Assembly: GCF_017104565.1 (NCBI RefSeq)
Contig: NZ_JAAGPD010000001.1
Coordinates: 620,001-684,000, forward strand
Source of the DNA: Paraburkholderia sp. Tr-20389
Lineage (GTDB): Bacteria > Pseudomonadota > Gammaproteobacteria > Burkholderiales > Burkholderiaceae
DNA: 64,000 nucleotides
Reading direction: 5' to 3'
The notes below the pieces were generated by a model. It made no database searches. It saw nothing but the letters and a program-made list of their open reading frames with translations, and was not told where the DNA came from. The position numbers and the translations under genes are program-made. Of the stretch, positions 1 to 64,000 are shown one piece after another (the stretch's first letter is position 1; every line of letters begins with the position of its first letter).

Positions 1-1230
1 GTCGGCGTGGATCTGACCACCGTGACGCGCGGTTTTGCCGAAGCACATCGGCGCAACCTGATCGAATCGCGCGGACCGCTCGGCACCTTCATTGCGCCGC
101 CCAAGGCGACGTTTATGCAACAGGTCGATCTGAGCATGAACATTCCGCCGCCGCCCGCCGATCTCGATCTTGCCGTGCTGCTCAAGCGCGGTCTTTCGCA
201 GGTGCTGGTGCGCAGCGATATCGATCTGCTGATGACATACCAGCTAGGCGGCGGCAGCGATACGGACCGTCAGGCGGGTGCCGCGTGGCTCGCGCCGATA
301 TTGGGACGAGTGGACCCGTCGCGCGTGGTCGTGACGCCCGGTGCGCACTCGGCGCTCGCCGCGCTGATCCTGGCGCTCACGAAGGCCGACGCGCCCATCT
401 TCACCGAGCAGCTGATCTATCCGGGTCTGCCGCTGATCGCGCGGCAACTGGGACGCAAGCTCGACTCGATCGCCTGCGACGAATACGGCATGCGGCCCGA
501 CGCGCTGGACGAAGCTTGTGCGCGTGCGAGCGGCGGCCTCATCTACCTGAACCCGACCATTCGTAATCCGACCGCGCACACGATGCCCTCGCAGCGCCGC
601 AAGGACATACTCGCCGTCGCGGCGCGCCGGAACATTCCCGTCGTCGAGGACGATCCATACTGGCTCTTCGCCGACGATCCACCCGCGCCGCTTGCAACCC
701 TCGCACCACAGCAGGTGTATTACCTGTCGACGCTGTCCAAATGCCTCTCGCCGGGTTTGCGCGCCGCGTTTCTCGTACTGCCTGCCGCAAGCGCGCAAGA
801 GCCGTTTCTGAAGGCACTGCGCTCGCTCTCGCTGATGTCGCCGCCCTTGACGACGTCACTGGTCACGCAATGGATACTCGACGGCACCGCTACAGAAGTA
901 TTGACGGGCATTCTGAAGGAGTCGAGAGAACGTCTATTGGCTGCCAGTCAGATACTGTCGTCCGTCAGCATGGCGGCATCCGGCGGCGCCATCCATGTGT
1001 GGCAGCCGCTGCCCGCGCATTGGGCCGCGCAAAGCCTCGCGGCGGCGGCTCGCACGGAAGGTCTCGTCGTCGCGCCCTCTTCCGCGTTTTGCCAGAGCGG
1101 CGACGTGCCGAACGCGATCCGCATCTCGCTTGGCGGCTGCACGCGGCGTACGGAATTGACGTCGGCGCTGCGCAAGCTCGCGGAACTCGTCGAGCGCAAG
1201 CCATCGGACGAAGACCGCTTGCTGATCTAG
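1..1230 (+). CDS. MocR-family transcriptional regulator (GntR wHTH + class I aminotransferase-like domain), 5'-truncated by window edge
   Basis: The reading frame is open from base 1. It begins inside the recognition-helix region of a GntR winged helix (VDLTTVTRGFAEA, then the wing ending GPLGTFI) and continues into a complete fold-type I PLP-dependent aminotransferase-like domain. The PLP lysine is in STLSKCLSPG and the aminotransferase signature NPTIRNPTAH is intact. MocR proteins use this domain as a PLP or amino-compound sensor rather than an enzyme. It is a clear paralogue of the regulator at 11808-13199: both have MNxPPxP after the linker and a similar GGxxDxRxAGxAWL segment. The two regulators therefore bracket the Nit1C operon. 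Transcription converges on the mutase gene, and a hairpin with a T-run lies 227 bases after the stop codon. The target is unknown; the Nit1C operon is the obvious candidate. Confidence 0.9.
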   Translation, partial: VGVDLTTVTRGFAEAHRRNLIESRGPLGTFIAPPKATFMQQVDLSMNIPPPPADLDLAVLLKRGLSQVLVRSDIDLLMTYQLGGGSDTDRQAGAAWLAPILGRVDPSRVVVTPGAHSALAALILALTKADAPIFTEQLIYPGLPLIARQLGRKLDSIACDEYGMRPDALDEACARASGGLIYLNPTIRNPTAHTMPSQRRKDILAVAARRNIPVVEDDPYWLFADDPPAPLATLAPQQVYYLSTLSKCLSPGLRAAFLVLPAASAQEPFLKALRSLSLMSPPLTTSLVTQWILDGTATEVLTGILKESRERLLAASQILSSVSMAASGGAIHVWQPLPAHWAAQSLAAAARTEGLVVAPSSAFCQSGDVPNAIRISLGGCTRRTELTSALRKLAELVERKPSDEDRLLI

Positions 1231-1454
1231 CGCGTGACCGTCGTGCGTCGTCGCATCTGCTGCGCCAAATTCTCCGTCAACTGCTGCTGTACGAACGAAG
1301 GCCGCGCGAGAATAATTCGCTTCGACGTCGCTTCGGGCATTTCCTTCCTCCTTTCAAGCGGAGCGCGTCGGGGATCACTGCGCGAGTGCCCGCGGCCTTG
1401 GGCCAACAACCCGCAGAGCTTGCAGCAGCAATGTTGTATTGCGCGTGGCAAACA

Positions 1455-3560
1455 CTAAACCTCGGCATCCACAAGGTGCCGAGGTTTTTTCATTGCAGTG
1501 CGACTGGCAAGCGCCGCGAGTTCGGTGACGATCGTGCTGATGCTCGTGCCCGTGGGAAAGCAGCCCGCGACGCCTTGTGCCTGCAACGCAAGCTGGCTGG
1601 CGTCGTCGAGGTTTCCGCCCGTCACGACGGGAATGCCTGCTTGCCGCGCGCGCAGTTCGGCGACTAGACCCGACACCAGTTCCCTGTGCGCGCCCGCCAG
1701 CGACGAAATGCCGATCACGTCGACGCCCTGCGCCAACGCCAGCTCGCAGGTTTGCTCGGCGGACGCGAACATTGCGCCCGTCGTCACCGCAAAGCCCGCG
1801 TCCGCCAATGCCGCCGCGACGACGCGTACGCCGCGGTCGTGTCCGTCCTGGCCGAGCTTCGCCAGCAGAATGCGAGGTGCACGCCCCAATCGACGGGCCG
1901 CTTGCGCCACGGCATCGCGCGCCGCCAACCATGGCTCGTCGGACGACAGCGCCTCGCCGTACAGCCCAGCCGAAAGCGGCAAATCGACGGATGGTCGCGG
2001 CCAGACGGATTCGAGCGCCCGCGTACATTCGCCCACTGTCGCGCGCGCCCTTATGCATTCGATGGTCAACGCCAGCAGATTGCGGCTGCCGTCGCGCGCT
2101 GCATGGCGAAGCGCGGCGAGCGCATCGCTCACGCGCCTTGCGTCACGCGTGCGCTTCGTCTGCTCGATGCGGCGCGTTTGCAGCGCCCGAATCTGCGCCG
2201 CGTCCACTTGCTGCGAAGCGACCCGCTCTTCGCCGTCATCCGCTGCGAAGCGGTTCACGCCGACGATCACGCGCTCTCCACTCTCGATCTCCGCCTGCAC
2301 GTGCAGCGCCGACGCGTGAATGCGCTCGCGTACCCAGCCCGACTCTATCGCCTCGATCACACCGCCGCGCTGATCGATTTCATCGAGTATGGCTCGCGCG
2401 CGGTGCGCCATGTCCGCCGTGAGTGCTTCCATCATGTATGAGCCGGCCCACGGATCGGCCACATCGCACACGCCCGTCTCATGCTGCAACACCAGTTGGG
2501 TGTCGCGAGCGAGTCGCGCCGATTGCGCGGACGGCAGCGCCAGCGCCTCGTCATACGCGTTGGTGTGCAGCGACTGCGTACCGCCGAAGATAGCGGCGAG
2601 CGCCTCGACCGTCGTTCGCACGACGTTGTTCATGGGCTTTTGCGCGGTCAGCGACCAGCCCGAGGTCTGACAATGCATCCGCAACGCGCGTGCCTTGTCC
2701 GAGGTCGCGCCGCCTTGCGCCGCGATCTCCGACCACAGCAAGCGCGCGGCTCGCAGTTTCGCGACCTCGACGTAGAAGTCCGTACCGACGCCGAAGAAGA
2801 AACTCATCCGCTCGCATGCATCGTTCGCGGGCATGCCGCGTTGCACGAGCGTCTCGACATAGGTGCGCGCGTTGGCCATCGTCAGTGCAAGTTCGAGCAC
2901 GGCGTCCGCGCCTGCTTCCTGAAAGTGATAGCCCGATACCGACAACGCGTTGAAGCGCGGCACGTTCTGCGCGAGATAGCTGGCAACGTCGGCGGCGATG
3001 CGCAACGACGGCGCGGGCGCAAAGATGCCCGTATTGCGCACCATGAACTCTTTAAGGATGTCGTTCTGAATCGTGCCTCGCAGCCGCGACGGATCCACGC
3101 CGCTCTCTTGCGCAGCGACCATGAACGCGCCGAGCACGGGCAACACGGCGCCATTCATCGTCATCGACACGGAAACGCGCTCAAGCGGAATGCCTTCGAA
3201 CAGACGGAGCATGTCCTCCACGGTATCGATCGCCACGCCCGTCATCCCCACGTCGGCGCTCACGGCGGGATCGTCCGAATCGTAGCCGCGTTGCGTGGGC
3301 AAATCGAACGCGACGGACAAGCCTTGTGCGCCTTCGGCCAACGCCGTGCGGAACGCGAGGTTCGTATCGGCGGCCTGCGCATAGCCAGCGTACTGACGTA
3401 TCGTCCAGGGCTTGTCCGCATACATCGAAGCGAACGGGCCGCGCACGAAGGGCGCTTCGCCGGGCATGCTGTCGAGATGCCCAATGCCGCCGAGATCCGC
3501 CCGCGTGTAGACGCGTTTGAGCGGCACCGCACGGCGGCGCTGCGTCGGCTTCGTGCTCAT
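1455..3560 (-). CDS. scpA: Methylmalonyl-CoA mutase, single-chain adenosylcobalamin enzyme
   Basis: This 701-residue protein interconverts succinyl-CoA and methylmalonyl-CoA using coenzyme B12. The N-terminal TIM-barrel part carries all substrate-determining residues at a constant offset of 32 from the Propionibacterium large subunit: Tyr57 (Y89), Gln165 (Q197), Arg175 (R207) and His212 (H244). The Tyr/Arg pair marks a methylmalonyl rather than isobutyryl mutase. The C-terminal B12 domain has the DxHxxG motif DGHDRG, with His574 as the lower cobalt ligand, plus the following GG loop. No MeaB chaperone or epimerase is nearby. Its ATG overlaps the LnmK-like stop codon as ATGA, so the two are translationally coupled and this is the last gene of the operon. 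I infer that it runs in reverse to supply methylmalonyl-CoA to the LnmK-like protein. Confidence 0.93.
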   Translation of the reverse strand: MSTKPTQRRRAVPLKRVYTRADLGGIGHLDSMPGEAPFVRGPFASMYADKPWTIRQYAGYAQAADTNLAFRTALAEGAQGLSVAFDLPTQRGYDSDDPAVSADVGMTGVAIDTVEDMLRLFEGIPLERVSVSMTMNGAVLPVLGAFMVAAQESGVDPSRLRGTIQNDILKEFMVRNTGIFAPAPSLRIAADVASYLAQNVPRFNALSVSGYHFQEAGADAVLELALTMANARTYVETLVQRGMPANDACERMSFFFGVGTDFYVEVAKLRAARLLWSEIAAQGGATSDKARALRMHCQTSGWSLTAQKPMNNVVRTTVEALAAIFGGTQSLHTNAYDEALALPSAQSARLARDTQLVLQHETGVCDVADPWAGSYMMEALTADMAHRARAILDEIDQRGGVIEAIESGWVRERIHASALHVQAEIESGERVIVGVNRFAADDGEERVASQQVDAAQIRALQTRRIEQTKRTRDARRVSDALAALRHAARDGSRNLLALTIECIRARATVGECTRALESVWPRPSVDLPLSAGLYGEALSSDEPWLAARDAVAQAARRLGRAPRILLAKLGQDGHDRGVRVVAAALADAGFAVTTGAMFASAEQTCELALAQGVDVIGISSLAGAHRELVSGLVAELRARQAGIPVVTGGNLDDASQLALQAQGVAGCFPTGTSISTIVTELAALASRTAMKKPRHLVDAEV
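1458..1490 (+). terminator. Rho-independent terminator inside the 3' end of the antisense mutase gene
   Basis: The stem AACCTCGGCA / TGCCGAGGTT is a perfect 10-bp match with a 9-base loop, followed directly by four further T residues (six T in total). On the plus strand it suits the MocR gene ending at 1230. It lies wholly within the last codons of the convergent methylmalonyl-CoA mutase gene, whose C-terminal residues RHLVDAEV it encodes on the other strand. Confidence 0.8.
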
Positions 3561-4372
3561 CGGCACCTCCAGCGCTTTTCCGTCGTCACGTCGGCGATCT
3601 TCATGCCGTCGCTCTTGCGCCGCACTTCCGTCCAGTGGCGCAGGCCCTGTGCGTCTTCCGACCGGCCGATCATCCGCACGCTCAATGTATCGCCCACATC
3701 GACGTTGCCGTAGTAGAACAGCGAGCGGCTCGCGACGACGGGCGGTTCGTCGTCGCGCCGCCACTGCCACTCGGCGCGATCGACAAAAGCCTGGAAGCTC
3801 GCGAAGTACAGAAAGTCGGCGCCGTTGAAATCGCTATTGGGGCAAGGCAAGAACTCGATCGGCTCGCTCGTTGCAGGCGCGAGATCCGGCAGCGCGGCGC
3901 GGTCCGACGCACGCAGACGCTTGCTCATCTGTGTCATCTGCAACGCCCGCTCGGGCATCGGCACGACATCGCCTGTCAGTCCCGCGAGCGCAGCGCGCGC
4001 GACGCGGCGATTGCTGAGCGCGTCGCCACGCGTGACGAACGCCGACGACATCGACAGCTCCGCGATCTGTGTGCCGCCGCGCACGATGCGGTGCGTGCTG
4101 AAATGACGAACGGGCCCGGTTCTGCACAGCGTGCTATCGATGTCGAACGCGTCGTGTTCGGCGACGGCGTCCAGCCCGCAGGTCTGCAACCGGATCGCTG
4201 TAAAGGCCGCATACGAGCGGCCGCCGTTGTCGTCGTGGAAGTCCGTTTGCTGGCGGCCCGCGTGTGCAGCGAGCGCCTCCCAATGACGATGCCCGCACTC
4301 CTTGAGCAGCCAGTTCTCAGACAGTCCCGTATAGCTCAGTTGCGGCATACCCGCGCGATAGCGATGGATCAT
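3557..4372 (-). CDS. LnmK-like (Pnap_2097-type) acyltransferase/decarboxylase
   Basis: The N-terminal block PQLSYTGLSENWLLKECG and the later segment SDFNGADFLYFASFQAFVDR are characteristic of the LnmK/Pnap_2097 family of double-hotdog proteins. LnmK of leinamycin biosynthesis loads methylmalonyl-CoA and decarboxylates it to propionyl on an acyl carrier protein. A second hotdog-like region with RSLFYYGNVDVGDTLSVRM near residue 220 matches the two-domain layout. The chosen start is two bases after the flavoprotein stop. An internal ATG at 4348 begins MPQLSY and fits family N-termini equally well, and neither has a strong ribosome-binding site. The mutase directly downstream makes the expected substrate. 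No acyl carrier protein or polyketide synthase is visible in the window, so the acyl acceptor is unknown. The family call is good; the reaction here is inferred. Confidence 0.82.
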   Translation of the reverse strand: MIHRYRAGMPQLSYTGLSENWLLKECGHRHWEALAAHAGRQQTDFHDDNGGRSYAAFTAIRLQTCGLDAVAEHDAFDIDSTLCRTGPVRHFSTHRIVRGGTQIAELSMSSAFVTRGDALSNRRVARAALAGLTGDVVPMPERALQMTQMSKRLRASDRAALPDLAPATSEPIEFLPCPNSDFNGADFLYFASFQAFVDRAEWQWRRDDEPPVVASRSLFYYGNVDVGDTLSVRMIGRSEDAQGLRHWTEVRRKSDGMKIADVTTEKRWRCR

Positions 4373-4374
4373 GC

Positions 4375-5667
4375 TCACGCCGCGAGACTCGTCGATGACG
4401 CTTCGAGTGCCGCGCGAATCGTGCCGACGACATGGCCGGCATCGCGCGCAATGCCGGAGAAGCGCCCCGATCCCCATGTGTGCAGCCACGGCAGGCCGAT
4501 GAAATACAAGCCGTCTTGCGGCGTGATGCCGCGAACATGCGCGGGATAGCCTCGCCCGTTGAACACAGGTGCATCGATCCAGCTGAAATCGGGCCTGAAA
4601 CCAATGCACCAGATGATCGATGCAATCCCGCTCGCGGCAAGGTCGAGCGAAGCGCGCTCGCCGCCCGGCTGCCAAACGGGTGCATACGGCAGACCCGCGG
4701 GCGCATCGATGCCCTGCTTGTCGATGAATGCGTCGATGCTCGCATTGATACGGTTGTAGGTATCGTCGGCGCTATCCAGGTTGTCGATCAGGTTCGGCGC
4801 GAAATGCAGGCGGCCTTCGCGCAGATCGTCGAGCCTGCCGTACAGTTCCATGCCTTCCAGCGCGAAGCGGCGCAGATCGATATCACGCCCGCCGTCGCGG
4901 CCCGTCACGTAGTGGTTCGTGTTATCGCGCACGCCTTCGCGCAGCGGATGCTGATCGACGGGCATATCGTAGTAGCGCATGTCCGCGAGCCAGTCGACCA
5001 CGTCGCGACCCCGATAGAAGCGCGCGCAACGCGGCGCTTCGCCGACGGCGAGATACACCTTGCGCCCCGCCAGATGCAGATCCTCCGCAATCTGCGCGCC
5101 CGACTGCCCCGACCCCACGACGAGAACGGCACCTTCTGGCAATGCCTGCGGATTGCGGTAGTGCGACGACTGCATCTGCACGATCTCCGATGGCAGCCGT
5201 TCGGCCATGCGCGGCACGATGGGCGTGTGATACCCGCCCGACGCGACCACGACGTGATCGGCCGTGAAGTCGCCGTTCGACGTGGACACGAGGTAACCGC
5301 CCGACGGCCTGCGCTTGACCTTGCGGACCTCCGTGTGTTCGAGGACGGGTGCATCGACCATGTCGATGAAGCCGTTCAGGTACGCAATGATCTCGTCCTT
5401 CTTCATGAAGCCGTGCGGATCGTCGCCGGTATACGGATAACCCGGCAGCGCGCATTGCCAGTTGGGCGTGACGAGACAGAACGCATCCCAGCGCTGCGAG
5501 CGCCACGTATGCGTGACCGTGTGCTTTTCGAGCACGAGATGATCGATGCCCGCCTCTTTCAGGTAATAGCTGATCGACAGTCCGGCCTGGCCGCCGCCCA
5601 CCACGATGACCGTATGGTGCGGCACGCCGTTCATTGCGTCGGGAGCAAGGGTGTTCGCGTTCGACAT
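4375..5667 (-). CDS. MSMEG_0569-family flavin-dependent oxidoreductase (Nit1C flavoprotein)
   Basis: This is a 430-residue class B flavin monooxygenase-like protein. An FAD-binding GGGQAGLS lies near residue 24, a second dinucleotide site VVGSGQSGAQIAEDL near residue 175, and a conserved late segment YFIGLPWLHTWGSGRF is present. The order of motifs resembles YUCCA-type and N-hydroxylating monooxygenases. The family is one of the fixed members of the Nit1C neighbourhood and is named for its Mycobacterium smegmatis member. A 66-base gap separates it from the small MSMEG_0570-type gene and two bases separate it from the LnmK-like gene, so it bridges the conserved cluster and the two extra genes. 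The substrate is unknown; an N- or C-oxidation of the cluster metabolite is a reasonable inference. Confidence 0.9.
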   Translation of the reverse strand: MSNANTLAPDAMNGVPHHTVIVVGGGQAGLSISYYLKEAGIDHLVLEKHTVTHTWRSQRWDAFCLVTPNWQCALPGYPYTGDDPHGFMKKDEIIAYLNGFIDMVDAPVLEHTEVRKVKRRPSGGYLVSTSNGDFTADHVVVASGGYHTPIVPRMAERLPSEIVQMQSSHYRNPQALPEGAVLVVGSGQSGAQIAEDLHLAGRKVYLAVGEAPRCARFYRGRDVVDWLADMRYYDMPVDQHPLREGVRDNTNHYVTGRDGGRDIDLRRFALEGMELYGRLDDLREGRLHFAPNLIDNLDSADDTYNRINASIDAFIDKQGIDAPAGLPYAPVWQPGGERASLDLAASGIASIIWCIGFRPDFSWIDAPVFNGRGYPAHVRGITPQDGLYFIGLPWLHTWGSGRFSGIARDAGHVVGTIRAALEASSTSLAA

Positions 5668-5733
5668 GATTCGTTCCTGCGTTCGATCTGACGGCGGGCG
5701 TACGCGGCCTTGCGCGACGCGCCGTCCAAGGGT

Positions 5734-6018
5734 TCACAAAAGTTCGACGACCTTGACCTCGGCCTGCGGGTCGATCGCGAAACGACTTGCCTGTGCTTCG
5801 ATCTGCGCGAGCTGATCCATGGCGGCCGAGCAAGCGAAGCCGTATTTCTCGCGCACGCGTTCGGAGCCGATATGCAGTGCTTCGCGTGCGCGCCCGACAA
5901 AATCGGCGAGCGCGTAGCACTGCCCGGCGACGAAGAATTCCCCCACTACCGTCGAAGGGGAATAGCAATTGGCCTCACTGCCGTCCGGCCACTGGACCTT
6001 GAAGTGCATGACTGGCAT
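5734..6018 (-). CDS. MSMEG_0570-family small protein of the Nit1C cluster
   Basis: A 94-residue soluble protein beginning MPVMHFKVQWPDGS. Length and N-terminal sequence match the MSMEG_0570 family, which occurs only beside the Nit6803-type nitrilase genes. The sequence upstream of the start, AAAGGAAACGTG, gives a good ribosome-binding site and fixes the ATG. There is no signal peptide or catalytic motif. Homologues are described as nitrogen-starvation-responsive proteins; the biochemical role is not known. It sits 23 bases after the glycosyltransferase gene. Confidence 0.88.
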   Translation of the reverse strand: MPVMHFKVQWPDGSEANCYSPSTVVGEFFVAGQCYALADFVGRAREALHIGSERVREKYGFACSAAMDQLAQIEAQASRFAIDPQAEVKVVELL

Positions 6019-6041
6019 CACGTTTCCTTTGAATGAAAAAT

Positions 6042-7229
6042 TCAGACGCTGAGCGCTTGCGATAAACGCTGCATATGACGCGCATACAGCGTGATATGAC
6101 GTCGCCCGCTTTCGCGCCAACTGAAGCGCGCCAACAGTTCAGGCACCGCGCATTCGAAGTCGATGCCGCCGCGTTCGTGCAGCGCGTGGCGCAGCGCATC
6201 GGCAATACTGTCGGCGTCGTCAGGTCGAGCCCAGCAGCAGACGCGTTCGTCGAGATAGCCCGTGAACGGTTCGATTTGCGACACGACCACAGGCTTGCCG
6301 GCCGCCAGCGCTTCGAGCGTGACGAGCCCAAAGCCCTCCCGCACCGACACCATTGCGACGACGTCCGCCGCATGCATCAGCGCAACGATGGCCGCGTCGG
6401 CGAGCGGACCGGTAATGACGATCGGTTCGCGTTGCCCGATACGCAGACCGAGCGCCGCAGCGCCCGCCATGAAGCGCTGCGTATAGGCATCGTGGTCGAG
6501 CAGACTTGCGCCGCCCGCAATCACGAGTTGCGCGCCGGGATGCGTGTGAATCAGCAATGCAAACGCGTCGAGCAGTTTCAATGTGTTCTTGCGTTCTTCG
6601 ATACCGCCCACGGCCAGCACGACGGGACCGCTGCCGCCGACGCCCAGCTTCGCGCAGACCTCATCACCGTTCGCTTCGCACGAGCAATGGAAGCGCTGCC
6701 CATCCACGCCGTTATTGACCGTCGACGCTTCGATACCGAACGCGTCGCGCATCGTGCGGGTCCACGCATCGCTCACGCAGAGCACGGTGTCGGCATCGGC
6801 AAACGCGCGCCGTTGCCATTCACGCAGACGGGGATCGCTGAACGCATCGAGATGATGAACCGTGCGCACATAGCCGCGAATCGCGCCCGCTTCGCGCAAT
6901 TCCGCAAGCGCATTCCCGCTGATACTGTCCTGTGCGTGCAGAACGTCGAAACCCGACGCATCATGTTCGAGCAATGCCGCTTTCAATGCCGCGATTCGGG
7001 TCTGAACCATCGCGACCGTGTCGTTGCCGTGCGCGGCGACAGGCGCGAGCACGACGCGGCAAGGCGACGCGCGAAACATCGGCGCGCCGCCGACGGATGG
7101 CGCGAAAACCGTCACGTCCTGCCCGGCTTCATGCAACGCGCGCGCAAGTTCTAGCGTATGCACGACGCCGCCGCGCGGATTGACGGAATGGGTGAACAGC
7201 GCAATGCGCATCGAGGTGCCGCCGTTCAT
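6042..7229 (-). CDS. MSMEG_0565-family GT4 glycosyltransferase of the Nit1C cluster
   Basis: A 395-residue GT-B fold retaining glycosyltransferase. The N-terminal glycine-rich loop is SVNPRGGVVHTLELARAL. The C-terminal half has the nucleotide-sugar-binding GT4 signature, with VAVGGIEERKNTLKLLDAF and the Glu-containing SVREGFGLVTLEALAAGKPV (EX7E motif). The start is supported by GGAGGTGG six to seven bases upstream and by an ATGA overlap with the AIR-synthase-like gene. A glycosyltransferase in the cluster indicates that the product, or an intermediate, is sugar-linked. The sugar donor cannot be told from sequence. Confidence 0.92.
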   Translation of the reverse strand: MNGGTSMRIALFTHSVNPRGGVVHTLELARALHEAGQDVTVFAPSVGGAPMFRASPCRVVLAPVAAHGNDTVAMVQTRIAALKAALLEHDASGFDVLHAQDSISGNALAELREAGAIRGYVRTVHHLDAFSDPRLREWQRRAFADADTVLCVSDAWTRTMRDAFGIEASTVNNGVDGQRFHCSCEANGDEVCAKLGVGGSGPVVLAVGGIEERKNTLKLLDAFALLIHTHPGAQLVIAGGASLLDHDAYTQRFMAGAAALGLRIGQREPIVITGPLADAAIVALMHAADVVAMVSVREGFGLVTLEALAAGKPVVVSQIEPFTGYLDERVCCWARPDDADSIADALRHALHERGGIDFECAVPELLARFSWRESGRRHITLYARHMQRLSQALSV

Positions 7230-8212
7230 GCTTCCACCTCCGCAGGAGCGCCGATGAAAGCACGGTCGTGGAAGCTCCAGAGCAATGCCGATTCGCCCTG
7301 CTGCGTGAGCATCACTTCACGCGAAGCATCGACCTTCCCTACCGCTGCGCACGCGAGGCCGCGCTGCGAGAAGCGCGACAGCACTTCATCCACGTGCCCG
7401 CTTCGCACCGACAGCAAAAAGCCATAGCTCGGAAACGCGCTGAGCCAGCGTTCGAAATCGATCTGATCCGGACGAGGAATCGCGTCGAGATCGATGCGCG
7501 CGCCGACGCCCGAGCATTCGAGCAGCATCAACGCGGTGCCGAGCACGCCCGCCATGCTGATGTCCTTCGCGGCATCGCACAGACCGCTTTCCGCAAGCTG
7601 CGGCAGCAGGTCGAGATCGTCGCGCAGGCGCTGCGCGGGCGCGCCAACCGATGCATTCCAGAACGGATACGGATCTTCGAAGCGGCCGCGCAAGTCGACG
7701 GCCATCACCAGGCTGTCGCCGGGACGCGCGTTGAAGCTCGACAGCAACGCACGCGCGCGGCCCATGATCGACACGGCGAGTTGCGCCTGCGCGCTGCGCG
7801 TGTTGCTGTGCCCGCCGACGACGGGCACGCCATACGCATTCGATGCGGCCGCCATCCCTTCGAGAATCAGCGCTGCCGGATCGAGCCCGTCGCTCCACAA
7901 CGCATCGACGACAGCGAGCGGTCTTCCGCCCATCGCATACACATCGCTGACATTGACCATCACGCTGCTGTAACCGGCGAACCAGGGCATCGTTTCGACG
8001 AAATCGCTGACCAGTCCTTCGATCGCGAACAGCAGGTAGCCATCGCCGTCGGCCAGCGCCGCGCAGTCGTCGCCCAATGCAACGGCTTGTGCGAGATCGC
8101 GCGTGCCGTTCGGCAAGCCCGACGCCAGCGACGCCACCACGCCCGCAATATCGGTCTTATGATGAAACCCGCGGCTTTCACGGATGCGTTGGGCAAGCGC
8201 GTGCAGACTCAT
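7226..8212 (-). CDS. AIR-synthase-related protein (sll0787 / MSMEG_0567 C-terminal family)
   Basis: A 328-residue member of the PurM/ThiL/SelD ATP-binding fold. The N-terminal ATP-site motif is GDDCAALADGDGYLL, the central signature is VMVNVSDVYAMGGRPLAVVD, and a VVGGHSNTR segment follows. Proteins of this fold activate a carbonyl, phosphate or sulfur substrate with ATP. In mycobacteria this domain is fused to a GNAT domain; here, as in cyanobacteria, the two are separate genes. They are joined by a 4-base ATGA overlap at the start, with another at the stop. The specific substrate in the Nit1C pathway is unknown. Confidence 0.9.
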   Translation of the reverse strand: MSLHALAQRIRESRGFHHKTDIAGVVASLASGLPNGTRDLAQAVALGDDCAALADGDGYLLFAIEGLVSDFVETMPWFAGYSSVMVNVSDVYAMGGRPLAVVDALWSDGLDPAALILEGMAAASNAYGVPVVGGHSNTRSAQAQLAVSIMGRARALLSSFNARPGDSLVMAVDLRGRFEDPYPFWNASVGAPAQRLRDDLDLLPQLAESGLCDAAKDISMAGVLGTALMLLECSGVGARIDLDAIPRPDQIDFERWLSAFPSYGFLLSVRSGHVDEVLSRFSQRGLACAAVGKVDASREVMLTQQGESALLWSFHDRAFIGAPAEVEA

Positions 8213-8772
8213 GAGCGGCCTCGCGCCGACGTCACGAACCCGCTCTCCGGCGTGAAGCACGGCGGGTAATGTTCGAGGTCCGCTTCCATCAGATGATGCG
8301 GCCGCCCGAACAGCGTTTCCTCCGCGACCGTTTGCCAATGCAGCCGCCGGAACAGCGGCACGTTCTGGTTCTGCACATGCGCGAGAAACGTCTCGCACCC
8401 CAGTGCATGCGCGCTGCTCACGGCAAGACGAATCAGCGTCGATCCCAGCTTGCCGTGCGAACGGAACGCCGCATGCACGGCAAGCCGCGAGCCGAGCCAT
8501 GTGCGCGGGCGCGTCTCGTGAATCCGCACCGTGCCGACCACCTGCTCCGGCATGCCCGCAATGCAGCTCAGTGCAACCAGCAGTTTTGCGTCACGGTCGA
8601 TCTCGTCGCGGTCGTCGCCGACGAAGATGCCCTGTTCGACGCAGAACACCGCGCGCCGCAGCGCATACGCTTCCTTGCTTTCCCACGGCAGCGTCGCCCA
8701 CTTGACGCGGTACTCGGCGGGTGTGAAGGCGAGCGGCAGTGCGTCGAGCTCGTCGATGGATTCGCAGAACAT
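8209..8772 (-). CDS. GNAT-family N-acyltransferase (sll0786 / MSMEG_0567 N-terminal family)
   Basis: A 187-residue GNAT-fold protein. The early segment SKEAYALRRAVFCVEQGIF is the acceptor-side helix typical of this family and of AHL-synthase-like GNATs. The acyl-CoA-binding motif region is RLAVHAAFRSHGKLGSTLIR, followed by ALGCETFLAHVQNQNVPLF. It starts two bases after the radical SAM gene stop and overlaps the next gene by four bases, so the products are probably made in step. The acyl donor and acceptor are not known. Confidence 0.9.
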   Translation of the reverse strand: MFCESIDELDALPLAFTPAEYRVKWATLPWESKEAYALRRAVFCVEQGIFVGDDRDEIDRDAKLLVALSCIAGMPEQVVGTVRIHETRPRTWLGSRLAVHAAFRSHGKLGSTLIRLAVSSAHALGCETFLAHVQNQNVPLFRRLHWQTVAEETLFGRPHHLMEADLEHYPPCFTPESGFVTSARGRS

Positions 8773-8774
8773 GA

Positions 8775-9908
8775 TCAGTCCTCGTACGATGCCAGCGACG
8801 AACATGCGCCGCATTTGCCGCAACCGGCCTTGATATCGGCGGAACGCATCTGCGCGTCGCGCAACATCGCGCCGAGCGGCGCCAGAATCGACTTCATGAA
8901 CTCCGGCGAAGGGGCAGGATGATCTTCGAGCGGCGTGCCGCTGATCGGCACGAACGGCACGACGAACGGATACACGCCGATCTCGATGAGTTCGCGTGAG
9001 ATCGACAGGATCGCCTCCGCCGTATCGCCGAGACCCGCGAGGATGTAGGTGCTGACCTGCCCTTTGCCGAACACGGCGACGGCCGCCCTGAACGCTTCCA
9101 TGTAACGCTCGACGGGCACGCTCGCCTTGCCCGGCATCACGCGCGCGCGCACCTCGGGCGTCACCACTTCGAGATGCATGCCGAGCGTGTCGATGCCGCT
9201 CGCCTTCATGCGCTCGAACCACGCATCGTCGTCGGGCGGTTCGCATTGCGCCTGAATGGGAAGATTGACGGCTGCCTTGATCGCGAACGCGCTTTCGCAC
9301 AGGATCTGCGCGCCGCGATCCGGCGTGGGCGGCGTGCCCGTGGTCAGCACCATGTGCTTCACACCGTCGAGCAACACGGCGGCACGCGCCACTTCCGCAA
9401 GCTGCTCCGGTGTCTTGCGCGCAATCGTGCGCCCCGCCGCGAGCGACTGGCCGATCGCGCAGAACTTGCACGTCTTCTTGCGGCTCTCGTAGCGGATGCA
9501 GGTTTGCAGCACCGTCGTCGCGAGCACATCGGTGCCGTGCAGCGTCGCGATGTGCGAATACGGCACGCCGTCGAGCGTCTGCAACTGCGTGAAGCGCGGC
9601 GCTTTCGGGAAGCTGATGCTGGCAATCGGGATCGTGCCGCGCAGCAGCGCACTCGCGCCGGCTTCGTCAGGCGCGCCTGCGACGAACGGCGAATTCCACG
9701 CGGAACTGGTGTGCACGGGCACCATGATCGTCACGCCGTCCACGGTCACGGCCTTGTGGTCCGACGGCCCTGCGCCGCCGCGCCGGCTTGCGGCACCCGC
9801 ATTCGGGTCGACGAGACGCAAACCGGCCGACTGCAACTCCGTGCGCAGTTCCATCATCTGACGCTGCGTGCGCGGCTCAGCCGGCGACGGATTCATGCTG
9901 GCATTCAT
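8775..9908 (-). CDS. MSMEG_0568-family radical SAM protein with atypical cysteine spacing
   Basis: A 377-residue protein of the MSMEG_0568 radical SAM family, invariant in Nit1C clusters. The candidate cluster-binding cysteines are C137, C147 and C150, a CX9CX2C spacing in place of the classical CX3CX2C. Barrel motifs follow: [12 protein letters not shown] for the SAM region and [14 protein letters not shown] second cysteine group, CGKCGAC, sits near the C-terminus and could hold an auxiliary iron-sulfur cluster. The start has GGAGG in good position and overlaps the nitrilase gene by 32 bases. It is expected to be oxygen-sensitive and to perform a carbon- or nitrogen-centred radical step; the reaction is unknown. 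Confidence 0.93.
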
Positions 9909-10899
9909 CCTGGCCTCCCTCCGTGGTGTCGGGCGCGGCGTCCGCGCCGGCACGTTCGAACGACATCGACATCGGCGCAACGGGCGTCGCCGGGCGATCG
10001 TTGATGGCAAGACTCAGCAACTCGGGCCGCGCATAGTGGCCGACCGAGTCCATCATCCGTTTGCGCTTGGTGATCAGCGACATGTCGAGATCCGCGACGA
10101 CCATGCCTTCGCCCTCGCGCAGCGGCTCAGCCAGATGCTGCCCTTCGGGCGACACGATCGCCGTCATGCAGCCGCCGCGCAACGCCTTTTGCAGCTTCGG
10201 GTCCGGCGTCACCGCTTCGATCTGCGCGTCGCTCAGCCAGCCCGTCGAGTTGACGACGAAGCAGCCCGATTCGAGCGCGTGATGACGGATCGTCACTTCG
10301 ATCTGCTCGGCGAAGATGGGACCGACGAGCGAACCTGGAAACTGGCTGCAATGGATTTCTTCGTGCTGCGTCATCAGCGCATAGCGCGCGAGCGGGTTGT
10401 AGTGTTCCCAGCACGCCAGCGCGCCGACGCGCGCGATGCCCGTGTGCGCGACCTTCAGGCCCGCTGCATCGCCCTGGCCCCAGATCATCCGTTCATGAAA
10501 CGTCGGCGTGATCTTGCGACGCTTGAGCACGAGACGCCCGTCGACGTCGAACACGAGTTGCGTGTTGTACAGGCTGCCGTGATCGCGCTCGTTGACGCCG
10601 AGCACGACAACCATCGCATGACGGCGCGCGCGCTCGCTCACGGCCTGCGTGACAGGACCGGGGACAACTACGGCCTGTTCATAGAGGCGCATGTGATCGG
10701 CACCCGACGCGACAGGCGGACGCACGAACGAAAAGTATGGGTAGTACGGTACGAACGTCTCGGGGAAGACGATCAACTGCACGCCTTGCGCCGCCACTTC
10801 GTCGATGGCGGCGCATACCCTGTCGAGCGTGCCGCCGGGTCGCTCGAACTCCGGTGCAATCTGCACCGCGGCTGCACGGATGATTCGCTGGTCGGACAT
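9877..10899 (-). CDS. Nit6803-type nitrilase (Sll0784 family)
   Basis: A 340-residue carbon-nitrogen hydrolase. The catalytic residues Glu47, Lys129 and Cys163, with the helper Glu136, lie at a constant offset of six from Synechocystis Nit6803 (E53, K135, C169, E142), so the active site looks fully intact. The motifs are FPETF, RRKITPT and [11 protein letters not shown]. Nitrilases convert nitriles to carboxylic acids plus ammonia and act as spiral oligomers. The ATG used here begins [13 protein letters not shown]; a GTG nine bases upstream is possible. It follows the MSMEG_0572-type gene by 18 bases. In Pseudomonas fluorescens NCIMB 11764 the orthologous cluster has been linked to assimilation of cyanide nitrogen. 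The physiological nitrile is not established. Confidence 0.95.
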
Positions 10900-10917
10900 G
10901 ATCGGCACCCGGCGCGC

Positions 10918-11400
10918 TCAGACAGTCCACGTGTGGATGATCAGCGCGTTCTCCTTGCGATGGAGCAACTGCAGATCGAGCACATCAAGCGGATTGATCG
11001 GCCGGATGCCTTCGATCAGCGACGCTTCGCCATGACCGTACAGCGCCTGCAACGCAAAGCGGCATGCGTAGACCTTGCCGCCCTCTTCCATGAACTTGAC
11101 CAGTTGCTTGTTGAAGTTCAGATGACCGGGAAAGGCTTCGTCGCCGAGCGTCGGAAAGCCGCGCTGCAGACCGAGCGTGACGCCGGGCCCGTAAAGCAGC
11201 ACCGACGTATCGAAGCCCTTGCGCTGCAGGCGCGTGGCCTGCAGCAGATTCACGAAGCCGATCGAACCTTCGAATGCAACGGTATGAAAGGTGACGAGTG
11301 CTTTCTCGCCGGGCTCGGCCTTGACGTCAGGGAAGACCTTCTCTTCGTAATCGACCAGATAATCGCCTTTCTGATGCATAGGTTGATTGACGGCAGGCAT
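10918..11400 (-). CDS. MSMEG_0572/Sll0783-family protein, first gene of the Nit1C operon
   Basis: A 160-residue soluble protein recognised by its cluster position and by segments such as [22 protein letters not shown] and [21 protein letters not shown]. The second of these resembles the cysteine-bearing loop of DsrE-fold proteins. The ATG is chosen because GGAGAG lies just upstream; a TTG 12 bases earlier has no such support. Synechocystis Sll0783 is strongly induced by nitrogen starvation and affects polyhydroxybutyrate accumulation. The biochemical function is unknown. The gene is preceded by a sigma-54-type promoter, in keeping with nitrogen control. Confidence 0.9.
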
Positions 11401-11472
11401 TTCACTCTCCAATAAGTCGCGTGATTGATCGGATTGCTCAACGGGACAAGCCCCGATTGGCGTGTCACTTGA

Positions 11473-11489
11473 CGCAACCCGTATGCCAA
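11473..11489 (-). promoter_or_regulatory. Sigma-54 (-24/-12) promoter of the Nit1C operon
   Basis: Read leftward the sequence is TTGGCATACGGGTTGCG. It matches the RpoN consensus TGGCAY-N5-TTGC with the invariant GG and GC exactly ten bases apart. Transcription would start near 11462 and give a leader of about 60 bases before the first ATG. No clear NtrC box was found upstream. Confidence 0.7.
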
Positions 11490-11507
11490 TTTCCGGCGCG
11501 GTTCATG

Positions 11508-11526
11508 CAATCAATTTCCAATCAAT
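11508..11526. promoter_or_regulatory. Direct repeat CAATCAAT-TTC-CAATCAAT, candidate MocR operator
   Basis: Two identical octamers start 11 bases apart, about one helical turn, just upstream of the sigma-54 promoter. MocR regulators such as GabR and PdxR commonly bind direct repeats. Related ATTGAT/GATTG words recur at 11423-11436 and in the palindrome at 11679-11697. Which regulator binds is inferred. Confidence 0.5.
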
Positions 11527-11678
11527 CAAACGGCGATTGTTCGAGCGACCCGAAAATTTCTTTGCGAGCCTTGGCGGGCGCGGCTTTTCAGGGAAAGTGG
11601 ACCGCTGCGCGCGCACCGACTGCGCACAAAGACGCAGCGTCTTTTGCGTGCGGATGGTGCGGCGTACACCGCAAGCGT

Positions 11679-11697
11679 GCATTGATCCAATCAATGC
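11679..11697. promoter_or_regulatory. Perfect palindrome GCATTGAT-CCA-ATCAATGC, candidate operator
   Basis: An 8+3+8 perfect inverted repeat lies in the 407-base divergent region between the Nit1C operon and the MocR gene. It contains the same ATCAAT core as the direct repeat at 11508-11526. Close to the MocR start, bases 11757-11791 hold several further ATTC/CATT repeats. No convincing sigma-70 pair was recognised for the rightward gene. Confidence 0.55.
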
Positions 11698-11807
11698 GAT
11701 CAGGTTTTGAATTGAATGAAAAGCGATTTATTTTTTGCGGAGTTCGCGTGGTACTTTGAATGACGCATTCATTCATTCGCTCATTCATTGGCATCGGGAA
11801 TCACGGC

Positions 11808-13199
11808 ATGGACAGTCTCACGCACCACTGGCTCAGGCGGCTCACCGAGAGCCGCAAACCGGCGTATCTCGTGATACCGGATCTGATCGAAGAAGATCTC
11901 GCGAGCGGACGTCTGCGTCCGCGCGACCGCCTGCCCGGTCTGCGCGATCTGGCGGGTGCCTTGCAACTGAACTACACGACCGTCGCTCGTGCCTACGCGG
12001 AGGCGCGCAAGCGCGGCCTGCTCGATGCGCGCGCGGGCAGCGGCACGTTCGTGCGTGGACGCACGCAGACGCTGCCGCTTGCAGGCGGCAGCAGTGTCGA
12101 GATGTCGATGAACATGCCGCCCGAACCGCCCGAGCTTGCGGCACGGCTGAGAGAATCGTCGGCGCAACTGCTCTCGCAGACGGATCCTTATCGCCTGCTG
12201 CGCTACCAGGATTTCGGCGGCACACCCGACGACCGCGCAGCGGGTCGCGCATGGCTCAAGGAACGCGTACCCGATTGCGAAGACGATACCGTGCTCGTGT
12301 GTCCGGGCATCCATAGCGCGCTCGTTGCCCTCGTCTCGCAACTCGCGAGGCCGGGCGAAACCATTTGCCTCGATACGCTCGCGTATCCAGGCATCAAGGC
12401 CATTGCGTCGCAATTGGGCGTGCGCCTTCAGCCATTGCCGCGCGACGAAGAGGGTCCGCTGCCGCATGCGTTCGAAGCGCTCTGCAAAACGGAAAAGCCC
12501 GGTGCGTTCTATTGCAATCCGACGTTGCAGAATCCGAGCACGCTGACGCTGTCGGTACAGCGGCGCGAAGCGCTGGCCGATATCGCGCTGCGCTACAGCG
12601 TCCCGATCATCGAAGACGATGCGTACGGCTGGCTGCCCGCGAACAAGCCGGTCGCGCTCGCGTCGCTTGCACCTGAACTGACGTGGTACGTGACGGGCTT
12701 TTCGAAAACGTTCGGCGCAGGGCTGCGCGTCGCGTATCTGCGTGCGCCTACGTCGCGACAGACGCAGCGCGTGGCGGGTGCGCTGCGCGCGACGACGGTG
12801 ATGCCGAGTCCCTTCACGGTGATGCTCGCGACACAATGGGTCAACGACGGCACCGCGCATGACATGCTCGATGCGATCCGCAAGGAAGCGAACGCGCGCC
12901 AGTCAATCGCATCACAGGAACTCGCGGACTGGCGTTACGATGCGCAGCCCGACGGGTTTCATCTGTGGTTGCCGATTCCCGCGCAGTGCGACTGGAGCGC
13001 GCCCGACCTCGCGCTGCAACTGCGCAATCAGGGCGTGGGTGCCGTCGCGGGTGCGGCCTTTTCGACGGATGGCAATCCACCCAATACGATCCGCGTGTGC
13101 CTGGGCGGTCCGCAGGACAGAAACGATTGCCGCGACGCGTTGCAACGCGTCGCGGAAACGTTGAACGATCCGCATCATCTGCACATTCCGATGATGTGA
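11808..13199 (+). CDS. MocR-family transcriptional regulator, divergent from the Nit1C operon
   Basis: A 463-residue protein with an N-terminal GntR winged helix (about residues 10-75; SGRLRPRDRLPGLRDLAG, recognition helix NYTTVARAYAEA, wing GSGTFVRG). A class I aminotransferase-like domain follows, with NPTLQNPSTL and the PLP lysine Lys300 in GFSKTFGAG. It is divergent from the operon and paralogous to the truncated regulator at the left window edge. The ATG at 11808 places the helix at the usual distance; an in-frame ATG at 11760 would add 16 residues from repetitive DNA and is less likely. It probably senses PLP with an amino-compound ligand and controls the divergent operon and itself. 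Activation of a sigma-54 promoter would need a separate enhancer-binding protein. Confidence 0.93.
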   Translation: MDSLTHHWLRRLTESRKPAYLVIPDLIEEDLASGRLRPRDRLPGLRDLAGALQLNYTTVARAYAEARKRGLLDARAGSGTFVRGRTQTLPLAGGSSVEMSMNMPPEPPELAARLRESSAQLLSQTDPYRLLRYQDFGGTPDDRAAGRAWLKERVPDCEDDTVLVCPGIHSALVALVSQLARPGETICLDTLAYPGIKAIASQLGVRLQPLPRDEEGPLPHAFEALCKTEKPGAFYCNPTLQNPSTLTLSVQRREALADIALRYSVPIIEDDAYGWLPANKPVALASLAPELTWYVTGFSKTFGAGLRVAYLRAPTSRQTQRVAGALRATTVMPSPFTVMLATQWVNDGTAHDMLDAIRKEANARQSIASQELADWRYDAQPDGFHLWLPIPAQCDWSAPDLALQLRNQGVGAVAGAAFSTDGNPPNTIRVCLGGPQDRNDCRDALQRVAETLNDPHHLHIPMM

Positions 13200-13248
13200 T
13201 CCGCGCTCGCCGCCCGCTTTCAGGCGGACGGCGCGTTACGCCGGCGTA

Positions 13249-13995
13249 TCAGCGCATCCCGCCGCTTGCGACGATCTGTTCGCCAGTCAGCCAGCCCGAG
13301 TCGTCGGACGCGAGGAACACCGCGATCGATGCGATATCGCTCGGCTGACCCACACGGCCCAGCGGTGTCTGACTCACTGCCATCGCTTCGAAGTCGGAGC
13401 CGACGATGCCCGCTTCGTGCGTGCCTTCCGTGATCACGATGCCCGGATTGATCGCATTGACGCGAATCTTCTTCGGTCCCAGTTCGCGCGACAGCACGCC
13501 CGTGATCGCGTCGACGGCGCCCTTCGTGCCGCTGTAGACGGCGCTCGTCGGCGGCGTGATGCTCGTCACCACCGAGCTGATGTTGATGATGCTCGCGCCT
13601 TCGCCAAGGTGCTTGAGGGCGGCTTGCGTCGTCAGCAGCAGGCCTAGCACATTGATGTTGAACTGGCGGTGGAATTGATCTTCGGTGAATTCTTCGATCG
13701 GCGCGAGTTCATAGACGCCTGAATTGTTCACGAGAATGTCGATGCGGCCGTACGTTTCGACGGCCGCACTGATGATGCCCTGTGCATCCGCCGCCTTCGA
13801 TACATCGCCGCCGACCGCGATCGCCTTGCCTTGCGCTGCCGTGATGTCAGCCACGACTGCGTCGGCAGCGGCTTTGCTGCTCGAGTAGTTGACCACCACC
13901 GACGCGCCCTCCGCAGCGAGCGCCTTCGCGATGCCCGCGCCGATGCCCTTGGAAGCACCCGTGACGACAGCGACCTTACCTGCAAGCTTGCTCAT
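13249..13995 (-). CDS. SDR-family oxidoreductase (3-ketoacyl-ACP reductase / glucose dehydrogenase type)
   Basis: A 248-residue classical short-chain dehydrogenase. The cofactor motif TGASKGIG is near residue 12, followed by an NNSG motif in place of NNAG, the catalytic serine in NISSVV, and the catalytic pair in YSGTKGA. The C-terminus has the usual WLTGEQIVASGG. The start is set by GAGGAA upstream of MSKLAGK. It is convergent with the MocR gene and has no operon partner. Such proteins reduce ketones or oxidise alcohols with NAD(P)H; the substrate cannot be assigned. Confidence 0.9.
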   Translation of the reverse strand: MSKLAGKVAVVTGASKGIGAGIAKALAAEGASVVVNYSSSKAAADAVVADITAAQGKAIAVGGDVSKAADAQGIISAAVETYGRIDILVNNSGVYELAPIEEFTEDQFHRQFNINVLGLLLTTQAALKHLGEGASIINISSVVTSITPPTSAVYSGTKGAVDAITGVLSRELGPKKIRVNAINPGIVITEGTHEAGIVGSDFEAMAVSQTPLGRVGQPSDIASIAVFLASDDSGWLTGEQIVASGGMR

Positions 13996-14282
13996 GACCT
14001 GTTTCCTCAATCGATTCGATAACATTGAACGGGACCCGCCGTTACTCGAACAGCCGGCCTGCGATGGAGAGAATGTAGACAGACGATTCGCCGCAATAAA
14101 GCGGCTCAGGGCGAATTGACTTGAAGGATCTGGCGAACAATCGACTGCGGATGGTGCAGAGAGCCGCTCGCGGGGATTCTAGCGGGGAAGATGAATATGC
14201 GCGACGAAGGTCCGCGGCACGCCGATGCGTTCGCGTATCCCTCGCCGCGCGACTGTCGGCGGGCGTGAAGGCGGTGCAATCG

Positions 14283-14978
14283 TCACATCAAAGGCATGAC
14301 GGTCGGATAGCTCAGATGCGCGCGCGCTTCTTTCACGCCTTTCACTTCGAGCGCGGCGACGCAGAGCGCGCGTTCCTCTTCTTCGGACTGGATCACGCCC
14401 CACAGATGCGCCACGCCATCCTTGACGATGACGTTCTCCTTTGCCAACGCCCAGCGCTTGCCGCTCAATGCAGCGACGATCGCCTCGGCGATCTCGCGGT
14501 CGCTGACGGACTGGCCGTCCTGCGTTTGCGCCGGCGCGGCGGCGCTCGCCAGCGCGCGAATCAGGTTGCCGCGTGTGACGATGCCGATCAACGTGCCGCC
14601 GCGCATCACGGGCACGCGTTTGATGCGGCGCGTTTCCATCAGGTCCGCGATGTCGGCGACGGGCATTTGCCAGTCGACGGTCCACACGGACGCGGTCATC
14701 ACATCGGCGACGCTGCGCCCGTGCTCCTTCACGAACGTGCTCGCCAGGTCGCGCGTCGTCGAGAACAGTTCGAGCCAGCGCGAGCGCCTCGTTTCCGTTC
14801 CCGTCTCGACTCTATGCAGCAAATCGCCTTCGCTCACGATACCCACCAGCGCACCGCTTGCGTCGACCACAGGCATACCGCTGATCCCGTTGTCGACCAG
14901 TCGTTTCGCTGCTTCCTGGACGGTCATGTCCGGTTGCGCGCAGATCACGGACGGCGTCATCACATCGATAGCTAACAT
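14283..14978 (-). CDS. CBS-domain pair with C-terminal BON domain
   Basis: A 231-residue protein with two CBS motifs (about residues 1-60 and 85-145; VMTPSVICAQPDMTVQEAA and VMTASVWTVDWQMPVADIA) that bind adenosyl ligands, and a BON domain (about 155-225, VKDGVAHLWGVIQSEEEERA). CBS-BON proteins commonly sit in Burkholderia and DosR-like hypoxia regulons beside universal stress genes. It is divergent from the Usp gene, with an FNR-like box between them. No membrane segment is visible. The 287-base gap to its left holds no gene I can recognise. Confidence 0.9.
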   Translation of the reverse strand: MLAIDVMTPSVICAQPDMTVQEAAKRLVDNGISGMPVVDASGALVGIVSEGDLLHRVETGTETRRSRWLELFSTTRDLASTFVKEHGRSVADVMTASVWTVDWQMPVADIADLMETRRIKRVPVMRGGTLIGIVTRGNLIRALASAAAPAQTQDGQSVSDREIAEAIVAALSGKRWALAKENVIVKDGVAHLWGVIQSEEEERALCVAALEVKGVKEARAHLSYPTVMPLM

Positions 14979-15030
14979 GGTTTTCTCCTTGGCACACTTA
15001 GGTAGTGTCTGCCGCTATCGGAGAAACGGC

Positions 15031-15044
15031 TTGATTGAAGTCAA
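15031..15044. promoter_or_regulatory. FNR-type box TTGATTGAAGTCAA
   Basis: The site matches TTGAT-N4-ATCAA with one mismatch. It lies in the 209-base divergent region between the CBS-BON gene and the universal stress gene and could serve either. Confidence 0.6.
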
Positions 15045-15187
15045 GCGGATTCAAGCGGGATTCAAGCGAGGGACAGGCCACGTTCCCGCGCGACCCGTTG
15101 ACGATAGTCAGTCTGGCGAGCGCAACGGCGAGCACAATGACCCGATAAACGTGCGAATAACCCTTTGCACGAATCGCGGAGGAGATC

Positions 15188-16144
15188 ATGGCCAATCCAG
15201 TCGATGTGGAACGCAATGCCGTCGGCGCATTCCAGCGTGTGCTGCTGGCTGTCGACGGCAGCGAAGCGAGCCTGCACGCTGCTCAATACACGAACGCGCT
15301 TTTCAACGGGCGTGCAGCCATCGCCGTCGTATCCGTCGTGCAGAATCCGCGCACGCTGTTTCCGCTCGGCGCGACGACCCAGGCGTTCCTGAATGCCGCG
15401 CGCGACGAACTGCTCAGCGACGCGCGCGCCGCGCTGCAACGAATCGAATCGGTGTTTTCGGGCGCCGCACTCGAAACCGACGTGATCGATCTGTCCAGGC
15501 GCGACGGCGACACGGTTCACGCGCTGCTCGACACGGCGGCACACTGGCAAGCCGATCTGCTCGTAATGGGCGCACGGCATCATCACGGGCTGCTGCGCTG
15601 GGTCGAGGGCGCCGTGTCCGAGCCCGTCACGCGGCGCGCGGACAGCTCGCTGCTGCTCGTGCCGGAAAACAGCCGCGCCCGCACGGACGCGCCGCCGCAG
15701 CGCATCCTGTTCGCGCTCGACGGCAGCGCGCATTCGCTCGGCGCGCTGCGCATCGGTATTCAGCTTGCGTCGGCGCAGACACAACTGCGCGCGATCTACG
15801 TCGTCGATCGAGCCGTGCATCTGTTCGATATCGCGCCCGTCGACATGCTCGAAGGCGGATTCCTCGAAGAAGGACGCGTGACGCTCGATCTGGCCGAACG
15901 CATCTTCACCAGCGAGGGATATTCCGCTGAAACGGCAATCGTCGAAACGCACAGAACGGGCGACGACGTGCCCCATGCGATCGTGCGCGACGCAGAGCAA
16001 TGGAACGCCGACCTGCTCGTCGTCGGCACGCATGGACGGCGCGGCATCGCGCGCTGGTTCCTCGGCAGCGTGGCGTCGCGCACGCTGCGGCTCGCCGATA
16101 CGCCCGTTCTGCTGGTGCGCGTGCCCGAACTCACGCAGTCATGA
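15188..16144 (+). CDS. Universal stress protein, tandem UspA domains
   Basis: A 318-residue protein with two Usp domains, about residues 17-160 and 172-312. The second ends in the complete ATP-binding signature G-x2-G-x9-G-S (GTHGRRGIARWFLGS). The first has GARHHHGLLRWVEGAVS, a weaker version. GGAGGAG precedes the ATG. Usp proteins of this kind support survival of anoxia and stationary phase, often through ATP binding. It heads the rightward arm of the FNR-linked stress island. Confidence 0.93.
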   Translation: MANPVDVERNAVGAFQRVLLAVDGSEASLHAAQYTNALFNGRAAIAVVSVVQNPRTLFPLGATTQAFLNAARDELLSDARAALQRIESVFSGAALETDVIDLSRRDGDTVHALLDTAAHWQADLLVMGARHHHGLLRWVEGAVSEPVTRRADSSLLLVPENSRARTDAPPQRILFALDGSAHSLGALRIGIQLASAQTQLRAIYVVDRAVHLFDIAPVDMLEGGFLEEGRVTLDLAERIFTSEGYSAETAIVETHRTGDDVPHAIVRDAEQWNADLLVVGTHGRRGIARWFLGSVASRTLRLADTPVLLVRVPELTQS

Positions 16145-16184
16145 GCCGCGCCACTGCACCTGGCGAACCACGCTTCCGGCGCGC

Positions 16185-16198
16185 TTGATCTGTATCAA
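16185..16198. promoter_or_regulatory. Perfect FNR box TTGATCTGTATCAA
   Basis: An exact match to TTGAT-N4-ATCAA, 72 bases upstream of the first likely ATG of the nitroreductase-like gene. Confidence 0.75.
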
Positions 16199-16269
16199 TC
16201 CGCGCCGTGCGAAGCATGGGACGATGGACCTACGTTATCCCGGAGGTCCGCAAGCGGAAGACACCTTCC

Positions 16270-16986
16270 ATGCACGGACGGCTCGCCATGACCAAACCTC
16301 TTTTCCGCATCGGCGCCGCGCTGCTCCATACGCCCGCGCCGCGTCCCGTCGAAGGCACGCCCGTTCCGTATATCGGCTTTGCGCCCGCTCATCGCACGGG
16401 CGGCATGCCCTTGCTCGACGCGCTCGCCGCGCGGCAAACCTCGCGCGAATTCGCCGATACGCCGCTCGATCACGACACGCTCGGCGATCTGCTTTGGGCC
16501 GCCGACGGCATCAACCGGACTTCCGAAGGCGGCCGCACCGCGCCGTCGGCGCTCGGCGGCTATGAAATCGACATTTACGTGCTGCTGGCGAGCGGCGCGT
16601 ATCGCTATGACGCTGCCGCGCATGCACTTTCGCTCGTCGCATCCGCCGACCTGCGCGCGATGACCGGCTATCAGGAGTTTCTCGGCCACGCACCCGTCAA
16701 TCTCGTCTACGTCGCGGATCTCACGCGCATGCACGACATTCCGCATGCGCAGCGCGAAGCGTTTGCATCGGCGAGTGCGGGCGCGATCTTGCAGAACGTG
16801 TACCTGTACTGCGCATCGACGGGTCTTGCGGCCGCCGCGCGCGGCTGGATGAACCGGACGGCGCTCGCCGTCAATCTGAAGCTGCCCGTGGGATCGATGG
16901 CGCTGCTCGCGCAGACGGTCGGGCATTTCGCGGGGAGACGCGCGCATCGTCCGACGGATGAAGACTTTGCGACGACGGCATGTTGA
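16270..16986 (+). CDS. Nitroreductase-family (SagB-type) FMN oxidoreductase
   Basis: About 238 residues, recognised by the FMN-binding N-terminal block PLLDALAARQTSREFADTPL and the later GAILQNVYLYCASTGLAAAARGWM typical of SagB/ThcOx-type nitroreductases. The start is uncertain: ATG at 16270 (MHGRLAM, with GGAAGA upstream) or at 16288 (MTKPLFR). A perfect FNR box upstream points to induction at low oxygen. It probably works as an FMN-dependent reductase; no ribosomal peptide precursor or other Sag gene is present, so peptide-cyclodehydration partnership is unlikely. Confidence 0.86.
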   Translation: MHGRLAMTKPLFRIGAALLHTPAPRPVEGTPVPYIGFAPAHRTGGMPLLDALAARQTSREFADTPLDHDTLGDLLWAADGINRTSEGGRTAPSALGGYEIDIYVLLASGAYRYDAAAHALSLVASADLRAMTGYQEFLGHAPVNLVYVADLTRMHDIPHAQREAFASASAGAILQNVYLYCASTGLAAAARGWMNRTALAVNLKLPVGSMALLAQTVGHFAGRRAHRPTDEDFATTAC

Positions 16987-17081
16987 TGCCGTCGTCGACG
17001 CGTGATCAGTACGACGCGCCGCTCATCGAAGTCGAGCGGCGCGGTCCATAACTACTCACCGCGCTGCGTCAGCGCATCGAA

Positions 17082-17543
17082 TCACGCTTCGTGCGGCTCG
17101 CTGCCGCGCACCAGCAGCACGGGACACTTCGACATCCGCAGGAAACGTTCCGCGACGCTGCCAAGCACGATCCGCTTCATGCCGCGCCGTCCGTGCGTGC
17201 CGAGCACGACAAGTTCGGCGCCGATGCGCTCCGCACAACGCTGCAGCGTGTGCGCGACATCGTCGTTCAGCTGTTCCGTTTCGATCAGTTCGCTCGCACT
17301 CGCGACACCCGATTGCCTGCACACCGCCTCGGCGTCTTCGAGCGCCACGCGGCCATCGTTACGCAGCGCGTCCGTCAGCACGACGGGGTCGAAGTAGCCG
17401 GCGTAGTTGAACATCGGTGACGTATCGACGACATAGACGGCATGCACCGTCCCGCTCGTCAGCGATGCCATCTTCGCCGCCTCCTGGACCGCCAGCTTCG
17501 ATGTGTGGCTACCGTCCACCGCCACGAGGATTTTCTTGTACAT
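17082..17543 (-). CDS. Universal stress protein, single domain
   Basis: A 153-residue single-domain UspA protein starting MYKKILVAVDGS, with the ATP-binding signature GTHGRRGMKRIVLGSVAE near the C-terminus. It is convergent with the nitroreductase-like gene and lies 62 bases downstream of the flavodoxin gene, with which it probably forms a transcription unit. Confidence 0.93.
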   Translation of the reverse strand: MYKKILVAVDGSHTSKLAVQEAAKMASLTSGTVHAVYVVDTSPMFNYAGYFDPVVLTDALRNDGRVALEDAEAVCRQSGVASASELIETEQLNDDVAHTLQRCAERIGAELVVLGTHGRRGMKRIVLGSVAERFLRMSKCPVLLVRGSEPHEA

Positions 17544-17605
17544 GCTGAGACTCCTTTAAACACTCAAAAGCACGACGCTGCACGCCGGAAAAAGGAAGGC
17601 ACCGG

Positions 17606-18133
17606 CTAATCGATCCATTCTGTCTGCTGCAGCTTTGCCAGCCGATGCCGGAGCTTCTGGCCAAAACCTTGACGTTTCGTCCCGTCGATACGTCGCCGCA
17701 AGTCGTGCGCCGTGATGGCGCAGACAGCCAGCGGCGTCTTGCCCGCCGCCTTCGCCAACTGGTCCAGCGCCGGCTGGCTGCCTCGGCCGCCCAGCGTGCA
17801 GAACAGCGCGAGATGCCGGATGCGCTCACGCTGCGCCTTCAGCCACGCGACGGCCGGCGCAGACGCACGGCTTGCCCACACGGGCGTGCCGACCACGATG
17901 GCGTCGTACGCGGACAGGTCGTGGACAGGAGACATTACGCGGACGTCGCGATGACGCAGCGCGTCGAGAAGCGAGCGCACGTAGCCGCGCGCACCCGAAC
18001 GTGCGGAGTGCTCGCCCTGCTCGCGAATCGGCTCGAGGTCGGCGCCCAGTTCCGCCGCGAGCAGTTCCGCGATGCGCTGGGTCGTGCCGCTGCGCGAGTA
18101 GTAGACGACCAGAATCCTGCTTGGCGCGGTCAT
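17606..18133 (-). CDS. Flavodoxin family protein
   Basis: A 175-residue protein with the FMN phosphate-binding loop YYSRSGTTQRIAELLA near the N-terminus and VVGTPVWASRASAPAVAWL for the second flavin loop. The start MTAPSR is supported by AGGGAG upstream. It probably carries electrons or serves as an NAD(P)H:quinone oxidoreductase under low oxygen. A weak FNR-like site lies about 85 bases upstream. Confidence 0.88.
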   Translation of the reverse strand: MTAPSRILVVYYSRSGTTQRIAELLAAELGADLEPIREQGEHSARSGARGYVRSLLDALRHRDVRVMSPVHDLSAYDAIVVGTPVWASRASAPAVAWLKAQRERIRHLALFCTLGGRGSQPALDQLAKAAGKTPLAVCAITAHDLRRRIDGTKRQGFGQKLRHRLAKLQQTEWID

Positions 18134-18215
18134 GACGGGTACTCCCTTTCTCGCAGTGCCGGCACCGAATGGGGCGCCGCCTGAGCCCAGCATAAAGGCG
18201 TGCTGCAACTCACCG

Positions 18216-18229
18216 CTGACGCAGATCAA
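18216..18229. promoter_or_regulatory. Imperfect FNR-like site upstream of the flavodoxin gene
   Basis: Read leftward it is TTGATCTGCGTCAG, with one intact half-site and two mismatches in the other. It is credible mainly because better boxes occur in neighbouring promoters of the same island. Confidence 0.35.
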
Positions 18230-18238
18230 ACGCACCGG

Positions 18239-19279
18239 CTAGGAAACCTCGATCAGCACCTTGAGCGCATGCGTGCTCGCCGCATGCGAAAAGGTCTCGT
18301 ACGCCGCGAGCATATCGTCGAGTGCGAAGCGGTGCGTGATCAGCTGCTTCGGATCGAGGCGCCCCGCGCGCACGGTTTTCATCAGCATCGGCGTGCTGAC
18401 GGTGTCGACGAGACGCGTGGTGATCGAGATGTTGCGGTCCCACAGTGCTTCCAGATGCAGATCGCACTTCACGCCATGCACGCCCACATTCGCAATCGTG
18501 CCGCCGGGCGCAATCAGCGCTTCGCAGAGTTCGAACGTCGCGGGCACGCCGACGGCTTCGATTGCGCAATCCACGCCCGTCGATTCCGTCAACGCCATCA
18601 CCTGCGCGACGGCATCCTCGTGACCGTTGTTGATGCATGCCGTCGCGCCGAAGCGCCGCGCGACTTCGAGCCGGTTCGAATCGGGATCGATCATGATGAT
18701 CTGCGCGGGCGAGTAGAACTGTGCGGTCAGCAGCGACGCGAGCCCGATCGGCCCCGCGCCGACGATCGCCACCGTGCTGCCCGGCTGAACCTTGCCGTTG
18801 AGCACGCCGCATTCGAAGCCTGTCGGCAGGATGTCGGAGAGCATCACGAGCGCCTCTTCGTCGAGGCCGGCGGGAATCCGGTAGAGGCTCGTCTGCGCAT
18901 GCGGAATGCGCACGAATTCGGCCTGCGTGCCGTCGATACGATTGCCGAGAATCCATCCGCCCGTCGTGCAATGCGAATACATGCCGCGCCGGCAATACTC
19001 GCACTGCCCGCACGACGAGATGCACGACACCACCACGTGATCGCCGACGGCGAGACCGCTCACCGCGCTGCCCACGCTGTGCACGACGCCCACGCCTTCG
19101 TGTCCGAGGATGCGCCCAGGCTCGCAGGTCGGCACGTCGCCCTTGAGGATGTGCAGATCGGTGCCGCAGATCGTCGTGCGCGTCATCCTGACGATGGCAT
19201 CCGTCGGCGCCGCGAGTTCGGGCATCGGACGTTCGTCGAGCGACTTCTCGCCGGGGCCGTGATAAACGAGTGCTTTCAT
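18239..19279 (-). CDS. Zinc-dependent alcohol dehydrogenase (medium-chain family)
   Basis: A 346-residue MDR protein. Catalytic zinc ligands are Cys38 (TICGTD) and His60 with Glu61 (GHE). Four structural zinc cysteines are at 90, 93, 96 and 104 (SSCGQCEYCRRGMYSHC). The Rossmann motif is VAIVGAGPIGLAS. It oxidises or reduces alcohols and aldehydes with NAD; homologues in hypoxia islands are thought to serve fermentative redox balance. Two FNR boxes sit in the divergent region shared with the next Usp gene. Confidence 0.93.
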   Translation of the reverse strand: MKALVYHGPGEKSLDERPMPELAAPTDAIVRMTRTTICGTDLHILKGDVPTCEPGRILGHEGVGVVHSVGSAVSGLAVGDHVVVSCISSCGQCEYCRRGMYSHCTTGGWILGNRIDGTQAEFVRIPHAQTSLYRIPAGLDEEALVMLSDILPTGFECGVLNGKVQPGSTVAIVGAGPIGLASLLTAQFYSPAQIIMIDPDSNRLEVARRFGATACINNGHEDAVAQVMALTESTGVDCAIEAVGVPATFELCEALIAPGGTIANVGVHGVKCDLHLEALWDRNISITTRLVDTVSTPMLMKTVRAGRLDPKQLITHRFALDDMLAAYETFSHAASTHALKVLIEVS

Positions 19280-19347
19280 AAATGTCCCCCAGGGAAGGAA
19301 TGAAGCAGTTCACACGGAGCAATCTAGGCGCATGCAGGCCAACGCGC

Positions 19348-19361
19348 TTGACGTCGATCAA
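19348..19361. promoter_or_regulatory. FNR-type box TTGACGTCGATCAA
   Basis: One mismatch to TTGAT-N4-ATCAA. It lies 68 bases upstream of the alcohol dehydrogenase start, in the intergenic region shared with the divergent Usp gene. Confidence 0.6.
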
Positions 19362-19414
19362 ACGATGTCGAGTCCCGTCTGACAATACACCTCCGGCTCG
19401 CGATACGACACCGC

Positions 19415-19428
19415 TTGATCTGCATCAA
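19415..19428. promoter_or_regulatory. Perfect FNR box TTGATCTGCATCAA
   Basis: An exact match to the FNR consensus, 83 bases upstream of the universal stress gene at 19512. It probably activates the rightward unit of two Usp genes and what follows. Confidence 0.75.
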
Positions 19429-19511
19429 TCGCGTCGCCGGACCGCCTCGTAGACTCGATTGCATCGCGGGCCGCGGCCCGCCCCACGTGTCTCTGTTCCG
19501 GAGCAACGGCG

Positions 19512-20351
19512 ATGAGTTACAAGAGCATCCTCGTGCAACTCGATACGGGCGTTCATGCGCATCCGCGCCTCGAAACCGCGCTGCGTGTCGCCCACCAGTT
19601 TCATGCGAGACTCACGGGCCTCTTCACCACCTACCTGCCCGATCCGCACGCGTTCTACGTGATGGCGGGCACCGCGTCCTACTACGCGGAGCACGAGCGG
19701 CAGCGCAACGAGCGCGGCGCCGCGCTCGAGCGCCTGTTCCATGCGGAGGCCGCACGCGCGAAGGTCGATGGCCGCTGGATCGCAGCCGCGGGCTATGCGA
19801 ACGACGTCGTGCCGCCCTATGCGCGCCTCGCCGATCTGGTGATCGCGGGACAGGCCGATCGGCAAGACCCGGAATCGTTCATCGCCGATCAGTTCGCCGA
19901 GCATCTGCTGATGTCGGCGGGGCGCCCCGTGTTGCTCGTGCCCGCGAGCGGCACACATGCGACGCTCGGGCAACGCGTGATGGTCGCGTGGGACGGCAGC
20001 CGCGAAGCCACCCGCGCGATCCACGACGCGATGCCGTTCCTGTCGCATGCCGCCGACGTCACGCTGCTCACCGTCAACGCGACGCGCAACGAGCCGCCGT
20101 CATGGCGCATTCCGGGCGCCGACATCGCGCTGACGATCGCGCGCCACGGCGTCAAGGTGAACGTGCGCGAACTGAGCGTCGAAGCCGATGCGGCGATCGG
20201 CGACGTGCTGCTGTCGCAGGCGGCCGAAGCGGGCTGCGACATGATCGTGATGGGCGCCTGGGCGCATTCGCGTTTGCACGAACTCGTGCTCGGCGGCGCG
20301 ACACGCACCGTGCTTCAGTCGATGACCGTGCCCGTGCTGCTGTCGCATTGA
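19512..20351 (+). CDS. Universal stress protein, tandem-domain type
   Basis: A 279-residue protein starting MSYKSILVQLDTG, with two Usp-like halves. The C-terminal half has MVAWDGSREATRA and the degenerate nucleotide loop GAWAHSRLHELVLGGATR. It is paralogous to the next gene, from which it is separated by 26 bases; a shared ancestor and a tandem duplication are likely. It lies downstream of a perfect FNR box. Confidence 0.92.
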   Translation: MSYKSILVQLDTGVHAHPRLETALRVAHQFHARLTGLFTTYLPDPHAFYVMAGTASYYAEHERQRNERGAALERLFHAEAARAKVDGRWIAAAGYANDVVPPYARLADLVIAGQADRQDPESFIADQFAEHLLMSAGRPVLLVPASGTHATLGQRVMVAWDGSREATRAIHDAMPFLSHAADVTLLTVNATRNEPPSWRIPGADIALTIARHGVKVNVRELSVEADAAIGDVLLSQAAEAGCDMIVMGAWAHSRLHELVLGGATRTVLQSMTVPVLLSH

Positions 20352-20377
20352 GCGCATTGCCCCCAAAAGGAACCGAC

Positions 20378-21214
20378 ATGAGCTACAAGACCCTGCTCGT
20401 CCATATCGACGATAGCCGCCGCAGCGACACACGTATCGCGCTCTCGCTCGAACTCGCGCAGCGCTGGGATGCGCATCTGATTGGCCTGTACGTCGTCTGC
20501 CAGGATCTCTTCAGGCCGATCTTCCGGCAGGACAAAACGTTGTCGTTCGCGCAGATCGAAGCGCAGGAAACCAACCGCCGCGACACGGCTGGGAATGCCT
20601 TCCTCGCGGCCGCCGAGCGTGCCGGGCGCAGCGCCGAATGGCGCGCGCCACCCGGTCCCGCGCTCGATGTCGCGATGCTGCATGCGCGGCATGCCGACCT
20701 GCTCGTGCTCGGTCAGGAAGATCCGAAAGATCCCGCCTCATTTGTCGCGCCGAATTTCGCAGGCGACCTGGTACTGGGCGCCGGCCGCCCCGCGCTCGTC
20801 GTGCCGTATGCGGGCGAGGTGCGTACGCTCGGCGAAAACGTGCTCGTCGCGTGGGACGGCAGCCGCGAAGCGGCGCGCGCCGCCGCCGATGCGCTGCCCC
20901 TGCTCCAGCGCGCGCGTCATGTCGGCATCGAGATCGTGCACGCACACGGCCAGCCACAGTATCCCGAGGTGCCCGAGGGTATCGACGTCGCAGCGTGGCT
21001 CGAGACGCACGGCGTGCGCGCAGCGTTCTCGACGACGCCGCATCATATCGGCGTCGGCACGGGCGCGACGCTGCTCAATCGCGCAACGGATCTGCATGCG
21101 GACCTGCTGGTGATGGGCGCGTACGGGCATGCTCGCGCGCGTGAACGCGTTTTCGGCGGCGTCACGCGGACGATGCTCGAATCGATGACGGTGCCCGTGC
21201 TGATGGCGCATTGA
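20378..21214 (+). CDS. Universal stress protein, tandem-domain type
   Basis: A 278-residue paralogue of the preceding protein, starting MSYKTLLVHIDDS. The second domain carries LVAWDGSREAARA and GAYGHARARERVFGGVTR. AAAAGGAA upstream supports the start. It is co-transcribed with the preceding Usp gene and overlaps the truncated kinase frame downstream. Confidence 0.92.
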   Translation: MSYKTLLVHIDDSRRSDTRIALSLELAQRWDAHLIGLYVVCQDLFRPIFRQDKTLSFAQIEAQETNRRDTAGNAFLAAAERAGRSAEWRAPPGPALDVAMLHARHADLLVLGQEDPKDPASFVAPNFAGDLVLGAGRPALVVPYAGEVRTLGENVLVAWDGSREAARAAADALPLLQRARHVGIEIVHAHGQPQYPEVPEGIDVAAWLETHGVRAAFSTTPHHIGVGTGATLLNRATDLHADLLVMGAYGHARARERVFGGVTRTMLESMTVPVLMAH

Positions 21215-21771
21215 GTCGATTGCGTGATGCGCGTGGCCACGGGCAAGGCGTCACGCGGCGCGCATTGGCGCACGGCTCGCAAACGCGCACAATGTGTGCG
21301 CCCCGCGCGCTTCGGGCTCGGCCTCGCCCGAAGCCAGCCGCGACGAGGCGCCATCACTGGCTCGCGAACGACTTCACGAACCGCTACGGCATCGCGATCG
21401 AGCGGCGTATCGAAACGAACGACGCAGCCTTCACGAACGACGCCGCGACCGCGCTGTTCCGCAGCGCGCAGGAAGCGCTGACCAATGTCGCGCGCCATGC
21501 GAATGCCACCGCCGTCGAACTGACACTGCACATGACCAGCCGGCACTACGTCCTGCGCATCGCGGATAATGGGCGTGGCGCCGATCGTCATGCCAGACCG
21601 GACACGAGCGCCAGTCCCGGCGAGGACAAGTCGTTCGGCCTGATCGGCGTACGAGAACGGGCCTATATGCTCGGAGGTTCCGTGCAGATCGATACGGCGG
21701 CGAACGAAGGCTTTGCGCTGACGGTCACTTTCCCCTTGCAGGCCGTGCAACAGGAACACTCGCATCCATGA
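21211..21771 (+). pseudogene. Remnant of a sensor histidine kinase (HATPase domain only)
   Basis: From about base 21358 the frame encodes a NarX-type kinase C-terminus: LFRSAQEALTNVARHANAT (N box), ADNGRGAD and SFGLIGVRERAYMLGGSV (G boxes). It is roughly half identical to the C-terminus of the intact kinase at 25949. Everything N-terminal is missing: no PAS domain, no phospho-accepting histidine, no dimerisation helices. The first 45 codons are arginine- and proline-rich sequence of no recognisable family. Only about 140 bases lie between the Usp stop and the homology, so most of the gene has been deleted. The frame still overlaps the response regulator start by four bases, so a short protein might be made. 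Kinase activity is not expected. Confidence 0.65.
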
Positions 21772-22415
21772 TCAAGGTATTGCTTGCCGACGACCACACG
21801 CTCGTACGCGACGGGCTGCGCCACATCCTGCAATCCGCGAGCGGCTTCACGGTGGCGGGCGAAGCGTGCGACAGCGCGACCACGCTCGCGCTCGTCCGCG
21901 CCACCGACGCACACGTGCTGGTGCTCGACCTGTCGATGCCCGGCCGCAACGGCATCGACCTCATCAAGCAGATCAAGGACGAAATGCCCGCGCTGCGCAT
22001 TCTCGTGCTGACCATGCACGCCGAGCAGCAATACGCGGTGCGGGCGTTCAAGGCCGGCGCATCCGGCTATATGACGAAGGAAAGCGCGAGCGCCGAGCTG
22101 GTCGGCGCGGTGACCAAGGTGGCGGCGGGCGGCGTCTACGTCAGTCTCGCGATGGCCGAGCGCTTCGCGCAGAATCTCAACGAACCTGCCGAAGCGCTGC
22201 CGCATCAACGGCTGTCCGACCGGGAGTTCGACGTGTTCAGGCGTATCGTCGGCGGACAGACTATCACCGAAATCGCCCACGAACTCTGCCTGAGCGTCAA
22301 AACCGTCAGCACGCACAAAACCCGCATCCTCGAAAAAATGCAGATGCCCAACGAAAACGGGCTCGTGCGCTATGCGATCCGCCACAAGCTGTTCGACGAC
22401 GAAGCCGACATTTGA
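21768..22415 (+). CDS. NarL/FixJ-family response regulator with LuxR-type HTH
   Basis: A 215-residue regulator. The receiver domain has an acid pair Asp8-Asp9 and phospho-acceptor Asp54 (VLDLSMPGRNG), with the conserved lysine in GYMTKES. The LuxR-type HTH occupies the last 65 residues (RLSDREFDVFRRIVGG, TVSTHKTRILEKM). It overlaps the remnant kinase by an ATGA, as a normal two-component pair would. With that kinase broken, the likely phosphate donor is the orphan PAS kinase at 25949. Confidence 0.93.
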   Translation: MIKVLLADDHTLVRDGLRHILQSASGFTVAGEACDSATTLALVRATDAHVLVLDLSMPGRNGIDLIKQIKDEMPALRILVLTMHAEQQYAVRAFKAGASGYMTKESASAELVGAVTKVAAGGVYVSLAMAERFAQNLNEPAEALPHQRLSDREFDVFRRIVGGQTITEIAHELCLSVKTVSTHKTRILEKMQMPNENGLVRYAIRHKLFDDEADI

Positions 22416-22444
22416 CCGCAAGCGAAGCACCTCGCGTCGCGGGG

Positions 22445-22458
22445 TAGGAATATTCCTA
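22445..22458. promoter_or_regulatory. Perfect palindrome TAGGAATATTCCTA
   Basis: A 14-bp perfect palindrome, 80 bases upstream of the receiver gene. NarL-family regulators often bind short inverted repeats of this kind, so the response regulator just upstream is a candidate binder. A second short inverted repeat, ACCCA-N6-TGGGT, follows directly. Confidence 0.45.
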
Positions 22459-22537
22459 TAAGACCCACCCAAGTTCCTGGGTTTGCTTCAATCATCTCCG
22501 ATACATTTTTAAGATAAGCCCGCCGATACTGGTGGAC

Positions 22538-22948
22538 ATGGATACCGCCGTGTCAGCCATCGTCTCGAAGGTCTATCTCGTCGACGCCGCCGTCGAAGTC
22601 AGGCGCCGCCTCGCTCGTCTGCTCGGCGCAATTGCGGGCGTCGAAGTCGCCGGCGAGGCGGAAGACGGGGACGCCGCGCTGGAAGGCATTCTTGCGTGCG
22701 GCGCGGATATCGTCGTGCTCGACCTGCGGCTAGCAAGCGGGACGAGTCTCGATCTGATCCAGGCGCTATCGCGCACGTACCCCGCGATCGTCAAGATCGT
22801 GCTGACCAACTACACCGCGCGCGCGTTCCGCGCTGCCTGCGAGGCGGCGGGCGCCGATTTCTTCTTCGACAAGACGTCTGAATTCGATGCGGCCTGCCAC
22901 ACGGTCGCAGGCATTGCACGCGCGCGCGGTGCGCGTGCACGTGAATGA
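22538..22948 (+). CDS. Stand-alone receiver-domain protein
   Basis: A 136-residue CheY-like receiver with Asp62 in IVVLDLRLASG and lysine in FFFDKTSEF; no output domain follows. The second acidic residue of the usual pair is absent (LVDAAVEVR), so phosphorylation may be weak. A GTG six bases upstream is an alternative start. It lies 13 bases before the FNR-type gene and probably shares its transcript. It may act as a phosphate sink or partner switch for the island's kinase. Confidence 0.85.
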   Translation: MDTAVSAIVSKVYLVDAAVEVRRRLARLLGAIAGVEVAGEAEDGDAALEGILACGADIVVLDLRLASGTSLDLIQALSRTYPAIVKIVLTNYTARAFRAACEAAGADFFFDKTSEFDAACHTVAGIARARGARARE

Positions 22949-22961
22949 ACAGGAGCCGATC

Positions 22962-23768
22962 ATGCTTGCCGCAACCGACCTCGACACGGTCATCGACACC
23001 GCCATCGCCCCGATGAGTCCGCCGCCGCGCGCGGCAACCGTCGTGCCGATTCATCCTGTGGCACGAGCCGAACGCGCTCCGCAGCGCGCGTCCCGCTGCT
23101 CGACGTGCGCGATGCGCGCCCTCTGCATGCCCGCCGAACTGAGCGCGGCCGAACTCGCGCGGCTCGATTCGATCATCTGCGCGACGCGCTCGGTCAAGCG
23201 CGGGGACACGCTGTATCGCGCGGGAGATGCATTTCACAGCATCTACGCGGTGCGCGCGGGCTCGTTCAAGACGGTCGTGATGCATCGCGACGGCCGCGAG
23301 CATGTGACCGGCTTCCAGATTGCCGGCGAGGCGCTGGGGCTCGACGGCGTCGGCGCGGGTCAGCACAGTTGCGATGCGATTGCGCTCGAAGACAGCGCCG
23401 TCTGCATCATTCCGTTCGCGCAGCTCGAAGTGATCTGCCGCGAGATGAAACCGATGCAGCACCACATCTATCAGATGATGAGCAGCGAGATCGTCCGCGA
23501 GTCGAGCCAGATGATGCTGCTCGGCACGATGTCGGCGGAGCAGCGCGTCGCGACGTTTCTGCTGAATCTGTCGCGACGCTTCAAGGCGCGCGGCTTCTCG
23601 GCCGCCGAATTTCATCTGCGCATGACGCGCGAGGAAATCGGCTGCTATCTCGGCATGAAGCTCGAGACCGTGAGCCGCATGTTCTCGAAGTTCCACCGCG
23701 AGCGGCTCGTGTGTGCGAACGGCAAGACGATCCGTATCGTCGATCCCGAAGGACTCGCGCGCGTGTAA
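22962..23768 (+). CDS. FNR-type Crp/Fnr regulator with [4Fe-4S] cysteines
   Basis: A 268-residue oxygen-sensing regulator. Cys46, Cys49 and Cys55 (CX2CX5C) plus Cys148 reproduce the E. coli FNR ligands C20, C23, C29 and C122, with the same 93-residue distance between the last two. The cyclic-nucleotide-like beta-roll is followed by the DNA-binding helix TREEIGCYLGMKLETVSRMF, whose E-x2-SR residues specify TTGAT-N4-ATCAA. It starts MLAATD with AGGAG upstream. Matching boxes occur in at least five promoters between 15.0 and 25.9 kb, so it is probably the local master regulator of the island. Confidence 0.93.
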   Translation: MLAATDLDTVIDTAIAPMSPPPRAATVVPIHPVARAERAPQRASRCSTCAMRALCMPAELSAAELARLDSIICATRSVKRGDTLYRAGDAFHSIYAVRAGSFKTVVMHRDGREHVTGFQIAGEALGLDGVGAGQHSCDAIALEDSAVCIIPFAQLEVICREMKPMQHHIYQMMSSEIVRESSQMMLLGTMSAEQRVATFLLNLSRRFKARGFSAAEFHLRMTREEIGCYLGMKLETVSRMFSKFHRERLVCANGKTIRIVDPEGLARV

Positions 23769-23801
23769 CGCCTGCTTCGCCTCGCCCCGGAGGATGCCCC
23801 G

Positions 23802-24833
23802 ATGGTTCACGCGTCTTCGCATTCCGCCTGGCAGATCGATGAAACGCATTTCGATCGTGCTGGCCCGCTCGCCGAACAACTGCGCTTCGCGCTTCAATAC
23901 GCGGTGCTCGCGCCGTCCAATCACAATACCCAACCGTGGCGCTTCCTGATCGACGGCAACACCGTGCAGGTTTGCGCCGACCGGCTGCGCGCGCTGCCCG
24001 TCGTCGATCCATTCGACCGCGAGCTGCTCTTCAGCTGCGGTGCGGCGCTCTTCAATCTGCGCGTCGCGCTGAGCCATTTCGGCCTGGCCTATGCGATCAC
24101 GCTGTTTCCATCGGACGCGGATCCCGACGTCGTCGCGCTGGTGCTCGTGTCGAATCACGGACATCGCGACATGGCGCTTGCGCCGCTCTTCGATGCGATC
24201 ACGCAGCGCGTGACGACGCGCGCTCCCTTTGCGGACGAACCCGTTCCGGCCGCCGCGCAGCGCGCGCTGATCGACGCATGCGAGGCGGAAGGCGCGCTAG
24301 CCAGTTGCGTGCATGAACGGGCCGGTCGCCAGGCGATCGCGGATCTGGTCGCGGAAGCGGACCATATCCAGTTCGCCGACCCGCGTTTCAGGCGCGAACT
24401 CGCTGCATGGATTCATCCGCGTCACCGCGACGACGGCATGCCCTTGTATGGCGCGGCCGTCGGCGGGCTGCTCGATTTCGCGGTTCCGCTGGTCTCGGCC
24501 GTGGTGCGCGTGTTCGATGCAGGCGCGGGCGTTCCCGCCACGCATCGCCATCTCGTCGACGGATCGCCGCTGATGGTCGGCATTGCGACCGCGCGCAACG
24601 ACCGCGAGGCGTGGCTCGCCGCCGGACAGGCGCTCGAACGCATGTTGCTGGTCGCAGCCGGCTTGGGCCTGACGGCGTCCTACCTTAATCAGCCGATAGA
24701 AATCAGCACGTTGCGCGTGCAGATCAGCAGCCTGCTCCATCTCGACGCGACACCGCAACTCTTGTTGCGCGTCGGACGCGGCCCGCACGCGGAGCATGCG
24801 CCAAGGCGTCCGCTCTCCGATGTCCTGTTCTGA
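23802..24833 (+). CDS. Acg-family FMN-binding (nitroreductase-like) protein
   Basis: A 343-residue protein with APSNHNTQPWRFLIDG near residue 38 and LVAAGLGLTASYLNQPIE near the C-terminus, both typical of the Acg/Rv2032 group. This group is related to nitroreductases but binds FMN without obvious reductase activity, and in Mycobacterium it belongs to the DosR hypoxia regulon. Its place behind the FNR-type gene fits the same theme. The ATG follows CGGAGGATG-type ribosome-binding sequence. Confidence 0.88.
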   Translation: MVHASSHSAWQIDETHFDRAGPLAEQLRFALQYAVLAPSNHNTQPWRFLIDGNTVQVCADRLRALPVVDPFDRELLFSCGAALFNLRVALSHFGLAYAITLFPSDADPDVVALVLVSNHGHRDMALAPLFDAITQRVTTRAPFADEPVPAAAQRALIDACEAEGALASCVHERAGRQAIADLVAEADHIQFADPRFRRELAAWIHPRHRDDGMPLYGAAVGGLLDFAVPLVSAVVRVFDAGAGVPATHRHLVDGSPLMVGIATARNDREAWLAAGQALERMLLVAAGLGLTASYLNQPIEISTLRVQISSLLHLDATPQLLLRVGRGPHAEHAPRRPLSDVLF

Positions 24834-24877
24834 GTTCATGGCCGGCGCGCTTTGACGCATGGGGATGTCCGCCGTCG

Positions 24878-24891
24878 TTGACGTGCCTCAA
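24878..24891. promoter_or_regulatory. Imperfect FNR-like site TTGACGTGCCTCAA
   Basis: Two mismatches to the consensus, 111 bases upstream of the small gene at 25002. Supported only by the setting. Confidence 0.3.
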
Positions 24892-25001
24892 TTTCCATCG
24901 ACGGACACGCGATAGATTGAAACTGCGATCTACGCCACAGCACGATTCGCTGCCTCTCGCGCGAATCGCGCCCTTCCCGAGTGTCCGACAAGGAGCCGTC
25001 G

Positions 25002-25382
25002 ATGAGAATCACCCTTCACCTCGATACGTTCGAATGTGCCGATCCCGCCGCCTACGCGATTCTCTGGCTCGACCGCGACGCGCGCAAATGGTCGCGCGAA
25101 GGACACGCGGCCATCGATCTGCCCGAATGGGGCACCCTGGCGCTCACGAAGGACAGCACGCGCATCCTGGGCGCCGCCGGCGCCGGCAAGGATCATCTCT
25201 ACTGCGAACTGACGCGTCTCGATCTGCTGTCGCCGCAAGGGCCGTTCGAAGGCGAGTCGGGACACGTGCTCTGGTATCGCCATGCGGATCGCGCGCCCGT
25301 TGCAGGGCAATGGCATGTGCAGTGGATCGACGAAACCGACACGGAACCGGAGCACGGCGTCTTTGCGGACGACGAGCTCTGA
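25002..25382 (+). CDS. Hypothetical protein of the stress island
   Basis: A 126-residue acidic, tryptophan-rich soluble protein starting MRITLHLDTFECADPAAYA. AGGAG lies eight bases before the ATG, and codon use matches its neighbours, so it is very likely a real gene. I do not recognise a family. It has no signal peptide, membrane segment or cysteine motif. It stands alone, rightward, with a weak FNR-like site upstream, and is convergent with the HPF-like gene. Confidence 0.75.
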   Translation: MRITLHLDTFECADPAAYAILWLDRDARKWSREGHAAIDLPEWGTLALTKDSTRILGAAGAGKDHLYCELTRLDLLSPQGPFEGESGHVLWYRHADRAPVAGQWHVQWIDETDTEPEHGVFADDEL

Positions 25383-25421
25383 TATCCGACCCGCTTAAGC
25401 ACAAGCGGCGCACCGTTTCGA

Positions 25422-25739
25422 TCAACGCCGTCGCGTCGCTGCAATGGCCGCTGTCTGCAACGCCCGTTCCGCGGCGTCGAATGCGCAGCGCACGGCCTCT
25501 TCCGCACTCTCCGCCGCATAGCGCCCGATGGGCTCCAGTTCCTGCGTCGCGGTGACCAGATCGAGGCGCACATCGTAGAGCGGCTTGCCCGAGCGCAGAC
25601 ACAGCGCTTCGATGGCCAGACGGCAGTTCGACAGACGCGCGCCGAACCGTTGCAGGCGCACGAGCTGCATTGCCGCTTCGGCTTCGAGCGACGCCGAGGC
25701 ACTGCAGCCGAGATACACAATCTGCATGCCGATGCCCAT
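25422..25739 (-). CDS. HPF/RaiA-family ribosome-associated protein
   Basis: A 105-residue protein. MQIVYLGCSASASLEAEAAMQLVRLQRF at the N-terminus and CRLAIEALCLRSGKPLYDVRLDLVT in the middle follow the beta-alpha-beta pattern of hibernation-promoting factors. These proteins dock in the ribosomal A/P site and idle translation in stationary or anoxic cells. The ATG chosen has GGGAGG five bases away; a second ATG three bases upstream and one 12 bases downstream are alternatives. It shares a divergent promoter region and an FNR-type box with the sensor kinase. The family call is by pattern, so moderately sure. Confidence 0.7.
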   Translation of the reverse strand: MGIGMQIVYLGCSASASLEAEAAMQLVRLQRFGARLSNCRLAIEALCLRSGKPLYDVRLDLVTATQELEPIGRYAAESAEEAVRCAFDAAERALQTAAIAATRRR

Positions 25740-25833
25740 CATCGCCTCCCGTCGATCCGCTCTTCATTCGATGCGCGGACCTCGCGTCGCGCAAGCCCGT
25801 ATCGCCAGCGTACCGGCGCGCGCGCGGCCACGA

Positions 25834-25847
25834 TTGATGCAGGTCAA
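25834..25847. promoter_or_regulatory. FNR-type box TTGATGCAGGTCAA
   Basis: One mismatch to the consensus. It lies 95 bases upstream of the HPF-like start and 102 bases upstream of the kinase start, so it could serve either. Confidence 0.6.
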
Positions 25848-25948
25848 CGCGCCTGGCCCGGCTCCCAAACTGGAACAACCGTTAGCGAACTGATATAACT
25901 CAGCTTCGAATGCGCGAAGCGTCGTCTGTCAAACTGCCGGGAGCCGCG

Positions 25949-27049
25949 ATGGCCACGCCGAAGAACGAGCCGTCCCGCATCGCCAGAGCGGCATCCGCGT
26001 CGGATGTCCCGCTCGAAGACCGCTATGTGCTGCTGATCGAAGCCGTTCAGGATTACGCGATCTTCATGCTCGACGCGAACGGCAAGATCTCCAGCTGGAA
26101 TCCGGGCGCGCAGCGAATCAAGGGCTACACGCACGACGAGATCATTGGCCGGCACTTCTCGACGTTCTATACGGAAGAGGACATCGCCGCCGGCAAGCCC
26201 GCGCGCGAACTGGAAATCGCCGCCGCCGAAGGACACGTCGAGGACGAAGGCTGGCGCGTGCGGCGCGACGGTTCGCGCTTCTGGGCCAACGTCACCATTT
26301 CCGCCGTGCGCGACGCGAACGGCGCGTTGCTCGGCTTCGCCAAGGTGACGCGCGACATGACCGACCGCATGCGCCTCACGGAACTGGAACGGGCGAGCGA
26401 GGTGTCGGCGCAGGTGCAGATCACGCGTGAAAACGAGCAGAAGCGCATTGCGCGCGAATTGCACGACGATCTCGGGCAGCAACTGACCGCGCTGAAAATG
26501 AGCGTCGCGCTGATCGAAGGGACATTGGCAAAAAAGGACGAAACCGCGCATCTCGTGCCGCAGACCCACGCGCTGCAACAGGAAATAGACGCCATGGCGA
26601 TGTCGTTGCGCCGCATCGCCGCGGACCTTCGTCCTCCGCTGCTCGACGATCTCGGTTTGACGGCCGCGCTCGAATGGCTCGCCGAGGACTTCACGAAGCG
26701 CTACGGCGTCGTCGCGACGGTCCACGTCGAGACGGACGAACCGCAGTTCAACGAGTTCGCTTCGACGACGCTGTTCCGCATCGTGCAGGAAGCGCTGACC
26801 AATGTCGCGCGCCACGCGGCGGCGAGCCACGTGCGCATCGAGCTTGCGCGCGAAGGCGACAGGCTGGCGCTGGAAATCGAGGATAACGGCGTGGGCGCGA
26901 CGCCAGGCTTGCCGACCGGCAACACGTCGTTCGGGTTGCTCGGTATCCGCGAACGCGTCAGGCAATTGCACGGCACCGTGTCGTACATCAGTTCGCCCGG
27001 CGCGGGCTTTCGCATTTCGATCCGCGTGCCCTTGGCCAACGTGCAATGA
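25949..27049 (+). CDS. PAS-domain sensor histidine kinase (HisKA_3/NarX type)
   Basis: A 366-residue cytoplasmic kinase. One PAS domain spans about residues 24-140 (YAIFMLDANGKISSWNPGAQ). The HisKA_3 dimerisation domain has phospho-acceptor His172 (ARELHDDLGQQL) and is followed by the LRPPLLDDLGLTAALEWLAEDF linker. The HATPase has N and G boxes (QEALTNVARHA, EDNGVGA, GLLGIRERV). No transmembrane segment, so a soluble ligand or redox signal is sensed. The ATG is set by GGGAG; an in-frame ATG at 25910 has no such support. No response regulator lies beside it, whereas the regulator at 21768 has lost its own kinase, which suggests pairing across the island. Confidence 0.92.
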   Translation: MATPKNEPSRIARAASASDVPLEDRYVLLIEAVQDYAIFMLDANGKISSWNPGAQRIKGYTHDEIIGRHFSTFYTEEDIAAGKPARELEIAAAEGHVEDEGWRVRRDGSRFWANVTISAVRDANGALLGFAKVTRDMTDRMRLTELERASEVSAQVQITRENEQKRIARELHDDLGQQLTALKMSVALIEGTLAKKDETAHLVPQTHALQQEIDAMAMSLRRIAADLRPPLLDDLGLTAALEWLAEDFTKRYGVVATVHVETDEPQFNEFASTTLFRIVQEALTNVARHAAASHVRIELAREGDRLALEIEDNGVGATPGLPTGNTSFGLLGIRERVRQLHGTVSYISSPGAGFRISIRVPLANVQ

Positions 27050-27150
27050 CGCGACAATGACGCAAGCGCGTCAAGAGCGAGCATCGCGTCGAAAGCAGAG
27101 CCGGGACAGGCCGTTCATCCGGCAACGAAGCGATGTCACATCGAACCAGC

Positions 27151-27387
27151 TTAGGCCCGCTGCCGCGTGTGCTGCAATCGTTCGAGCAATTCGAATGCCG
27201 CCATGCCGCCGAGCATCGCCGCGACGAAAACCCACGCCTTCGTGGAGCCCGCGCCGAGCGCGACCAGCGCCGGCCCCGGGCAAAACCCCGCGATGCCCCA
27301 GCCGACGCCAAACGCGGCGCTGCCTGGCACGAGCCTCGCGGTCACGGCGGCGCTGGCGGGAATCTGCATCGGCAGGCCCAGCAGCGA
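27151..27387 (-). pseudogene. 5'-truncated YedE/YeeE-type (DUF6691) membrane protein
   Basis: The leftward frame encodes LPMQIPASAAVTARLVPGSA and GIAGFCPGPALVALGAGST, the second half of DUF6691 sulfur-transport-related proteins. The first 60-70 residues, with the first two membrane segments, are absent. Upstream the frame runs through unrelated sequence into the 3' end of the acyl-CoA ligase gene, with no start codon in a sensible place. It is best read as a deletion remnant. Confidence 0.65.
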
Positions 27388-27452
27388 TTTTGTGCGGGCA
27401 CGGCATCCGCCTATGGGCGCAATTGTTTCCTGGCTGTCGCGGGAATGGAAGA

Positions 27453-29144
27453 TCAATCGACGCCGCGCAGTTCCCGCCGAAGGATCTTGCCCACTGTCGA
27501 CTTCGGCAACGCATCGACGAAACGGATGATCTTCGGCACCTTGTACGCGGCCATGCTGGCCCGGCAATGTGCGATCAGCGCGTCCGGCGTGAGTTCGACG
27601 CCCGGCGCGGTGACGACGAACAGCTTCAGCGCCTCGCCCGTCCTTTCATCCGGCACGCCGACGCACGCGCATTCGGCGACGCCCGGCAGCGCCGTCGCCA
27701 CCGCTTCCACTTCGTTCGGATAGACGTTGAAGCCGGACACCAGCACCATGTCTTTCTTGCGATCCACGATCCTGAGGAAACCCTGCGCGTCGAACACGCC
27801 CACGTCGCCCGTGCGGAAGTAGCCGTCCGCCGTGAACGCGCGCGCGTTGGCCTCCGGCTGCTGCCAGTAGCCGCGCATCACCTGCGGACCCTTGACGCAG
27901 ATTTCGCCGGGCTCGCCGATGGCGGCTTCGCGGTTCTCGTCGTCGAGCAGTTTGACGTCGGTGGAAGGCACGGGAAGACCGATCGTGCCCGTGAACGCTT
28001 CGATGAATTGCGGGTTGAACGACACGACGGGCGAGGTCTCCGACAGCCCATAGCCTTCGCGGATGAAGCTGCCCGTCACCGACTTCCAGCGCTGCGACAC
28101 GACGTCGATCACAGCCGCCCCGCCGCCCGCCGACAACCTGAGCCGCGACCAGTCCACTTCCGCGAGGCGCGGATGGGCCGCGAGACACGCATACAGCGTG
28201 TTGACGCCGACGAAGATGGTCGGACGCGCGGCCTTGAGCACGTCGATGAGGGAATCGACATCGCGCGGATTCGCGACGAGCCAGTTCTCCGCGCCGACGG
28301 AGAAGTACGTGAGGAAGTTCACCGTGAGCGCGAAGATGTGATACAGCGGGATCGCCGTCACGACGACTTCTTCGCCGGGCCGTATCGCGTCGGGCATGAA
28401 CGCCTTGAACTGCTCGATGTTCGCGACGAGATTGCGATGCGTCAGCACGGCGCCCTTCGACAGCCCCGTCGTGCCGCCCGTGTATTGCAGGAACAGCAGA
28501 TCGCTGCCGTCGACATCGACGGGATCCGCTTCGAGTTGCGCGCCTTGCGCGAGCGCTTGCCGGAATGTGATCGCGTTGTGCAGCGTTGCGTCGGCGGCAG
28601 GGCCGGCAATGCCCGCGCCGCTGCCGTCCCCCGCGCCCGCTGTGATGACCGTGTTGATCTTCGTGCTGCCGATCGCTTCGGCCAGCGTGCGTGTCGAGCC
28701 GTCGAAGACGACGATGGTTTCGACGCCCGCGTCGTTGAGCTGATGCTCCAGTTCGCGCGCCGTGTACAGCGGATTGACGTTGACCTGCACGCCGCCGATC
28801 TTCGCAATCGCGATGAACGCGATCGGAAAGGCCGGCAGGTTCGGCAGCATCACGGCCACGCGATCGCCTTGACGGACGCCCGCCACCTTCTGCAGATAAG
28901 CGGCGAATGCCGTCGACAAGCGGTCGATGTCCGCGTACGTCAACGTCTGGCCGAACGCGCGAAACGCGGGCTTCGCCGCGAACCGCTGCATCGCGGCTTC
29001 GATCAGCGCGTTGATGGATGGGTAGCGATCGGCGTCGATCTCCACGGGGATCGAGCCGTATGAGGCGATCCAGTGCCGGTCGCCCGTCGGGCGTTCTCCG
29101 GATGAGTTCGTGCAAAGGCTGGGCTTGATGTGGCTGTCGTCCAC
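27453..29144 (-). CDS. fadD: Long-chain fatty acid-CoA ligase (AMP-forming)
   Basis: A 563-residue ANL-superfamily enzyme that adenylates a fatty acid and transfers it to CoA. It has the P-loop YTGGTTGLSKGA, the adenylate motif GYGLSETSPVV, the hinge region YFRTGDVG with FLRIVDRKKDMVLVSGFNV, and the catalytic lysine in KSTVGKILRREL. The start is a GTG supported by AGGAG six bases away. It is divergent from the AraC-type gene across 246 bases. FadD is the closest family; chain-length preference is not visible. Confidence 0.9.
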   Translation of the reverse strand: MDDSHIKPSLCTNSSGERPTGDRHWIASYGSIPVEIDADRYPSINALIEAAMQRFAAKPAFRAFGQTLTYADIDRLSTAFAAYLQKVAGVRQGDRVAVMLPNLPAFPIAFIAIAKIGGVQVNVNPLYTARELEHQLNDAGVETIVVFDGSTRTLAEAIGSTKINTVITAGAGDGSGAGIAGPAADATLHNAITFRQALAQGAQLEADPVDVDGSDLLFLQYTGGTTGLSKGAVLTHRNLVANIEQFKAFMPDAIRPGEEVVVTAIPLYHIFALTVNFLTYFSVGAENWLVANPRDVDSLIDVLKAARPTIFVGVNTLYACLAAHPRLAEVDWSRLRLSAGGGAAVIDVVSQRWKSVTGSFIREGYGLSETSPVVSFNPQFIEAFTGTIGLPVPSTDVKLLDDENREAAIGEPGEICVKGPQVMRGYWQQPEANARAFTADGYFRTGDVGVFDAQGFLRIVDRKKDMVLVSGFNVYPNEVEAVATALPGVAECACVGVPDERTGEALKLFVVTAPGVELTPDALIAHCRASMAAYKVPKIIRFVDALPKSTVGKILRRELRGVD

Positions 29145-29390
29145 GTTGTCTCCTGATATCGCTTTTGTGCAGTAGAGACTATCGCCCGCAGAGCGTGTGT
29201 TGCAAATGATCGGTGCGGCCGAATCGGTGATCGAAACGGACAATCTACGTCTGGCCGATGTAAGCGCGAGGATTCGCTGAAGCGCCTTATGCGGCGGTTG
29301 CGATCAGGGTGAACCCTATGGCGGGTGGATCCGATCGGGCGCAGAATTCCGGGCACGCAACCGGTATCGATTCGGACACAGGACCTCGAC

Positions 29391-30500
29391 ATGCAGCAGC
29401 GCGCACCGGCGACGGCCACGCATCATCAGGGCGAGCGCCCCGCACAGGCGTCGTCGGCCGTCGCATGGCGCGAGAAGCGCTTCGCGCCGTCGAAGCTCGT
29501 CGCGCTGCTCGACGTTACATCGCAAGCCGGCCTCGATGCGAATGCCGTGCTGGCGGGCACGGAACTCGACGCCGCGGCCGTCGCCAACCCGTTCACGCTC
29601 ACGTCGTCGCTGCAATTTCTGACGGCCGCCCGCAATGCCGTGCGGATGTATGCGAGGCCCGATCTTGGCGTGCGCGTCGGATGCAGCCTGCATGCATCGA
29701 GCTACGGCATGTACGGCTATGCGCTGCTGTGCTCGGAGGCGATGACTCAAACGTTCGATACCGCCGTCAAATATCATCAGCTCGCCAACGGGATGCTCGA
29801 TATCCGCTGGGCCGAGCATGACGACGCAGCGACATGGATCTTCCCGAACCGCGACGAAGTGCGCGTGCCCGACGTCGACGAGCCGCTGTACGACTTCCTG
29901 ATCGATTTGCAGTTCGCCGTGCACGTGACGGTCATCAAGGACGTGATGGGCGCGTGGTGCGTGCCGGCGCGCGCCTCGTTCACACGGGCGCAGCCGCCGC
30001 ATGCGGCGCTGCTTGCGGACGCGCTCGAATGTCCGCTCGCCTTCGACCAGTCGCAGAACCTGTTGAGCTACCCCGCAGCATGGCTGTCGCGCGCGCCGCA
30101 ACTGGCGAATCCGATCACGGCCGCGCAGGTCTCGACGCAATGTGCACGGCTGGTCGAACAGTTCCGCTGGCAGGCGGGCGTCACGCGGCGCGTCTATCAG
30201 GAACTCACGCGCACGCCGGGCAGATTCCCCGATATCGAACAGATCGCCGAAAGCCTGTGCATGACCTCGCGCACGCTGCGCCGCAAGCTCGAAGCGGAAG
30301 GCGCGTCGTATAGCGAGCTGCTGACGGGCGTGCGCAAGGCGCTCGCCGTCGACTATCTGAACACGACCGCGCTGAGCATCGAAGACATCGCGCTGACGCT
30401 GGGTTTCAGCGACGCCGTGAGCTTCCGTCATGCTTTCAAGCGCTGGACGGGCAAGACACCGAACGAGGTGCGGCGCGATGGCGGCGCGGCGCTTCCATAA
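29391..30500 (+). CDS. AraC-family regulator (OruR/ArgR-like, Arabinose_bd + HTH_18)
   Basis: A 369-residue regulator. The long N-terminal ligand domain (about residues 35-230) resembles Arabinose_bd proteins of the OruR type. The C-terminal double HTH has IEQIAESLCMTSRTLRRKLE and the signature IEDIALTLGFSDAVSFRHAF. AGGA lies ahead of the ATG. It is divergent from the acyl-CoA ligase gene and may control it; fatty-acid or lipid ligands are common in this subgroup, but this is inference. Confidence 0.9.
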   Translation: MQQRAPATATHHQGERPAQASSAVAWREKRFAPSKLVALLDVTSQAGLDANAVLAGTELDAAAVANPFTLTSSLQFLTAARNAVRMYARPDLGVRVGCSLHASSYGMYGYALLCSEAMTQTFDTAVKYHQLANGMLDIRWAEHDDAATWIFPNRDEVRVPDVDEPLYDFLIDLQFAVHVTVIKDVMGAWCVPARASFTRAQPPHAALLADALECPLAFDQSQNLLSYPAAWLSRAPQLANPITAAQVSTQCARLVEQFRWQAGVTRRVYQELTRTPGRFPDIEQIAESLCMTSRTLRRKLEAEGASYSELLTGVRKALAVDYLNTTALSIEDIALTLGFSDAVSFRHAFKRWTGKTPNEVRRDGGAALP

Positions 30501-30667
30501 ACGAACGTCTATAGCGAGCCAAAGTTTGTTTGATTGTTCGGTGCGAAAGTCGCGACCTTACACTTGAAGGACGAACGGCAACCGCTCGCGTCGCGAAGCG
30601 CGTTCCCCACATTCCACAACATCAACGCCAAGGAGACGATGCCCGTTCTGTCGAGCATCCGCAGCCC

Positions 30668-31603
30668 ATGCCGCCTACCCTCGTCTACACGCACGCCGCC
30701 TGCCTGAACCATAAGCCTGGCCCGCATCATCCCGAATCCCCGGAACGGCTCGACACCGTGCTGAAAACCTTGCGCTCCCCCGAATTCGCCGCGCTCGAAT
30801 GGCGCGACGCGCCGATGGGCACCGTCGAACAGGTGCAGCTCATTCACAGCCAGGACTTCATCGACGAGGTTGCCGGGATCGCGCCGGCGCACGGTTATAT
30901 GCCGCTCGACGGCGGCGATACGGTGATGTCGCCGGGTTCGTGGGAAGCCGTGATGCGCTGCGTCGGCGCGGCATGCGCGGGCGTCGATGCCGTGCTCGCC
31001 GACGAAGCACGCAACGTGTTCTGCGCGACGCGTCCATGCGGGCATCATGCCGAGCCGTCGAAGGCGATGGGCTTTTGCATCTTCAATCAGGCCGCGATCG
31101 CCGCAGCGTATGCCTATGAAGTACAGAGACTGGCGCGCGTGGCCGTCGTCGATTTCGACGTGCATCACGGCAACGGCACACAGGCCGCGTTCTACAACCG
31201 GCCCGAACTCTTCTATGCGTCGAGCCATCAATCGCCGCTGTATCCCGGCACGGGCAAGGCAGCCGAAACGGGCGTGAGCCACAACGTCCTCAACGTGCCG
31301 CTGCCGCCGGGTTGCGACTCGCAGTTGTTCCGCTCGCGTATCGAACTCGACATGCTGCCTGCCGTGCGCGAGTTCGACCCTGAGCTGATCATCATTTCAG
31401 CGGGCTTCGATGCGCATCGTCTCGATCCGCTCGCCGCGCTGCGCCTCGACGACGACGACTTCTACTGGATCACGCGCGAACTGGTGCAGATCGCCGACGA
31501 GGCATGCGGCGGCCGTATCGTGTCGATACTCGAAGGCGGGTACAGCATGGAGGGGCTGTCGGGCGGCACGCGCGCGCATGTGCGTGCGTTGATGGGGCTT
31601 TGA
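30668..31603 (+). CDS. Histone-deacetylase-family amidohydrolase
   Basis: A 311-residue zinc deacetylase of the class II HDAC/HDAH/acetylpolyamine hydrolase group. The twin histidines are in RPCGHHAEPSKAMG, the zinc ligands in DFDVHHGNGTQ and SAGFDAHRLDPLA, and a late glycine-rich EGGYSMEGL is present. The start MPPTLVYTHAACL matches family N-termini but has no ribosome-binding site. A strong AAGGAG instead precedes an out-of-frame ATG at 30639 that encodes 22 residues and stops inside this gene. Bacterial members deacetylate small amides or polyamines. It is single-gene and convergent with the EF-hand gene. Confidence 0.9.
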   Translation: MPPTLVYTHAACLNHKPGPHHPESPERLDTVLKTLRSPEFAALEWRDAPMGTVEQVQLIHSQDFIDEVAGIAPAHGYMPLDGGDTVMSPGSWEAVMRCVGAACAGVDAVLADEARNVFCATRPCGHHAEPSKAMGFCIFNQAAIAAAYAYEVQRLARVAVVDFDVHHGNGTQAAFYNRPELFYASSHQSPLYPGTGKAAETGVSHNVLNVPLPPGCDSQLFRSRIELDMLPAVREFDPELIIISAGFDAHRLDPLAALRLDDDDFYWITRELVQIADEACGGRIVSILEGGYSMEGLSGGTRAHVRALMGL

Positions 31604-31634
31604 GAGCTTTCTTTCCGCGCAGCTGATTTGATTA

Positions 31635-31666
31635 GCCCACGCCTCGACACCATTCGAGGCGTGGGC
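31635..31666. terminator. Perfect 13-bp hairpin between convergent genes
   Basis: GCCCACGCCTCGA and TCGAGGCGTGGGC pair perfectly around a 6-base loop, 32 bases after the deacetylase stop and 11 bases before the stop of the convergent EF-hand gene. There is no T-run, so it is a terminator-like or transcript-stabilising stem rather than a classical intrinsic terminator. Confidence 0.5.
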
Positions 31667-31676
31667 ACGTCACACG

Positions 31677-32069
31677 TTACTGCCGCTGTTGCTGCTGTAA
31701 ATACTGGCGCACGTCATTCAACGACACGCGGCCCGAATGCGCCGTGTCGATCTGATCGAAGTGCCTGGCGATAAAGCCGAGACCGCTGCTTTGCGCCTGC
31801 GCTTTGGTGATCGATGCGCCGTTGCTCAGTACCGAGTTCCCTCCCATACGCGCGTCGACCCGCTGTTGTGCCTGCTGCTGCAATTGCGTTCCCGTGGTTG
31901 GCGCGACAGCCGCGGCGCGGCTGGCCGGAAAGAATGGACCGTCGACGCCATGACCGCCCTTCGGCAGCGTGACGGGCGCGACTGCCTGCGTCGCGGCGTA
32001 CGCACTGCCCGTCACGGCGCCGACAACGACGACGACAAGAATGCGCGACAACATATCGATTCGAGACAT
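31677..32069 (-). CDS. Small exported EF-hand protein
   Basis: A 130-residue protein with an N-terminal signal peptide (SRILVVVVVGAVTGSAYA, cleavage after AYA) and one EF-hand-like loop, DTAHSGRVSLNDV, close to the glutamine-rich C-terminus. It is probably periplasmic and calcium-binding. An upstream GTG adds two residues. It lies 75 bases after the S10 peptidase gene stop and probably shares its transcript. Confidence 0.78.
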   Translation of the reverse strand: MSRIDMLSRILVVVVVGAVTGSAYAATQAVAPVTLPKGGHGVDGPFFPASRAAAVAPTTGTQLQQQAQQRVDARMGGNSVLSNGASITKAQAQSSGLGFIARHFDQIDTAHSGRVSLNDVRQYLQQQQRQ

Positions 32070-32144
32070 GATCACTCGCCCTGAATAGATGAGCCGGAGA
32101 TCCCCGCTTCCGCAGGGATCGGATCGTTCAAACCTGCTTCAAGC

Positions 32145-33953
32145 TTACTGCGTCGCCGCCGCCTGCGCTGTGGATGTCGGCGTACCCGCCGGGCTCTCGT
32201 CTCGCCACGGCGCAGGCAATGTCCAAAGCGACAGCGCGAGCGGTATTGGCTGGCCGCCATAGTAGTCGACGAGATCGCTCTTCATCTTCGGACGCGCGAC
32301 GTCATCCAGATAGATCATGTGTCCGCCCTGGAAGAAGTTCACCTGCAAATCAGGATTCAGACCACCCACCGTTTGCAGACGCGCGAGTTCTTTCTCCGTC
32401 GTGAAGAACGGCGTCGCGAGATCGTGATAGCCGTTTTCCGCGAGCACCTTCAGCTTCGGATTCAACGTGAGCGCGCCGAGCAGATCGGGCAACGTGTCGG
32501 GCAACGGCTGACCGTCATGCGAGAAGTCCCACGCTTCGATGATGTTGTCGTTCAGCGGCATGTAGGTCGCGTTGGGCGCGGTGTAGCCGAGATAGTCGGG
32601 CATCTGCGACGCCAGCGCCGTCGTGAACGGCTGCGAGATCAGGATGTCCGAGGGGTCACCGTCCGTCTGCAGACGCGGGTCCGAGTTGGGCAGCGACACC
32701 CGTCCATCGTAGCGGCCGATAGTGGTGCCCGGAATCAACGACGTCCCGAACGAATTGACGCTGAAGTAGCCTTGCAGCGCCTGCAACGTCAGGCTCGAAG
32801 GCCATTCCCACGACTGAAGCGTGCGCGTCGACGGCACCACCGGGTTGCCGAGCGCATCGGGAATGCCGAGCTGGCTCAGCACCCATGTCTGCGCGTACTT
32901 TTTGAAGTGGTTGTATTGGCCGGTCGCGAATATCTCCGATTGCAACGCGAACAGCCCCTGATCGATCAATGGCGGCGACACCTGCCGGTAATACGCGGCG
33001 ACTTCCGCATAGCCGGGGTAATAGCCGGCGAGCGTATCGGTATCGAGTTGCAGCCCCAGCGTGTCAAGCGTGATTGCCACGGCTTCGATGGAGTCGGCGA
33101 AGTAGTTGAGTATCGACGATTGCAGCACGATGCCCGTCAGATGCACACCAGACGTTTCGAGTGCGAGCGCGAGCATGTCGGTGCGCGGTGTGCCGTACGA
33201 TTCGCCGTACAGATAGATCGGCGAATCGCTGCGATTATTCGCGGCCAGATAGCGGATGATGAAATCGCGCATGATGTCGACGTCGGAATCGACGCCCCAG
33301 TACTCCTTGTTCGTATGCGGCAGCACCGCTTCCGAAAGCCCCGTGCCCGGAGGATCGATGAACACCATGTCGGTGGTGTCGATCAGGCTCTCCGCGTTAT
33401 CGACGAGCGGATAGTTCGGCCAGTTGGTGAGCAGCGGATCGGGCGTCGCGACGCGCGTCGGCGCGAACGAGCCGAGACGCAGCCAGATCGACGACGAACC
33501 GGGGCCGCCGTTATAGAGGAACGTCACCGGGCGCGGCTTGCCGTTCGTGCTGGGCGCCGTATAGGACACGTACGACATCGTGGCTTCCGGATTGCCGTTC
33601 GCGTCGGCGGCCGTTAAATGGCCTGTCGTCGTCGTGTAGTTGACGGTCGTCTTGCCCGACTTCCACTGGTAATGCATGACGGCCGCTTTCTCCGAGACCT
33701 GCGACTTCGCAAGGCCGTCGTTTGCATTCGGCGAATAGGCAACGAGGTCGACGTAGGGCTGATTCGCTGTTTGCGGTTGAGCTTGCGCGAGTGCGTTCGC
33801 CTGACTCAACGCGCTCGTCGCCGAAGAAGCGGAACCGCTATCGCCGCCACCGCATCCCGCGACGATCAGCATGGCAAGAATCATCGAACCTGACGCAGCG
33901 AGCCACCCCTGACGACGCGGGCGGTTGCGGCTGGTACTACCGTCTGGCTTCAT
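32145..33953 (-). CDS. S10-family serine carboxypeptidase-like lipoprotein
   Basis: A 602-residue protein with a lipoprotein signal (LAMLIVAGC, lipidated Cys near residue 33) followed by a serine- and alanine-rich linker. The S10 fold shows YNGGPGSSSIW for the oxyanion loop, the catalytic serine in YGESYGTPR, aspartate in NGYHDLATPF and histidine in GGHMIYLDD. Bacterial members of this family are anchored in the envelope and cleave C-terminal residues from peptides or act as esterases. AAGGA precedes the ATG. No operon partner upstream. Confidence 0.9.
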   Translation of the reverse strand: MKPDGSTSRNRPRRQGWLAASGSMILAMLIVAGCGGGDSGSASSATSALSQANALAQAQPQTANQPYVDLVAYSPNANDGLAKSQVSEKAAVMHYQWKSGKTTVNYTTTTGHLTAADANGNPEATMSYVSYTAPSTNGKPRPVTFLYNGGPGSSSIWLRLGSFAPTRVATPDPLLTNWPNYPLVDNAESLIDTTDMVFIDPPGTGLSEAVLPHTNKEYWGVDSDVDIMRDFIIRYLAANNRSDSPIYLYGESYGTPRTDMLALALETSGVHLTGIVLQSSILNYFADSIEAVAITLDTLGLQLDTDTLAGYYPGYAEVAAYYRQVSPPLIDQGLFALQSEIFATGQYNHFKKYAQTWVLSQLGIPDALGNPVVPSTRTLQSWEWPSSLTLQALQGYFSVNSFGTSLIPGTTIGRYDGRVSLPNSDPRLQTDGDPSDILISQPFTTALASQMPDYLGYTAPNATYMPLNDNIIEAWDFSHDGQPLPDTLPDLLGALTLNPKLKVLAENGYHDLATPFFTTEKELARLQTVGGLNPDLQVNFFQGGHMIYLDDVARPKMKSDLVDYYGGQPIPLALSLWTLPAPWRDESPAGTPTSTAQAAATQ

Positions 33954-34471
33954 TTTCTGTCCTTGTGATAGGTAGGCTAACCGTGACACAAAGGCCGCCT
34001 TCGCCGGCGAGGCGCATAGGAAATGGACAGCGAGTGCAGAACGCGTCGGCACCGATAGCGGCTGACATTTGACTTTCGTGTTTCTAACAGCCTTAATACA
34101 ATTAAACGGTCTTTCTTTTAATCAGTATCACTAATTACATACCAAGAGACAGGCCGGTAATTTGTTCTCGATATTCGAATTGCTTCGCCCAGGAAAGATT
34201 TGGTAATGAATGGTGGCAGAGGAAAAATAGGAGGTCGAATAGGTCTTTGTCAAGGCGCGTTTTCGCGCTTCATGCGTCCTGGATAGGGTTCAATCCAGAC
34301 ACCTTAAAATCTCTAGAATTTTATAAATCGGCAGCACCCATGCGCAATGCCGGATTTAATTGAAGGACGAAAAAGCCAAAGCTTCTTTAAGTCTTTTTAT
34401 CGACATCAATGCGAATAACGCCGTTGATCATTCAATTCGATGCATGGTTCCGTGCTACCGCCTCACAACCA
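33954..34471. other. AT-rich intergenic stretch without a recognised gene
   Basis: About 520 bases, markedly poorer in GC than the flanks, lie between the S10 peptidase start and the cytochrome stop. It probably holds the S10 promoter. A short hairpin (GCGCG-TTTT-CGCGC near 34255) is present. I see no coding potential and no recognisable RNA. Confidence 0.6.
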
Positions 34472-35104
34472 CTACCGCAGGTTCGCGACATAGCCGGCGA
34501 GATTGCGAATATCGTCGTCAGTCAGATTTCGCGCGACGCTGCCCATGTTGCCTGCATCGTTGGTGCGCGTGCGGGAACGGAAGTCCTGCAACTGCTTGAT
34601 GATGTACTGATAGTGCTGCCCCGCCACGCGCGGCATCTCGTTCCGCCCTGAGAAGTTGTCCTGATGACACTTCGTACACAATTCTTCCTGAGATTTCTTG
34701 CGCCCCGCTTCGACAGCCGCGCTATCCGCCTTGAAATCGATGGGCGTGGGCTTTTGCGCGGCGAAATAGTCGGCGAGATTCTGCATATCGTTCTTCGACA
34801 GTTTCGCCGCCATTGGCGACATGCGCGGATCCTTGCGTCGGCCTTCCCTGAAGTCCGTCAACTGGAGATACGTGTACCGCGCGGGCTGCCCGGCAAGCAT
34901 GGGATATTGTCCATCCGTCGAATTGCCCATCGGACCATGACACGCGACGCAAACCTGCGCTTTCGCCTTGCCCGCTTCCGCGTCGGCGCGCGCGTCGGTG
35001 GACGGCCACACGATGCCGCTCGCACACAAAAGAACCGCGCATGCACAAGCGATACTTCGCGACGCGCGCTGCGCGCCAATCGATGACGTCATGGCGCGAG
35101 TCAT
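34472..35104 (-). CDS. Di-haem cytochrome c4-type protein
   Basis: A 210-residue exported protein with two haem-binding CXXCH motifs, CVACH and CTKCH, each followed by a methionine ligand region (QYPMLAGQ and NEMPRVAGQ). The N-terminal signal peptide (SIACACAVLLCASGIVWP) sends it to the periplasm. Cytochrome c4 proteins carry electrons from dehydrogenases to oxidases. Immediately upstream is the debris of a PQQ dehydrogenase, its presumable donor. The start is uncertain between two nearby ATGs (35104 and 35092). Confidence 0.88.
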   Translation of the reverse strand: MTRAMTSSIGAQRASRSIACACAVLLCASGIVWPSTDARADAEAGKAKAQVCVACHGPMGNSTDGQYPMLAGQPARYTYLQLTDFREGRRKDPRMSPMAAKLSKNDMQNLADYFAAQKPTPIDFKADSAAVEAGRKKSQEELCTKCHQDNFSGRNEMPRVAGQHYQYIIKQLQDFRSRTRTNDAGNMGSVARNLTDDDIRNLAGYVANLR

Positions 35105-35106
35105 CA

Positions 35107-35451
35107 CGGCAGCGCCAAAACCGGCACCATGTTGCCGCGCTTGAAGTCCCGCTGCGCGTTGCCGTGCGCCGCGACATCGAAGTGCCATTTGTATTTGCTC
35201 GTGTCGAGATCGATCGCGACGAGCGAATCCGTATAGACGTTCCAGCGGGATCGCGCCATCAAGATCGGGCGGCGGATTACCGACCGCGAAGAGCACGATA
35301 TGCGTCTTCGGGTCGATGGTGCAGAAGTCGCCGCTCTTGTCGGGAATCGTGTAGGACGTCCAAAGCTTGCCCCGGGGTTCGCGTCGAATGCCTTCACGAA
35401 GCTGCGTATGCCGGCTGCGCAAATCGGGGCGAGCCGCGCTTCACTCTCGCC
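35107..35451 (-). pseudogene. Fragment of a PQQ-dependent alcohol dehydrogenase, frameshifted
   Basis: Pieces of a quinoprotein dehydrogenase appear in order but in alternating leftward frames: ICAAGIRSFVKAFDANPG, then GKLWTSYTIPDKSG and HIVLFAVGNPPPDLDGAIPL, then YTDSLVAIDLDTSKYKWHF and NAQRDFKRGN. These match the beta-propeller core of the methanol/ethanol dehydrogenase family. At least two frameshifts and loss of both ends show decay. It abuts the cytochrome gene, which has lost its partner. Confidence 0.75.
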
Positions 35452-35680
35452 CTTAAAAGCCGGCTCAATTGACAAGCATAGGGGAAGCGCTACCGATTTA
35501 CCATGCGCACGGCATCGCATTGGCGCGGCGTGGCCGCGCCAATGACGGTTGATTCACATATGAGGATTGAAGGCGGTTCGCGCCGCTACGTCGAGCGGCG
35601 CGAATGCAATACGGACGATGCTTCCGGAAGCGAGCGCATGGTGCGCCGCATCGAATGCGCACGCAACGGAGCGGGCACGC

Positions 35681-36364
35681 TCAAGCCTGCTGCGCGTCCT
35701 CGCTCTCGCCGAGCATGCGCATCGCAGCCTTCTCCGCGTTGGCCACGTGCAGACGCGCCAGTTCCTTCGCCTCGTCGGCGTTGCGTGCCTTGAGCGCCTT
35801 GTAGAGCTTGTCGATTTCGCGCAGGCTGCTCGGCAGCCGGTCGGGATGCATCAGCGACGTGGCGCGCAGTAGATTCACCCGCGAATACAGGCTATTCAGG
35901 ATCTCCTTAACCAGCGCATTGCCGCAGTTGTCGAGCAGCACGTCGTAGAGCGCCGTCTTTGCCTTGAGGACCCCGGCCTGATCCTGGGCCGTTGCCTGCG
36001 CACGCAGTTCTTTCGCGGCCTCGCCGAACTGGGCAATGGCGTCGTCGCTGGCAAGCTTTGCGAATTCATGCGCCGCGAAGCCTTCGAGCAGCCCGCGCAG
36101 CGCATACAGCTCGCTCGCTTCCTGCTGCGACATCACCGCGACGATCGGGCCTTTGTGCGGCACGCTGCGCACGAGCTTTTCCGCTTCGAGCTTGCGCAAC
36201 GCCTCGCGCACGGAGGTGCGGCTCACGCCAAGCGTCTCGCACAGCTCGCGTTCGATCAGCCGCGCGCCCGGCGCGAAGCGCCCGCTCATGATGGCCTGGC
36301 GCAGCACGTTTTCGACCTGATGACGCAGCGTCTCAGGCCGGACCAACCCGATATCAGTCGACAT
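35681..36364 (-). CDS. FadR/VanR-type GntR regulator of the catabolic cluster
   Basis: A 227-residue regulator. The N-terminal winged helix (about residues 10-75) has ERELCETLGVSRTSVREALRKLEAEKLV. The C-terminal all-helical FCD domain carries candidate metal and ligand residues in LYDVLLDNCGN and LREIDKLYKALKARN. GGAAG precedes MSTDIG. It ends the leftward series of catabolic genes. Sites of the type TTGT-NN-GAC lie before its own start and before both catabolic transcription units. It probably represses them until an organic-acid ligand binds. Confidence 0.93.
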   Translation of the reverse strand: MSTDIGLVRPETLRHQVENVLRQAIMSGRFAPGARLIERELCETLGVSRTSVREALRKLEAEKLVRSVPHKGPIVAVMSQQEASELYALRGLLEGFAAHEFAKLASDDAIAQFGEAAKELRAQATAQDQAGVLKAKTALYDVLLDNCGNALVKEILNSLYSRVNLLRATSLMHPDRLPSSLREIDKLYKALKARNADEAKELARLHVANAEKAAMRMLGESEDAQQA

Positions 36365-36375
36365 GATTGTCTTCC

Positions 36376-36387
36376 CGTCCGACAAAG
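36376..36387. promoter_or_regulatory. Possible GntR autoregulatory site
   Basis: Read leftward the core is TTGTCGGAC, the same TTGT-NN-GAC pattern as the palindrome at 40547. A GATTGTC heptamer also sits at 36365-36371, beside the start codon. Confidence 0.4.
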
Positions 36388-36457
36388 TTCCAGTCGCTAT
36401 GATACTTCACCGCCGGCCGTTTTCCGCCCTCCGATACGCATAAATCACGCGCTGTCG

Positions 36458-37243
36458 CTATCCATCGACGGCCATATGCCGCTTCGCGAGGGCCGCTTCC
36501 AGCAGCGGCGCGCCGAGTTCGGCACCATGAATACCCGTCGTGCTGACGATCTCCAGCAGCTCCATCAACTCGTCCGCCGTCGCGCCGTAGCGCAGCGCGT
36601 TGCGCATGTGCAGCTTGAGGCCGGGCACGTACAGATGCGTCGACGACGCATCGAACGCGCAGTACATGAACTCCTTGAGCTTCGGACTCAGCACGCCCGT
36701 GCGCCATGGCACCGAAGAAAACTCGACATACGCTTCGAACAGATCGGGATCGAGTTCGAGCAGCCCTTCCCACGTCGGATGCCAGTAGCCGCGATTCTTT
36801 TCGAACGCCTCCTTGAGCACGCGGCGACGTTCGTCGAGCGGCGCGGGCCCGACGCGCAGCCCTTCTTCTTCGAGCACTTCGAGCAGCACGGGCACGCCGA
36901 CGTTGCTGGTGTGAATGCCGATCGTGCTGATCAGCTCCAGCACTTCCATCAGTTCTTCGCGCGTCGCGCCGAACGCCAGCGCGCGTTCCAGATGATGCGC
37001 GACGCCCGGACCATACAATTGCGTCGCGCAGGCATCGGCGGCCAGCGCGATGAACGCGCGTGTCTTGTCGTCCAGACGATTTCTGCGCTGCGGCACCGCG
37101 GAGAACTGCACGTACGCATCGACGAAGCCTGCATCGAGACGCAGCATGCTGTCCCACGCGGCATTCCACACGCCGTGCACGCGCATGAAGTCTTCCTTGA
37201 CCTGCTGCGGTTCGCGTTGCGCACGCGCCGGTTCCTGCTTCAT
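36458..37243 (-). CDS. Two-domain carboxymuconolactone decarboxylase-family protein
   Basis: A 261-residue protein with two CMD/AhpD-like helical domains. The repeated cores are CATQLYGPGVAHHLERALAFGATREELMEVLELIS and SSTHLYVPGLKLHMRNALRYGATADELMELLEIVS; only the first retains the upstream ACA-type cysteine (DACATQ), and there is no CxxC. Family members are decarboxylases, hydroperoxidases or small trimeric scaffolds. It follows the cupin gene by 54 bases in the catabolic unit. The reaction here is unknown. Confidence 0.87.
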   Translation of the reverse strand: MKQEPARAQREPQQVKEDFMRVHGVWNAAWDSMLRLDAGFVDAYVQFSAVPQRRNRLDDKTRAFIALAADACATQLYGPGVAHHLERALAFGATREELMEVLELISTIGIHTSNVGVPVLLEVLEEEGLRVGPAPLDERRRVLKEAFEKNRGYWHPTWEGLLELDPDLFEAYVEFSSVPWRTGVLSPKLKEFMYCAFDASSTHLYVPGLKLHMRNALRYGATADELMELLEIVSTTGIHGAELGAPLLEAALAKRHMAVDG

Positions 37244-37297
37244 TCGCTCACTCCTGTTGACGATGATCCGTGCATGCGCGCCGCGATCGGCCCGCAG

Positions 37298-37693
37298 TCA
37301 GGCCGCAACCAGCCCCTTCGGATAATCCGCTTCGGCGACTTCTTCCTGCCACGTCGCCTTGCCGATCGACGTCGCGATGTGCACCATGTAGCTGCCGTCG
37401 CTCGCGCCGTGCCAGTGCCGCTCGTTCGGCCCGATGAACACGATGTCGCCCTGGCGGATTTCCTGCGGCGCCTCTCCGTCCTTGCAGATCCAGCCCTTGC
37501 CCGCCGTCACCTGCAGCACCTGGCCTTGCTCGTGCGTATGCCAGTAGGTGCGGCCGCGCGGCGCGAAGAACACCGTGTTGATGGTCACGCCGTCCGTCGT
37601 CGGCATCACCGGGTCGGCCCAGACCGTGCCCGAAAAGGTCTCGCCGCGCTGCTCCGACATCTTGCCTTCCGCCCTGCCGTGAAATACCTTCAT
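37298..37693 (-). CDS. Cupin-domain protein
   Basis: A 131-residue single cupin. The metal-binding motifs are visible as TYWHTHEQGQVLQVTAGKG (His, His, Gln instead of Glu) and PNERHWHGA. It overlaps the upstream dehydrogenase stop by four bases. Cupins of this size beside CMD proteins are common in Burkholderiaceae catabolic clusters. It may be an isomerase, decarboxylase or dioxygenase; not assignable. Confidence 0.88.
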   Translation of the reverse strand: MKVFHGRAEGKMSEQRGETFSGTVWADPVMPTTDGVTINTVFFAPRGRTYWHTHEQGQVLQVTAGKGWICKDGEAPQEIRQGDIVFIGPNERHWHGASDGSYMVHIATSIGKATWQEEVAEADYPKGLVAA

Positions 37694-38610
37694 GCCTGCT
37701 TCTCCTCTTTGCGAACCTTTCCGTCGAACAGCCGTACGCCGCCCGATACATCGCCGATCGCATCGACGACACGATTGCTGATCACATCGCCATAGCCGAG
37801 CGCCGTGCCGAGCCCGAAGCTCGCAAGCGGCCCCGCCGCATTCAGCGACACCACACCGAGTTCGCGCGCGAGATCGACATACAGCACGACGTCCTTCGTC
37901 ATCAGCTTGCCCGTCAATCCACCTTCCAGATAATCACCGTCGACGATCTTCGGAAAACGGTTCAGCGTCGCGAAGTTGACGCCGCTGCTGCTGTTGAGCA
38001 CGTCGAGCAGCAGATGCAGATCGAGTCCCGCCTTCTTGCCCGCTACCATCACTTCCGCGCTCGCCGCAAGGCTCACGGCATTGAGGAAGTTGTTCAGCAG
38101 CTTGGTGGTGTGACCCGCCCCGCTGTCGCCCATGTGCGCGACCTTCGAACTGATCGGCGCAAACGCCCATTTGAGCGCCTCTACAGCGCTCGCATCGCCG
38201 CCTACCATCAGCGTCAACGTGCCCTTCTCCGCCGCCGCCGCGCCGCCCGAAATGCCCGCGTCGACATACTGCACGCCGCTCTGCGTGAAGCGCCGCGCGA
38301 GCCGTATGGTCGAACTCGCGGCGGCCGTGCTCAGATCGACGACGATCTGTCCGGCGCGGCAATGCGCGAGCACGCCACCCTCGCCTTCGACCACGGCCTC
38401 GACGACCTTGCTGTCCGGCAGCGACATCATCACGACATCGGCGAACTTCATCACCTCAGCGATCGACGATGCAGCCTGCGCGCCCGTCGCCCTCACGCGC
38501 TCCGGCGCCGTGTCGTAGCCGAGCACTGAAATGCCCGCGTCGACGAGACGCCGCGTCATGCGGCCGCCCATGTTGCCGAGACCGATGAAACCGATCCTTT
38601 CCTTGTTCAT
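37690..38610 (-). CDS. NAD(P)-dependent beta-hydroxyacid dehydrogenase (HIBDH family), copy 1
   Basis: A 306-residue protein with the cofactor signature IGFIGLGNMGGRMTRRLVDAG, the substrate loop VDAGISGGAAAAEKG (DAPVSGG is usual) and the catalytic lysine in GAGHTTKLLNNFLNAV. Family enzymes oxidise 3-hydroxyacids or reduce aldehyde acids such as tartronate semialdehyde. It is one of three paralogues in this cluster and the most divergent in the substrate loop. It is translationally coupled to the cupin gene. Confidence 0.92.
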   Translation of the reverse strand: MNKERIGFIGLGNMGGRMTRRLVDAGISVLGYDTAPERVRATGAQAASSIAEVMKFADVVMMSLPDSKVVEAVVEGEGGVLAHCRAGQIVVDLSTAAASSTIRLARRFTQSGVQYVDAGISGGAAAAEKGTLTLMVGGDASAVEALKWAFAPISSKVAHMGDSGAGHTTKLLNNFLNAVSLAASAEVMVAGKKAGLDLHLLLDVLNSSSGVNFATLNRFPKIVDGDYLEGGLTGKLMTKDVVLYVDLARELGVVSLNAAGPLASFGLGTALGYGDVISNRVVDAIGDVSGGVRLFDGKVRKEEKQA

Positions 38611-38641
38611 GTCCGCTATTCCCTCGCAATCAGGTGATTCG

Positions 38642-39991
38642 TCAAAAATCGACGTCCTTCGTTTCCGGTCCCATCAGCGCGCCGATCGCGCCGATCAGTC
38701 CGCCGATGCACAGCAGCACCACCGACGTCATGCGCAAGGGCATGAACGCGCTCAGCCAGTCCATGTAGAACGCGTAGAACGACGGGATGATCACCGAGAG
38801 ACTGAAGCCGACGCCGAAGCCGGTTGCGCGCACGTCGGTGACGAAACGTTCGTTGATGTACGTGACGATCACGCCCCACGGTGACGTCACCAGCACGGCC
38901 AGCACGCAGACGAGCGCGATGATCGCCGGCAGCGGCAGCCCGTCGACGTTCGCGAGCACATACAGCAGACCCGCGCCGACCGTCGCGATCAGCGGCCCGA
39001 CGATCGTGAAGAAGCGCCGCCGCCCGATGGCCTGCGCAATCAGGCCCGAGCCGATATAGCTGAAGAACAGCACGAAGTACGTGATCATCAGCGTCGACGT
39101 CATCTGGAAGCCCGTGAGATGCAGCGTCTTCACGAGCAGCCCCGTCGGCAGGAAGATCGTGATGATGTTCTGCGTGAGCCAGAAGCCCGTCATCATCACC
39201 AGCACCTGCAACAGGTTGCGTCCGCTCTTGCCGCGCAGCAGATCCGTCAACGGCAGCTTTTCAGGCTGGTTGCTTTTGTCGGCCGCTTCGCTCTTCCAGA
39301 TCTCCGATTCGGCGACCTTGTGCACGTAGTACATCGCCAGAATGCCCGCGAGCACCGCGCCGAGCACGAACGGAATGCGCCAGCCCCACTGCGCGTACGG
39401 CGAGTTCATGCCGTTGAGCGGAAAGAGCGCGAACATCAGCATCGCGACGAGATTGATCGACACGTATGCAGCCGGAAAGCCCGCGATGATGAAGCCGCCG
39501 ACGAAGCCGCGCTGCTCCTTCTTCGAGTATTCGATTGCGAGCGGCATCGCACCCGTATAGCCGCCGCCGAGAAAGATGCCGTCGACGAACCGCAGCAGCA
39601 CGAGTGCCCAGTACGACACGATGCCGATGCTCTCGTAGCCCGGCAGCAGCGCGATCAGCAGCGTGACCACGCCGAAGCCCGATACCGACCAGATCGACGC
39701 CTTGCGGCGCCCGATGCGGTCCGCGATCATGCCGAACAGCAGCGCGCCGATAGGCCGCCCGAGCAGCGTCGTGATGAACACCAGCGACGCGAGGATCGTC
39801 TCCATCCCGCTCGACAGATGCGGCGGCTGGAAAAACGCGAGCACCGGCGACAGCACGACGACGGGCAGATAGATATCGAACATGTCGATGTATTCGGAAA
39901 AGAACGCGCCTTTGATCGCGTTGCGTCTTTTCGTTTCGATCGACTGCTCGCCTTCGGACTGTACGACGTCGGTCGCAGTGAGGGTTTTCAT
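38642..39991 (-). CDS. MFS transporter, metabolite:H+ symporter (MHS) type
   Basis: A 449-residue, 12-segment permease. The loop 2-3 signature GMIADRIGRRKASIWS, the second FVDGIFLGGGYTGAMPLAIEY and the later loop 8-9 AIGRRRFFTIVGP fit sugar/organic-acid symporters. The start MKTLTA is chosen because GGAGACAACG lies before it; an ATG 12 bases upstream lacks a ribosome-binding site. It probably imports the acid or lactone substrate of unit B. Confidence 0.92.
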   Translation of the reverse strand: MKTLTATDVVQSEGEQSIETKRRNAIKGAFFSEYIDMFDIYLPVVVLSPVLAFFQPPHLSSGMETILASLVFITTLLGRPIGALLFGMIADRIGRRKASIWSVSGFGVVTLLIALLPGYESIGIVSYWALVLLRFVDGIFLGGGYTGAMPLAIEYSKKEQRGFVGGFIIAGFPAAYVSINLVAMLMFALFPLNGMNSPYAQWGWRIPFVLGAVLAGILAMYYVHKVAESEIWKSEAADKSNQPEKLPLTDLLRGKSGRNLLQVLVMMTGFWLTQNIITIFLPTGLLVKTLHLTGFQMTSTLMITYFVLFFSYIGSGLIAQAIGRRRFFTIVGPLIATVGAGLLYVLANVDGLPLPAIIALVCVLAVLVTSPWGVIVTYINERFVTDVRATGFGVGFSLSVIIPSFYAFYMDWLSAFMPLRMTSVVLLCIGGLIGAIGALMGPETKDVDF

Positions 39992-40077
39992 CGTTGTCTC
40001 CATTCGTTGTCGGGCAGCGTGGGCAGTGCGTGCCGTGTTCGCGCCGCCTTTTAGGGTGTCGTGGCGTCACCGCATCG

Positions 40078-40473
40078 TCAGGCTGCCGAAGTCTCCGCTT
40101 CGTACGCCTTGATCGCCTCAGTCGCGACGCGGAATGCCGCGAGCGCGAGCGGCACGCCGCAATAGATCGCGGCCTGCATCAACACCGCGCGGATCTCGTC
40201 TTGGGTCACGCCGTTGCGCAGCGCGCCCTTCACGTGCACCGCGAGTTCGTGGTGCTGGCTCATCGCCGTGAGCATGCCGAGATTCAGCAGGCTGCGCGTC
40301 TTGAACGACAACGTTTTGTCGCCCCATATGTCGCCCCAGCAGCATTCCGTCACGTACTTCTGCATCGGCCGGTTGAAGTCGTCGGCATTCGCCCACGATT
40401 TCTCGACATGCCCTGCGCCCAGCACTTCCTTGCGGTTTTCAAAGCCCTTGTCAAAACGTTCGTTGCTATCCAT
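40078..40473 (-). CDS. Carboxymuconolactone decarboxylase-family protein (PcaC-like)
   Basis: A 131-residue single-domain CMD protein. The sequence WGDIWGDKTLSFKTRSLLNLGMLTA and HVKGALRNGVTQDEIRAVLMQAAIYCGVPLA is close to 4-carboxymuconolactone decarboxylases. ATG with AGGA upstream; a TTG 24 bases earlier is unlikely. It is the first gene of catabolic unit B, behind a perfect palindrome. No other protocatechuate-pathway gene is present, so it may act on a different lactone. Confidence 0.9.
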   Translation of the reverse strand: MDSNERFDKGFENRKEVLGAGHVEKSWANADDFNRPMQKYVTECCWGDIWGDKTLSFKTRSLLNLGMLTAMSQHHELAVHVKGALRNGVTQDEIRAVLMQAAIYCGVPLALAAFRVATEAIKAYEAETSAA

Positions 40474-40546
40474 CTCGAAGTCCTCTCTGTTGCTCAAGCC
40501 GTTTCGGTTTCAGTGGCATCTCGCGCCGACAACTGCCTGACGCGAT

Positions 40547-40561
40547 GATTGTCAGACAATC
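40547..40561. promoter_or_regulatory. Perfect GntR-type operator GATTGTC-A-GACAATC
   Basis: A 15-bp perfect palindrome lies 74 bases upstream of the CMD gene, between it and the aldehyde dehydrogenase stop. The TTGT-NNN-ACAA core is the standard FadR-subfamily operator shape, and a related site precedes the other catabolic unit. Confidence 0.65.
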
Positions 40562-40606
40562 CAGACACGCAAAAAATTTTCTGGCGAGCTTCTCGATCCG
40601 CGCTGA

Positions 40607-42037
40607 TCAAGGCGTGCCGTAGCCCACCATCGCCTTCGTTTCCAGATACTCGCGCAACCCCGCTTCGCCCCACTCGCGGCCATTGCCCGAACGCTTGTAA
40701 CCGCCGAACGGCGCGTGAAAATCGGCGGGCGGATAGTTCAGGTGCACGCCGCCTGCGCGCAGCGCGCGGCCCACCTTGCGAGCGCGCGCGAGATCGGCCG
40801 ATTGCACGTAAGCGGCCAGACCGTAGTCGGTGCCGTTCGCAATCGCGATGGCGTCCGCTTCGCTGTCGTACGGAATCATCGACAGCACCGGCCCGAAGAT
40901 TTCTTCGCGCGCGATCGTCATGTCGGGCCTGACGTCGGCGAAGACTGTCGGCTTCGCGTAGTAGCCTTTGTCGATGCCCGCAGGCAAGCCAATGCCGCCC
41001 GTCACCAGCCGCGCGCCCTCGTCGATGCCCGTCTGGATCAATGCCTGCACACGCTCGAACTGGTTACGGTTGACGAGCGGACCGAGCTGCGTCGAGGGAT
41101 CATCGGTCGGTCCAACGCGATAGGCTTCCGCCGCATGTTTCGCGATCTGCGCAGCGTCGTTCATCAGATGACGCGGCACCAGCATGCGCGTCGGAATCGA
41201 GCAGGACTGGCCCGAGTTCGTGAAGCACGCCGCGACGCCGCGCTTCACGGCCTCTTCGAGATCGACGTCGTCGAGCAGAATGTTCGCCGACTTGCCGCCC
41301 AGTTCCTGTGCCACGCGCTTGACGCTGAGCGCAGCGGCCTGCGCAACCAGCACGCCCGCGCGAGTCGAGCCCGTGAACGACACCATGTCGATATCCGGAT
41401 GGCCCGCGATCGCTTCGCCGACACCCGGACCGTCACCATTCACCAGATTGAACACGCCCGCGGGCAGTTGCGCTTCTTCGAGCACTTCCGCGAACAGCAG
41501 CGCGCTCAGCGGCGAATACTCGCTGGGCTTGAGCACCATCGTGCAGCCCGCCGCGAGCGCGGGCGCGATCTTCACGACGATCTGGTTGACGGGCCAGTTC
41601 CACGGCGTAACCAGCCCGCACACGCCGATCGCTTCGAGCACGACGCGCGTGCTGCCGCGCTGTTCCTCGAACTCGAAGCGTTCGAGCACGTCGATCAGCG
41701 TGTTCAGATGCGCGGGGCCGCGCGCCGCCTGACCGTTGCGCGCGAACGTGATGGGCGCGCCCATCTCGCGGCGCATCGCTTCGGCGAATTCGTCGGAGCG
41801 GCGCTCGTAGATCCGCAGCACGCGGCGCAGCATCGCCACGCGATCCGCGACGCTCGTCGCCGACCACGCGGGAAATGCGCGGCGCGCGGCGGCGACGGCG
41901 CGGTTCACGTCGTCCGCGTTGCCGAGCGCGAGTGTTTCGAAGGGCACTTCCGTCGATGGATCGACGAGATCGAACCAGCGGGCGGACACCGGCTCGACCC
42001 AGTGTCCGTCGATATAAAACTGCGCTGCATGTGACAT
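40607..42037 (-). CDS. NAD(P)-dependent aldehyde dehydrogenase
   Basis: A 476-residue ALDH. Substrate-channel and cofactor motifs are intact: TPWNWPVNQ, SFTGSTRAGV, the general-base glutamate in QELGGKSANI and the nucleophile in NSGQSCSIPTR, with EEIFGPVLS near the end. AGGAG precedes MSHAAQ. It oxidises an aldehyde to the acid, probably a semialdehyde made by one of the neighbouring hydroxyacid dehydrogenases. It is the last gene of catabolic unit A. Confidence 0.93.
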   Translation of the reverse strand: MSHAAQFYIDGHWVEPVSARWFDLVDPSTEVPFETLALGNADDVNRAVAAARRAFPAWSATSVADRVAMLRRVLRIYERRSDEFAEAMRREMGAPITFARNGQAARGPAHLNTLIDVLERFEFEEQRGSTRVVLEAIGVCGLVTPWNWPVNQIVVKIAPALAAGCTMVLKPSEYSPLSALLFAEVLEEAQLPAGVFNLVNGDGPGVGEAIAGHPDIDMVSFTGSTRAGVLVAQAAALSVKRVAQELGGKSANILLDDVDLEEAVKRGVAACFTNSGQSCSIPTRMLVPRHLMNDAAQIAKHAAEAYRVGPTDDPSTQLGPLVNRNQFERVQALIQTGIDEGARLVTGGIGLPAGIDKGYYAKPTVFADVRPDMTIAREEIFGPVLSMIPYDSEADAIAIANGTDYGLAAYVQSADLARARKVGRALRAGGVHLNYPPADFHAPFGGYKRSGNGREWGEAGLREYLETKAMVGYGTP

Positions 42038-42059
42038 GGCAAGCTCCTGGGCAGAACGA

Positions 42060-42956
42060 TCAGCGCGCATCGCGATCGAGCAGGCGATACATTTCGGTGT
42101 GGTCGGTGGCGGGCGTCGAATGCTGCGCCGCTTCGTCCCACATCGCCGTACAGGTCTCCCCCAACGCCAGCGGATAACCCACTGCCTGCGCCAGCGCACG
42201 CGCGATCTTCAGATCCTTGTTCATCAGTTGCAACGCAAAGCCGGACGCGAACGTGCCGCTCAGCATGAACTGCTTCACCTTGTTCTCCGACGTATTGCTG
42301 CGGCCCGACGACGCGTTCAGCACGTCCGTCATCACATCCGGTTCGATGCCGAAGCGTTGCGCGACGAGCAACGCCTCGACGGTCGCCGCGAGACCCGCCG
42401 CCGACACGTAGTTGTTCAGCGCCTTCGCCGCATGGCCCGAGCCCGCGCCGCCGATATGCAGAATGCTCTTGCCCATCGCGTCGAGTGCGGGCCGGCACTG
42501 CGCGAGCACATCCGCGTGGCCGCCGACCAGAATCGCAAGCGTGCCTTCCTTCGCTTTCTTCACGCCGCCTGACACGGGCGCATCCAGATACGCAAGACCG
42601 CGCTCTTCGAGCACCGCGCCGAGCTTGCGCGAGCGTTCCGGCTCCGACGAACTCATGTCGATGACGACCGTGCCCTGCACAAGCAGGCTCGCCCAACCGT
42701 CCGCGCCGCTGCCGAGCAGCACGCTTTCGACGATGGCCGAATTCGGCAGCATCGTGATCAATGCATCGAGCGACGCGGCGTTGTCCCGCTTCAGACGCTG
42801 TGCGCCCGTCTGCGCGGCGAGCGTGTCGGCGCGCGCGGCATCCGCGTCGTCGATGTAGAGCTCGAAGCCCGCGTTGGCGAGACACTGCACCATCGGCGCG
42901 CCCATCATGCCGAGTCCGATGAAGCCGATGCGCTTTCGTTGTGTCATGGCTTGCAT
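42060..42956 (-). CDS. NAD(P)-dependent beta-hydroxyacid dehydrogenase (HIBDH family), copy 2
   Basis: A 298-residue protein with IGFIGLGMMGAPMVQCLANAG, substrate loop LDAPVSGGVKKAKEGTLAI and catalytic lysine in GSGHAAKALNNYVSA. It begins MQAMTQRK, with possible starts at either methionine. It lies 22 bases upstream of the aldehyde dehydrogenase gene. The NAD or NADP choice cannot be fixed by eye. Confidence 0.92.
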   Translation of the reverse strand: MQAMTQRKRIGFIGLGMMGAPMVQCLANAGFELYIDDADAARADTLAAQTGAQRLKRDNAASLDALITMLPNSAIVESVLLGSGADGWASLLVQGTVVIDMSSSEPERSRKLGAVLEERGLAYLDAPVSGGVKKAKEGTLAILVGGHADVLAQCRPALDAMGKSILHIGGAGSGHAAKALNNYVSAAGLAATVEALLVAQRFGIEPDVMTDVLNASSGRSNTSENKVKQFMLSGTFASGFALQLMNKDLKIARALAQAVGYPLALGETCTAMWDEAAQHSTPATDHTEMYRLLDRDAR

Positions 42957-42959
42957 CCT

Positions 42960-43286
42960 TTAGCGCAGTTTGGAGAACGAGGTCGGCGTCAGGATGTGGC
43001 TCTCGATGCGCTCGACAATCGGCCGCTCCGCTTCCGATGCCGCGCGTTTCGCGATCCATTCGGCGTCGGCCTGGAACGCGTTCCACTTCTCTTCGCGCTC
43101 AGCGAGGCTTTCCCATTCGATCATGTACGTGAGCGCGTGATTGCTCGCGCCGATCAACGTCGTCCAGAAGCCGACCTGGCGGATGCCGTACTTCTCGAAG
43201 AAGCCGAGCGTGGTGGTCGTGAAGCGGTCGAGCAACGCAGGCAGGCGCGTCGGCGCGCAGTGATAGATACGCATTTCAACGATCAT
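42960..43286 (-). CDS. NIPSNAP-family protein
   Basis: A 108-residue ferredoxin-like dimeric alpha-beta barrel protein with MIVEMRIYHCAPTRLPALLDRF, GFWTTLIGASNHALTYMIEW and the conserved SHILTPTSFS. Such small proteins accompany degradation pathways and may be isomerases or monooxygenase-like factors. It sits three bases upstream of the copy-2 dehydrogenase gene. Confidence 0.88.
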   Translation of the reverse strand: MIVEMRIYHCAPTRLPALLDRFTTTTLGFFEKYGIRQVGFWTTLIGASNHALTYMIEWESLAEREEKWNAFQADAEWIAKRAASEAERPIVERIESHILTPTSFSKLR

Positions 43287-43316
43287 GTGATTCTCCGTAT
43301 GGGTGATGTGTGTGAT

Positions 43317-44240
43317 TCAGTCTTCGAGCCCTTCGACCGATGACCAGCGTTCGACGTATTTGACGAGTTCCGTCATGTCGCGTGCAGCACCGTCCTGCAT
43401 CGCGGCGTAGTTCCACATCTGGCGCGCGACGCTGCCCACCCACATCGGCACGCCGAGTGCCTGGCATTCGTCGACGGCAAGCCCGATGTCCTTGCAGACG
43501 CTGCCGACCGGAAAGCCGAAATCGAATGTGCCGGGCAACACGTGCTTCGGAAACTTGTCGAGCGTCGCGCCGTTCTTGCCGCTGCCCGCATTGATCACCG
43601 ACATCATCACTTCCGGATCCAGGCCGCCGCGCACGCCCGCGACGAACGCTTCGGAGGTGATCGCGAACGCCGTCGACGACAGCATGTTGTTGAGCAGCTT
43701 CAGTAATTGCCCTTGCCCGGCCTTGTCGCCGACCACGAACACCTTGCCTAGCACGTCGAACAGGCCGCGCACTTCTTCGAGCGCGACCGGGTTGCCCGCC
43801 GCCATGATCGCGAGCGTGCCCTTCTTCGCACCCGCTGCGCCACCGCTCACGGGGGCATCGACGGTTTCGATGCCCTTTGCGAGCAGGCCTTCCGCGACTT
43901 CTTTTTCGATGCGCGAGCCGACCGTCGACAGATCGACGAGAACCTTGATCGCGCTGCCTTCGATCAATCCGCCGTCGCCGAGCGCGACCTGCCGGAAGAT
44001 CGCGGGCGTGGGCAGACTCGTGAACACGATGCGTGCGCTGTCGGCCACTTCGCGCACCGATGCGGCCGCCTGTGCGCCGATCGCAACGAGGTCCGCGACG
44101 GCCGCTTCATCGCGATCGAACACGATCATGGTGTGACCCGCCTCGATCAGCCGCCGCGCCATCGGCCGGCCCATCGTGCCGACGCCGACGAAACCGAGCA
44201 ACGGACCGCGCTGATGACTTGATGCCTGACTACTTGACAT
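43317..44240 (-). CDS. NAD(P)-dependent beta-hydroxyacid dehydrogenase (HIBDH family), copy 3
   Basis: A 307-residue protein with LGFVGVGTMGRPMARRLIEAG, substrate loop VDAPVSGGAAGAKKGTLAI and catalytic lysine in GQGQLLKLLNNMLSSTA. It is nearer to copy 2 than to copy 1 in the substrate loop. It lies 28 bases after the MmgE/PrpD gene. Three members of one dehydrogenase family within 7 kb suggests sequential oxidations or different stereoisomers. Confidence 0.92.
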   Translation of the reverse strand: MSSSQASSHQRGPLLGFVGVGTMGRPMARRLIEAGHTMIVFDRDEAAVADLVAIGAQAAASVREVADSARIVFTSLPTPAIFRQVALGDGGLIEGSAIKVLVDLSTVGSRIEKEVAEGLLAKGIETVDAPVSGGAAGAKKGTLAIMAAGNPVALEEVRGLFDVLGKVFVVGDKAGQGQLLKLLNNMLSSTAFAITSEAFVAGVRGGLDPEVMMSVINAGSGKNGATLDKFPKHVLPGTFDFGFPVGSVCKDIGLAVDECQALGVPMWVGSVARQMWNYAAMQDGAARDMTELVKYVERWSSVEGLED

Positions 44241-44268
44241 GACAATCCTCGTGAATAAAGAAACCGTG

Positions 44269-45654
44269 TCAGTTCGATTCGGAGAGACAGGCGAGACGCA
44301 CCACAGCCGCCGCGTCGTGCTCCGTTTCGAACTTCCATAATCTGTCGATCAACGCATGGACATCGACGCCCGAGCGCCCGTACGCTGCCAGCTGATGCAG
44401 CTTGTCCGCCAGTTCGACGTTGGCGAGCGGCGCGGCGAGACTGCCGCGCGCGGCATGCACGCGATGCGCGATCCGCTCGCCCGAACGCAGCACGATCGTC
44501 ACTTGTGCGGATTCGACGGGCCACGACGCGTCGTCGATGAAACGCAGCCGGCCGGCGAGCGCGCGCAGCGATGGATCGGCGACGGCGGCATCGCTGAATT
44601 CGTCCAGACCCGCCCTGCCGCGCGCGAGCACGACAGCGACCGCGTGCTGCGCACTCACCTGCGATTCGCGTCCCGTGCGCACGCCCGGCCGATCCGTACG
44701 CTCGCGCAACAGCGGATGGCCTGTCAGTTCGATCTGTTCGATATCGTCGAGCGACCAGCGCGCATCGCGCCGCAGATCGAGGCACGCATCGATCACCGGG
44801 TTCAGCACGACGCCGCACGGATAAGGCTTGTAGGTGTTCTTCAGCAACTCCCACTCGCGTCCGAGCCCTTCCGTGAGCGCGTTCCAATGCGGATTCGAAG
44901 CGCTCACACGCAGAAAGCCGCGTTCGCCTTCGAGCGGCGCGACGGGCCCCGAAAAGCCGTCTTCGGCCAGCAATGCAGCGAGCAAGCCGTTGCGCGCCGC
45001 ATTGCCGACGCTGATGCTCTTCGACATCGTGCCGAGCGTTTCGACGAGTCCGCCCGTTTGCACCGACGCGTTGCCGAGCGCCCACACGATCGCGTCTTCA
45101 TCGAGTCCGCGCGCCTTCGCGACCGCAGCCGCCGCGCCGAACACGCCGGATGTCGACGTGATGTGCCAGCCACGCTGATAGTGCTCCGGAGAAACGGCAT
45201 TGCCGATGCGGCATTCCACGTCGACGCCGAGCACGAACGCGAGCAGCAGCGTTTCGCCGCTCATCGGATGCGACTCGGCGAGCGCAAACAGCGCGGCGGC
45301 GACGGGCGCAGTCGGATGGATGATGGTCGGGATATGCGTATCGTCGAAGTCGTAGACGTTCGCGCTCATTGCGTTGAGCGCGGCGGCGTTCAACATGTCC
45401 GTGCGCTCGCTGCGGCCGATCAGCGTCGCGTTTTCGCCGGCGCGAAAACGGCCATAAACGGCTACGGCCTTATCGAGCGTCGGATCGTGCGCGCCTGCCA
45501 GCGCGACCGCGAAGTAGTTGACGAGCGAGCGCTTCGCTTCGTTGCGCACGGCAGCGGGCAAATCGCGCCATTTCGTATGAGCGACGAAACGTGCCAGCGA
45601 GCGCGTCAATGCGCCGCTTTGTAATGCCTTTGCGTCGACGCTTTCAGCCTGCAA
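44269..45654 (-). CDS. MmgE/PrpD-family protein with TTG start
   Basis: A 461-residue protein. The block NAMSANVYDFDDTHIPTIIHPTAPVAAALFALAE is the family's conserved active-site region, with later LKNTYKPYPCGVVLNPVIDAC. The family includes 2-methylcitrate dehydratase and aconitate decarboxylase. The only sensible start is TTG at 45654, five bases after a perfect AAGGAGG; no ATG occurs in the first 90 codons. That ribosome-binding site is formed by the EGGW codons ending the upstream SDR gene, which overlaps by 11 bases. It probably dehydrates or isomerises a polycarboxylate or hydroxyacid. Confidence 0.9.
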   Translation of the reverse strand: MQAESVDAKALQSGALTRSLARFVAHTKWRDLPAAVRNEAKRSLVNYFAVALAGAHDPTLDKAVAVYGRFRAGENATLIGRSERTDMLNAAALNAMSANVYDFDDTHIPTIIHPTAPVAAALFALAESHPMSGETLLLAFVLGVDVECRIGNAVSPEHYQRGWHITSTSGVFGAAAAVAKARGLDEDAIVWALGNASVQTGGLVETLGTMSKSISVGNAARNGLLAALLAEDGFSGPVAPLEGERGFLRVSASNPHWNALTEGLGREWELLKNTYKPYPCGVVLNPVIDACLDLRRDARWSLDDIEQIELTGHPLLRERTDRPGVRTGRESQVSAQHAVAVVLARGRAGLDEFSDAAVADPSLRALAGRLRFIDDASWPVESAQVTIVLRSGERIAHRVHAARGSLAAPLANVELADKLHQLAAYGRSGVDVHALIDRLWKFETEHDAAAVVRLACLSESN

Positions 45655-46429
45655 GCCAGCCTCCTTCGATCGGCATCATCGCCCCCGTGATCTGGCTCGC
45701 CGACGGTCCGCACAAGAACACGACCAACTCGCCGACATGCGCGGCATCGACCAGTTCGCCCGTCGGCTGCTTGCCCTTGAGAAATTCGCGCACTGCCTCG
45801 CTGCGTTCGAGGCCGCGCTCGTCCATCAGCGCATGAATGCGGCCATCGATGTTCGGCGTCAGCACCGAGCCCGGACAGATTGCATTGCACGTGATGCCCT
45901 GATTCAGCGTTTCCATGGCAACCGAGCGCGTCAGTCCCAGCAAGGCTGTCTTCGTCGTCACATAGTCGACGCGATTCGCGACGGCGCGCGCGCCATACAC
46001 CGACGTCATGTTGAAGATGCGCCCCCAGCCGCGCTCGCGCATGCCGGGCAAGCTCAGTTGAATCGCGCGAAACGCGGCCGTCAGGTTCACCGCGAGCGCG
46101 TTGTTCCAGTGTTCCAGCGGATACGATTCGATACCCGCGAAATGCCGCACGACGGCGTTGTTGATGAGCACGTCGAGCGTGTTCAATTTCGCCCTCGCGT
46201 CGTCGATCAGCGCATCGACGCCGGCTGTTGTCGCGAGATCCGCCTGCACGTAAGCGACATTCACATCGAATGAAGAGGCCAGTTCATCCGTCGTGCGCGC
46301 CATCTGTTGCGGCGTTTCGAGGCCGTGCAACACGATGTCGCAACCGGCACCCGCGAGCGCACGCGCCATCGCGAGCCCCAAGCCGTTCGACGAGCCCGTT
46401 ACGAGTGCGCCTTTGCCTTTCAGTGTCAT
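45644..46429 (-). CDS. SDR-family oxidoreductase (3-hydroxybutyrate dehydrogenase-like)
   Basis: A 261-residue short-chain dehydrogenase with the cofactor motif TGSSNGLG, an NNAV motif in place of NNAG, catalytic serine in MTSVYG and YVTTKTAL for the Tyr-Lys pair. The overall sequence resembles 3-hydroxybutyrate dehydrogenases. It overlaps the lactonase gene by four bases and the MmgE/PrpD gene by 11 bases. It oxidises a hydroxyacid freed, I infer, by the lactonase. Confidence 0.92.
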   Translation of the reverse strand: MTLKGKGALVTGSSNGLGLAMARALAGAGCDIVLHGLETPQQMARTTDELASSFDVNVAYVQADLATTAGVDALIDDARAKLNTLDVLINNAVVRHFAGIESYPLEHWNNALAVNLTAAFRAIQLSLPGMRERGWGRIFNMTSVYGARAVANRVDYVTTKTALLGLTRSVAMETLNQGITCNAICPGSVLTPNIDGRIHALMDERGLERSEAVREFLKGKQPTGELVDAAHVGELVVFLCGPSASQITGAMMPIEGGWLAG

Positions 46430-47235
46430 CGGTCGCCCCGGACTTCGGCATCGAGCCGCACGATCCAGCCCTCCGTCTCGCGATCGTGCGACGGATAGCG
46501 CGTCAGCACAGCGGGATCGTGGCCGGGAATCACATGCTCCGGCGAACTCGCGAGCCGATGCGCGGCCTCGTAGCCTTCGAGCATGTCGCCGACGTTGTAG
46601 ACGACGGGAAACGGCCGGTGCTCCTGCATGTTCGCGTAGAAATGCGACGCATCCGACGCAAGCACGACCCAGCCGCGCTGCGTATGCACGCGCACGACCT
46701 GCAATCCGTTCGTATGCCCGCCGACCCAATGCACGCTCAGTCCGGGCGTGATCTGCGACGCGCCGTCATGAAACTGCACGCGCCCTTCGAAGAGGCGCCC
46801 GACCATCGACTTCACGTCTTCCGGTTCGAACGGATGACTCAGCGCGTGATGACACATGCAGCGGCCCGTGCAATACGCCATCTCGCGATCCTGAAGGTGA
46901 TAGCGGGCACGCGGGAACAGCGCATGATTGCCTGCGTGGTCGTAGTGCATGTGCGTGATGATCACGTCTTCGACATCGTCCGCGCGAATGCCGATCTGTT
47001 TGAGCCCACGCTCCACCGTATTCGTGATCGTGCGGCCGCGCTTGTCGGCCATCGCCTGATCGAAGCCGGTGTCGACGATGAAGGTGCGCGACTCGCCCAC
47101 GACAGCCCACACGAAGTAATCGAGCGGCATCGGCACGTCATGCGAATCGCCGCCGATGAAGTTGTCGCCTGATCGGCGCTCGAAATGCGCGTACTTGACT
47201 GCGTAGATCCGGTACTGCTCTGCGGGCGATGACAT
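46426..47235 (-). CDS. Metallo-beta-lactamase-fold lactonase (AHL-lactonase-like family)
   Basis: A 269-residue MBL-fold hydrolase with the di-metal motif THMHYDHAGN (HxHxDH), further ligands in VGGHTNGLQ and VLASDASHFY, and a late EHVIPGHDP. Family members open lactone rings, including acyl-homoserine lactones. No LuxI/LuxR system is near, so the ring opened here is more likely the catabolic substrate. It overlaps the SDR gene by ATGA and follows the MFS gene by 78 bases. Confidence 0.9.
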   Translation of the reverse strand: MSSPAEQYRIYAVKYAHFERRSGDNFIGGDSHDVPMPLDYFVWAVVGESRTFIVDTGFDQAMADKRGRTITNTVERGLKQIGIRADDVEDVIITHMHYDHAGNHALFPRARYHLQDREMAYCTGRCMCHHALSHPFEPEDVKSMVGRLFEGRVQFHDGASQITPGLSVHWVGGHTNGLQVVRVHTQRGWVVLASDASHFYANMQEHRPFPVVYNVGDMLEGYEAAHRLASSPEHVIPGHDPAVLTRYPSHDRETEGWIVRLDAEVRGDR

Positions 47236-47313
47236 GTCTCGAGTGTCCTTGTGTGAATAGTTCGTGTAACGCCTTCACGCCGATGCATCGTGCGCGGCCG
47301 CCTGTTGCATCGC

Positions 47314-48717
47314 TTATTTGATCGCAGCCGTCGCGCCTCCTTCGACGGTTTCCTCGCTCGTCACGGCCGCGTCGGCCGCAATCGATTCGAGCGAACGCTG
47401 CTTCGTTTCCGCACCGAGCACGCCGACGATCAACGCCTGAATCAGCAGCGTGCCGACGATCAGCGTCAGCACGCCCGCGATACCGAAGCGCGTGAACGCG
47501 CCCGCTACCGCATACGGCACGGCGATGCTGACGGCGCGCCCCGCCGTGTTCGCGAGGCCCGAGCCGCGCAGGCGCAATTGCGTCGGGAACAGTTCGGGCA
47601 CATACGTCGCGACGCTGAACGACGACAGCACGTAAATGCAGCAGGTAATCGCAAAGCCGAGCGCCGTGATCGCCACCGCCGACTGCGCAAACGGATACGC
47701 GACGCCGAACGCTGCGCACACCAGCGAAAACACCACGATGCCCCACTTTCGGCCGAGATGCTCGGCGAGCGCAAAAGCAATCAGCGAACCGACGGGACCA
47801 CCCGCGAACATCAGCGCCGTCAGGCCGAGCGAGTTCGAGACGCTGTGCCCCTGCTTGACGAGAAAGGTCGGTATCCAGCTGACGAATGCGTAGTTGACGG
47901 TGAAGAGCGCGACGAGGACCGTGATCGCCGTGATCGTGCGCGTCAGCAGGCGGCGTGAGAACAGGTCTGGGAGACGGCCCGTGTCGCCCGGCTCGAACTC
48001 GCGTGCGGAGGAGCCGGGTGCGCTTGCTGTATGCGTGGCCGCGCCGCCGCATGCCGTCTCGATCCGCTCGACGAGCTGCCGCGCTTCGTCGCCGCGTCCG
48101 CGCGACGCGAGCCAGCGCGGCGATTCCGGCATCGACTTGCGCAAGAACCACACGACGAGCGCGCCGCATCCCGCGATCGCGAACATCCAGCGCCAGCCGT
48201 ATTGCGGAACGATCAGCCAGCCGAGGAACGTCGACAGGAACAACGACGTATTGATGATCAGGTTCAGGATCGTGCCGAAGCGGCCGCGCCAGTCGGCCGG
48301 AATGAACTCGCTGAGCGTGCCGTAGCCGACGACGATCTCCGCGCCCATGCCGACGCCCATCACGAGTCGAAAGAAGATCAGCCAGTAGATGGACGGCGCG
48401 AGCGCCGCCGCAATCGAAGCGAAACCGTAAATGCCGAGATTGAACTGGTAGCAGAAGCGGCGGCCGAAGCGGTCGCCGAGCAGACCGGAGAGCCACGCGC
48501 CCGTCATCATGCCGATGAACGTGACGGACACGAACGCCGCATTGAGGCTGAGCGTGGATTCGCCGCTGTGGATCATCGCGGCGAGCACCGTGCCCGCGAT
48601 GTAAATGTCAAATGAATCGAAGTACATCCCCGCCGCGATCAGGCCCAGCAGACGCCAATGAAAGCCCGACAGGGGAAGCCTGTCCAGACGCGCTCCGATG
48701 CTGGCATCCATCTGCAT
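47314..48717 (-). CDS. MFS transporter (sugar/organic-acid type)
   Basis: A 467-residue, 12-segment permease with SGLLGDRFGRRFCYQFNL in loop 2-3, RLVMGVGMGAEIVVGYGTLSE in segment 4-5 and a cytoplasmic C-terminus. The relatives include aromatic-acid and hydroxyacid importers. It is the first gene of catabolic unit A, with a GntR-type site 87 bases upstream, and probably imports that unit's substrate. Confidence 0.92.
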   Translation of the reverse strand: MQMDASIGARLDRLPLSGFHWRLLGLIAAGMYFDSFDIYIAGTVLAAMIHSGESTLSLNAAFVSVTFIGMMTGAWLSGLLGDRFGRRFCYQFNLGIYGFASIAAALAPSIYWLIFFRLVMGVGMGAEIVVGYGTLSEFIPADWRGRFGTILNLIINTSLFLSTFLGWLIVPQYGWRWMFAIAGCGALVVWFLRKSMPESPRWLASRGRGDEARQLVERIETACGGAATHTASAPGSSAREFEPGDTGRLPDLFSRRLLTRTITAITVLVALFTVNYAFVSWIPTFLVKQGHSVSNSLGLTALMFAGGPVGSLIAFALAEHLGRKWGIVVFSLVCAAFGVAYPFAQSAVAITALGFAITCCIYVLSSFSVATYVPELFPTQLRLRGSGLANTAGRAVSIAVPYAVAGAFTRFGIAGVLTLIVGTLLIQALIVGVLGAETKQRSLESIAADAAVTSEETVEGGATAAIK

Positions 48718-49185
48718 GATGTCTCCGTCATATTGGCGTGCTTGTCCGGCGCCGCCTTCGCGTTCGGGAACGCGAGGCGTCGTCTCATGGGACGGATTAT
48801 ATTCCTGTCATACAATCCGTCAAGAAGACGATTTAACCGAGACCGCCGCTGCCTTCATGACAGATGTGTGGACAAAAGACTACAACTCGCCTTGCAAATG
48901 TTTACTGCCAGATAACATCCCGATATATTCCACGGATCACAACGGTGCCGCCGGCTCTTCGGTCTGCGGCGCCTCAAGCAGGTCATCCGCTCCACGAAAG
49001 TCGGAAGACGGCTACTGACCAGCATCGCGAGAGCACAACACCGGCATCGAAATGAAAATCGTGCACATGCATGAGGTCTTCGCACGAACTTACGTTTCGT
49101 TGTCCCAATCGATCCACATGTTCATCACCATGCCGCACGTTCGCCGCCGGCGACCGCGCGGGCATCTACTACAAGAAGGAAGAGA
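48718..49185. other. Divergent intergenic region, no gene recognised
   Basis: This 468-base stretch separates the leftward MFS gene from the rightward porin gene. It holds the GntR-type site above. The half nearer the porin is AT-richer and should contain the porin promoter, but I cannot point to a convincing -35/-10 pair. The AGGAAGAG before the porin ATG is a good ribosome-binding site. Confidence 0.6.
48804..48817. promoter_or_regulatory. GntR-type half-palindrome before the MFS gene
   Basis: Read leftward the sequence is ATTGTATGACAG. It shares ATTGT-NN-GACA with the perfect palindrome at 40547-40561. Distance and orientation suit control of catabolic unit A. Confidence 0.5.
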
Positions 49186-50352
49186 ATGAAAAAGACCATC
49201 CTGGCCGCAGCCGCCCTCGGGACTCTCAGCGTGGCAGCACATGCACAAAGCAGCGTCACGCTGTACGGCCTGCTCGATGCCGGCGTCACCTATGCAAACA
49301 AGGTGGCCACCTCGACGGGTCACGACAGCCTCGTCAAATATGGCGACGGCGTCGCGTCGGGCAGCCGTTGGGGCCTGCGCGGCACGGAAGACCTCGGCGG
49401 CGGTCTGAAGGCGCTGTTCGTGCTCGAAAGCGGCTTCAGCACGGGCGACGGCACGTCGGGCCAGGGCGGCGCGCTGTTCGGCCGCCAGGCGTTCGTCGGC
49501 GTGGCGAAGGACGGTATCGGCTCGCTGACGCTCGGCCGCCAGTACTCGTTCTCGACCGAATACCTCGGTGCCAACTACACGATGGGCAGCCAGACGCCCG
49601 CCGGCAACTACGCGTACCACATCAACGACCTCGACCAGTTGACTTCGAGCCGCATCAACAACGCGGTCAAGTTCAGCAGCGCGAACTTCGCGGGCCTCAC
49701 GTTCGGCGCGATGTACGGGTTCTCGAACTCGACGCAGTTCGCCGGTACGCCCACGACCACGACGGGCACCACGACCACCCAAGGTTCGTCGAGCGCATAC
49801 AGCTTCGGCGCGAACTACGCGCAAGGTCCGTTCGGCATCGGTGCGGCCTACACGAACATCCGCTTCCCGAACGGCGCGACGCCCGCGTTCAGCGTGAGCA
49901 TGGCGAACGTCAACACGGCGGGTCTGCGCGACCTCGAAACGTTCGGTATCGGCGCACGTTACGCGATCGGCGCCGGCCTCGTGTGGGCGAACTGGACGCA
50001 CACGAAGTTCGAGCCGCTGTCGGGCGAATCGTCGAAGCTGAACAACTATGAAATCGGCGGTCGCTATGCCTTTACGCCGGCGCTGTCGGCGGGTCTCGGC
50101 TACACGTTCTCGGACCTCTCCGACCGTGTCGAAGGCAAGTGGAATCAGATCAACAGCTCGGTCGACTATGCGCTGTCGAAGCGCACCGACGTCTACGTGC
50201 TGGCTATCTATCAGAAGGCGTCGGGCAGCAACGTCGTGGCAGGCCGCGAAGTGCCCGTGCAGGCTGAGATCGGCTCGTCCTCGTCGTTCATCGGCAACGC
50301 GGGCGCGAATACGCAGTTCGTGACGCGCGTCGGCCTGCGTCACCGCTTCTGA
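49186..50352 (+). CDS. General porin (Burkholderia OmpC/Omp38 type)
   Basis: A 388-residue outer-membrane protein. It has the signal peptide KKTILAAAALGTLSVAAHAQ, the N-terminal first strand SSVTLYGLLDAGVTY, the GSRWGLRGTEDLGGGLKALF block and the terminal phenylalanine in GLRHRF needed for BAM assembly. It forms trimeric 16-strand channels for small hydrophilic solutes. It stands beside the catabolic transporters and may feed them, but has its own promoter region and terminator. Confidence 0.96.
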   Translation: MKKTILAAAALGTLSVAAHAQSSVTLYGLLDAGVTYANKVATSTGHDSLVKYGDGVASGSRWGLRGTEDLGGGLKALFVLESGFSTGDGTSGQGGALFGRQAFVGVAKDGIGSLTLGRQYSFSTEYLGANYTMGSQTPAGNYAYHINDLDQLTSSRINNAVKFSSANFAGLTFGAMYGFSNSTQFAGTPTTTTGTTTTQGSSSAYSFGANYAQGPFGIGAAYTNIRFPNGATPAFSVSMANVNTAGLRDLETFGIGARYAIGAGLVWANWTHTKFEPLSGESSKLNNYEIGGRYAFTPALSAGLGYTFSDLSDRVEGKWNQINSSVDYALSKRTDVYVLAIYQKASGSNVVAGREVPVQAEIGSSSSFIGNAGANTQFVTRVGLRHRF

Positions 50353-50363
50353 TCCTCCGCGAT

Positions 50364-50399
50364 GTGGCCGCCGCGCACGCTCTGCGCGCGGCCACTTTT
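50364..50399 (+). terminator. Intrinsic terminator after the porin gene
   Basis: GTGGCCG-C-CGCGCA pairs with TGCGCG-CGGCCAC around a short loop, with one bulged base, followed by TTTT. It lies 12 bases after the stop. Confidence 0.75.
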
Positions 50400-50460
50400 C
50401 AGCAGATAGCGGCGAGTCGCGATAACCTATTGGGTTTTGACCGACTCACAAAGGACCGCG

Positions 50461-51144
50461 ATGTCTGCTTTTCCCTTCGACGCCGTACTGTTCGACTGCG
50501 ACGGCGTGCTCGTCGACTCGGAAACGATCACCAACACCGTGCTGGCAGCGATGCTCGGCGAACTGGGCTGGCAGTTGAACGTCGACGAAGCGATGACGAT
50601 TTTCGTCGGCAAGACGGTGATGGACGAGGCACCGCTGATCGAAGCGAAAACGGGCGTGAAGATCACGCGCGCCTGGCTCGAATCGTTCCGCGAGCGCCGC
50701 AATGCCGCGCTCGAACGCGAAGTGACGGCGATCGACGGCATCGTCGCGTCCGTCGCGGACCTGCACGCGCGGCTCGGTGGACGGATCGCCGTCGCATCCG
50801 GCGCGGATCGCTTCAAGATTCGCCTGCAACTGGCGAAGATCGGCGTGCTCGAATACTTCGACGGTCATATCTACAGCGGCCATGAAACGGCCCGCAACAA
50901 ACCTCATCCCGATGTCTATCTCACGGCGGCTGCGGGGCTCGGCGTCGATCCTGCGCGCTGCGCAGTGGTCGAGGACACCGTGACGGGCGCCACGGCGGGC
51001 CGCGCAGCGGGCGCGACCGTGTTCGGCTTCAGTCCCAGCGAAAAAGGCCACAGCTCGAAGGCGGCATTGAGGACCGTCGGCGTTGCCGAGGTGTTTGAAG
51101 AGATGGCGCACTTGCCCTCACTGCTGGCGGGCTGGCAACGCTGA
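50461..51144 (+). CDS. HAD-superfamily phosphatase (beta-phosphoglucomutase-like)
   Basis: A 227-residue HAD hydrolase. Motif I is FDCDGVLVDSE with the nucleophile and acid/base aspartates, motif II VASGADRFK, motif III lysine in NKPHPDVYL and motif IV VVEDTVTGATAG. The small alpha-helical cap after motif I is of the phosphoglucomutase/YieH type. AAGGA precedes the ATG. It dephosphorylates or isomerises a small sugar phosphate or nucleotide; substrate not visible. Confidence 0.92.
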   Translation: MSAFPFDAVLFDCDGVLVDSETITNTVLAAMLGELGWQLNVDEAMTIFVGKTVMDEAPLIEAKTGVKITRAWLESFRERRNAALEREVTAIDGIVASVADLHARLGGRIAVASGADRFKIRLQLAKIGVLEYFDGHIYSGHETARNKPHPDVYLTAAAGLGVDPARCAVVEDTVTGATAGRAAGATVFGFSPSEKGHSSKAALRTVGVAEVFEEMAHLPSLLAGWQR

Positions 51145-51196
51145 GCGGCGGGACGTCGCGGCAATGCCGGCGTCGCGGCATGCCGCCGCGACGCAC

Positions 51197-52663
51197 TCAC
51201 AGCATTTCAGCTTCTTCGAGATTCGCGCCGTAGAAGAAACGGCTCAATTCGCGCGTCAATTCGTTGAGGACGGCCATTTCCGGCTGCGTGATCTTGTGCA
51301 CGGCCTGCGGGTCGGTCCAGTCGCCGTAAACCAGTGCGACGGTCGTGTCCTTGGACTTCACGGGCAGCAGCACGAACGCTTGCGCGTCGGCGAGATGCGC
51401 CTTGAACCAGTCCGGCAGACGCGCTTCCATACGCGGCTCGTGCGCGTTTTCGATGAAAATGCCGACGGGATTCGCGATGGCAAGATGAAACACGTCGGGC
51501 TGGAAGCCCGCGCCGAAGTTGAGCGTCGGCTGCATGCGCTCCATGTCGGGACCGAAGCCGATGCGCGCGTGATAACGCGCGTCGGCCTGGCGCACGAACA
51601 CCAGCGTGCGCGACAGCGACAGGCCCGCCAGAATCGTTTCGGAAGCCAGCGTGAGCACGGGCGACAGCGCCTTGCTCGACGGCAGCGCGCGCAGGTCTTC
51701 GAGTCCCGCGGAAAGGCGCGCCTGCGCGGACTTGCCGGTGCGCACGATCGCATCGGCATGCGCGCGCAGTTCGGAGATCTCCTGCATCAGGCCTTCGTTG
51801 CTCTCTTCGTCGATCAATGCGGCGCTCAGGTGGGCGAGCCGCGGCGCGTCCATCCGCAGCGCGTCGCTGTAGAGCTGGGCGAGTTCGGTGAGCCGTGCTT
51901 CCAGTTCGTCCCCCGGCGCGTGCGTGACGAGCGCATTGCCCACTTCCGTCGCATAGCTGTTGACGGCCCGCAACCAGCGCACATGCTCGGAGAGCGGTTC
52001 GTCCGACGCCGCGCCGATTGCCTGCATGCCCGCCGCAATGGTTTCCGGCAGCCGCCAGCGGCGCGCGGCCTCGATGCCGATGTCCTCGAAACTCACGCCC
52101 AGTTGCAGCGCGCAGGCTTCGCTGTCGTCGATTTCGTCGGTTGCCGCCGTGCGGCGCAGCCGGTCCCACTCGACTTCCAGATAGAACGCCACCAGCAACC
52201 TGCCGATCTGACGCATCAGCGCGCAGACCACGGCCTCTTCGGCGACGCGCAGATCGAAACCTTCCGTGATACGCCGCGCGACCGTTCCGCACAGCAGCGC
52301 GCGATTCAGTTCGAGCTTCGCGTCGATCCGGTGCGGCGCGCTTTGATGGAAGTGATCGACGATCTTCATCCCGACCACGAGATGGCCGACGGTATCCATG
52401 CCGAGCACCATCAGCGCCCGGGTCACCGTGGTGATGTTGCCGCCGAATGCGAGATACATAGCCGAATTGGCGAGGCGCAGCACTTTTTGCGTGAGGCCGA
52501 CATCCGAAAGCACGACCTGCACGAGCGACGTGAAGTCCAGATCGTCGTTATTCATCGCCGACACGGTGGAACGCAGCGCCTGCGAGAGCATCGGGAAATC
52601 CCCGCGCTCGCTCATGCGCGCCCACAGTTTTTCCAGCAGTTCGGACTTGACGACGGGGGACAT
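51197..52663 (-). CDS. HDOD-domain signalling protein
   Basis: A 488-residue protein with an N-terminal HDOD domain (about residues 15-215; VVLSDVGLTQKVLRLANSAMYL, VLGMDTVGHLVVGMKIVDHF). A C-terminal region of about 180 residues looks like a GAF-type sensor (SPVLTLASETILAGLSLSRTLVFV). Metal-binding HD residues are lacking, as usual in HDOD proteins. They act in cell-cycle, stress and chemotaxis signalling. The start is uncertain; neither the ATG nor an upstream TTG at 52699 has a clear ribosome-binding site. The gene is convergent with the HAD gene. Confidence 0.88.
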   Translation of the reverse strand: MSPVVKSELLEKLWARMSERGDFPMLSQALRSTVSAMNNDDLDFTSLVQVVLSDVGLTQKVLRLANSAMYLAFGGNITTVTRALMVLGMDTVGHLVVGMKIVDHFHQSAPHRIDAKLELNRALLCGTVARRITEGFDLRVAEEAVVCALMRQIGRLLVAFYLEVEWDRLRRTAATDEIDDSEACALQLGVSFEDIGIEAARRWRLPETIAAGMQAIGAASDEPLSEHVRWLRAVNSYATEVGNALVTHAPGDELEARLTELAQLYSDALRMDAPRLAHLSAALIDEESNEGLMQEISELRAHADAIVRTGKSAQARLSAGLEDLRALPSSKALSPVLTLASETILAGLSLSRTLVFVRQADARYHARIGFGPDMERMQPTLNFGAGFQPDVFHLAIANPVGIFIENAHEPRMEARLPDWFKAHLADAQAFVLLPVKSKDTTVALVYGDWTDPQAVHKITQPEMAVLNELTRELSRFFYGANLEEAEML

Positions 52664-52926
52664 CTGGTGGTGATTGAAAACGGATATGTTGAAAGGCAAC
52701 GACGTATCCGTGATTAAAACACAACCCGTCGCCGATCATCGTGCCCGTGAGTCGTTGACTCGCCGCAAACTGTCGGCCCGATGTGTCATCGCGCTTTATT
52801 TCAAAGTCTTTCCGTGTCGCCAATCCGCGACAGACGGGCTTTCGGGCGGTCCGGCAAGATCGCCCTTGCCTTCGACCTCGTGCGGCTTCGCCATCCGGCT
52901 TCACAGCGCGATTTGACAATCTGCCT

Positions 52927-53322
52927 TCACCATCCGATGCCCGACACGACGATCATCGCGCCCGCGTTGCCCGGCGGCGTGCCGTTCGCGCGGGGACAGT
53001 AGACCATTTCGCCCGCCTCGATCGCCCGGCCCGTCAACACGCAGATGCCCGCCCTGCGCGCGATGTTCACGCGCCACGTCTGATAGCCGTAGTGGCCCGT
53101 CCGCGCGTCGCACCACGAGACCGTCAGCGTCTGCGGCGTCGGCTTGTCCAGCACGCGCACGGTCGGCTGGCTGCGCCCGTCCCAACGCGCCGCCGTACGC
53201 GCCCTGCGCCCGGCCGGCCGCGGCGCCTCGATGGGTTCCGGCCTGACCTCGAAGTTGCGGATGGCCGCAACGGTGCGGGGCCAGACATCGGCAATGGGTT
53301 CGATCCGTACGCGCTCAGACAT
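52927..53322 (-). CDS. DUF3331-domain protein
   Basis: A 131-residue protein of a Burkholderiaceae-specific family, recognised by VSWCDARTGHYGYQTWRVNIAR and GICVLTGRAIEAGEMVYCPR. The cysteines in ICVLTG and YCPR suggest a small zinc-binding or treble-clef-like fold. No function is known for the family. It is divergent from the TetR gene, with a short perfect palindrome just before its start. Confidence 0.85.
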   Translation of the reverse strand: MSERVRIEPIADVWPRTVAAIRNFEVRPEPIEAPRPAGRRARTAARWDGRSQPTVRVLDKPTPQTLTVSWCDARTGHYGYQTWRVNIARRAGICVLTGRAIEAGEMVYCPRANGTPPGNAGAMIVVSGIGW

Positions 53323-53328
53323 GATTGA

Positions 53329-53341
53329 TTGAATAATTCAA
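53329..53341. promoter_or_regulatory. Perfect palindrome TTGAAT-A-ATTCAA
   Basis: A 13-bp inverted repeat, seven bases upstream of the DUF3331 start in the divergent region shared with the TetR gene; a candidate TetR operator. Confidence 0.4.
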
Positions 53342-53463
53342 CACGTGATGAATATTGAGATCGTAACGGCGCGGCGGGCGCGTGTCAAACCGGCTCGTTG
53401 CGGCCCCTTTCCGGGGGCTCGGTTAAACTCACGCCTGATCTGACGATCGGCAAGTACATTCGA

Positions 53464-54123
53464 ATGAAAGACGTAATGGCAGCAGCGGACCCCCACAAAG
53501 AGACGAAGCGCGCACGCGGACGCCCGGCATCGAGCGCGTCGGTCGGGCCGGACGTGATCCTGCGCAATGCGCGCAAGACCTTCGGCAAACGGGGATTCGA
53601 GGCGACCAGCGTGCGCGAGATCGCGCGCGACTCAGGCGTCGATGCGGCGCTCGTCGCGCATCATTTCGGTTCGAAGGAAACGCTTTGGCTCGCGGTCGTC
53701 GAACAGATCGCGGAACAGATGGCGCCGATGATCGACGCCACGGCGGCCTTGCAAAGCTCGCCGCTGGGCCCGAGGGCGCGTGTGGAAAGCGCCGTCGCGC
53801 GGTTCATCGACGAAGTGTTCAGCGACCCCGACGTCGGCATTTTCTTCTCGACGGCGGCGACGGAAGAAGGCGAACGGCTGAACGTGCTGATCGAGCGGCT
53901 GGTGCGCCCTTACCACGACGCGCTCGTGCCGCTGTTCGCCGACGCAGCAAAACGGGGCGAGTTGAAGATCAAGGACGCCAGCGTGATGTTTTTCATGCTG
54001 CTGAACGCGATCAGCAAGACGGTCGCGTACAGCCATCTGATGCGGGCGTTTTCGTCGCTGCCCGAGCATGAAAAGAAGTTCAAGCGCACGGTGCTGGAGA
54101 CGGCGCTGGGCATGCTGGCCTAG
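53464..54123 (+). CDS. TetR-family transcriptional regulator
   Basis: A 219-residue regulator with an N-terminal HTH (about residues 30-75; ARKTFGKRGFEATSVREIARDSGVDAALVAHHFGSKETLW) and a helical ligand domain with the CMTR-like C-terminus. An ATG at 53476 is an alternative start. It is divergent from the DUF3331 gene and followed closely by a convergent small gene. Ligand and targets are unknown; no efflux genes are adjacent. Confidence 0.92.
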   Translation: MKDVMAAADPHKETKRARGRPASSASVGPDVILRNARKTFGKRGFEATSVREIARDSGVDAALVAHHFGSKETLWLAVVEQIAEQMAPMIDATAALQSSPLGPRARVESAVARFIDEVFSDPDVGIFFSTAATEEGERLNVLIERLVRPYHDALVPLFADAAKRGELKIKDASVMFFMLLNAISKTVAYSHLMRAFSSLPEHEKKFKRTVLETALGMLA

Positions 54124-54150
54124 CCTGCGCGGTCTTCCGCGCGGAACGGG

Positions 54151-54435
54151 TCAGACGGCGACCGTGCGCCGCGCCTGATACAGCGTTTCCCGTTCGAGCA
54201 GGTCCAGCAGCGCGATGACCCGCTGCCGCTGCGTCGTCACCAGGTCGTACATTTGCGCGAGCTTGCGCAGCCGCTTGGCCCAGTATTCATAGTCCAGCTT
54301 CGATACATCGTCGGCTCCCGTCCGGCGAACCACGTACTGAACCATCCTCTCCAGATGCTCCAGTTCCACGTCCGCAAGGCTCGCCGAGCGCAGCGTCGCG
54401 ACGTCCGCCGGCGTTTCCATTTTTATTGCTGGCAT
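54151..54435 (-). CDS. Conserved-type hypothetical protein
   Basis: A 94-residue helical protein starting MPAIKMETPADVATLR. Segments such as LERMVQYVVRRTGADDVSKLDYEYW and LAQMYDLVTTQRQRVIALLDLL give an amphipathic, all-alpha profile. Codon use resembles its neighbours. I recall similar small proteins in Burkholderia but know no function. It is convergent with the TetR gene, 27 bases away. Confidence 0.7.
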   Translation of the reverse strand: MPAIKMETPADVATLRSASLADVELEHLERMVQYVVRRTGADDVSKLDYEYWAKRLRKLAQMYDLVTTQRQRVIALLDLLERETLYQARRTVAV

Positions 54436-54774
54436 GTTGGCCCCCGATCTTTACGTGTAGCTGCCGAACCGGCCGCGCCCGACTGTCTCCGACGACAGCG
54501 GCTGCGTAGCGCCCACGGTGCCGCCACATCGACGATGCACCACCGCGCGACCTGTCCTGCTCTTTTCGGAGAACAATAGCGCGGCTTCCGGCGAGGGCTT
54601 TACCATGCGTCTCAGTTCGAGAATGCATCGCGAAAATTCGCTGCAGCGGCTTTGCGCGAGGCGATGCGCCATGCATCGACGGATGAGATGCCGCCGTATT
54701 CGCATCCGGCCTCAGGAGAAACAATCGTCGCGCAAACGATTGCGCCTTGCCGCGAAGCGCAAAGTAGCGGCCCT
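54436..54774. other. Intergenic stretch, nothing recognised
   Basis: 339 bases between two leftward genes. Open frames here are short and arginine-rich with no family resemblance. It probably carries the promoter of the small hypothetical gene and the 3' end of the carboxypeptidase transcript is at its right edge; no clear hairpin seen. Confidence 0.5.
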
Positions 54775-56148
54775 TCAATTCGCCTCGATACAGAACGCCA
54801 ACAACCCCGAGGTGACCTCGTCGATGATCTGCTTCATCTCCGGATAGGCGGGATGGAACGGCGTCGGATTGTCGGGGCTGCCCCATTCGATCGTGTACGA
54901 GAACACCTTCGCCTTCTTCGCGTCGACGATGTGACGGCTGAACGCGTAGTCGTCGGAGGTGCCGGCTGTCGGATAGAGGCTCATCGACTGTTCCGTCTTG
55001 TACACGCGGCCGCGCGACGCCTTGATCGCATCGCGCATCTCGTTCGCGAGATGCACCGCGATTTTCTTGTCTTCGCTCTTGATGTACTCGCGATACGCGG
55101 TGTCGTTCGCGATGCCGCGTTTGCCGTCGTATGCGGGATTCTGGAAGTTCATGTCGGGGTGACTGCTCTGGTCTTCGTCGTCGCCCCAGTTGTACAGAAT
55201 GTCTTCCGAATAGCTGTGCAGATCGACGAAATAGCGGATGTTCGGGTACGTGTCGAACATCCAGACAGCGTTCTGCGTTTCAGGCTCGGATTCGGCGGAG
55301 GGGCCGATGTACACCTCGAAATCGCAGGGATCGATGGAATTGGCGATGGGGCTGTGCGGATCGAAGTACTGCGGAAAATTCCACAGGAAGTTGTAGTTGC
55401 GATTGATGTCCACGCCGCAGCATTGCGGCTGCGTATGGCCTGCCGGCGCCGGCCGGCGGTTCTTGCGCCACATCGACTCCGCCGTCATGCTGTAATGGCG
55501 GCCATCGGGGTTGGCTTGCGGAAACACGAACAGGTCTTTCGTTTCGATGACATGCTTGATGTCCGCCGCGCTGAAAGTTCTGCTGCCGATCTTGATGGGC
55601 GTGTGCGTGGCGTACGCATTCGAAAGCAGCTGCACGAAATGAATCAGGATGTCGGGGCTGCCCCACTCCCGCGCATGCACGCCGCCCAGAAAATAGATGC
55701 CGGGACGCGCCGCGCCATTGCCCTTGCCGATTTTCAGCGCGTGGCAGGTGCGTTTTTCCCATGTCGTGTGCGGCAGCTTGATCAGCTTGGTAAAGGTATC
55801 GTTGGGCGCGGCCGTTGCAGCCGCCAGCGCGGCCTCGACCTGATCGACGTCCAGATAACCCGTGCCCGCTGCAACCGACAACGACTCCAGCGCTTGCGGA
55901 CCGGCCGTCCGCGCACGCGTCTCACGCTGGCGCGCCTTGCCTTCGGCGTCCACGTCCTCGGCACGATCGACCTGATAGCCGGCTGCTTTTAGCGCCTTCA
56001 GCTGCTCATCCGTTGCATGCGCGTCGACGCGATAGCCGTCGTGAACCTTTTCGATCGTATGGCGCGCAACGATGATCTTGTGCTTCGTCACGAGATCGGC
56101 CAGCGCCGCCTGATCTTTACCTGTGATGCGAGCGTGATAGCGAGACAT
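54775..56148 (-). CDS. M14-family zinc carboxypeptidase
   Basis: A 457-residue metallocarboxypeptidase. Zinc ligands His158 and Glu161 lie in GGVHAREWGSPD and the third in VDLHSYSEDILY. Substrate arginine is in GVDINRNYNFLWN and the catalytic glutamate in SYTIEWGSPDNP. The first 120 residues form a charged prodomain-like region without a signal peptide. AGGAG supports MSRYHAR. It removes C-terminal residues from peptides; absence of a signal peptide suggests cytosolic action or non-classical export. Confidence 0.92.
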   Translation of the reverse strand: MSRYHARITGKDQAALADLVTKHKIIVARHTIEKVHDGYRVDAHATDEQLKALKAAGYQVDRAEDVDAEGKARQRETRARTAGPQALESLSVAAGTGYLDVDQVEAALAAATAAPNDTFTKLIKLPHTTWEKRTCHALKIGKGNGAARPGIYFLGGVHAREWGSPDILIHFVQLLSNAYATHTPIKIGSRTFSAADIKHVIETKDLFVFPQANPDGRHYSMTAESMWRKNRRPAPAGHTQPQCCGVDINRNYNFLWNFPQYFDPHSPIANSIDPCDFEVYIGPSAESEPETQNAVWMFDTYPNIRYFVDLHSYSEDILYNWGDDEDQSSHPDMNFQNPAYDGKRGIANDTAYREYIKSEDKKIAVHLANEMRDAIKASRGRVYKTEQSMSLYPTAGTSDDYAFSRHIVDAKKAKVFSYTIEWGSPDNPTPFHPAYPEMKQIIDEVTSGLLAFCIEAN

Positions 56149-56474
56149 GTCGATCTCCTGTGACGTGGTGTTCTTCTGATCAAAACGGCGCACGGGCCCG
56201 CCATTTCAAGTGCAAGGCCGCGCGCGTGTCCGTTCCTGCGTGTATCACCAAAGTCATAGGGGCCCAGGCGCGCGCAGCAACCATACTGGCTTCATACGGC
56301 GCTCGCGAGTGTCACGATTCACGTGTCAACGAAGTCAATCCTGTTCCCCACAGATCCTGATGGTTGCTCACGTCTATGGTCGGCGTGTATCACGTTCCCG
56401 TCGAACGCCTTACACGCCTCGTCTCGGTCCGGCGCAACCGGGTAATGCGCCGCTAAGTTCGTAAGGAGACTCAC
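56149..56474. other. Divergent intergenic region, nothing further recognised
   Basis: 326 bases between the leftward carboxypeptidase gene and the rightward small secreted-protein gene. It must hold both promoters. GTAAGGAG before the rightward ATG is a good ribosome-binding site. No recognisable gene or RNA. Confidence 0.5.
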
Positions 56475-56744
56475 ATGAAGACGATGCTCATCCTCTGTGG
56501 CGGCGTGCTCTGCCTGACAGCCATGCAAGCCTATGCGCAGGAAACCACCACGACCAATGCGTCGACCGCGACACCCGAAACCGTGATCAATTCCGAAGGC
56601 CCCGGCATGTCGTCGACCTCGATGTCGGGCGGTACCGCCATGAATCACGGCAAGACGCGCGCCGAGGTCTATCAGGACCTCGTGCACTCGCAACAGAGCG
56701 GCGAAGCGCAACGGCTGAACGACCTGTTCAAAGGCGGCAACTGA
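56475..56744 (+). CDS. Small secreted DUF4148-like protein
   Basis: An 89-residue protein with a signal peptide (MLILCGGVLCLTAMQAYAQ, cleavage after AYA), a threonine/serine-rich middle and the C-terminal motif KTRAEVYQDLVHSQQSGEAQ typical of DUF4148 exported proteins in Burkholderia. Periplasmic; function unknown. It is followed by a strong intrinsic terminator. Confidence 0.82.
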   Translation: MKTMLILCGGVLCLTAMQAYAQETTTTNASTATPETVINSEGPGMSSTSMSGGTAMNHGKTRAEVYQDLVHSQQSGEAQRLNDLFKGGN

Positions 56745-56790
56745 TCGCTTCGTGCGTCGTCGGCCGGCGATGCACGGCGAACAGTGCGAG

Positions 56791-56817
56791 GGCCCGTCGG
56801 CAACGACGGGCCTTTTT
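56791..56817 (+). terminator. Intrinsic terminator after the DUF4148-like gene
   Basis: GGCCCGTCG and CGACGGGCC pair perfectly around GCAA, followed by TTTTT. Confidence 0.9.
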
Positions 56818-56839
56818 CATTCTCCTTTCGCAACGCACG

Positions 56840-59101
56840 CTACAGCTTGACGCCGCGCTTCTTCCAGCGCGGCGAAGGAAACCGCCCGAAGCCTCCGCGC
56901 GGCGCGGGCAGCCTCGGCACCCACGCATGAGCCGGCAGCGGGAGGACGGGCGGCTTCGCGGTGCCGGGACAGGTGCCAAGCTGATTCGCCATCGATGCGG
57001 CAGACGCCGGCACCGGATCCACCACCTGCGCGCGTTGGTCGACCCAGGTACGCGCCGAGAACGGCGGCATCCCATGCGGCTGGATGACAGGCGCCTTTCC
57101 AATCACTTGTGCACACGCGATCGCACGCGCAACCTGCGGCGCGGCCGCGCTCGTCCCCGATATCGCGGCGAGCGAGCCGCTGCGCGTGCTGGCACCGAGC
57201 ACACCTGCACAGGCGGGCGAGTCCTCGCTGATAGCAGTCGCATCGGGACCCACTCTCACGGTCACGCCCAGCGAAGGTCCCGTCGACGAATACTTCGCCG
57301 CCGTGCCATCCGTGCGCCGGTATCCGCCGACCACGACGGTGGAGTCGCCCGTCGCAATCGAATTCAGCGTGCTGCGTCGGTTGATCCAGGAGTCGGTATT
57401 GTTGTCGTCGGTATCGCGCACATGCATGCCGCCGAAAAAGCGTTTGTAGCGCGGATCGTCGAAACGCGACTGGCGTCCGCGAATGGGAAAACCATAGGCC
57501 GTTTCGTTGCGCTGGATCCATGCATGGATATCGAGCGACCCGCTGGTGCTCGCGAGATTCGCCAGCGTCACGACCCAGTTGCCCGCAGGCGCCGCGATAC
57601 GCGCCGGTTGAAGCGTGACGGTCGGCGCGAGCGCGATCAGGATCATGCTGCGCTGGCCTGTCGCGACCCGGTCCAGATACACGACCGTGCACAACAGGTC
57701 GCGGCCGTTCTGCCACGCCGCCATATTCTTCACCGCGATGGGTGGACTCGGGTCGCCCCAGGGCGGGTGTATCCGGACCGTCACCGTCGATGCATCCGCA
57801 TGGTCCGGCAACCAGATCTCCAGAAAGCCCGGCGTTGCGCAGTCCGGCAGCGCGCGCCACGTGATGTCGTGCGACGTGCCGTTCTCTACGGAGAAACTCG
57901 CATGACAACGCAGCATGTTGCTATTGCCCGCCGGCACGACGACGCTCAGGTCGTGATGCATCGCGATCAGTTCGTCGATCGCGCTTTCGATGATCGAACT
58001 GCCGTCGTGCGATCCCGCCATATAGCCGTAGCTCAGATTCAGCACGACGCAATACTTCGCGCCATCGGCAAGATCGTCGGCGCAGCGCAGGATATAGCGC
58101 ATCGCATCGAGCGCATGCACGGCGAACCAGCGTCCCGTCGTATCGCGCACGGTCCGGCCCGCTGTCCTGAACTGCACGCCGAGCACACGCACTTGCTCCA
58201 GTGCATCACGCTGCTCGCGTTCGTCCGGTGACATCGACGCGGCATGAAGTGGATTGGGCCGCAAGCCGCCCGCGAGATCCATCACTTCCGTGCCATGTGC
58301 CCAACGCCTGCGCACGTTGATGTAGCCTGCCTGCGCGTACACGGCGTCTTCGTCGACCTGCCCGGCCTGCGTGCAGCGCGCGAGCAGCGCGTCGATATCG
58401 GCCTTCGTGAACTCGCGCCCGTAATGCAGCGCCGGCGGCATACCCGCTGCGTCGTCCTGATTCCAGAAGCGTTCGATACGCGTAGTCGACGGCGTGGCCG
58501 TGGAGCGAAACCGTTCGTGCGCGAATGCAAGGCCGTCGTCCATCACGCCGAGAAACGTCATTTGCCCGGAACCGGTGTTCGCGCCCGCGACGGGAGGCGC
58601 TGAAGCGGAAGCCACGGGACCGAACGCCGGGCCCGTTCCCGCTGCCAGCGTTCCCGCATCCGGCAAGGTGCTGGTAGCGGGTGCATCGTCGGGCACGACG
58701 GGCATGCCGAGTTCGAAGCGCTTCACGAAACCTTTGAGCGTTGTATCGAGTTGAGTGAAGAACGCCTTCGTCACGACAGCCGTCAGGAAGTGCGTCTGCG
58801 CGAGGTCGGCAGGCGGATAGCGATACAGCGACGACACCTGTATCCATGCTTTCCACGCCGCATGCGCGCCTTCGAGACTCTCCGCGAACGACTTCGCGGT
58901 CAGCGCCGTGCCATTCGGCTCAGTAGATTCGAGTTCGATGATGACGCGAATCCAGCCCGCGGGCGGTCCGCCGAGATCGGCGAACTGCGTCGCATCGGCC
59001 CACGCGAAATAGGGGTCTGCGCTTGCCGTATCGGCGGCGCGGCCCGTCCAGTCGACCCCGCTCCACGCGCCGCCCGTGCCCGTCAACGATTGCCAGGTCA
59101 T
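56840..59101 (-). CDS. Subtilisin-like serine protease (S8 family)
   Basis: A 753-residue protease. The catalytic triad is recognisable as Asp188 or Asp189 in GVMDDGLAFAHERF, His269 in RWAHGTEVMDLAGG and Ser651 in SGTSAAAPQVARA. The long insert between His and Ser includes a beta-sandwich-like stretch. No signal peptide is seen at MTWQSLTGTGG. It is 41 bases downstream of the PAP2-like gene and belongs to the cyclase locus; it is likely made with it. Targets are unknown. Confidence 0.9.
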   Translation of the reverse strand: MTWQSLTGTGGAWSGVDWTGRAADTASADPYFAWADATQFADLGGPPAGWIRVIIELESTEPNGTALTAKSFAESLEGAHAAWKAWIQVSSLYRYPPADLAQTHFLTAVVTKAFFTQLDTTLKGFVKRFELGMPVVPDDAPATSTLPDAGTLAAGTGPAFGPVASASAPPVAGANTGSGQMTFLGVMDDGLAFAHERFRSTATPSTTRIERFWNQDDAAGMPPALHYGREFTKADIDALLARCTQAGQVDEDAVYAQAGYINVRRRWAHGTEVMDLAGGLRPNPLHAASMSPDEREQRDALEQVRVLGVQFRTAGRTVRDTTGRWFAVHALDAMRYILRCADDLADGAKYCVVLNLSYGYMAGSHDGSSIIESAIDELIAMHHDLSVVVPAGNSNMLRCHASFSVENGTSHDITWRALPDCATPGFLEIWLPDHADASTVTVRIHPPWGDPSPPIAVKNMAAWQNGRDLLCTVVYLDRVATGQRSMILIALAPTVTLQPARIAAPAGNWVVTLANLASTSGSLDIHAWIQRNETAYGFPIRGRQSRFDDPRYKRFFGGMHVRDTDDNNTDSWINRRSTLNSIATGDSTVVVGGYRRTDGTAAKYSSTGPSLGVTVRVGPDATAISEDSPACAGVLGASTRSGSLAAISGTSAAAPQVARAIACAQVIGKAPVIQPHGMPPFSARTWVDQRAQVVDPVPASAASMANQLGTCPGTAKPPVLPLPAHAWVPRLPAPRGGFGRFPSPRWKKRGVKL

Positions 59102-59142
59102 CGCCCACCTCGCTCGAACAGGGTTGAGAGCTTTTGCTTACG

Positions 59143-60459
59143 TCAGAACTTCGTGTTCGCGAGACTGTTGCCGTTCCACTCGGCCTCGGCCTGATTCCAG
59201 AGCCACGACAGGATGTTCGAACCGTCGACGACGACGGTCGTCGGATCCCATTGGAGATACGGAAACTTGCCCTTGATCGTGTTCTGATCGGCAACACTGT
59301 TCGGATCCATGTCGTGCAATTGCGCATAGATTTTGACGTCGTCCAAGCTCAAAGGCTCGTGATAATCGAAATCCGGATTGTCCGCCGCCGTCACGAGATT
59401 GCCCATGAATGAGCGCGGAATAATCGTGCCGTCGCTTCGCGTGTACATACCGGTGTCGCGCGGCGGCGGCGGTTCAGGCGACGGCCCTGGCGGCGGAAGA
59501 TTGCGCGTGCAGCGCGCGACGAAATATTCGCCGAGCGCCGTACCGAGCACGTGTCCCGCGATACCGTCGACAGGAAAATGCACACCCGCTACGGTGCGGT
59601 TCATAGCCACGCGATACGCCTGCCGCATCGCCTGCTGATAGAAGACGGTGCCGAACTTCTGATTGAATAGCGCGCAGAGTACGACGGCGACGATGAACGC
59701 CTGGGTCGAATGCCCGCTTGGCAGCGAGCCATGTCCCGGCGTCTGGATCATCGGCTGCACCTGCGACGAATATTCGATCGCGCGCGGCGCGGCAATCGCA
59801 TGCTTGAAGCGGATCTCCGTGAAGATCGCCAGACGCACGGCGGTATCGAGCAGTTCGATGGTCTTCGGCGTGCGGCTCGGATGCAGATAGATCAGCATGC
59901 CCCAGAACGCGTGCTGCGGTCCGAGCTGGCAGAGTATCTCGGCCATGCGATCCTCGCGCAGGTCCGAATAGAAGTCGAGCCATTCGGCCTGCGCCTCGAA
60001 GACGTCCTTACCCGGACGGCTCAGACTCACGATCTTTACGTCAGCGGCGCCCGCCGTCGACGACCGATGCCAGAGCTGCGCATGTTGAACGTTCGCCGCC
60101 GCGGCATCGTTCTCTATCGAGAAACGCAGGTTCGACAGCAGTTCGAAATCTATCGCCGTTGCGCGGACCCACGGCTCCCATCGCCAGAGCTGCCGATAGT
60201 CGTCAAGCGGCCGAAAGTTCATCACGTCGAAGTTCAGCGTGACGTCCTGAGGCGTACGCCAACTGCCGACGATGCCGTCGCGGTGACCGATCATCGCTTC
60301 CGCGAACAGCGGCCCGTCGCACGGTACGCCACCTCCGCCCTGATCGTAGACGCCGCCTGCTCCGCCCGCACCGCCGGCGCCTCCCGCTCCACCGGCACCG
60401 CCCGCCCCGCCTGCGCCACCCGCACCGCCTGCACCGCCTGCACCGCCCAGTCCGCTCAC
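59143..60459 (-). CDS. PAP2/vanadium-haloperoxidase-like protein with Gly-Gly-Ala repeat head
   Basis: A 438-residue protein. The phosphatase/haloperoxidase core is given by PSGHSTQAFI and the C-terminal NRTVAGVHFPVDGIAGHVLG (R-x5-H-x3-D). The upstream K-x-R region is probably RFKHAIAAPRA. The N-terminus is (GGA)10 followed by a glycine-rich stretch, with no signal peptide. The start is GTG with AGGAGG seven bases upstream. It could be a vanadium-dependent haloperoxidase or an acid phosphatase; the proline-rich stretch near residue 330 is unusual. It lies 47 bases after the cyclase gene. Confidence 0.85.
   Translation of the reverse strand: MSGLGGAGGAGGAGGAGGAGGAGGAGGAGGAGGAGGVYDQGGGGVPCDGPLFAEAMIGHRDGIVGSWRTPQDVTLNFDVMNFRPLDDYRQLWRWEPWVRATAIDFELLSNLRFSIENDAAAANVQHAQLWHRSSTAGAADVKIVSLSRPGKDVFEAQAEWLDFYSDLREDRMAEILCQLGPQHAFWGMLIYLHPSRTPKTIELLDTAVRLAIFTEIRFKHAIAAPRAIEYSSQVQPMIQTPGHGSLPSGHSTQAFIVAVVLCALFNQKFGTVFYQQAMRQAYRVAMNRTVAGVHFPVDGIAGHVLGTALGEYFVARCTRNLPPPGPSPEPPPPRDTGMYTRSDGTIIPRSFMGNLVTAADNPDFDYHEPLSLDDVKIYAQLHDMDPNSVADQNTIKGKFPYLQWDPTTVVVDGSNILSWLWNQAEAEWNGNSLANTKF
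60352..60447. repeat. Nine-base tandem repeat encoding (Gly-Gly-Ala)10-Gly-Gly
   Basis: Ten and two-thirds copies of a near-identical 9-base unit (plus-strand type GCACCGCCT/GCGCCACCC) encode the head of the PAP2-like protein. Wobble differences between units show selection for the amino acids. Slippage could vary copy number. Confidence 0.85.
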
Positions 60460-60506
60460 GATAGGCCTCCTCTCTCAGGGATCCCGCACCGCATCGACGT
60501 CTTCTT

Positions 60507-62291
60507 CTAGGCCGGCAAGCCGGCCTGCCGCAATGCCTCCGACCAGATCTTTCCGGTCTCATACGCGCCGCTCGGTGAACGGTCGAGGTAGCTCTTGACC
60601 GTCAACGAGGGGTCGAGCACCAGCACTTCCTGCACCGTGCGCCGCGCCGCTTCGAGGTCGCCGAGCAGCGCTTGCGCGATCGCCAGCGCGCGCAACGTCG
60701 ACGTATTGGTGCGATTCACGCGCAGCGAACGTTGCGCGAGTTCGACCGCGCGTTCGTAGCGTCCCGCCGACAGCGCCGCCGTCGCGCCGAGCGATTCATA
60801 GAAGTAACGCAACGGATCGAGCGGCGAGAGCCGCAACGCGCGCTCGGTTGCGTCGACAGCCTGTTCGCCCTCGCCTTCGAACGCGAGCAGCGTGCCCTTC
60901 AGCAGCCACGCGAGCGAGTCGTTGGGATTCACATCGAGTGCGCGTTCGTAGCGACGTTGACCGACGTCGAGCTGCTTGAGCAGGTTCGTGTGCACGAAGC
61001 CGTCGATCGTCAGCGCGAGCGAGCAGTCGGGATCCGCATCGAGTGCGCGGCGCGTGCAGTCGAGCGCGGCCTGCGCCTGACCGGTGCGGTCGTCGGTCCA
61101 GCCGCGATTGAAGCGCAGCACGTGCCATTTGCCGAGCCACGCATGCGGCAGCGCCTGACGCCGCGCGCGTTCGATCAGCGCTTCGAGCATGTCGCGCGCG
61201 CGATGGAAGTCGTGCGAAACGCCACGATGCATCAGCACGATCGCGCTCATCAGCAGCGTCGAGCTGGCGAGCGACGGCAGCGCCTGCGAACGCGCGCGCT
61301 GCAATTCACGGTCGATGATCGCGCCGCTCACTTCGGCGACGATGCGGTCGATCAGCTCGTCTTCGCCGAGCATGATGTGCGTCGCGCGTCCCTTGATGCT
61401 CTGCGTCCACAGGATATGACGCGACTTCGCTTCCGCCAGCTCCACCACCAGCACGACCTGATCGCCCGAAGAACGATACGCGCCCGACAACACGTAGCGC
61501 GCGCCGAGAAACGCGCTGATCTCGTCGAGCGTCGCATCGCGCTCGCGAAACGTGGTGGTCGACAGGCGCGAGATCACCTGCATCTCGGCCGTGCGCGACA
61601 GCGACGAGATGATCTCGTCGGCCATCACTTCGCCGAGCACCTGCTGCTCCGCTTCGCCGCCGCGCGACGCGAACGGAATCACCGCGATCGTCGGCCGCAA
61701 TTCCGGCAGGAACGCGCTGCCCGGCACGATCACGGGACGCGGTCCGGGCGGTCCGATGCGATACGCGCGCACGGGCTGATCGAAATGCTTGAGATGGCAT
61801 TCGCCGAGATCTTCGATGTCGGCATCGAGTTCGGGCGTCAGCTGGTCGCGCACCTGCGCGGACACGACGATCTCGCCGGGACCCGCGAGCGTGTACAGCC
61901 GCGCGGCCAGATTGACGCCGCGGCCGTAGACATCGCGCTCGTCTTCGTAGAGTTGGGTGACGTGCAGGCCCATGCGCAGCAACATGTGCGTCGCGGCGGG
62001 AAGACCTGCGTTCATTTCGCCCGACGCGTGCTGGATCGCAAAGGTCGCCGCAAGCGCGTCGCGCAGTTCGACGAACGTGACCATCAGTCCGTCGCCTTCC
62101 GTGCGGATCAGACGGCCGCGATGCGCCGGCACGATATCGTTCTCGATGTGCGCCTTGTAGCGGCGCCACCGTCCCGCTGCTTCGACTTCGTTGTCCTGGA
62201 TCAGCCGGCACGACTCCACGAGATCCATGAACAGGACCGTACGAACGACACGCGCGAGCCCATCGGATGAGCAGGAGGAATCTGCAGTCAC
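60507..62291 (-). CDS. Class III adenylate/guanylate cyclase with TolB-like and TPR regions
   Basis: About 594 residues. The N-terminal cyclase domain keeps both metal aspartates, Asp23 in LFMDLVES and Asp67 in TEGDGLMVTF, and the DVYGRGVNLAARL transition-state motif. After it comes a TolB/FlgO-like domain (about residues 205-310; TIAVIPFASRGGEAEQQVLGEVMADEI) and a C-terminal half of TPR-type helices (ALDVNPNDSLAWLLKGTLLAFEGEGEQAV). No membrane span. The start is uncertain: GTG at 62291 (AAAGG 11 bases upstream) or ATG at 62348. It makes cAMP or cGMP, likely read by the LuxR/cNMP protein encoded just upstream. Confidence 0.88.
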   Translation of the reverse strand: MTADSSCSSDGLARVVRTVLFMDLVESCRLIQDNEVEAAGRWRRYKAHIENDIVPAHRGRLIRTEGDGLMVTFVELRDALAATFAIQHASGEMNAGLPAATHMLLRMGLHVTQLYEDERDVYGRGVNLAARLYTLAGPGEIVVSAQVRDQLTPELDADIEDLGECHLKHFDQPVRAYRIGPPGPRPVIVPGSAFLPELRPTIAVIPFASRGGEAEQQVLGEVMADEIISSLSRTAEMQVISRLSTTTFRERDATLDEISAFLGARYVLSGAYRSSGDQVVLVVELAEAKSRHILWTQSIKGRATHIMLGEDELIDRIVAEVSGAIIDRELQRARSQALPSLASSTLLMSAIVLMHRGVSHDFHRARDMLEALIERARRQALPHAWLGKWHVLRFNRGWTDDRTGQAQAALDCTRRALDADPDCSLALTIDGFVHTNLLKQLDVGQRRYERALDVNPNDSLAWLLKGTLLAFEGEGEQAVDATERALRLSPLDPLRYFYESLGATAALSAGRYERAVELAQRSLRVNRTNTSTLRALAIAQALLGDLEAARRTVQEVLVLDPSLTVKSYLDRSPSGAYETGKIWSEALRQAGLPA

Positions 62292-62508
62292 GTTGTTGCT
62301 GGCCTTTAAAACGTACGTGATATCGGCTCGCGATCCGCTTCGCCGCATTCGCGCAATCGTTGAGAACGCATCGCAATGCAGCGGCCGCGCATGCAGATGC
62401 AACGCTGCGCCGGCGGGTCGAAGTGCGGATGGCTCGCGTGTCGCGTCGGTCGGCAAAACATGCGCCCCGACGGTCATTTCGACGTGCGATTGCTATGTGT
62501 TATAGATC

Positions 62509-62537
62509 AAAAACCGCCGTTTAAAACGGCCTTTTTT
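62509..62537 (-). terminator. Bidirectional-type intrinsic terminator after the LuxR/cNMP gene
   Basis: A perfect stem GCCGTTT-A-AAACGGC has A5 on the left and T6 on the right, so it can end transcripts from either strand. For the leftward LuxR/cNMP gene it lies 86 bases past the stop. It sits within a 331-base region that otherwise should hold only the cyclase promoter. Confidence 0.7.
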
Positions 62538-62622
62538 CCTGAATCGGGTTTGCGTCATTCAAACCGTCGGACGCAGCACGGCGATTGATATCGCGCATGT
62601 AAATAAACCGCTGCACATGAAA

Positions 62623-63690
62623 CTAGTTTTTCGCGCGCAGATTGTCCGCTTCGAGCCGGCGCGTAATTAAATGAATCAGATAAGTAGCGAACTCCGGATC
62701 CTGATAATAAAGCCGCATGGCATCCGTCGCCGAGACCATCAGCAATTCGCAATCGCTGATGCAGCGCGCGGTACAGGTGCGCCGGTGATCCGGCGAAAAG
62801 AGTCCGATCTCGCCGAGCACCGTGCCTTGCCCGACTTCGATGTTGATCTCCAGCAGGCTCACCGTGCCGCGCACGACGTAATACAGCGCGTCGCTCGGAT
62901 CGTTCTTGCGGAACAGCACTTCGCCCGCCTTGAAGCGTGACGGCATCGTGAACGCCAGCAGTCTGCCCACTGAAAGCTGGCCGTCCAGCGCGTGATGCAG
63001 CTGCGCGTCGCCGATCTGCTGCAAGCGCGCGGCGGCCACGCTCGCCTGCCCGCGGCTGCCGACCTTCAATGCCTTGTAGACGGTATACAGGTGCACCTTC
63101 ACGGTGCCTTCCGTGATGTTCAACTGTTTCGCAATCGACTTGTTGGTTTCGCCGCGCGCAGCCAGCGCGAGCACCTGAATTTGCCTGGGCGTGAGGACGT
63201 GAGGCTTCGCGTCGGACGATGCTTCGGCCGATGCTTCGGCGATAGCCAAAGCGGAGGCGTCGGGTGTGGGCGCATCGTTCGCGGACAACTCCGGCGGGAG
63301 CGCTTCCAGCACCAGCGGCGCGGACGCCGGATAACGACTGCCGGCAAGCACGAGACGCAGTGCATCCAGCAGCGCCCGTCCCGATTCCGATTTGCCGAGA
63401 TGCCCCGCGACGCCCGCCGACACGAATTGCTCGACCGTCCGCGGATCGACGGCTGTCAGCAATACGAGCACGGGCAAGCCCGCTGAAAGACGCTGCGATG
63501 CCGTCGCCACGCTGAGCGCATCGGGCAGATAGTCGCCGTCGAGCACGATCAGATCGGCGGGCGCGCCGCTCTCGAAGACGTTCGACGCGTAATCGGCACA
63601 ACGCACGTCGACCTGCTCGCCGAGATCGGCGAGAAGACGCGCGACCCCATCGCGAAACAGACCTGTCGGAGCGACGAACAGAATCAGCAT
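62623..63690 (-). CDS. LuxR-type regulator with pseudo-receiver and cyclic-nucleotide-binding domain
   Basis: A 355-residue protein of unusual order: receiver-like domain (about residues 1-110), LuxR HTH (about 165-225; LTPRQIQVLALAARGETNKSIAKQLN, then TEGTVKVHLYTVYKAL), then a cNMP-binding domain (about 245-350; RFKAGEVLFRKNDPSDALYYVVRGTVSLLE with phosphate-binding cassette GEIGLFSPDHRRTCTA). The receiver keeps Asp51 and Lys101 but lacks the Mg-binding acid pair at its first strand (FVAPTGLFRDG), so it may not be phosphorylated. Its signal is probably a cyclic nucleotide. Located before the cyclase gene, it is the likely effector of that enzyme. Confidence 0.88.
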   Translation of the reverse strand: MLILFVAPTGLFRDGVARLLADLGEQVDVRCADYASNVFESGAPADLIVLDGDYLPDALSVATASQRLSAGLPVLVLLTAVDPRTVEQFVSAGVAGHLGKSESGRALLDALRLVLAGSRYPASAPLVLEALPPELSANDAPTPDASALAIAEASAEASSDAKPHVLTPRQIQVLALAARGETNKSIAKQLNITEGTVKVHLYTVYKALKVGSRGQASVAAARLQQIGDAQLHHALDGQLSVGRLLAFTMPSRFKAGEVLFRKNDPSDALYYVVRGTVSLLEINIEVGQGTVLGEIGLFSPDHRRTCTARCISDCELLMVSATDAMRLYYQDPEFATYLIHLITRRLEADNLRAKN

Positions 63691-63849
63691 GCGCGTCTGC
63701 TCCTTTGCGGTTGGCCGGCGGTCCGTGTGCCGCGTGCACCTTGCTATTGATATGAATAAAACAAAGCGCCCGCGCTGCTAACCGTTATAGGACACGCAAC
63801 GCGATGCGTGTGGCGCGCCATGCGCATCGTACGGCCGCGCGAACGCGCT

Positions 63850-64000
63850 TCAGCGCACGTACGATTCGACGATTCCCGCTGCCGCGCACAGCAGTACGAC
63901 GAGCAAGGGCCGCACATTCCAGCGCGTGAGCAGAATCAGCGCGATCACGGCGACGGCGAAGTCGGCGGCGGAGAGAACCGCACTCGTCCACACGGGCGAA
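63850..64000 (-). CDS. C-terminus of a membrane protein, probably ChrA chromate transporter (partial)
   Basis: The leftward frame is open from the window edge for 49 residues and ends GIVESYVR. It has two hydrophobic stretches (ADFAVAVIALILL and LLVVLLCAAAGIV) and the phrase SPVWTSAVLSAADFA, which resembles the last segments of ChrA-family transporters. The N-terminal bulk lies outside the window, so the call is tentative. Confidence 0.55.
   Translation of the reverse strand, partial: SPVWTSAVLSAADFAVAVIALILLTRWNVRPLLVVLLCAAAGIVESYVR

Follow-up and report, generated by a model that had tools for sequence, protein, structure and literature searches.

Nit1C gene clusters (nitBCDEFGH) are present in several bacterial phyla according to the available text of Podar 2005 (PMC1199592), in which a variable glycosyltransferase gene is also noted for Burkholderia and Rubrivivax, and the accessible portions of PMC9716671 and PMC11049912 report that some strains need them to grow on cyanide. 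In the part at hand of the description of the Red Sea NitraS-ATII operon (PMC4751646), a hypothetical protein is listed without being recognised as LnmK-like and without a proposed role. Among the matches listed in our literature search, most subscription literature being outside its range, no paper treated a Nit1C protein of the Pnap_2097 or LnmK-like type. Leinamycin LnmK is a bifunctional methylmalonyl-CoA acyltransferase/decarboxylase, and the title of a paper cited by PMC8666670 (available text) states that it acts on the (2R) isomer of methylmalonyl-CoA.

The locus described here lies in a window of 64,000 nucleotides (the whole stretch of DNA that was analysed) from Paraburkholderia sp. 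Tr-20389. Its first eight genes and their order match those of the described clusters, as far as the available text of Podar 2005 (PMC1199592) and of a Pseudomonas survey (PMC11049912) goes, but two extra genes follow at the 3' end and the regulator is of the MocR type, whereas the latter source, in its accessible part, describes a Fis-type NitA for Pseudomonas. The features are as follows.

11760..13199, plus strand, divergent MocR-type regulator with a GntR helix-turn-helix and a PLP aminotransferase-like domain (Pfam GntR 47 bits, Aminotran_1_2 84 bits)
10918..11400, minus strand, MSMEG_0572/NitB protein, first gene (TIGR04044, 288 bits, cut-off 110)
9877..10899, minus strand, Nit6803/NitC family nitrilase (TIGR04048, 578 bits, cut-off 503)
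8775..9908, minus strand, MSMEG_0568/NitD radical SAM protein (TIGR04043, 599 bits)
8209..8772, minus strand, MSMEG_0567/NitE GNAT acyltransferase (TIGR04045, 246 bits)
7226..8212, minus strand, sll0787/NitF AIR-synthase-like ATPase (TIGR04049, 489 bits)
6042..7229, minus strand, MSMEG_0565 glycosyltransferase, optional gene (TIGR04047, 501 bits)
5734..6018, minus strand, MSMEG_0570/NitG protein (TIGR04042, 134 bits)
4375..5667, minus strand, MSMEG_0569/NitH flavoprotein (TIGR04046, 696 bits)
3557..4372, minus strand, gene 9, Pnap_2097/LnmK-like double hot-dog protein, proposed methylmalonyl-CoA decarboxylase/acyltransferase (TIGR04099, TIGR04098)
1455..3560, minus strand, gene 10, cluster-type methylmalonyl-CoA mutase, last gene (NF006944, 972 bits, cut-off 876)
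1457..1487, plus strand, terminator-like hairpin of 13 pairs with a T tail, which overlaps the mutase gene at its 3' end

The ten genes run leftward on the minus strand from the ATG at 11400 to the stop at 1455, in agreement with the operon proposed by the first-pass annotation, which had overlooked the conserved divergent MocR-type regulator. Gaps of 18 bases (0572/nitrilase), 2 bases (radical SAM/GNAT), 23 bases (glycosyltransferase/0570) and 66 bases (0570/flavoprotein) were read from the sequence, the last being the largest and equal to the ceiling previously given, and the 32-base overlap reported earlier was found between the nitrilase and radical SAM genes. Three of the four claimed ATGA overlaps are present (GNAT/AIR, AIR/glycosyltransferase and LnmK-like/mutase, 4 bases each), while the fourth is at most a GTGA: the flavoprotein and LnmK-like genes are separated by 2 bases with ATG 4372, or share a 4-base GTGA overlap with GTG 4378. 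A promoter scan of the operon gave zero sigma-70-like sites with 1.9 expected, a result that says little against an internal promoter. Likewise, since 6 terminator-like sites were found and 8.9 were expected from shuffles, the hairpin at 1457..1487 is weak on its own.

All eight genes of the claimed Nit1C set scored above their NCBIfam cut-offs (TIGR04042-04049), and the nitrilase, radical SAM, GNAT, AIR-like, 0572, 0570 and flavoprotein families occur together in one operon. The glycosyltransferase varies among the loci compared here as it does in described Nit1C clusters (Podar 2005, PMC1199592, available text). After removal of duplicate loci, no glycosyltransferase match was found in the fetched stretch of 34 of the 77 distinct loci that keep the LnmK-like gene intact, and a glycosylated product, as suggested earlier, is therefore not supported as a general trait.

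The assignment of gene 9 to the LnmK/Pnap_2097 type held, as the protein passed both TIGR04099 (355 bits, cut-off 125) and TIGR04098 LnmK_bifunc (308 bits, cut-off 100) and has a double hot-dog fold for which LnmK is the nearest solved structure. Its Tyr54, kept in 83/83 rows, aligns with the active-site Tyr62 of LnmK, and its invariant Asn183-Gly184 corresponds to the Asn-Gly loop also present in LnmK. On the other hand, it is shorter than LnmK, shares only about 20% identity with it and gave no match to Pfam LnmK_N_HDF at E 0.001, a model to which the protein of the LnmK-type locus L213 scores 225 bits. In L213 a 3127-residue ORF (PKS-like as judged by eye), LnmK, a carrier protein and an HMG-CoA synthase are found together, unlike the gene 9 locus, which has neither of the last two as a neighbour. 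As the first-pass annotation had stated, family-model searches recovered no carrier protein among the ten genes. The six Nit1C plasmid loci that were viewed have none annotated either, and no acyl carrier protein or other acceptor was recognised 3' of the LnmK-like gene in 15 loci (12 without an adjoining mutase) when ORFs were picked roughly and their first 70 residues judged by eye. Two relatives outside Nit1C are found together with carrier proteins. MadA (YiiD), according to the available text of PMC8666670, similarly couples a GNAT with a hot-dog decarboxylase, but it has a single hot-dog domain, acts on malonyl-ACP and is one fused protein.

The mutase carries the B12 motif DGHDRG (by eye) and the Tyr57, Arg175 and His212 claimed for it, which are shared by 64/64 aligned cluster mutases and which we take to be equivalent to Tyr89, Arg207 and His244 of the methylmalonyl-CoA mutase substrate site; the substrate residues thus fit methylmalonyl-CoA, as was proposed. 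These residues and the B12 domain are common to the housekeeping methylmalonyl-CoA mutase, to which the cluster enzyme is 49-52% identical, but the cluster mutases form their own clade (SH-aLRT 99; 33 of the 64 cluster rows used). A complementarity between the two types is visible at the sequence level, a housekeeping-type mutase being encoded elsewhere in 13/16 genomes without the adjoining mutase and in 0/63 with it (including G473, in which the cluster spans two contigs). L149 (G502) is the single case of an intact LnmK-like gene in a good genome that lacks a mutase. Extra PF01642 matches in G405, G359, G356, G364, G354 and G314 were rejected as housekeeping mutases and left uncounted because they are 40-42% identical, have Gly in place of Met46 and form their own clade; our guess is that they are ethylmalonyl-CoA-mutase-like.

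Epimerase and MeaB also separate the two types. In the 18 cluster-mutase genomes tested, this genome included, neither exceeded its cut-off (0/18 each), against 9/12 and 11/12 housekeeping genomes, respectively, although weak epimerase-model matches occur in all 18. These counts bear on a catabolic direction, by which the mutase would convert propionate-derived methylmalonyl-CoA to succinyl-CoA and the LnmK-like protein would only drain the former. Methylmalonyl-CoA mutase catalyses both directions, and the weak matches might represent a divergent epimerase. Methylmalonyl-CoA made by the carboxylase is, however, the (2S) isomer, unusable by the mutase without an epimerase, and the catabolic direction appears very improbable.

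The function proposed here for genes 9 and 10 is instead to extend the Nit1C pathway with a two-enzyme module for acyl supply. The mutase would convert succinyl-CoA to (2R)-methylmalonyl-CoA, and it very probably supplies the LnmK-like enzyme, which would bind this ester, remove CO2 and yield a propionyl group, either released as propionyl-CoA or handed directly to an acceptor; the first-pass annotation had also allowed for delivery of a methylmalonyl group. The direction of the reaction, the decarboxylation and the propionyl product are what we infer, and decarboxylation to a propionyl unit is itself a reasonably probable step; both steps jointly are given a slightly reduced, still favourable, probability because of the remaining weak epimerase-like matches. 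A different reading makes the LnmK-like protein a thioesterase or acyltransferase of the acyl-ACP-thioesterase kind acting on another CoA ester, with the mutase supplying that ester for hydrolysis or isomerising a Nit1C intermediate, and is considered improbable.

The pair was then followed among related genomes. In a genus draw of 128 genomes, the LnmK-like gene (TIGR04099) was found in 44/83 Nit1C genomes and 0/45 others, a linkage therefore far from chance and one that shows the gene is by no means missing from nearly all related Nit1C operons. Of its 45 copies, 43 lie within 10 kb of Nit1C and all 45 have the mutase beside them, supporting the earlier view of the two genes as a unit with Nit1C. 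The pair is nevertheless only an optional add-on to the cluster, near-identical core clusters existing without it; L077 and L112 are one such natural contrast of almost identical cores, with the module and lacking it. Among 129 loci, 63 hold both genes, 51 neither, 15 only the LnmK-like gene and none only the mutase. Joint inheritance was also evident from 11 supported independent pairs, in 9 of which the mutase follows the LnmK-like gene (opposite in 0, no difference in 2), and from joint decay: L145 and L174 retain only LnmK fragments in genomes without a PF01642 match at E 1e-20, and in L114 the LnmK-like gene is lost while a 126-residue mutase scrap remains.

That genes 9 and 10 are passengers, functionally unconnected with Nit1C, would agree with the roughly half of genus-draw Nit1C clusters lacking them and with a pace of evolution (pN/pS 0.17 and 0.24) above that of most core genes. 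These ratios are still well below 1, and the linkage, besides separating Nit1C from other genomes so sharply, recurs over many families, with altered gene order in L143 and Azospirillum. Three orphan modules (L080, L084, L163) all occur in genomes that also carry full Nit1C; in each of them the core gene retained beside the pair is that of the NitH flavoprotein. Passenger status is accordingly regarded as highly unlikely.

A more serious contender is a carbon-side shunt, in which the mutase and a stand-alone decarboxylase would turn succinyl-CoA into free propionyl-CoA for ordinary metabolism and not for a Nit1C product, as E. coli does with Sbm (ScpA) and the methylmalonyl-CoA decarboxylase ScpB. 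Its net chemistry is identical to that of the acyl-supply module, the operon contains no carrier protein gene, and near-identical clusters can lose the module. Nor do the core proteins visibly change with it: over 17 close pairs, raw column counts revealed no column that stands out as tracking the module, the best being 6 pairs with 2 or 3 opposed, or 5 with none opposed. In this respect the first-pass interpretation was incomplete, and a re-specialised GNAT or flavoprotein is consequently unsupported. The shunt, on the other hand, hardly explains why the pair is so tightly and repeatedly linked to Nit1C in many families, or why, in those lineages observed to have a housekeeping mutase, the cluster keeps the LnmK-like gene alone, and it is judged rather unlikely.

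The pair, an add-on carried by about half of the close relatives that were compared, probably makes methylmalonyl-CoA and then a three-carbon acyl group. Under the acyl-supply proposal, the propionyl group would be placed on an intermediate or product of Nit1C that bears an amino group, most likely via the GNAT or the LnmK-like enzyme itself, and its transfer would make use of no operon-encoded acyl carrier protein. N-acylation of the Nit1C product is a possibility that we put forward with reserve, the amino-bearing acceptor and the final molecule being guesses. Such a methylmalonyl-to-propionyl module is a clue to what Nit1C builds; if the proposal is true, the product or an intermediate should bear a C3 acyl group open to labelling and tracing by mass spectrometry, a ready-made comparison being offered by closely related clusters that have the module and others that lack it, and the chemistry of LnmK, familiar from polyketide assembly lines, would extend to a carrier-free setting.

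A further core feature enters a broader and quite speculative picture. Cys113 of the 0572/NitB protein is invariant (107/107 aligned rows). This protein may be DsrE-like as judged by eye, a reading that stays tentative because its fold model is poor (pLDDT 53, not interpretable), and phmmer against the PDB returned nothing below E 0.02. Nit1C might make an amino-bearing small molecule to which a carrier-free LnmK-type enzyme, using the (2R)-methylmalonyl-CoA of its dedicated mutase, would, after decarboxylation, deliver propionyl directly, via the GNAT, or via this cysteine as a substitute carrier. Clusters would then yield the product either with or without the C3 acyl group, and the PLP-type MocR regulator would sense the two forms. 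Of the 136 distinct loci holding 0572 (duplicates removed), 129 have a MocR-type match upstream of that gene in divergent orientation.

The window holds a ten-gene operon in which two genes, together the module, follow a set of Nit1C genes:

11400 to 1455, minus strand: ten-gene operon, eight of its genes being Nit1C genes by NCBIfam cut-offs
Operon gene 9: LnmK-like gene, Pnap_2097 family (TIGR04099, 355 bits; LnmK domain model TIGR04098, 308 bits)
Operon gene 10: full-length methylmalonyl-CoA mutase with B12 domain
11760 to 13199, divergent from the operon: MocR-type regulator (GntR plus PLP aminotransferase-like), nearest NCBIfam model EhuR, under its cut-off

Nit1C itself is already known and Pnap_2097 is a family name at NCBI. 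The papers listed by the literature searches included none that identifies an LnmK-like gene within Nit1C or describes the mutase pairing or the complementarity with housekeeping mutases. The intergenic gaps are of 66 bases or less and the overlaps comprise three ATGA, one possible GTGA and one of 32 bases, leaving almost no room for internal promoters; the tight operon of the first-pass annotation is thus retained, with three and not four ATGA overlaps. A promoter scan of the operon, which is without power here, found 0 sites against 1.9 expected.

Among 128 Paraburkholderia genomes, TIGR04044, the model of 0572, was above cut-off in 83 (91 copies) and TIGR04099 in 44 (45 copies), all of the latter falling inside the former. 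The first-pass annotation had held that absence of the pair from nearly all related Nit1C operons, together with transcription from its own promoter, would speak against it; the gene occurs in 44 of the 83 Nit1C genomes of the genus. By coordinates, TIGR04044 is found no more than 10 kb away from 43 of the 45 TIGR04099 copies, and the genomes of the two remaining copies (G391:C2 and G334:C8) hold Nit1C elsewhere. One copy is the window itself; in the 44 others, fetched as loci, the mutase immediately follows the LnmK-like gene in every case, although broken in one (L080). From the 48 TIGR04044 copies without nearby LnmK-like gene 36 were fetched, of which 31 have the complete set of seven core genes, one runs into a contig end and four are divergent and differently surrounded; no intact mutase was found in these 36 loci, L114 having a 126-residue scrap. 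Two genomes hold the divergent 0572 copies L118-L121 (54-59% identical); two of these copies adjoin a nitrilase, and the rest of Nit1C is missing.

On a FastTree phylogeny of the nitrilase and radical SAM protein from fetched loci, 129 rows were scored for both traits, L145, L174 and L114 being scored as lacking both (remnants only), while L106, L150 and, for the mutase only, L177 were dropped for contig ends. Both genes were present in 63 rows, neither in 51, the LnmK-like gene only in 15 and the mutase only in none, each trait requiring 17 changes. Eleven independent pairs on supported branches differ in the LnmK-like gene; the mutase follows in nine, is opposite in none and shows no difference in two (sign test, median p 0.004). 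This indicates joint inheritance and not function by itself, since neighbours can be removed by one deletion. More telling is the decay in L145 and L174, where LnmK fragments persist in genomes with no PF01642 (mutase family) match at E 1e-20. In close pairs of the type L077/L112, 95% identity extends just into the start of the LnmK-like gene, beyond which the sequences differ, so that the two genes seem to be lost as one unit. Purifying selection on the pair is weaker than on most core genes (pN/pS 0.17 and 0.24, medians of 8 close pairs). Three orphan modules (L084, L080 and L163) consist of flavoprotein, LnmK-like gene and mutase, with or without 0570, or 0572 and GNAT, in genomes that also hold full Nit1C. 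In L140 (9625-10722), a transposase-like gene of TnpB-type look, judged by eye, lies between the two genes.

A search of 84,980 species genomes, its query sensitive to no more than close relatives, yielded 37 beta- and alphaproteobacterial loci, 33 of them with all seven core genes adjoining. The mutase is not adjacent in 16 of the LnmK-positive loci (L044-L059; Azospirillum, Azorhizobium, Rhodoferax, Polaromonas, Methylocella and bins; L044 on a 4.8-kb contig). Thirteen of these 16 genomes encode a housekeeping-type mutase elsewhere, twelve at 768-811 bits and one partial (G422), 11 being called by residues or tree and two (G435, G436) by bit score alone; of the other three, G434 has a fragment only, G431 a mutase of another type and G437 no match at E 1e-20. 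In contrast, no housekeeping-type mutase was found in the 63 genomes with a cluster mutase (22 and 44, three shared; G756 and G473 included despite assembly breaks splitting their clusters), a contrast that coincides with lineage borders and therefore has few independent events behind it. Further mutase matches in these 63 genomes are of fused IcmF type, by frame length and score, or belong to a separate 40-42% group. In a quick tree, which took 33 of 64 cluster rows and drew a program warning about long branches in the outer rows, cluster mutases form one clade (SH-aLRT 99) and housekeeping mutases another (98). The separate group, with Gly for Met46 and 40-42% identity to the cluster mutase, was seen at L191-L195 and L199, from six genomes within or close to the window's genus.

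Epimerase and MeaB, the propionate-pathway partners, were each searched in 31 genomes (12 housekeeping, 18 cluster-mutase and G502). An epimerase passed the cut-off in nine of 12 housekeeping genomes against 0 of 18 cluster-mutase genomes, and MeaB in 11 of 12 against 0 of 18. Where a housekeeping genome had no epimerase above the cut-off (three cases; Rhodoferax, Polaromonas), a match of 39.8-42.6 bits lies 5-7 kb from the mutase gene; weak matches to the epimerase model occur in all 31 genomes, reaching 36.8 bits in cluster-mutase genomes, so that a divergent epimerase is possible in the latter. On balance, the cluster mutase appears to stand outside a propionate pathway. Among good genomes the only real exception, L149 in G502, has an intact LnmK-like gene without mutase, and neither partner was over cut-off in this genome.

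(2R)-Methylmalonyl-CoA is the isomer made by the mutase. LnmK is specific for (2R)-methylmalonyl-CoA, according to a paper title cited in PMC8666670. On the basis of homology, residues and comparative genomics, the mutase would most likely convert succinyl-CoA to (2R)-methylmalonyl-CoA, which the LnmK-like enzyme would decarboxylate to a propionyl unit. That a Nit1C-pathway acceptor then receives this unit is a guess. Candidate acceptors are the substrate of the GNAT, MadA (PMC8666670) being a known protein that joins a GNAT to a hot-dog decarboxylase, or Cys113 of 0572, a residue invariant in 107 of 107 aligned rows. In close pairs with and without the module, compared with no null model run, no core-protein changes tracking it were visible; thus, the core pathway appears to work either way, and the module is best regarded as an optional extra for tailoring or supply. 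A glycosyltransferase is missing from the fetched stretch in 34 of 77 distinct loci with intact LnmK-like gene and is therefore not needed, so that the glycosylated product proposed earlier is not supported as a general feature.

In the family draw, TIGR04044 was found in 109 of 398 genomes, 76 of these belonging to other genera than the window's. Forty loci fetched from 39 of these 76 comprise 18 with an intact LnmK-like gene, 18 with none, L143 where the gene is cut by the fetched stretch, L145 and L174 with fragments only, and L150, which stops at a contig edge. In the phylum draw, TIGR04099 was over cut-off in 6 of 398 genomes, four times beside Nit1C and twice away from it (G890 and G1031, 28-29% identical). 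The Polaromonas locus L047 has the LnmK-like gene in a genome record lacking TIGR04044. Plasmid matches comprised 60 records; among eight inspected, six have annotated Nit1C genes, an unannotated Novosphingobium record has core Nit1C genes by tblastn, and a Thalassospira record holds a different cluster with an acyl carrier protein. In L212 (3613-5022), the reading frame of a hexapeptide acyltransferase domain continues into an LnmK-like domain that a stop codon interrupts. The Methylocystis plasmid L221 has a scattered Nit1C set with lyase-family, OsmC and cytochrome bd-type oxidase genes nearby; a DUF983 gene lies near Nit1C in four of the annotated alphaproteobacterial plasmid loci (L215, L217, L218, L221), as does a 5-aminolevulinate-synthase-type gene in L215.

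Of 136 distinct loci that contain 0572, 129 carry a MocR-type gene upstream of it in divergent orientation (Burkholderiaceae, Methylophilaceae and Alphaproteobacteria), whereas the Pseudomonas Nit1C regulator described in PMC11049912 is NitA, a Fis-type sigma-54 regulator. MocR proteins are described as binding PLP and controlling PLP, GABA and taurine genes in PMC5320631, the main text of which does not contain the word 'nitrilase'. A second MocR-type gene (7-1230), truncated at the start of the window, is convergent with the operon at its 3' end and occupies this place in only a few close relatives. A 13-pair hairpin with T tail (plus strand, 1457-1487) overlaps the final codons of the mutase gene and may be the terminator of this convergent gene, inside the mutase reading frame.
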